Positions 1 to 24,888 of a stretch of DNA of 24,888 nucleotides are shown here, in pieces. The translations under genes were made by a program, and so were the position numbers. The notes beneath the pieces are model-generated. The model had not been told where the DNA came from and did no database searches. It worked only from the letters and a program-made list of their open reading frames with translations. Numbering within the stretch: the first letter of the stretch is position 1; each line of letters starts with the position of its first letter. This DNA is from Paraphysoderma sedebokerense (taxonomy: Eukaryota; Blastocladiomycota; Physodermatomycetes; Physodermatales; Physodermataceae), in contig JAHLJZ010000151.1 in NCBI GenBank assembly GCA_025602915.1, positions 1-24,888 of the forward strand. Reading direction: 5' to 3'.

Positions 1-2484
1 ACAATTTAACCGATTTTTACACTGTAGTCAATGTGACTATTCGTGGTTACGATGTGGATGATACAGAATTGGACTTTTATCTCTCGTCACTCCCAATCCG
101 CGGTGTGCTACTTGACCCATCAACTGGTGACCGTATTCCGGTGAATACTCCTTTTAAGAATCCGAATATTCTATTTAATTCGAGCGGAACTGGTGGGGGT
201 TATCCATATGGTAACTTCACGGTTTATGTCAAAGATCCCCACGGTAGCGAATCGACGCATTGTACTTTTCAATTTGTTCTCACCTGCCCTTCAAGTAAGT
301 ACTGTATATTTCGGTCTTGGAGTCTTTTAACCACTCACGACCCACTCCATTAGGAACGTATGCCAATATATTTAATACCGGTAATAGTAGTATCTGCTCG
401 TCATGGTTTGTATTGAAACTTTTCTCTCTTGTAAGGCGCAAGTCAGACTTTTCTAACCTACCGAAAGTCCCGAAGGAGCATTTTGCTCGCAGTCGGGAGT
501 AGAACCGCCTTCGCCTAATCCAGGTTACTATATGACAACAGATAAGAAATTTCTCCCGTGTATTCCGGTAAGTCAAAATATCTAACCCGACGGCAGGGGC
601 GATTTGTTAACTTTTACCATTGAAGGCTGCCGCATGCACAGGGAATTTGGAGTATCAGTGCAAAATTGGTTATACAGGTGTAAGATGTGGTGAATGCACC
701 GATGGGTATTATAGGCTTAACGGAACATGCAAAAAATGCAATTCCGATGTCCCGGATTGGTTTGTGCCGCTTGTAGTGATATTCGGATTCGTTTGCATTG
801 TTATGCTTTTTGCCTTGATGAAGAGAGGCCCGACGTATGTCTCATTACCTTCAACACACTCATATACTGAGTACTAACTCATAAATGGATATTTAGTCGT
901 GGACTAGTGAATATTGTTGTCAACTTTATCCAAACTGTAGCGGTCTTTGAGCAATTTTTTGTTTCATTGGATTTTTCACCAGCTTTGAAACAAACGTTTG
1001 AATTGCTTGGTGGAGCCCATTTGAATCTAGAATTAGCATCACCAGAATGTGTTCTATCTAAATATCAATTTGGACCCAAATTTGATCTTCGGTATAAGCT
1101 TCAGTTCACGCTTCTCCTGCCACTCTTCATCGCAGCCGCAATCGCACCGGTGGCAATATTCAACAGCTATCCAGCTATTTGGTTGTATCGCAGACTTCGC
1201 GATCTTGTATTGCGAACCTCGTCCGAGATCGATTCAAGGGCTTTGAAAGCGAGGCAGAAGGACATGTTTTTGTTGACCGTGCAAACTTTTAATATGATTC
1301 TAAATATTATATACATTGTATTAGTTTCGCAGTCTCTGACGTAAGTGCCACATCATATCAGCCACACGAGATTTTTAACTAATTCAACTATCGATATAGA
1401 ATCTTTGACTGCACTAAACAGGCAGACGGACAATATTACTTGGGTTAGTGTACACCTCCACTTCTCATGCCACTGAGTATCAAATCTGACATTTACCTAT
1501 TGATTGATACCAGATGCTCAACCTAATGCTCTTTGTTTCAATGATTGGTGGTACGAGTATGCATCTTTGGGTGCAGTAGGGGTCGCAATTTACGTTGTTG
1601 GGATCCCGCTTTATTTCATGATCATGCTTGGGATACTTTATCAATCGACGTTTTATGGGAAATTATGGGTTCGGGCGAAGGAATGGACTTTCATGATTCT
1701 TGATATTGAATCCAGTTACTTCAAGTCAACCCATCAGCACTTTTTGGTGATACAATTCGTCCGTAAATTATTTATTGTCGTGATCAAAATGAATTTAACA
1801 AAGTACGTTGAAAGACCAATTGGAAGTTCCAGATCAAGATGCTAACATACCGGATGTAGATACCCAGTGATGCAAGCGGTGCTTACTACCTGTATTCTCT
1901 GCGTTGATTTATTACTCTCGGCGAAATATCTACCCTATAGTATTAAATCGTTAAATATCCTCGAAGTCGTGTGCACAATGTCTGCTATTGTGGTCATGAA
2001 TTGTGGGCTCTTGTAAGTTGGCGTTCACGGTCGTTATGTTTTTGGTGGACAAATTTCAACTAAAATTTCCTTTTCTCCTCTTAGAATTCATACCAATCAA
2101 TTCGAAACAGAGACACAGCGGGATGCAGTAGCGGTAATCATTTTAATTGTGATTTTCACGTGTATATCGATCACAATTGGTATTTTCCTCCTCGAGGTGA
2201 AAACCAAAATTCAAAATCAAATTATGAAAGGATTAACTGGCCAAAAGGATTTGGATTTCGATGAGAATGCATGGATGAGCAAACAGATTGGGGCCGACAC
2301 TGCACCAACCAAATTGCAGAAAACATCATTCTTACGAAATGCATTAGCCACTATTGGAGGTCAAGGTAAAACTGCAATGTTGAATACTCAACCAATGGAA
2401 AGCCCAGTGGAAGTTTCCAGGGCTCCTTCAACGAAGAGGCACCTTGAAGGGACGAGAAACTCGAATGGCAGTGGGATGATTTAA
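1..2484 (+). CDS. Gene A, 3' part: last cadherin-like repeat, Cys-rich stalk and multi-pass membrane region of a large surface protein
   Basis: The gene enters from the left edge; the first full codon is at 3. Exons: 1-294, 354-405, 468-567, 626-834, 897-1340, 1400-1443, 1514-1802, 1860-2012, 2085-2484 (TAA stop). Every internal exon has exactly the length of its counterpart in gene B, and the frame is open throughout: 660 residues remain. In order it encodes the end of a cadherin-like repeat (YPYGNFTVYVKDP), a GCC2/GCC3-like motif (CPEGAFCSQSG, then PNPGYY), an EGF-like loop (GYTGVRCGECTDGYY), about eight hydrophobic spans (the clearest is ASLGAVGVAIYVVGIPLYF) and a Ser/Thr-rich tail ending SGMI. 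The intron at 406 starts GTTTGT. The part upstream of the window must hold the propeller, TIG and remaining cadherin-like domains if it resembles gene B. This copy looks functional where visible. Ligand and function are unknown. Confidence 0.85.
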
Positions 2485-3778
2485 AATCGTGTAGTTGAAT
2501 GAAGAATTTGCATTGTGTTTTCTTAATTATATTGATATAATTTATTTTATATATAGTATATTTAATATGTTCATATTCATAACCTATTAAATGTGTCATT
2601 GTGACATTATAAATGTATTATGATACGCCATATGTCCGCCTTCATTTTTCGCGTTTTTCAGACACTTCGAACAGCGTAAGGCGATAACTAGAAACAAGTA
2701 TAAGTTACCAACATTTTATGCGTATGCATTCGGTATGATCCATATCCACAAAATTTACCGATCGTTTGAGTTGTAACCTCAAAGCTGAGTCGTTCATATA
2801 ACCTAGCGAGATTTGTGTGCATGTGTGGGTTTTGCCATTCACACCTGTCAACTGTTATTGCATATGAGCGAAACTTTCTCTGATTTAATACAGACATGTG
2901 GAGGATGAGAAGTTTTGTGTCGTAATAGAAGTATTTGCATTATTGCAAAGTGGTTCCAGTCATGTCCGAGACAACACCGCGTTGGCATCTTGCATATAGA
3001 CGCTGGATTTGTCAATCACAAAGACGTGAAGGATGATGCTTCGCACTCAAAGTATTCATATATACTATAAAAAGTCTTGATCGCTACTTTGGAAGTGGTC
3101 ATAAATAACCAGACTTCAGAGGTTCTGCGGCGTTCGAATTGCTTCACTTTGACACCATATGGCTTGCCATCTCCTCGACTGCTCAGTCCACGTATCCTTA
3201 AAATTATTAAGCCTTAACAACAGAAATAGACAGAAAGGTGTGTGTTCTTATCCTGATTTAAAATATTCCTAATCTTTAAGACACTGGAAGGTCTGAGGAT
3301 CAAAATCTGTGGAATAAAGTGTGTGCTGGTCTGTGCAGTAGCAGGAACCTGCTGATTATAATGCTAGAATTCGATTTTTTGAACTGATGTGCACACGTTG
3401 CCAGCTGCCACTGTATTTTTACTGAAAAGTACGCAATACACATTCGATAACTATGATGAGGTATAGCTAATGCAATGCGTCTCAAATTTCATCCATCATC
3501 AGATATATCACACTTTCATCTTGAGACGTGAAGAGACCTGAAGCAGCCGAGTCGCTGGCCACCAGGGATCCCTCACGAAGCACGCCCCATTCCCCACTCC
3601 ATTCCCCAACGTGCGGACTGGTTCTTGGCTGCTCCCTAGCGACGTCAAGTGCGTCAATTGGCATCTTGTGTGGCCAATAATTCGAATTGGGAGAAAATTT
3701 CGTAGAGTTCAGTGACCGACTTCTTTACATCACAGAAGAGCAAGAAAGGCGAAACGTATATATATATCTATCAACTTA
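2485..3778. other. A-B intergenic spacer
   Basis: The first ~150 bases are AT-rich, as expected of the gene A 3' untranslated region, without an obvious AATAAA. The rest is mixed sequence. About 3540-3660 is more GC-rich than its surroundings, and a short TA run (about 3758-3767) lies just ahead of the gene B start; both belong to the presumed B promoter. A minus-strand open stretch of about 60 codons ending at a stop at 3016-3018 has no start near its beginning and no recognisable motif, so I do not call it. I see no tRNA or other RNA gene, and no long repeat shared with the other two spacers. Confidence 0.5.
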
Positions 3779-6700
3779 ATGGTCGGTTTCAATTGGCATC
3801 TGCTCTTGCTCTTCGCGACTTTGGCTCTCCGTTCGGTGCGGGCTCAGAACCCCGTTTCTTGCTTCCTCGCCAGAGTTACCACGGTTCCACTGACGGCTTC
3901 GGATGCTGTTATTATCGATGCAGTATACAATGCTTCGCATTGGGTGGTATTGGACAGCTATTTTAGGTTACATTACTTCACCTATTCGGCTACCACTGCC
4001 TCTCTTGTGCTGACAGCGGACGTATCGTCATACGTAAGAGAGTTCAGAAAATTTTTCTTTGGTATTGAACTGCGCTAATCCAAATATCGTACAGATGGGA
4101 GAGGGTATCGTGGGCAATCTATACCCAACCGACCGGTTTGTTCATTGTAACTGGTTTGTCTGCGTAAAATACCAGGACTGAATCGATTACTTTGACTTCG
4201 ACATGGCATGTCATGCGTTGTAGGTACGGCAAAACCGCTGCTCTTGGAATAAATACAGCTGGGGATGTTTTTGTCGCGGTACAGAACTGTTTCATTGTTC
4301 AATGATTTTTTTTCTTTTCTCAGGATTGACTTCCGAATATTTATTCGTGAGATAGACGTACTCGCCGTTTTCAAAGTCAAAATACAGTCTCAACATTCAT
4401 AAAATAAACCCATCTCTAACTGCAATCTCTACACTCAAGATGGATCAGAAATATGATGGGTTTTGGTCCTCCCAATACAAGAATCCGTAAGTTCTTACTT
4501 ATCATCTCAAAGCAATTTTATCAGTCCTTGACTGCTATTTCATAGACGGATCAAACTTTTCTTGCAAGGCACAAATAATCTTTTTGTTGGTTTCTTCAAT
4601 TATCCGGCCGGAAACGCGAAGGGCATCTGGCTTTCGAGACATCAGTACGGAGGCAGTATTCCTAATCCGAACGACAAATTAACTTTGACGAATCAGAATG
4701 CATACACTATTGATTTTGAATGTAAGAGTGCAACAATCTGTGTTTGGATGAACTCTCGCAGAGTCACGGAGTATAGCATGGCCGGATTTTCGCAAGGCTC
4801 CACCACTGATACTTCAACCACATCACCGGAATTGCAATTTGATCCAGCTATTACATCATCTGCTGTTGGCTCTTACTTTCTACATCATCTGTTGAATGAC
4901 CCTTCACGCTTTGTGGTCCATGGAAGGGATTCAGCTTTTGCGTCTTTAGGGGCTTCCATTTCGCCGTACGTAGTGAATAATGCATTCGATCAATCAAATT
5001 TCGATATACAAGTAGATGGCGGGCAAATTTACGTTGGCTTCACGAGCACTTTGAATTCTTCATTGAGTTTAGGGAACTCAGAAATAGTCATCAGCCAATA
5101 TAGTGGATCGTATCAATTGCAGTCTTCAATTATTTTGTCAACCGTCCGGCTAGATTCTTTGACTCGACTTTTACCTGTCAGTAACAACAAAATCATGGCT
5201 GTTGGTATGACCGAAGGAGATTTGTCAAATCCGACCCTCAATTCAGGTTCTAGAAGGGCATTTGTCGCACATTTCCAATATTTCTGGATTACAACGCTGC
5301 AAACTGCTTCTCCTGGTTTTGTTCGGGGCGGTGAAAATTTTGTAATTGCGTTCTCAAGTCTTCCGAGCTCGGCAACATCAAACACACCGTCAGTGACCCT
5401 CAATGGACGTTCGTGCACTGTGCGAGGCTGGATCGGCCAAAATTTAAATGTGAGCGCTGCGTATGGAATTGGAGGTATGCGTCCGAGTTTGGGTGTAATT
5501 TACGAGGTCATTCCCTAATTCATCAGTTTCAAAGGTCCACATGAATTGAAAATCGCCTTCTCGTACTTGCCGTACTCCCCAACAGTCGTTAATCGAACCT
5601 TGTCGTATCCTCCCCCTGTTCTTCAGAGCATCAATGCAACGCATGGCCCGGCAGGTGAATATATTTTTTTTGGCCGCCCGACCAATGTCTTCTAAACTGA
5701 CTTGTTTGATTAGTTGGATATCCGATCAGATTAGATATTGGCAACTTGGGGCTCATGGGACAAGATTCAGTTGTCGTTACGATTGGAGGAAAGTTATGCC
5801 GATCTATAAATCAGATCGGTATTTCGCAAGTCACCTGTGTAACGCCTGCCGGTATTCTCAATTTCAATATACATGCAGTCTTGATTCAGGAAACAGACTG
5901 ACTTCTTAATAACCGCTGATAGGTACCGGCAGAAATCTTGCAGTCGTTGTCTCTGCGGGCCTCGGATTAAACAGCACTCAACCATTCTCCATATCATACG
6001 ACCCTCCGACATTTTATCAGATAGCACCAGGCTCTGGTCCTACAATAGGGGGGAACGAGGTTGCAGTCCGGTATTTATTAATGATTGATTGTGCCCTGTC
6101 ATGCTGTCTTAACTAACCGATATCTAGTGGGGCGAATTTTGGACCTTGCGCTTCCATGCCTTGCAACTCTGCCAATCATAAAGTATCAGTCACTATCAGC
6201 GGATTACCATGCACGAATCTCTTTCTTTGGGAAGATAACCTTGTTCGTTGCTCAGCCCCACAAGGTGTAGGTGTTGGTCATCCAATTGTCGTTGTTGTTG
6301 ACGGACAACAAGGGGTGAATGGCTCCGTTACATACGGGTACAATATCCCGAAAATCTCTCTTTTAGTCCCATCTACCTCGCTATCCACCAGCCCAGTATG
6401 TTTATGCTTAAATATTACTCTTGAACTTCACTCACCGTAAGATTACCACTAGACTGTGTACATTGAGGGAGACAATTTTGGTTTTGATCCCGCCATGGTT
6501 CAGGTTCTTTTCCGAGAGATAGTGAATTCTACCGTATATCCATGTGAAAGTCTGATTTTAAAATCAAATACTAATGTCCGCTGGTAATTTTATCTATGCT
6601 TCGGTCTATTAATACGGTAATTCATGTTAACTAACCTTTCGTTTCCACAAGTGATTTTGCGAACACACAGCTTCCGAACGATGCGACTTTTAATATTACC

Positions 6701-9700
6701 ATTGCGGTTGCCAATCAGAGCAGTATAATGTCGTCAACAAGCCAATTTCGAACTGGTGTTGCTAATAATGATCCTGTCGTCTATCCATATAACGGCACAC
6801 TTAACGAAGACTCGATCTTAGTTGTCGCGCTTCAAGGGAGTGATCCTGATCCTGGTGATTCTATCACGTTCTTCATTTCTGAAACGACCTCTCAAGGCAA
6901 TTTGTATCAATTTTCATCATCTGCCTTGAATTCGAAGGGGCCTATTGTTGATACAAGCCTTTCGCCGGTGGCAGTTCAAGATTCTTTGGCTCGCTTAGTA
7001 TATATTCCATTCCAAGAGTTTTCGGGGGAAGATTACTTCACTTTCTTAGGTCGAGATGAATCTAATTCCGGTATCTTGTTGTGAATGCTTGCTCCCGGTT
7101 ACATAAAATGTAATATATAAATTATTTTTTAGGATCCACAATTGCGTTTGGTAATATTACAGTCAATCCAGTTGCAGATCCGCCAGTACCGAAACCACTG
7201 AATATTGAAATCAACGAAGACAACGCAACCGTAATCAATTTTGATGTTCAGGATCCTGACACTCCCGATTGGAGTTTGGCAATCATCCTACTGTCAATAC
7301 CGTCACTTGACAAAGGAGAATTGTACGAAGTTGACGATCTGCTCAACCGAGAGTCCAAAATTGCTTCAGCTCCATACAATGTGTCAAATTTTCGCAAGCG
7401 TGTTTTATACGTTCCGCCCTTAAATGCCCATGGGTTGTACTTCACCAGTTTCAGATATCAGGCTGCCGATGAATCTCAGAAGTCGCTGATCAATGCAACC
7501 GTGACGATTTCTATCAACTCCGTGAATGATGTCCCTACAGCAGAGAACAAGTCCTACGTTATGCTTGAAGACAATGAATTAACTATAACATTTGAATGTG
7601 AAGACCCTGACATCGAAGACAAGTTTGCGATACAGATTGAAACTGTTCCTCTACCAGAGGAGGGATCGCTGTATCAGACTGACGTCAGATACCAGGCTCC
7701 GTATGTTTCATACTGCTACTCACCGCGTTTGTTGTTAAAATTAATGTATTTTCTTCTGCAGCATTTATCCCGGAGATCGGCTCTCTCGGGTAGTTGTTCA
7801 ATTCATCCCTGCCGCCAACTATTTTGGAAACACGTCATTCATCTTCCGCTGCGTGGACAATGTCTCAACTTCAGACGCTGCATCCATAAATATAGAAGTA
7901 CGAAACGTAAATGATTTACCGCCAGCCCCTTCGTTCTCCGTGGTATCTGACGAGGATTCAGATGCCATTATCCAATTTGATTTGAGCGACATTGAAACAC
8001 CTGTCGAGAATTTGACTATCATTATAATGGATTTACCCAGACGTGGTATATTGCATTATCCTCAAATAGATAATGGTTCCACTGTTTGGATACCCATAAA
8101 TGATACAGGTTTTGTGGTTCCGGACTTCAATCATACACTCTTGTTCCGACCGCCGCCAGATGCCAACGGCGATCCGTTTGCCGTGTTTCCGTATCTTGTC
8201 GATGATGGCTCTGAATAAGTCCTCGAGTAACGGAACTGTAACAATAACTGTCAATGCTGTAAATGGTTAGTTGCACATGTATTTGCACCGGTCCATTAGT
8301 GACACTAAAATTTTTTGCAGATCCCCCATATTTGGACAAATCAACTTTCTTCAATCTGTCAGTTGAAGAAGATGGAGAGGTTACCATCACAATGAATGTT
8401 CTCGATGTTGATTACGACGGCCGTTTACTGGTGAAAGTACAAGATATTCGTATCAATGGCTCACTGTTTCATGTGAATCGGCGGAATGGAGCCAACAGCC
8501 GACTAGTAGTAGGTGAAGGTAGCGAAATCCTGGGACCCCCCTACCAAGTCATTTATGTTCCCGCAAAGGACTTCGCCTCGACAACTGAAGATACCTCCAA
8601 CGGTTCAACGTGTCATTTTCGGATTCCGGTACAAATAAACATCACAAGTTCGGAAGAAATTGCGTTTTCGGTGACTCCTGTTAATGACGGTCCCAGTATA
8701 GATTGTGACTCGCCCTACATTGTTTTGCCGCAAGACAATTTAACCGATTTTTACACTGTAGTCAATGTGACTATTCGTGGTTACGATGTCGATGACTCAG
8801 ATTTGGACTTTTACCTCTCGTCACTCCCAATCCGCGGTGTACTACTTGACCCATCAACTGGTGACCGCATTCCGGTGAATACTCCTTTCAAGAATCCTAA
8901 TATTCTATTTAATTCGAGCGGAACCGGCGGGGGTTATCCGTATGGTAACTTCACCGTATATGTCAAAGATCCCCAGGGTAGCGAATCCACACGTTGTACT
9001 TTTCAATTTACTGCTACCTGCCCTTCAAGTAAGAGTGTAATTTCTTCTCAATTGTTTGGCTGTCTCCTTGCTTACTATTCCGTCATTCAGGAACGTATGC
9101 CAATATATTTAGTGGTGGTAAAGGCAGTATCTGCGCTTCATGGTGAGCATATTTAACCACTATTGGTACTATAAATGGAAATGGTGACTGTTCTAACCGC
9201 CGAAAAAGTCCCGAAGGAGCATTTTGCTCGCAATCGGGGATAGATCCTCCTGCACCAAATCCTGGTTACTACAAAACGAACGAACAGAAATTCCTTCCCT
9301 GTATACCTGTAAGTTTGCTATATTAAATAGCTATGGAGCTGATGAATTGCTAATATGACACTTACCAGGCTTCTGCCTGTACTGGAAATTTGGAGAGTCA
9401 GTGCGAAGCCGGTTATACCGGCGTTCGTTGCGGTGAATGCTCCGATGGGTACTACAAACTCAACGGCTCTTGCAAACAATGTAAATCTGATGTTCCGGAC
9501 TGGTTTGTACCGCTGGTAGCAATCTTTGGGATAGCTTGTCTCTCAATGCTTTTTGCCTTAATGAAAAAAGGCCCGACGTAAGCCATCTCTTCCTCAACGC
9601 CGAAATTTCAATTCACTAATTGACGTACCGACTGTTAGACGGGGCTTGGTGAACATCATAGTGAACTTCATCCAAACCGTAGCAGTTTTCGAGCAGTTAT

Positions 9701-11209
9701 TCGCCTCATTGGACTTCTCACCACTCTTGAAACAAACGTTTGAAATGCTGAGTGGAGCCCATTTGAACTTGGAGTTGGCATCGCCCGAATGCGTTCTATC
9801 CAAGTACCAGCTCGCTCCAAAATTTGATCTTCGCTACAAGTTGCAATTTACCCTTCTTCTGCCGCTGCTTATTGCAGCCGCCGTCGCTCCGGTCGCAATA
9901 TCCAACAGCTATCCGATTCTTTGGGTGTATCGCAAACTTCGGAGTCTCCTGTTGCGATCCTCAGGTGAAATCGATTCAAGAGCTCTGAAGGCGAGACAGA
10001 AGGATATGTTCCTGCTGACCCTACAGACTTATAATATGATTTTAAATATTATTTATATTGTTTTAGTTTCGCAGTCATTGACGTAAGTACATGTAATTTT
10101 GGCGCATCGATACTGCTGACTTACTTGCTCTCAATTATAGTATTTTCGACTGCACACAAGAGGCAGACGGGCGATATTATTTGGGTAAGGACAATCATAT
10201 GTTTAAAAGTGATGTTTGACTGGAATTAACATTCATACATCTTTCATTAACAAAAAAGATGCTCAACCGAGTGCTTTATGTTTCAACGATTGGTGGTATG
10301 AATATGCCTCTTTAGGAGCAGTTGGGCTCGTAGTTTATGTTGTTGGGATTCCACTGTATTTTATGATTATGCTCTGCGTTCTTTATCAGACTACGTTTTA
10401 CGGGAAACTCTGGGTACGCGCAAAGGAGTGGACTTTCAGTATACTCGATATCGAATCAAGCTATTTCAAACCGACGCACCAGCACTTTCTCGTCATTCAA
10501 TTTATCCGTAAACTTTTCATTGTGGTGATTAAAATGACTCTTACAAGGTGCTTCTATTTTGTGTTTCACTTTAACTGATCATGGCCTAACTTCTCCGTAT
10601 AGATATGTCGTTATGCAGGCAGTTCTCACCACCTTTATTCTCTGTGTTGACTTGCTGTTATCGGCAAAATATTTGCCCTACACCCTTAAATCGTTGAATA
10701 TTCTTGAAGTTGTGTGTACAATGTCTGCCATTGTTGTGATGAACTGTGGGTTGCTGTAAGTAACTTCTTTCACAAGTCATCCATATATCATTTGGCTTAT
10801 CTCTTTACCATTTTGCATTAGAATTCATACACAACAATTCAACTCTACGATTCAACGAGACGCTATGGCTGCTTTTATATTAATTTTGATTTTTGCTTGT
10901 ATTTCAATCACCGTCGGTATTTTCCTGGTCGAGATGAAAATTAAAATTCAGACTCAACTCATGAAAGGTATAACGGGTGAAAAGAATTTTGACGAAAGTT
11001 TTTGGGCGAGTAAACAGATCGGCGTCGACACTGCACCAGCCAAACTACAGAAAACCTCTTACTTGCGAGATGCGTTTGCGCATATTGGAGGTCGCAGTAA
11101 CAGTGCGATATTGAGTCCTCCCGTTGATCATTCAGGCGGAGTCTCGAGGGCTCCTTCTACGAAGAGGCAATTGGATATGTCAGGAAGTTCTGGAAGGGGA
11201 AACATATAA
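3779..11209 (+). CDS. Gene B, complete copy: signal peptide, beta-propeller-like, 4 TIG-like, cadherin-like repeats, Cys-rich stalk, ~8 TM; one frameshift
   Basis: 22 exons: 3779-4033, 4095-4135, 4224-4278, 4356-4486, 4546-5474, 5535-5654, 5714-5851, 5923-6070, 6128-6395, 6453-6583, 6652-7070, 7133-7700, 7762-8265, 8321-9028, 9091-9142, 9209-9308, 9369-9577, 9639-10082, 10141-10184, 10259-10547, 10603-10755, 10822-11209. The start ATG opens a signal peptide (cleavage likely after residue 22, before QNPV). Residues ~23-430 contain VYVG/VVGMT...AFVAHF strands that recall SBBP-type propeller blades. TIG-like folds lie at ~415-775 (GPTIGGNEVAVRGANFG; VTIGGKLCR). Cadherin-like repeats at ~765-1470 carry VND and DPDPGD-type motifs. 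The Cys-rich stalk is at ~1472-1565, with membrane spans from ~1567 to ~1941. The exons sum to 6094 nt, one too many: an extra A near 8214 in exon 13 (504 nt against 503 in C and D) gives a TAA at 8216 after 1219 residues. Downstream the frame is open to 11209. It is either a recent null or soluble form, or a sequencing error. Confidence 0.85.
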
Positions 11210-11211
11210 AA

Positions 11212-11233
11212 TTAATGTCCTTCGGGACATCAA
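11212..11233 (+). other. UUCG-capped hairpin just after the gene B stop codon
   Basis: ATGTCCTTCGGGACAT at 11215-11230 forms a perfect 6-bp stem closed by C(UUCG)G, the classic extra-stable tetraloop. Two more flanking pairs are possible beyond one A-C mismatch. It starts two bases past the stop, so it would sit at the top of the 3' untranslated region. I did not see the same hairpin after A or C. Function is unknown. Confidence 0.5.
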
Positions 11234-12060
11234 TATTGGGTATTTTCTTTATATTCAAATACTTCAAGTAATTCTCTACATGACTATTTATAAAATTAGC
11301 CTTGAAATATAAATTATATTTAAATCCAGATAGATTATCCGGTATATGTTCGTGATGGTTGTTATTTGAGATTGCATGCGCAGCCCATTATCAAGTGCAT
11401 ATATACATTGTTGAATTCTCTTACTCAGCTTATTCAAAGACATCTCTCTTGTTCTAAAATTTACTGACACGGTCCTTTTGATGTCACTGAATTTTCTCCG
11501 CAACACATTAATTTAAAGTTTATGGGGACACCTCTCTTTTATCTGATACTTAAAATAGCTTGCTCGTCCCCTTTCTCTAGTACAAATATTATTGAATTCT
11601 CGTATTCAACTTTCTGTCCATAGTCACCTTGTTGCCACCGTCCAGTCATAGTTTACACCTACGTCACTATATTCCAACGCCAATAGGAGGTTTAAATTTG
11701 AAATTTAATCGGTAGATTGCAGAACAGCAGAGTCCGTCCTTACTTTCAAGGGTTGGTGATCGACGTGATTGCGGAGTGGGCAATGGCCCTCTCACCTCAC
11801 TCTCGCCTCTGATAACTGACGAGACACACTTCTGTGAGTTGTTCCGGCTGTTGTACGTGTTCCCGTGGTCGCGCATTCTCGTTAACGACAGAAAGAGAAG
11901 TCAGTATCTCAGTGTCCAATTGTTTTCTATGCAGAGTCTGGGAACTGTAAGCAAATTTAGTTTTGTGTTTAGATTAAAGGGATTGTGTGTCTTCTATCAC
12001 TTCGCATTTCGCAGTACGCAGAAACAACGTGCTCTTTTCAGTCGGTGTCTCTAGGTGTCT

Positions 12061-12076
12061 CTCGAGAGCTCTCGAG
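12061..12076. repeat. 16-bp perfect palindrome upstream of gene C
   Basis: CTCGAGAGCTCTCGAG equals its own reverse complement. It lies 360 bases before the gene C start in a GC-rich stretch. The gene D upstream region has several CTCGAG/CCGAGC half-like words near 19628-19657 but no intact copy of the palindrome. It could be a dimer-binding site in an old promoter, or chance. Confidence 0.4.
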
Positions 12077-12169
12077 TTCCAGTCCACATGCATAGCGCGA
12101 TCAGAGATTCTTTCCGCCCATCCGCCGAGGCCCCAGACCCTCCCAGGCCACTCCAAGGCCTCAATTCAC

Positions 12170-12209
12170 TCGATAGTCGACAGCATTTCGATAGCTCGAG
12201 ATCAATCCT
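12170..12209 (+). promoter_or_regulatory. Upstream block shared by C and D (C copy)
   Basis: TCGATAGTCGA (12170-12180) followed by GCTCGAGATCAATCCT (12194-12209). The same two words, in the same order and with one base changed in the second, lie upstream of gene D. Weaker similarity continues for some tens of bases on each side. The position, 227 bases before the start codon, fits promoter or 5' untranslated sequence kept since C and D split. No TATA box or initiator could be assigned. Confidence 0.4.
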
Positions 12210-12583
12210 AAAACGAGGAACGATCCCGTTAACTTGATGTCAACCATGTCATTAAGACTAGAGATTTAGAATGTAAACCGTAGGCAGACTTTAGACATCA
12301 GCCTGTAGAGACTTCTTAGAGCAGTCAGCTGGGTGGAGTACATTAATCATTGCAATATAATTCGACCTCAGTTAAGAGCTTATACGTACAATTTTTGCAT
12401 TCTAAAATCGCACGGCAGTTGTTAATCTGGTCTATATGGTCAAGTTAAAATTTCTTCTTAAAGCGGCCGCTTTGGTGGTTACGACTATGGTAGCCTGCTT
12501 GACAACGGCTCAGAACCATGTCCCTTGGTTTCTCGCAAATGTTGCCACGGTTCCACTTACGGCGTCGGATGCATTCATAATCG

Positions 12584-12618
12584 ATGCAGTGAGTTGTGTG
12601 TAGAATTTTGCACTGCAT
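12584..12618. repeat. Small inverted patch / inverted repeat in exon 1 of gene C
   Basis: ATGCAGTG (12584-12591) and CACTGCAT (12611-12618) are inverted copies. The 23 bases at 12596-12618 match, with one mismatch, the reverse complement of the gene D sequence at 20038-20060, which is the orthologous place. This is what a template switch on a short palindrome leaves behind. It introduces TAG at 12601. Confidence 0.7.
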
Positions 12619-13090
12619 CAGGTGGTCTTGGACAGTTATTTCAGGCTCCGCTATTTCACCTATTCGGCCACCACTGCCTCACATGTACGAACGGTAGACA
12701 TGTCCTTGAGAGTAAACAACCTACCAAACTTATTGAACCTACAATGCTGTACTGATCAATGCAATGTAGATGGGCGTCGGAATTGTTGCCCACCCAAATC
12801 TATTGAGCCAGTTTGTATCTATGGCCTTCTGTCTCGCTTTTTATGATGCTCTGGCACTAATGAATCTGACGCAAACAGATCTGACAGAACGGCTTCGCCT
12901 GGAATAAACCCACTTAACGGCGATGTCTTCGTCGCGGTAATTAATTTTTTTTATAAATCGCCAGAAAGATAAATCTCATATAAGCTTGTGCATATAGACT
13001 TATTCGCCATTCGATGGGGTAAAATTCAGTCTCAATCTTCACAGAGTGAGGCCCCTTTGAGAACAATACCTATCCTCGTGTATGCGATAG

Positions 13091-13183
13091 TATTACGGAA
13101 GCCGGGAACCGCCAGCTTCTTTTTTTTGTGTCTTTTTTTGTTCGCTCGCGTAAAATGCTCCGCCACGTAGCGTAGTACGGAAG
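13091..13183. other. Filler DNA at a deletion junction in gene C
   Basis: Left of ~13090 the sequence follows gene D near 20530; right of ~13184 it follows gene D near 21420 (gene B near 5320). The 93 bases between have no counterpart in B or D. They hold two long T runs, a 9-nt direct repeat TACGGAAGC (13094-13102 and 13176-13184), and at the right edge CCGCCACG/CGTGGCGG (13160-13167 and 13184-13191), able to form a stem. It could be end-joining filler, or a small insertion flanked by a 9-nt target duplication. No transposase-like coding. Confidence 0.55.
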
Positions 13184-13607
13184 CGTGGCGGTGAAAATTT
13201 TTTAATTGGTTTTTCTAGTCTTCCGAGTTCGGCGACATTAAATGCACCTTCGGTGATACTCAATGGACGGGTATGCACTGTAAGTGGCTGGGTCGGCCAA
13301 AACTTAAATGTAAGCGCTCCGTATGGTATTGGAGGTATGTGTCCAGCGCTGCCAGTGATATATGAGGTCATATCCTAATAACCTGTACCAAAGGTCCCCA
13401 CCGGTTAACCATCGCTTTCTCGTACTTGCCATACTCTGCGGTAGTCATCAATCGGACACTGTCATATCCCCGACCTGTTATTCAGAGCATCAATGTAACG
13501 CAAGGCCCGGCAGGTGAATATCTATTTGGCATCAGATTAACGACCAGTAACCGACTTGGTTGATCAGTTGGATATTCGATCAGATTAGATGTCGCCAATC
13601 TTGGACT

Positions 13608-16600
13608 ATGGGGCAAGATTCTCTTGTCGTCACCATTGGGGGAAAGCTTTGTCGGAACACAGCTCAGATCAATGTATTTCAACTCACTTGCGCAACGCCT
13701 GCTGGTATATCAGAACCCTTTTTTGTTCTTTGATATATTGGAGTCCAATCTAATTCTTGCTATCCCCAATTCGTAGGGACTGGCAGAAATTTGGCGGTCG
13801 TCGTCTCTGCTGGTGCTGGGTTAAACAGTACTCAATCGTTCAGTGTATCATATGATCCACCTTCTTTTTTTAAAATTGTCCCTGGTTCTGGACCTACTTT
13901 AGGTGGAAACGAAATTGCAATACAGTGAGTGCCTAATATATATTCATTCATGCGAGTCCAGTCATTAACATGAAAACCCAGCGGAAAAAATTTCGGGCCT
14001 TGCGCTTCTGTCCCCTGCAACGCCGCCAATCATAAAGTGTCCGTCACCATTAACGGATTACCATGCACGAATATTCGGCTCTGGGAGGATGACCTCGTTC
14101 GATGTCTTGCTCCCGAGGGTGTGGGTGTCGGCCATCCCATCACGGTTGTTGTTGACGGACAACAAGGACTGAATAACTCCGTCACTTACGCTTACGATAT
14201 CCCGAAAATCTCTCTATTAGTGCCGTCTACCTCACTTTCTACCAATCCGGTAAGACTATGGTATAGATGATTTAATTTAATATATTTCTAATTAGTATTA
14301 CTGCTAGACGGTATATATTGAAGGGGAGAATTTTGGTTCAAATCAATCGTTGGTGCGGGTCAGATTTAGAGAAACGGTCAACTCTACCGTTTATGAATGT
14401 GAAAGTCTTGTTTTAAAATCACATAGTAATGTTCGATGGTAATACTTTATACTTTCCTGCTGGACCTTCAGATGAACCTGACTATATTGTACTCTAGCGA
14501 TTTTACCAATTCGCAGCTCCCGAACTTCGCAACTTTCAATGTCACGGTGGTGGTGGCAAATCAAAGTAGCGTAGTCACATCGACAAATAAATTTCGTACT
14601 GGCGTTGCCAATAGTGACCCCATCGTATTTCCGTACAACGGAACAATGAATGAGGACACAATCCTTGTCATCCTGCTGAATGGAAACGATCCCGACCCTG
14701 GTGATAGCGTCACCTTCTTTGTTTCGAGCACACCGACTCACGGAAATCTATATCAATTTTCCTCGTCAGCGTTGAACTCAAGAGGCCCTATAATTGATAC
14801 AAGTCTGTCGCCGGTGGCTGTTCAAGATCCTTTCGCGCGTCTTGTGTATATCCCTTTCATTGAATTTTCTGGAATGGATGATTTCACTTTTCTGGGGCGA
14901 GATGGATCTAACGCTGGTTTGCTTTCTTCATTATTAACTCGAGTATATGTGAGCATTAACGTTTGGACTGCTTTCTTTTTAGAATCTACTGTTGTTTCTG
15001 GCAATATAACAGTGAATCCAGTCGCAGACCAGCCAGTACCGAGACCACTGCTTATTGAAATTAACGAAGACAACGCCACTGTGATCAATTTTGATGTACA
15101 GGATCCCGACACTCTGGACGGCAATCTTACCGTGATTCTACTGTCGATACCACCGCCCGAGAAGGGAGAATTATACGAAGTGGATGATTTGCTAAATCGG
15201 GAGTCCAAGATTACCTCCGCTCCTTACAATGTGTCGAATTATCGGAAAAGAGTTTTATACGTGCCACTATCAAATGCGTATGGGAATTTCTTCACAAGCG
15301 TCATATATCGCGCCGCCGATGAGTCCCAAATGTCCCTCGTAAATGCGACCGTGACTATTTCTATTAACTCTGTAAACGATGTGCCTACTGCCGAGAACAA
15401 GTCTTACGTAATGCTTGAAGATTCCGACTTAACTATTACATTTGAATGTCAAGACGCTGACGTAGAAGATCGATTTGCTATCCTAATTGAAAGCGTTCCT
15501 CCCACCGAGGAAGGTTCCCTATTTCAGACTGACGTGCGATTTCAGGCTCCGTGAGTTTTCATTCATTTCTCACTTTGCACTTACGCCAGCATTAATTTAA
15601 CTAGTTTTGCTAGCATCTATGCGGATGATCGCCTATCGCGAACTGTGGTGCAATTCAAACCAAGAGAGAACTATTTCGGAAACACTTCGATTAGCTTTCG
15701 CTGCGTCGACAATGTTTCGACTTCGGAGATCGCATTCATAGATATTGAGGTTCGGAACGTAAACGATTTACCGACAGCCCCTTCATTCTCTGTTGTGTCA
15801 GATGAAGATACAGATGTCATCATTCCATTTCCCTTGTCTGATATCGAATCACCTGTCGAAAATTTGACAATCATCGTCATGAATTTGCCCAGACGGGGCA
15901 TTTTGCATTATCCTGTGATGGAAAATGGCTCCATCATTTGGATACCTATGAACGAAACTGGCTTTGTGGTTCCGGATTTTAATCACACTCTCATGTTTCG
16001 CCCACCGCCAGACGGCAACGGGGATCCGTTTGCGGTTTTTCCGTATCTCGTCGATGATGGCTCTGATAAGTCGTCGATCAATGGAACCGTCACCATCATT
16101 ATTAATGCCGTGAATGGTTGGTTTGCCTTTGTTAATATCACATCAGTTTCATATCACCCTAACGGTTTTGGTTTTGCAGATCCACCATCCTTAGACATAT
16201 CATCGCTCTCTAATCTGTCGGTTAATGAGGACGGGGAGCTCACTATCACAATGGATGTTCGGGACGTGGATAACGACAATCGCTTATGGGTGAGAATCAC
16301 AGATATCCGTATCAATGGATCGCTTTTTCATGTCAACCGTCGGACTGGCGCCAATACCCGGCTGGTGGTCGGGGAAGGTAGCGAAATCGTCGGACCCCCT
16401 TACCAAGTCATTTTTGTTCCAAGCAAGGACTTTGCCTCGAACACCAGCGAAACGTACCAACGGTTTAACGTTACTTTTTCGGACACTGGCACCGATAACG
16501 AGACGAATTCCCACGAAATCGTGTTCCCTGTAATTCCTGTAAATGACGCTCCTAGGATCGACTGTAGTTCTCCCTTCATTATTTTGCCACAAGATAAGTT

Positions 16601-16652
16601 AAACATATCGAACACTGTCGTCAATATCACACTTTTCGCCTCTGACGTCGAT
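13608..16652 (+). repeat. 3045-bp tract identical to 21844-24888 (C copy)
   Basis: At constant offset 8236 the exons and introns match base for base wherever I compared them, including five introns read in full. Left of 13608 the two copies differ: C lacks one G, then has scattered substitutions. The tract covers exon 7 (part) to exon 14 (part) of the paralogue structure, that is TIG-like 2 to the late cadherin-like repeats. Its right edge is not visible because the second copy meets the window end. Confidence 0.9.
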
Positions 16653-18526
16653 AAAACTAATTTGGACTTCGTGATTTCTTCGCTCCCGAATCGTGGAATG
16701 CTTGTGGACCCTTCAACTGGCAGCCAGATTTTGCTGAACACTCCTTTCCGAAATCCCAATATTGTATTTAATTCGAGTGGAAGTGGTGCTGGATATCCGT
16801 ATGGCAACTTTACAGTATACGTTAAGGACCCCAGCGGCAGCCGTTCTGCGCAATGCACGTTTCAGTTGACATTCACTTGTACTGCAAGTAAGCACTTCAA
16901 TGAAATCTTCCCTAATTTATCTAAACCGCCACTAATTAACCCTTTCATAGGAACATACGCCAATATGTTTCTATTGACCCTTCAGACTTACAATATGATT
17001 TTGAATATTATTTATATTGTTCTGGTGTCGCAGTCGTTGAAGTAAGTTACACCATTGTGACAGAAATATGTTCTATTCCTTGCTAACTTATCCCAACGTA
17101 GAATTTTTGATTGCACACAGGAGGCAGACGGACAATATTATTTGGGTACGCGAAATCTATTTGTTCAATGCCATTAGTCATTTCTATTCGATCTAACTGT
17201 GCACGTTTGCTAGGATTCGAAATAGATGCTCAACCAAGTGATTGGTGGTACGAGCACGCCCCTATGGGTGCAATCGGACTTGTTTTTTACGTTATCGGAA
17301 TTCCGCTTTATTTCACGATGATGCTCGGTGTACTTTATCAAACTAAATTCTATGGAAGTTTATGTATTCGTGCTAAGGAATGGACATTCAGTATCCTCGA
17401 TATTGAATCAAGTTTTTTCAAGCCGACGCGTCAACATTTTTTGGTCATACAATTGATCCGTAAACTGTTCATAGTCTTAATTAAAATGTTTCTCACAAGG
17501 TATGAACAAGTGTTCTCAAAATTACTAGGTGCAAATTCTAATACGTTACTACAGATACGTCGTGATGCAGGCTGTACTTACAACATGTATTCTGTGCGTT
17601 GATTTGTTGTTATCGGCAAAGTACACGCCTTATTCTGTCAAATCGTTGAATATCCTTGAAGTCATTTGTACAATGTCCGCCATTGTAGTGATGAATTGTG
17701 GGCTTTTGTGAGTTGTCTGTTCCCTTGTGACTTTGTAAGAAAGGCTTCGCTAATATCGCTTTCGCCTCATTTAGAATTCATATTGGTCAATTCAGATCCG
17801 AATCTGACCGAACGGCAATGGGGGTTGTTATCTTGATACTGATTTTCACTTGTATTTTGATGACCATTGGCATATTCCTTATCGAAATGAAAACCAAAAT
17901 CCGGAATCAACTCATGCAGGGTGTAATTACTAGACAAAGTGTAGATGATAGCGTCTGGATGAGCAAGCAGATTGGCGGTGATGCCGCGCCATCCAAGTTA
18001 CAGAAAAGTTCACTATTGCGGGATGCGCTCGCGACTATCGGGCGTTGCAGTAACAGTGGTGTTTTGTTCACTCAACCGATGGAAAGCCCTGGTGTACTAA
18101 GGCCCACTTCCACCCAAATGTACCCTGAGGCTGCGCATAAGTCTAGTAGTAGTGGAATGTTACAAAGAATTTGAACATCACGCAAACGATATTTAAATCT
18201 GTTTTAGATGTACATATAAACTTGATCTTATCCGTTCATAGAGTCTTAATCGTAATAAATTAATTCTCAACTCTAAGTTTCTCCTAATCTAGGATTCAGA
18301 AAAACTCTAGCAGATTAATATATAGCTCTTTTTTATATCAAAAGCAGAAGCCCTTCGTACCGGGAATATTGAAAACTCTCCTGTGAATTACCCAATGCCT
18401 CAAATCCAAGTAAAAGGCAGTGGCAATATCATTGGAAAGTCCTTGCTATTAAAAAGTCAAATACTTGCTCTACGTTTGTGTATTGCGTTTGTTTGCAAAG
18501 TGGATACTCAACAGCAAACTATTTGC

Positions 18527-19415
18527 AAAAACCAAAAATCCCTACAGGCGCTGTTATAGGAATAGAAACTCTCCATGCGACTGCTCGCGCCAAAAGGGGT
18601 TCATAACCATTGCTTTCTGCCATCTCAATGATTTCCATCACTATATCCTCTCCTTTCAATTCCTACATTGCGTTAAACGGTAAGCTAGCCACATACTATC
18701 TGAGCAATTGACATCATATGATGGATTACAACATTTCTGTTTCAACACCGCGAGCATAGTACGGGTAGACTTTCCATTTTCAGACGACTTCGTAAATCCT
18801 TAGCTATATTGGTTTGCTTGCAGGCTTCTTTGAAGGCTTTATCGATCCCAGAGATTGTAAACGAAATGCTTACCTTTGTTCCGTATCCTGTATTGAACAC
18901 GCGACTACAAGTACTGCTTAGCAGATGAAAGGCCAATATCTTTCCCACTTTTTATATCCATGTGTTATCTATCCTATACGTATTACATATCTTGTTCTAA
19001 CATGGAACTTTCTATTTGTCCTAGTCGACTCTCTCAATTCTCAGTAATACGATGTTCCAAAAGCTTTTGGATTTTCTCAACTTATTCTCCAGTTTCCATA
19101 TAGATGGCCACAGCGTATGTCACATTGTACTCTCGATATCTCGAAGACAGAAGTGTTCTTCTTGTAATAAGCCTGGGAAGTGGCAGTCTGGAATTGAATA
19201 TCTTCTATGTTTTCTACTTCTTGACTTAAATATGAGAAGAAATCTTATTCATTGAAATGGATTATCAGCAGAAAACTATTTTTATAGGATTCTCAACGAT
19301 CGCTACCTTGCATCAACGCAAATTCTATCAAATCATTTTGCAACATCCTCACAAGCATATTAAGTGAATGCTTTTTGCCTGACAATATTTGATATCCAGT
19401 GTTCAGTAGTGTCAC
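18527..19415 (-). other. Unrecognised protein-like open stretches on the minus strand, possibly a decayed or intron-split gene
   Basis: Read on the minus strand, several short open stretches have protein-like composition: 19293-19415 (40 codons, includes MLVRMLQNDLIEFALMQGSD), about 19077-19244 (includes TSQAYYKKNTSVFEISRVQ), 18742-18948 (includes GIDKAFKEACKQTNIAKDL) and about 18527-18668 (includes EIIEMAESNGYEPLLARAV). They lie in different frames with stops between them and I could not find a convincing set of splice sites. I do not recognise the family. It is the only hint in the window of anything other than the + strand array, and it could be chance. Confidence 0.25.
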
Positions 19416-19667
19416 CTAGTGTTTATGTCTGTAAACAGTTGATTAACTAAGTAATTAAGGTAGCACCTCATTAAGGTTTTCATAATCATGACGAATCGAC
19501 GATTGCAGACATGGCAGTTCTCTGCGTCTCCCACGTTCAGTCCCTTACGCGATTAGACGCAATTATATCCGCCCAGGCCTCGAACAGACCTCGAATTCTA
19601 TTATCTGTCAGTGTCGATGGTCAATGTCGCTCGAGCAGCCGAGCAGTAGCCGAGCTCACTCGAATCC

Positions 19668-19700
19668 TCGATAGTCGATATATTGCTCGAGATCAGTCCT
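19668..19700 (+). promoter_or_regulatory. Upstream block shared by C and D (D copy)
   Basis: TCGATAGTCGA (19668-19678) and GCTCGAGATCAGTCCT (19685-19700), 184 bases before the gene D start. It matches the C block with one substitution in the second word and a spacer seven bases shorter. Nearby GCTCGAG and CCGAGC words repeat. Gene B lacks a recognisable copy. Confidence 0.4.
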
Positions 19701-19883
19701 ACTTTAGACAATCCCGTTTCTTCAACGTCAAACATATCATGGAATCAAGTTTTAATGCTCAATCCCCCATCCCGACACTCTTCGGAGTTGTCCCCTGCAA
19801 AATACATTAACCAGACTGAATAAGTTCGCCAGGCCGCAACTCATTCCTAACACCTATTTTCCATATACGAGAGACTTCATTAA

Positions 19884-22800
19884 ATGCTTATGGGCGAGTT
19901 CAAATTCCATCTTCAAGCGACTGCTTTGGTCTTAACGATTATGGTACTCTGTTCGACGTTGGCTCAGAACCATGTCCCTTGGTTTCTCGCAAATGTTGCT
20001 ACGGTTCCATTTACGGCTTCGGATGCATTCATAATCGATGCAGTGCATAATTCTACACACTGGGTGGTCTTGGACAGTTATTTCAGGCTCCGCTATTTCA
20101 CCTATTCGGCTACCACTGCCTCGCTTGTACGAACGGTAGACATATCTTCAAAAGTAAGCCTAGCTACCAAACTTCTTGAGGCTAGAATAATGTACTGATC
20201 CAATAAAGTATAGATGGGTATCGGAATTGTCGATCATCCAAACTTAAAAAGCCAGTCTGTACTTTTACCATATGCGTTGCTTTTCTCTGTTTCTCTTGTA
20301 TTAATGAGTTATTCGCAAATTAGATCCGACAGGACAGCTTCACTTGGAATAAATCCACTTGGCGACGTCTTCGTCGCGGTAATTTTTTTATTTTAAGTCG
20401 GCAGCAAGATAAATCTCATATAACCTTTTGTGTATGTAGACTTATTCGCCATTCGCACAGCAAAGATTCAGTCTCAACCTTCACAAAGTGAGGCCATTTG
20501 AGAGTTCCACCTATACTCGTGTGTACGACGGCAGGGATGATCCGTTTTGGAACTCCCAGTACAGAAATCCGTATGTTTTAATTTGTTAATATCGGTAACT
20601 TGACAAATGTCCACAGCTAATTAGTCCTTGTTAGTCGACTTAAGCTTTTCTTCCAAGGCACAAGTAATCTCTATGTCGGTTTTTTAAATTATCCAGACGG
20701 AACAGCGAAAGGAACATGGTTATCGAGGCACCAGTACAGCGCAACCGGTATTCCCGATCCAAACAACAAACTACCTTTAAACAATCAGGAGGCATTCGCA
20801 ATTGATTTTGAATGCAAAAATGCAGCCACGGTTTGTGTATGGACCACCTCACGTAGGGTTATCGAATACTCCACGCCCGGTTTTACCGGAGGAACAACCA
20901 CCACTACTCCAGATACCTCGCCCGCGTTACAATTTGATCCAGCTATCGCCACTTCTGCTGGTAATTCCTATTTTTTCCACCGAATGCCCAACGAAACTTC
21001 ACGCTTTATAGTCCACGCGAGAAACTCTGCTTTTGCCTCATTGGGAGGCACGACCCCGCCATACATTGTGAACAACGCTTTATATTCATCAAATTCAGAC
21101 GTTCAAGTAGACGGCAACCTAATTTACGTTGGCTTCACGAGCATTTTAAACTCTTCTTTGGGTTTAGGAAATTCAGAAATAGTCATCAGCCAGTATAGTA
21201 GATCGTATCAACTGCAATCTTCAATTATTTTGTCCACTGCCCGCCTAGATTCTTTGACTCGGCTTTTACCGGTCGGTGGAAACAAACTCATGGTTGTTGG
21301 TATGACCGAAGGAAATCTGTCAAACCCGACCCTCATTTCTGGAAATCGGAGGGCATTCGTGGCACACTTCCAGTATTTTTGGATTACAAGCCTGCAAACA
21401 GCTTCGCTTGGGTCTGTCCGTGGTGCTGAAAGCTTTTTAATTGGGTTCTCTAGCTTTCCAAGTTCAGCAGCGACAGGTACACCGTCGGTGACACTCAATG
21501 GACGCGCATGCGCCGTAAGAGGGTGGGTCGGCCAAAACTTAAATGTAACGGCTCCTTCTGGTATTGGAGGTATGTGTCCAGCGCTGCATGTGATATATGA
21601 GGTCATATCCTAAACACCAGTACCAAAGGTCCCCACCGGTTAAGCATCGCTTTCTCGTACTTGCCATACTCTCCGGTAGTCATCAATCGCACACTGTCAT
21701 ATCCCCCACCTGTTATTCAGAGCATCAATGTAACGCAAGGCCCGGCAGGTGAACTAGTTATTTTTCGCCCGATCAATGACCTTTAAACTGACTAGGTTGC
21801 AGTTGGATATCCGATCAAATTAGATGTCGCCAATCTTGGACTGATGGGGCAAGATTCTCTTGTCGTCACCATTGGGGGAAAGCTTTGTCGGAACACAGCT
21901 CAGATCAATGTATTTCAACTCACTTGCGCAACGCCTGCTGGTATATCAGAACCCTTTTTTGTTCTTTGATATATTGGAGTCCAATCTAATTCTTGCTATC
22001 CCCAATTCGTAGGGACTGGCAGAAATTTGGCGGTCGTCGTCTCTGCTGGTGCTGGGTTAAACAGTACTCAATCGTTCAGTGTATCATATGATCCACCTTC
22101 TTTTTTTAAAATTGTCCCTGGTTCTGGACCTACTTTAGGTGGAAACGAAATTGCAATACAGTGAGTGCCTAATATATATTCATTCATGCGAGTCCAGTCA
22201 TTAACATGAAAACCCAGCGGAAAAAATTTCGGGCCTTGCGCTTCTGTCCCCTGCAACGCCGCCAATCATAAAGTGTCCGTCACCATTAACGGATTACCAT
22301 GCACGAATATTCGGCTCTGGGAGGATGACCTCGTTCGATGTCTTGCTCCCGAGGGTGTGGGTGTCGGCCATCCCATCACGGTTGTTGTTGACGGACAACA
22401 AGGACTGAATAACTCCGTCACTTACGCTTACGATATCCCGAAAATCTCTCTATTAGTGCCGTCTACCTCACTTTCTACCAATCCGGTAAGACTATGGTAT
22501 AGATGATTTAATTTAATATATTTCTAATTAGTATTACTGCTAGACGGTATATATTGAAGGGGAGAATTTTGGTTCAAATCAATCGTTGGTGCGGGTCAGA
22601 TTTAGAGAAACGGTCAACTCTACCGTTTATGAATGTGAAAGTCTTGTTTTAAAATCACATAGTAATGTTCGATGGTAATACTTTATACTTTCCTGCTGGA
22701 CCTTCAGATGAACCTGACTATATTGTACTCTAGCGATTTTACCAATTCGCAGCTCCCGAACTTCGCAACTTTCAATGTCACGGTGGTGGTGGCAAATCAA

Positions 22801-24888
22801 AGTAGCGTAGTCACATCGACAAATAAATTTCGTACTGGCGTTGCCAATAGTGACCCCATCGTATTTCCGTACAACGGAACAATGAATGAGGACACAATCC
22901 TTGTCATCCTGCTGAATGGAAACGATCCCGACCCTGGTGATAGCGTCACCTTCTTTGTTTCGAGCACACCGACTCACGGAAATCTATATCAATTTTCCTC
23001 GTCAGCGTTGAACTCAAGAGGCCCTATAATTGATACAAGTCTGTCGCCGGTGGCTGTTCAAGATCCTTTCGCGCGTCTTGTGTATATCCCTTTCATTGAA
23101 TTTTCTGGAATGGATGATTTCACTTTTCTGGGGCGAGATGGATCTAACGCTGGTTTGCTTTCTTCATTATTAACTCGAGTATATGTGAGCATTAACGTTT
23201 GGACTGCTTTCTTTTTAGAATCTACTGTTGTTTCTGGCAATATAACAGTGAATCCAGTCGCAGACCAGCCAGTACCGAGACCACTGCTTATTGAAATTAA
23301 CGAAGACAACGCCACTGTGATCAATTTTGATGTACAGGATCCCGACACTCTGGACGGCAATCTTACCGTGATTCTACTGTCGATACCACCGCCCGAGAAG
23401 GGAGAATTATACGAAGTGGATGATTTGCTAAATCGGGAGTCCAAGATTACCTCCGCTCCTTACAATGTGTCGAATTATCGGAAAAGAGTTTTATACGTGC
23501 CACTATCAAATGCGTATGGGAATTTCTTCACAAGCGTCATATATCGCGCCGCCGATGAGTCCCAAATGTCCCTCGTAAATGCGACCGTGACTATTTCTAT
23601 TAACTCTGTAAACGATGTGCCTACTGCCGAGAACAAGTCTTACGTAATGCTTGAAGATTCCGACTTAACTATTACATTTGAATGTCAAGACGCTGACGTA
23701 GAAGATCGATTTGCTATCCTAATTGAAAGCGTTCCTCCCACCGAGGAAGGTTCCCTATTTCAGACTGACGTGCGATTTCAGGCTCCGTGAGTTTTCATTC
23801 ATTTCTCACTTTGCACTTACGCCAGCATTAATTTAACTAGTTTTGCTAGCATCTATGCGGATGATCGCCTATCGCGAACTGTGGTGCAATTCAAACCAAG
23901 AGAGAACTATTTCGGAAACACTTCGATTAGCTTTCGCTGCGTCGACAATGTTTCGACTTCGGAGATCGCATTCATAGATATTGAGGTTCGGAACGTAAAC
24001 GATTTACCGACAGCCCCTTCATTCTCTGTTGTGTCAGATGAAGATACAGATGTCATCATTCCATTTCCCTTGTCTGATATCGAATCACCTGTCGAAAATT
24101 TGACAATCATCGTCATGAATTTGCCCAGACGGGGCATTTTGCATTATCCTGTGATGGAAAATGGCTCCATCATTTGGATACCTATGAACGAAACTGGCTT
24201 TGTGGTTCCGGATTTTAATCACACTCTCATGTTTCGCCCACCGCCAGACGGCAACGGGGATCCGTTTGCGGTTTTTCCGTATCTCGTCGATGATGGCTCT
24301 GATAAGTCGTCGATCAATGGAACCGTCACCATCATTATTAATGCCGTGAATGGTTGGTTTGCCTTTGTTAATATCACATCAGTTTCATATCACCCTAACG
24401 GTTTTGGTTTTGCAGATCCACCATCCTTAGACATATCATCGCTCTCTAATCTGTCGGTTAATGAGGACGGGGAGCTCACTATCACAATGGATGTTCGGGA
24501 CGTGGATAACGACAATCGCTTATGGGTGAGAATCACAGATATCCGTATCAATGGATCGCTTTTTCATGTCAACCGTCGGACTGGCGCCAATACCCGGCTG
24601 GTGGTCGGGGAAGGTAGCGAAATCGTCGGACCCCCTTACCAAGTCATTTTTGTTCCAAGCAAGGACTTTGCCTCGAACACCAGCGAAACGTACCAACGGT
24701 TTAACGTTACTTTTTCGGACACTGGCACCGATAACGAGACGAATTCCCACGAAATCGTGTTCCCTGTAATTCCTGTAAATGACGCTCCTAGGATCGACTG
24801 TAGTTCTCCCTTCATTATTTTGCCACAAGATAAGTTAAACATATCGAACACTGTCGTCAATATCACACTTTTCGCCTCTGACGTCGAT
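19884..24888 (+). CDS. Gene D, 5' part, intact: signal peptide, propeller-like, 4 TIG-like and cadherin-like repeats
   Basis: Exons: 19884-20153, 20214-20254, 20324-20378, 20440-20570, 20635-21569, 21629-21748, 21803-21940, 22013-22160, 22218-22485, 22544-22674, 22734-23152, 23219-23786, 23850-24352, 24416 to the edge. They total exactly 1400 codons with no stop. A second ATG at 19890 (MGEFKFHLQATALVL) aligns better with the starts of B and C and may be the true start. The signal peptide probably ends before QNHV. Propeller-like strands include GDVFVATYSPF, GNLIYVGFTS and VVGMTEGN...AFVAHFQYF. TIG-like and cadherin-like domains follow as in B. Exon 13 is 503 nt, so the D exon has no B-type extra base. 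The intron after exon 2 begins GTCTGT, supported by phase agreement with B and C. From 21844 on it is identical to gene C. The Cys-rich stalk and membrane region should lie just beyond the window. Confidence 0.85.
21844..24888 (+). repeat. 3045-bp tract identical to 13608-16652 (D copy)
   Basis: Second copy of the identical tract, offset +8236. It begins inside exon 7 of gene D and continues to the last base of the window, so its length is a minimum. In D it sits in a frame that is intact on the left; in C the same tract is preceded by a one-base loss. Confidence 0.9.

Follow-up and report, generated by a model that had tools for sequence, protein, structure and literature searches.

The window that we analyzed is a stretch of 24,888 bases, which constitutes the complete contig C151 of a eukaryotic genome assembly (27.3 Mb in 195 contigs). 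It contains four genes, A to D, which lie on the plus strand, as do all other features of the window described below. Gene A is represented by its 3′ part (1–2484), with its 5′ part residing in another contig, C13. Gene B (3779–11209) was modeled ab initio with 16 exons encoding 1747 amino acids. Gene C extends over 12436–18174 according to alignments and ab initio models. Gene D begins at 19884, and its ab initio model stays open as far as the contig end at 24888.

The proteins encoded by genes A–D are predicted to begin in a signal-like manner, to carry cadherin-like repeats, and to have several hydrophobic stretches in their C-terminal part. We scanned eight exon pieces against Pfam, two of which gave matches above the cut-off, namely Cadherin_4 (63 bits vs. 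a cut-off of 25.1), Ig_SibA (60.7 vs. 27), and Big_9 (39.2 vs. 23.6). The extracellular repeats of C and D thereby resemble the bacterial cadherin-like or tandem-95 repeat proteins of these families, whereas the two genes are intron-bearing and eukaryotic and encode a C-terminal multi-helix part with no Pfam match at an E-value of 0.1. Likewise, none of 7988 scored protein candidates matched the C-terminal membrane region from the model of gene B at an E-value of 0.001. In a protein search with the extracellular repeats, 273 of the 7991 scored proteins matched; the identity of the best match was 29%, over 54% of the query. Where the 120 matches listed carry a given name, they are bacterial repeat proteins or simply hypothetical proteins.

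A first-pass annotation, made from the letters of the window, had proposed that parts of genes C and D are the same at every base. This was borne out by base-by-base alignment, as BLAST of the window against itself aligned 13608–16652, in the middle of gene C, with 21844–24888 in gene D at 3045 identical bases out of 3045. The two writings of this exact tract are arranged in tandem and in the same orientation with homologous left flanks, have a period of 8236 bases, and are separated by a unique stretch at 16653–21843 (coordinates from the alignment). Four introns of gene D are predicted inside the tract by the ab initio models. The longer BLAST alignment that includes the tract (13184–16652 against 21419–24888) contains 48 mismatches and seven gap openings, none of which falls inside the tract. 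The left flank at 13208–13607 shows identities of 78, 91, 96, and 85% per 100 bases from left to right, which confirms the earlier observation that the sequence immediately left of the tract differs by substitutions and indels. The left boundary itself is a sharp edge formed by a one-base indel, with D one base longer, behind which another 24 bases are identical (13584–13607 vs. 21819–21842). Gene B is far more different, as had also been noticed, with approximately 71–73% identity to C and D. At 88% identity, roughly that of the near flank, 3045 consecutive matches would occur by chance with a probability below 1e-150 according to our own arithmetic. Among the best-scored candidates in the whole genome, the tract gave eight matches, two of them at 100% and the other six at 69–72%. 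Short-period tandem repeats were discarded as a cause, Tandem Repeats Finder having returned zero rows in the window.

The tract was correctly described as running into the window edge: contig C151 itself ends at 24888, and with the window spanning the entire contig, the right edge of the tract is out of sight. In an assembly-wide search, the last 55-mer of C151 was found at two positions, 16598 and 24834, so that the last 55 bases of the second writing recur elsewhere only at 16598–16652. The same search over all contigs found no second exit from the tract end.

Judging from its sequence, gene C is probably decayed, that is, a pseudogene, because two pieces are missing and a one-base shift affects the gene at the left edge of the tract. 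BLAST shows that it lacks approximately 0.8 kb present in D (13081–13184 vs. 20522–21419) and approximately 0.9 kb present in B (16841–16963 vs. 8982–10004). The size of the second lack was taken from the BLAST pieces, and a global alignment, which placed a 906-base gap at the edge, was discarded. Any decay inside the middle of gene C would be masked by merging in the assembly.

Fixed end overlaps mark the branch points of de Bruijn graphs; with SPAdes the overlap equals k, for which the default is 55. Exact end overlaps of this fixed length, 55 bases, are found at the start of C151 as well as at C65 and C181. The first 55 bases of the window (1–55) are a maximal exact match to 8735–8789, the last 55 bases of another exact tract of 1427 bases (see below), and occur also at C13:7364–7418 on the minus strand. 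The longest other paralogous exact run in the window, the tract excluded, has 48 bases. One 55-mer forms the start of C65 and both the start and the end of C181 (13,397 bases); C181 is an assembly-graph loop, a tandem or circular element. The exactly 55 shared end bases, repeats longer than k forming one node, and a stretch present at two contig ends are common to our assembly and SPAdes-like de Bruijn assemblies, whereas two overlaps differ and count against an untouched k = 55 graph. The end of C13 sits 56 bases, not 55, inside the 1427-base tract, and the far end of C93 agrees with 17373–17427 in gene C at 54 of 55 bases and then diverges from base 56 on, as though the 3′ part of a gene were missing in front of it. 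In a proposed order C13, C151, C93, gene D would be expected to pass via a short fragment into this end of C93.

We also compared 40 contig starts (200 bases each) and 20 contig ends (70 bases each) out of the 195 contigs, a sample too small for a rate; C80, whose start reads N, was omitted from the second end comparison. Shared 55-mer ends were found for C181 only, which counts against the graph reading, although most partners would lie outside so small a sample. C70 and C130 of the same sample have 93 bases in common, located away from their very ends. Wherever seen, contig numbers follow descending size down to the last contig, C195, with 10,333 bases. The continuation of C151 may be absent because contigs below approximately 10 kb were perhaps dropped from the assembly.

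Entire stretches are also written at two contig ends. The first 7418 bases of the window (1–7418) are identical to C13:7418–1 on the minus strand at 7418 of 7418 positions. The ends of C13 and C151 thus coincide over 7418 identical bases, yet the two contigs were left unjoined. Reversed C13 consists of a first unique piece, the 1427-base tract, and a second unique piece, and C151 consists of the second unique piece, the tract, and a third unique piece; piece two (1–7418) is therefore written twice, once per contig, and C13 reversed followed by C151 is probably the true order. Similarly, the end of C57 matches C128 at all three points read, in a single register (95/95, 276/276, and 98/98 bases), implying that C57:147311–156752 and C128:56–9497 are the same sequence of approximately 9.4 kb, doubly written. 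Against the graph reading, the first 55 bases of C128 have no in-register match to C57, with 35 of them matching at an offset of 43 bases to the left. The exon in the stretch shared by C57 and C128 belongs to a distant relative of the C/D gene family. False duplications reported for genome assemblies likewise consist of a stretch present twice, at contig ends; in the portion of that report considered here they stem mostly from haplotypes and read errors in larger genomes (PMC9516828), whereas a repeat node is the likely cause in our case.

Two further exact tracts of the family have both edges visible. The 1427-base tract at 7363–8789, shared between gene B and the gene upstream, equals C13:7364–8790 on the minus strand, and its flanks show per 100 bases 78% identity on the left and 92%, then 59%, on the right. 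The second, of 1052 bases, is shared between C13:9504–10555 and C93:66145–67196 (coordinates converted from reversed strands), with flanks of approximately 75–91%. The paralogues around the tracts are approximately 57–93% alike per 100 bases, with a few intron windows lower, down to 48%. Both tracts are exact islands within diverged homologous flanks, and their sequences look like the products of interlocus gene conversion, for which closed islands are typical and which whole-unit duplication cannot yield. By analogy, interlocus gene conversion is the likeliest cause of the near-identity of C and D too, because these two other family tracts show both edges in diverged flanks. Several exact islands per family in diverged flanks are likewise a feature of interlocus conversion of tandem paralogues as presented in part of a paper that gives mean conversion tracts of approximately 200–500 bases in yeast and rodent experiments (PMC3924818). 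All three tracts found here (3045, 1427, and 1052 bases) exceed these experimental means, which counts against conversion, and their exactness carries the same caveat of being limited by assembly merging. In homologous coding sequence, four bases separate position 8789, at which the 1427-base tract ends on the right, from position 16652, the corresponding end of the 3045-base tract.

The lengths of exact matches were counted by comparing three stretches, with low-complexity matches dropped. Among 78 matches of at least 25 bases, 53 have 25–34 bases, 14 have 35–44, seven have 45–54, one has 55–56, none has 57–999, and three have at least 1000 bases; one 54-base match is a cut piece of a doubly written stretch, and the 1427-base tract entered the count as 1426. 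The gap at 57–999 bases fits a smoothing of longer near-identities, but the numbers are small and it may be due to chance.

We consider it probable that the 3045-base tract is a single de Bruijn repeat node written twice, overlying two real copies that were homogenized, probably by recent conversion; both parts of this explanation, an assembly node and homogenized paralogues, are of known kinds. In de Bruijn graphs, repeats that reach or exceed k in length are collapsed (PMC6061703, in part), and SPAdes collapses bulges, by which isolated differences between near-identical paths are removable (PMC6736328, in part). Judging from the end signatures, the contig path would enter a short-read de Bruijn node with 55-base overlaps twice, from the left flank of C at 13607 and again from that of D at 21843, writing the same letters in each pass. 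We infer the k = 55 graph logic behind this path from the contig ends. The unique stretch at 16653–21843 would then be a graph loop leading from the end of the repeat node to its start, and the contig would stop where the path exits the repeat into a continuation missing from the assembly. The DNA most likely holds two real copies, a view favored by the different left flanks and by the gene D model, which remains open across the junction. Their similarity probably derives from interlocus conversion that took place recently between the tandem paralogues, in analogy to the other tracts of the family. The assembly would smooth out minor differences between C and D; therefore, 100% is an upper bound on their identity. 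Since such a graph stores any exact repeat above length k as a single node, C and D would share their letters and their identity is not separately measured. Zero differences between letters written from one node thus represent no measurement, and an age estimate from 0 differences over 3045 bases is void here. The argument of the first-pass annotation that intron identity cannot be due to selection holds as reasoning, but it carries less weight than it seemed to because the letters of C and D are not independent.

A recent unequal exchange that duplicated the whole repeat unit of 8236 bases, with C and D as its copies, would also account for the tandem arrangement in the same orientation and for the homologous left flanks, and its right edge could lie beyond the contig. 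However, such a duplication should leave all 8236 bases identical and a branch at the unit end, whereas the contig stops after 3045 bases, at what would be a branch point if this end resembles the other ends of the cluster. The intervening stretch (16653–21843) carries the 0.9-kb lack of gene C just right of the tract, and the closed 1427-base tract between neighboring units cannot be a whole-unit duplication. We regard this origin as unlikely. About as unlikely is a single real copy, its second writing owed to an erroneous path or to chimeric reads that join paralogues. That the assembly writes 1–7418 and the end of C57 twice, and that the second writing of the tract ends together with the contig, would be in line with a single copy. 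Yet the two writings of 1–7418 keep the same neighbors on the shared side, whereas the left flanks of C and D differ; the gene D model runs on as an open frame over the junction at 21844, and the 1427- and 1052-base tracts of the family lie in flanks that are distinct on the left as well as on the right.

Gene conversion could also have truly left at least 3045 identical bases with the assembly playing no part, as the sharp left edge and the closed tracts elsewhere in the family would suggest. This account appears highly improbable, as the contig end coincides exactly with the tract end, the contig ends bear the 55-base signatures, and none of the 78 exact matches falls at 57–999 bases, the pattern that smoothing would give, albeit possibly by chance. 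Conversion, unequal exchange, and reads used twice had been the three candidates of the first-pass annotation. Doubly written sequence is seen in C151 itself, because window positions 1–7418 recur, reversed, as the first 7418 bases of C13, a doubling that the 55-base end overlaps account for, and conversion is retained as the favored cause of the similarity; the duplication of a whole unit is the candidate that lost ground. With a repeat node entered twice as the preferred explanation, a fixed end overlap together with doubly written contig ends can serve as a quick test wherever paralogues in draft assemblies are surprisingly identical, before any conversion is dated.

The gene family holds at least three long homogenized tracts. 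We find it unlikely that they reflect frequent segment exchange that reshuffles a cluster of cadherin-like surface proteins, both inside the array and across contigs, with edges recurring at one coding place, a reading based on two edges (8789 and 16652), of which one is a contig end. If true, this reshuffling would serve to generate diversity in a receptor-like family. The last exon of the family has 11 matches in the genome, among which C13:4938 and position 2017 of the window are one doubly written stretch, as are C57:155621 and C128:8366. Three weaker last-exon matches with 38% identity are located on the other strand of C13 (297242–313542), and by their sequences they appear to be a more distant group of the C/D gene family.
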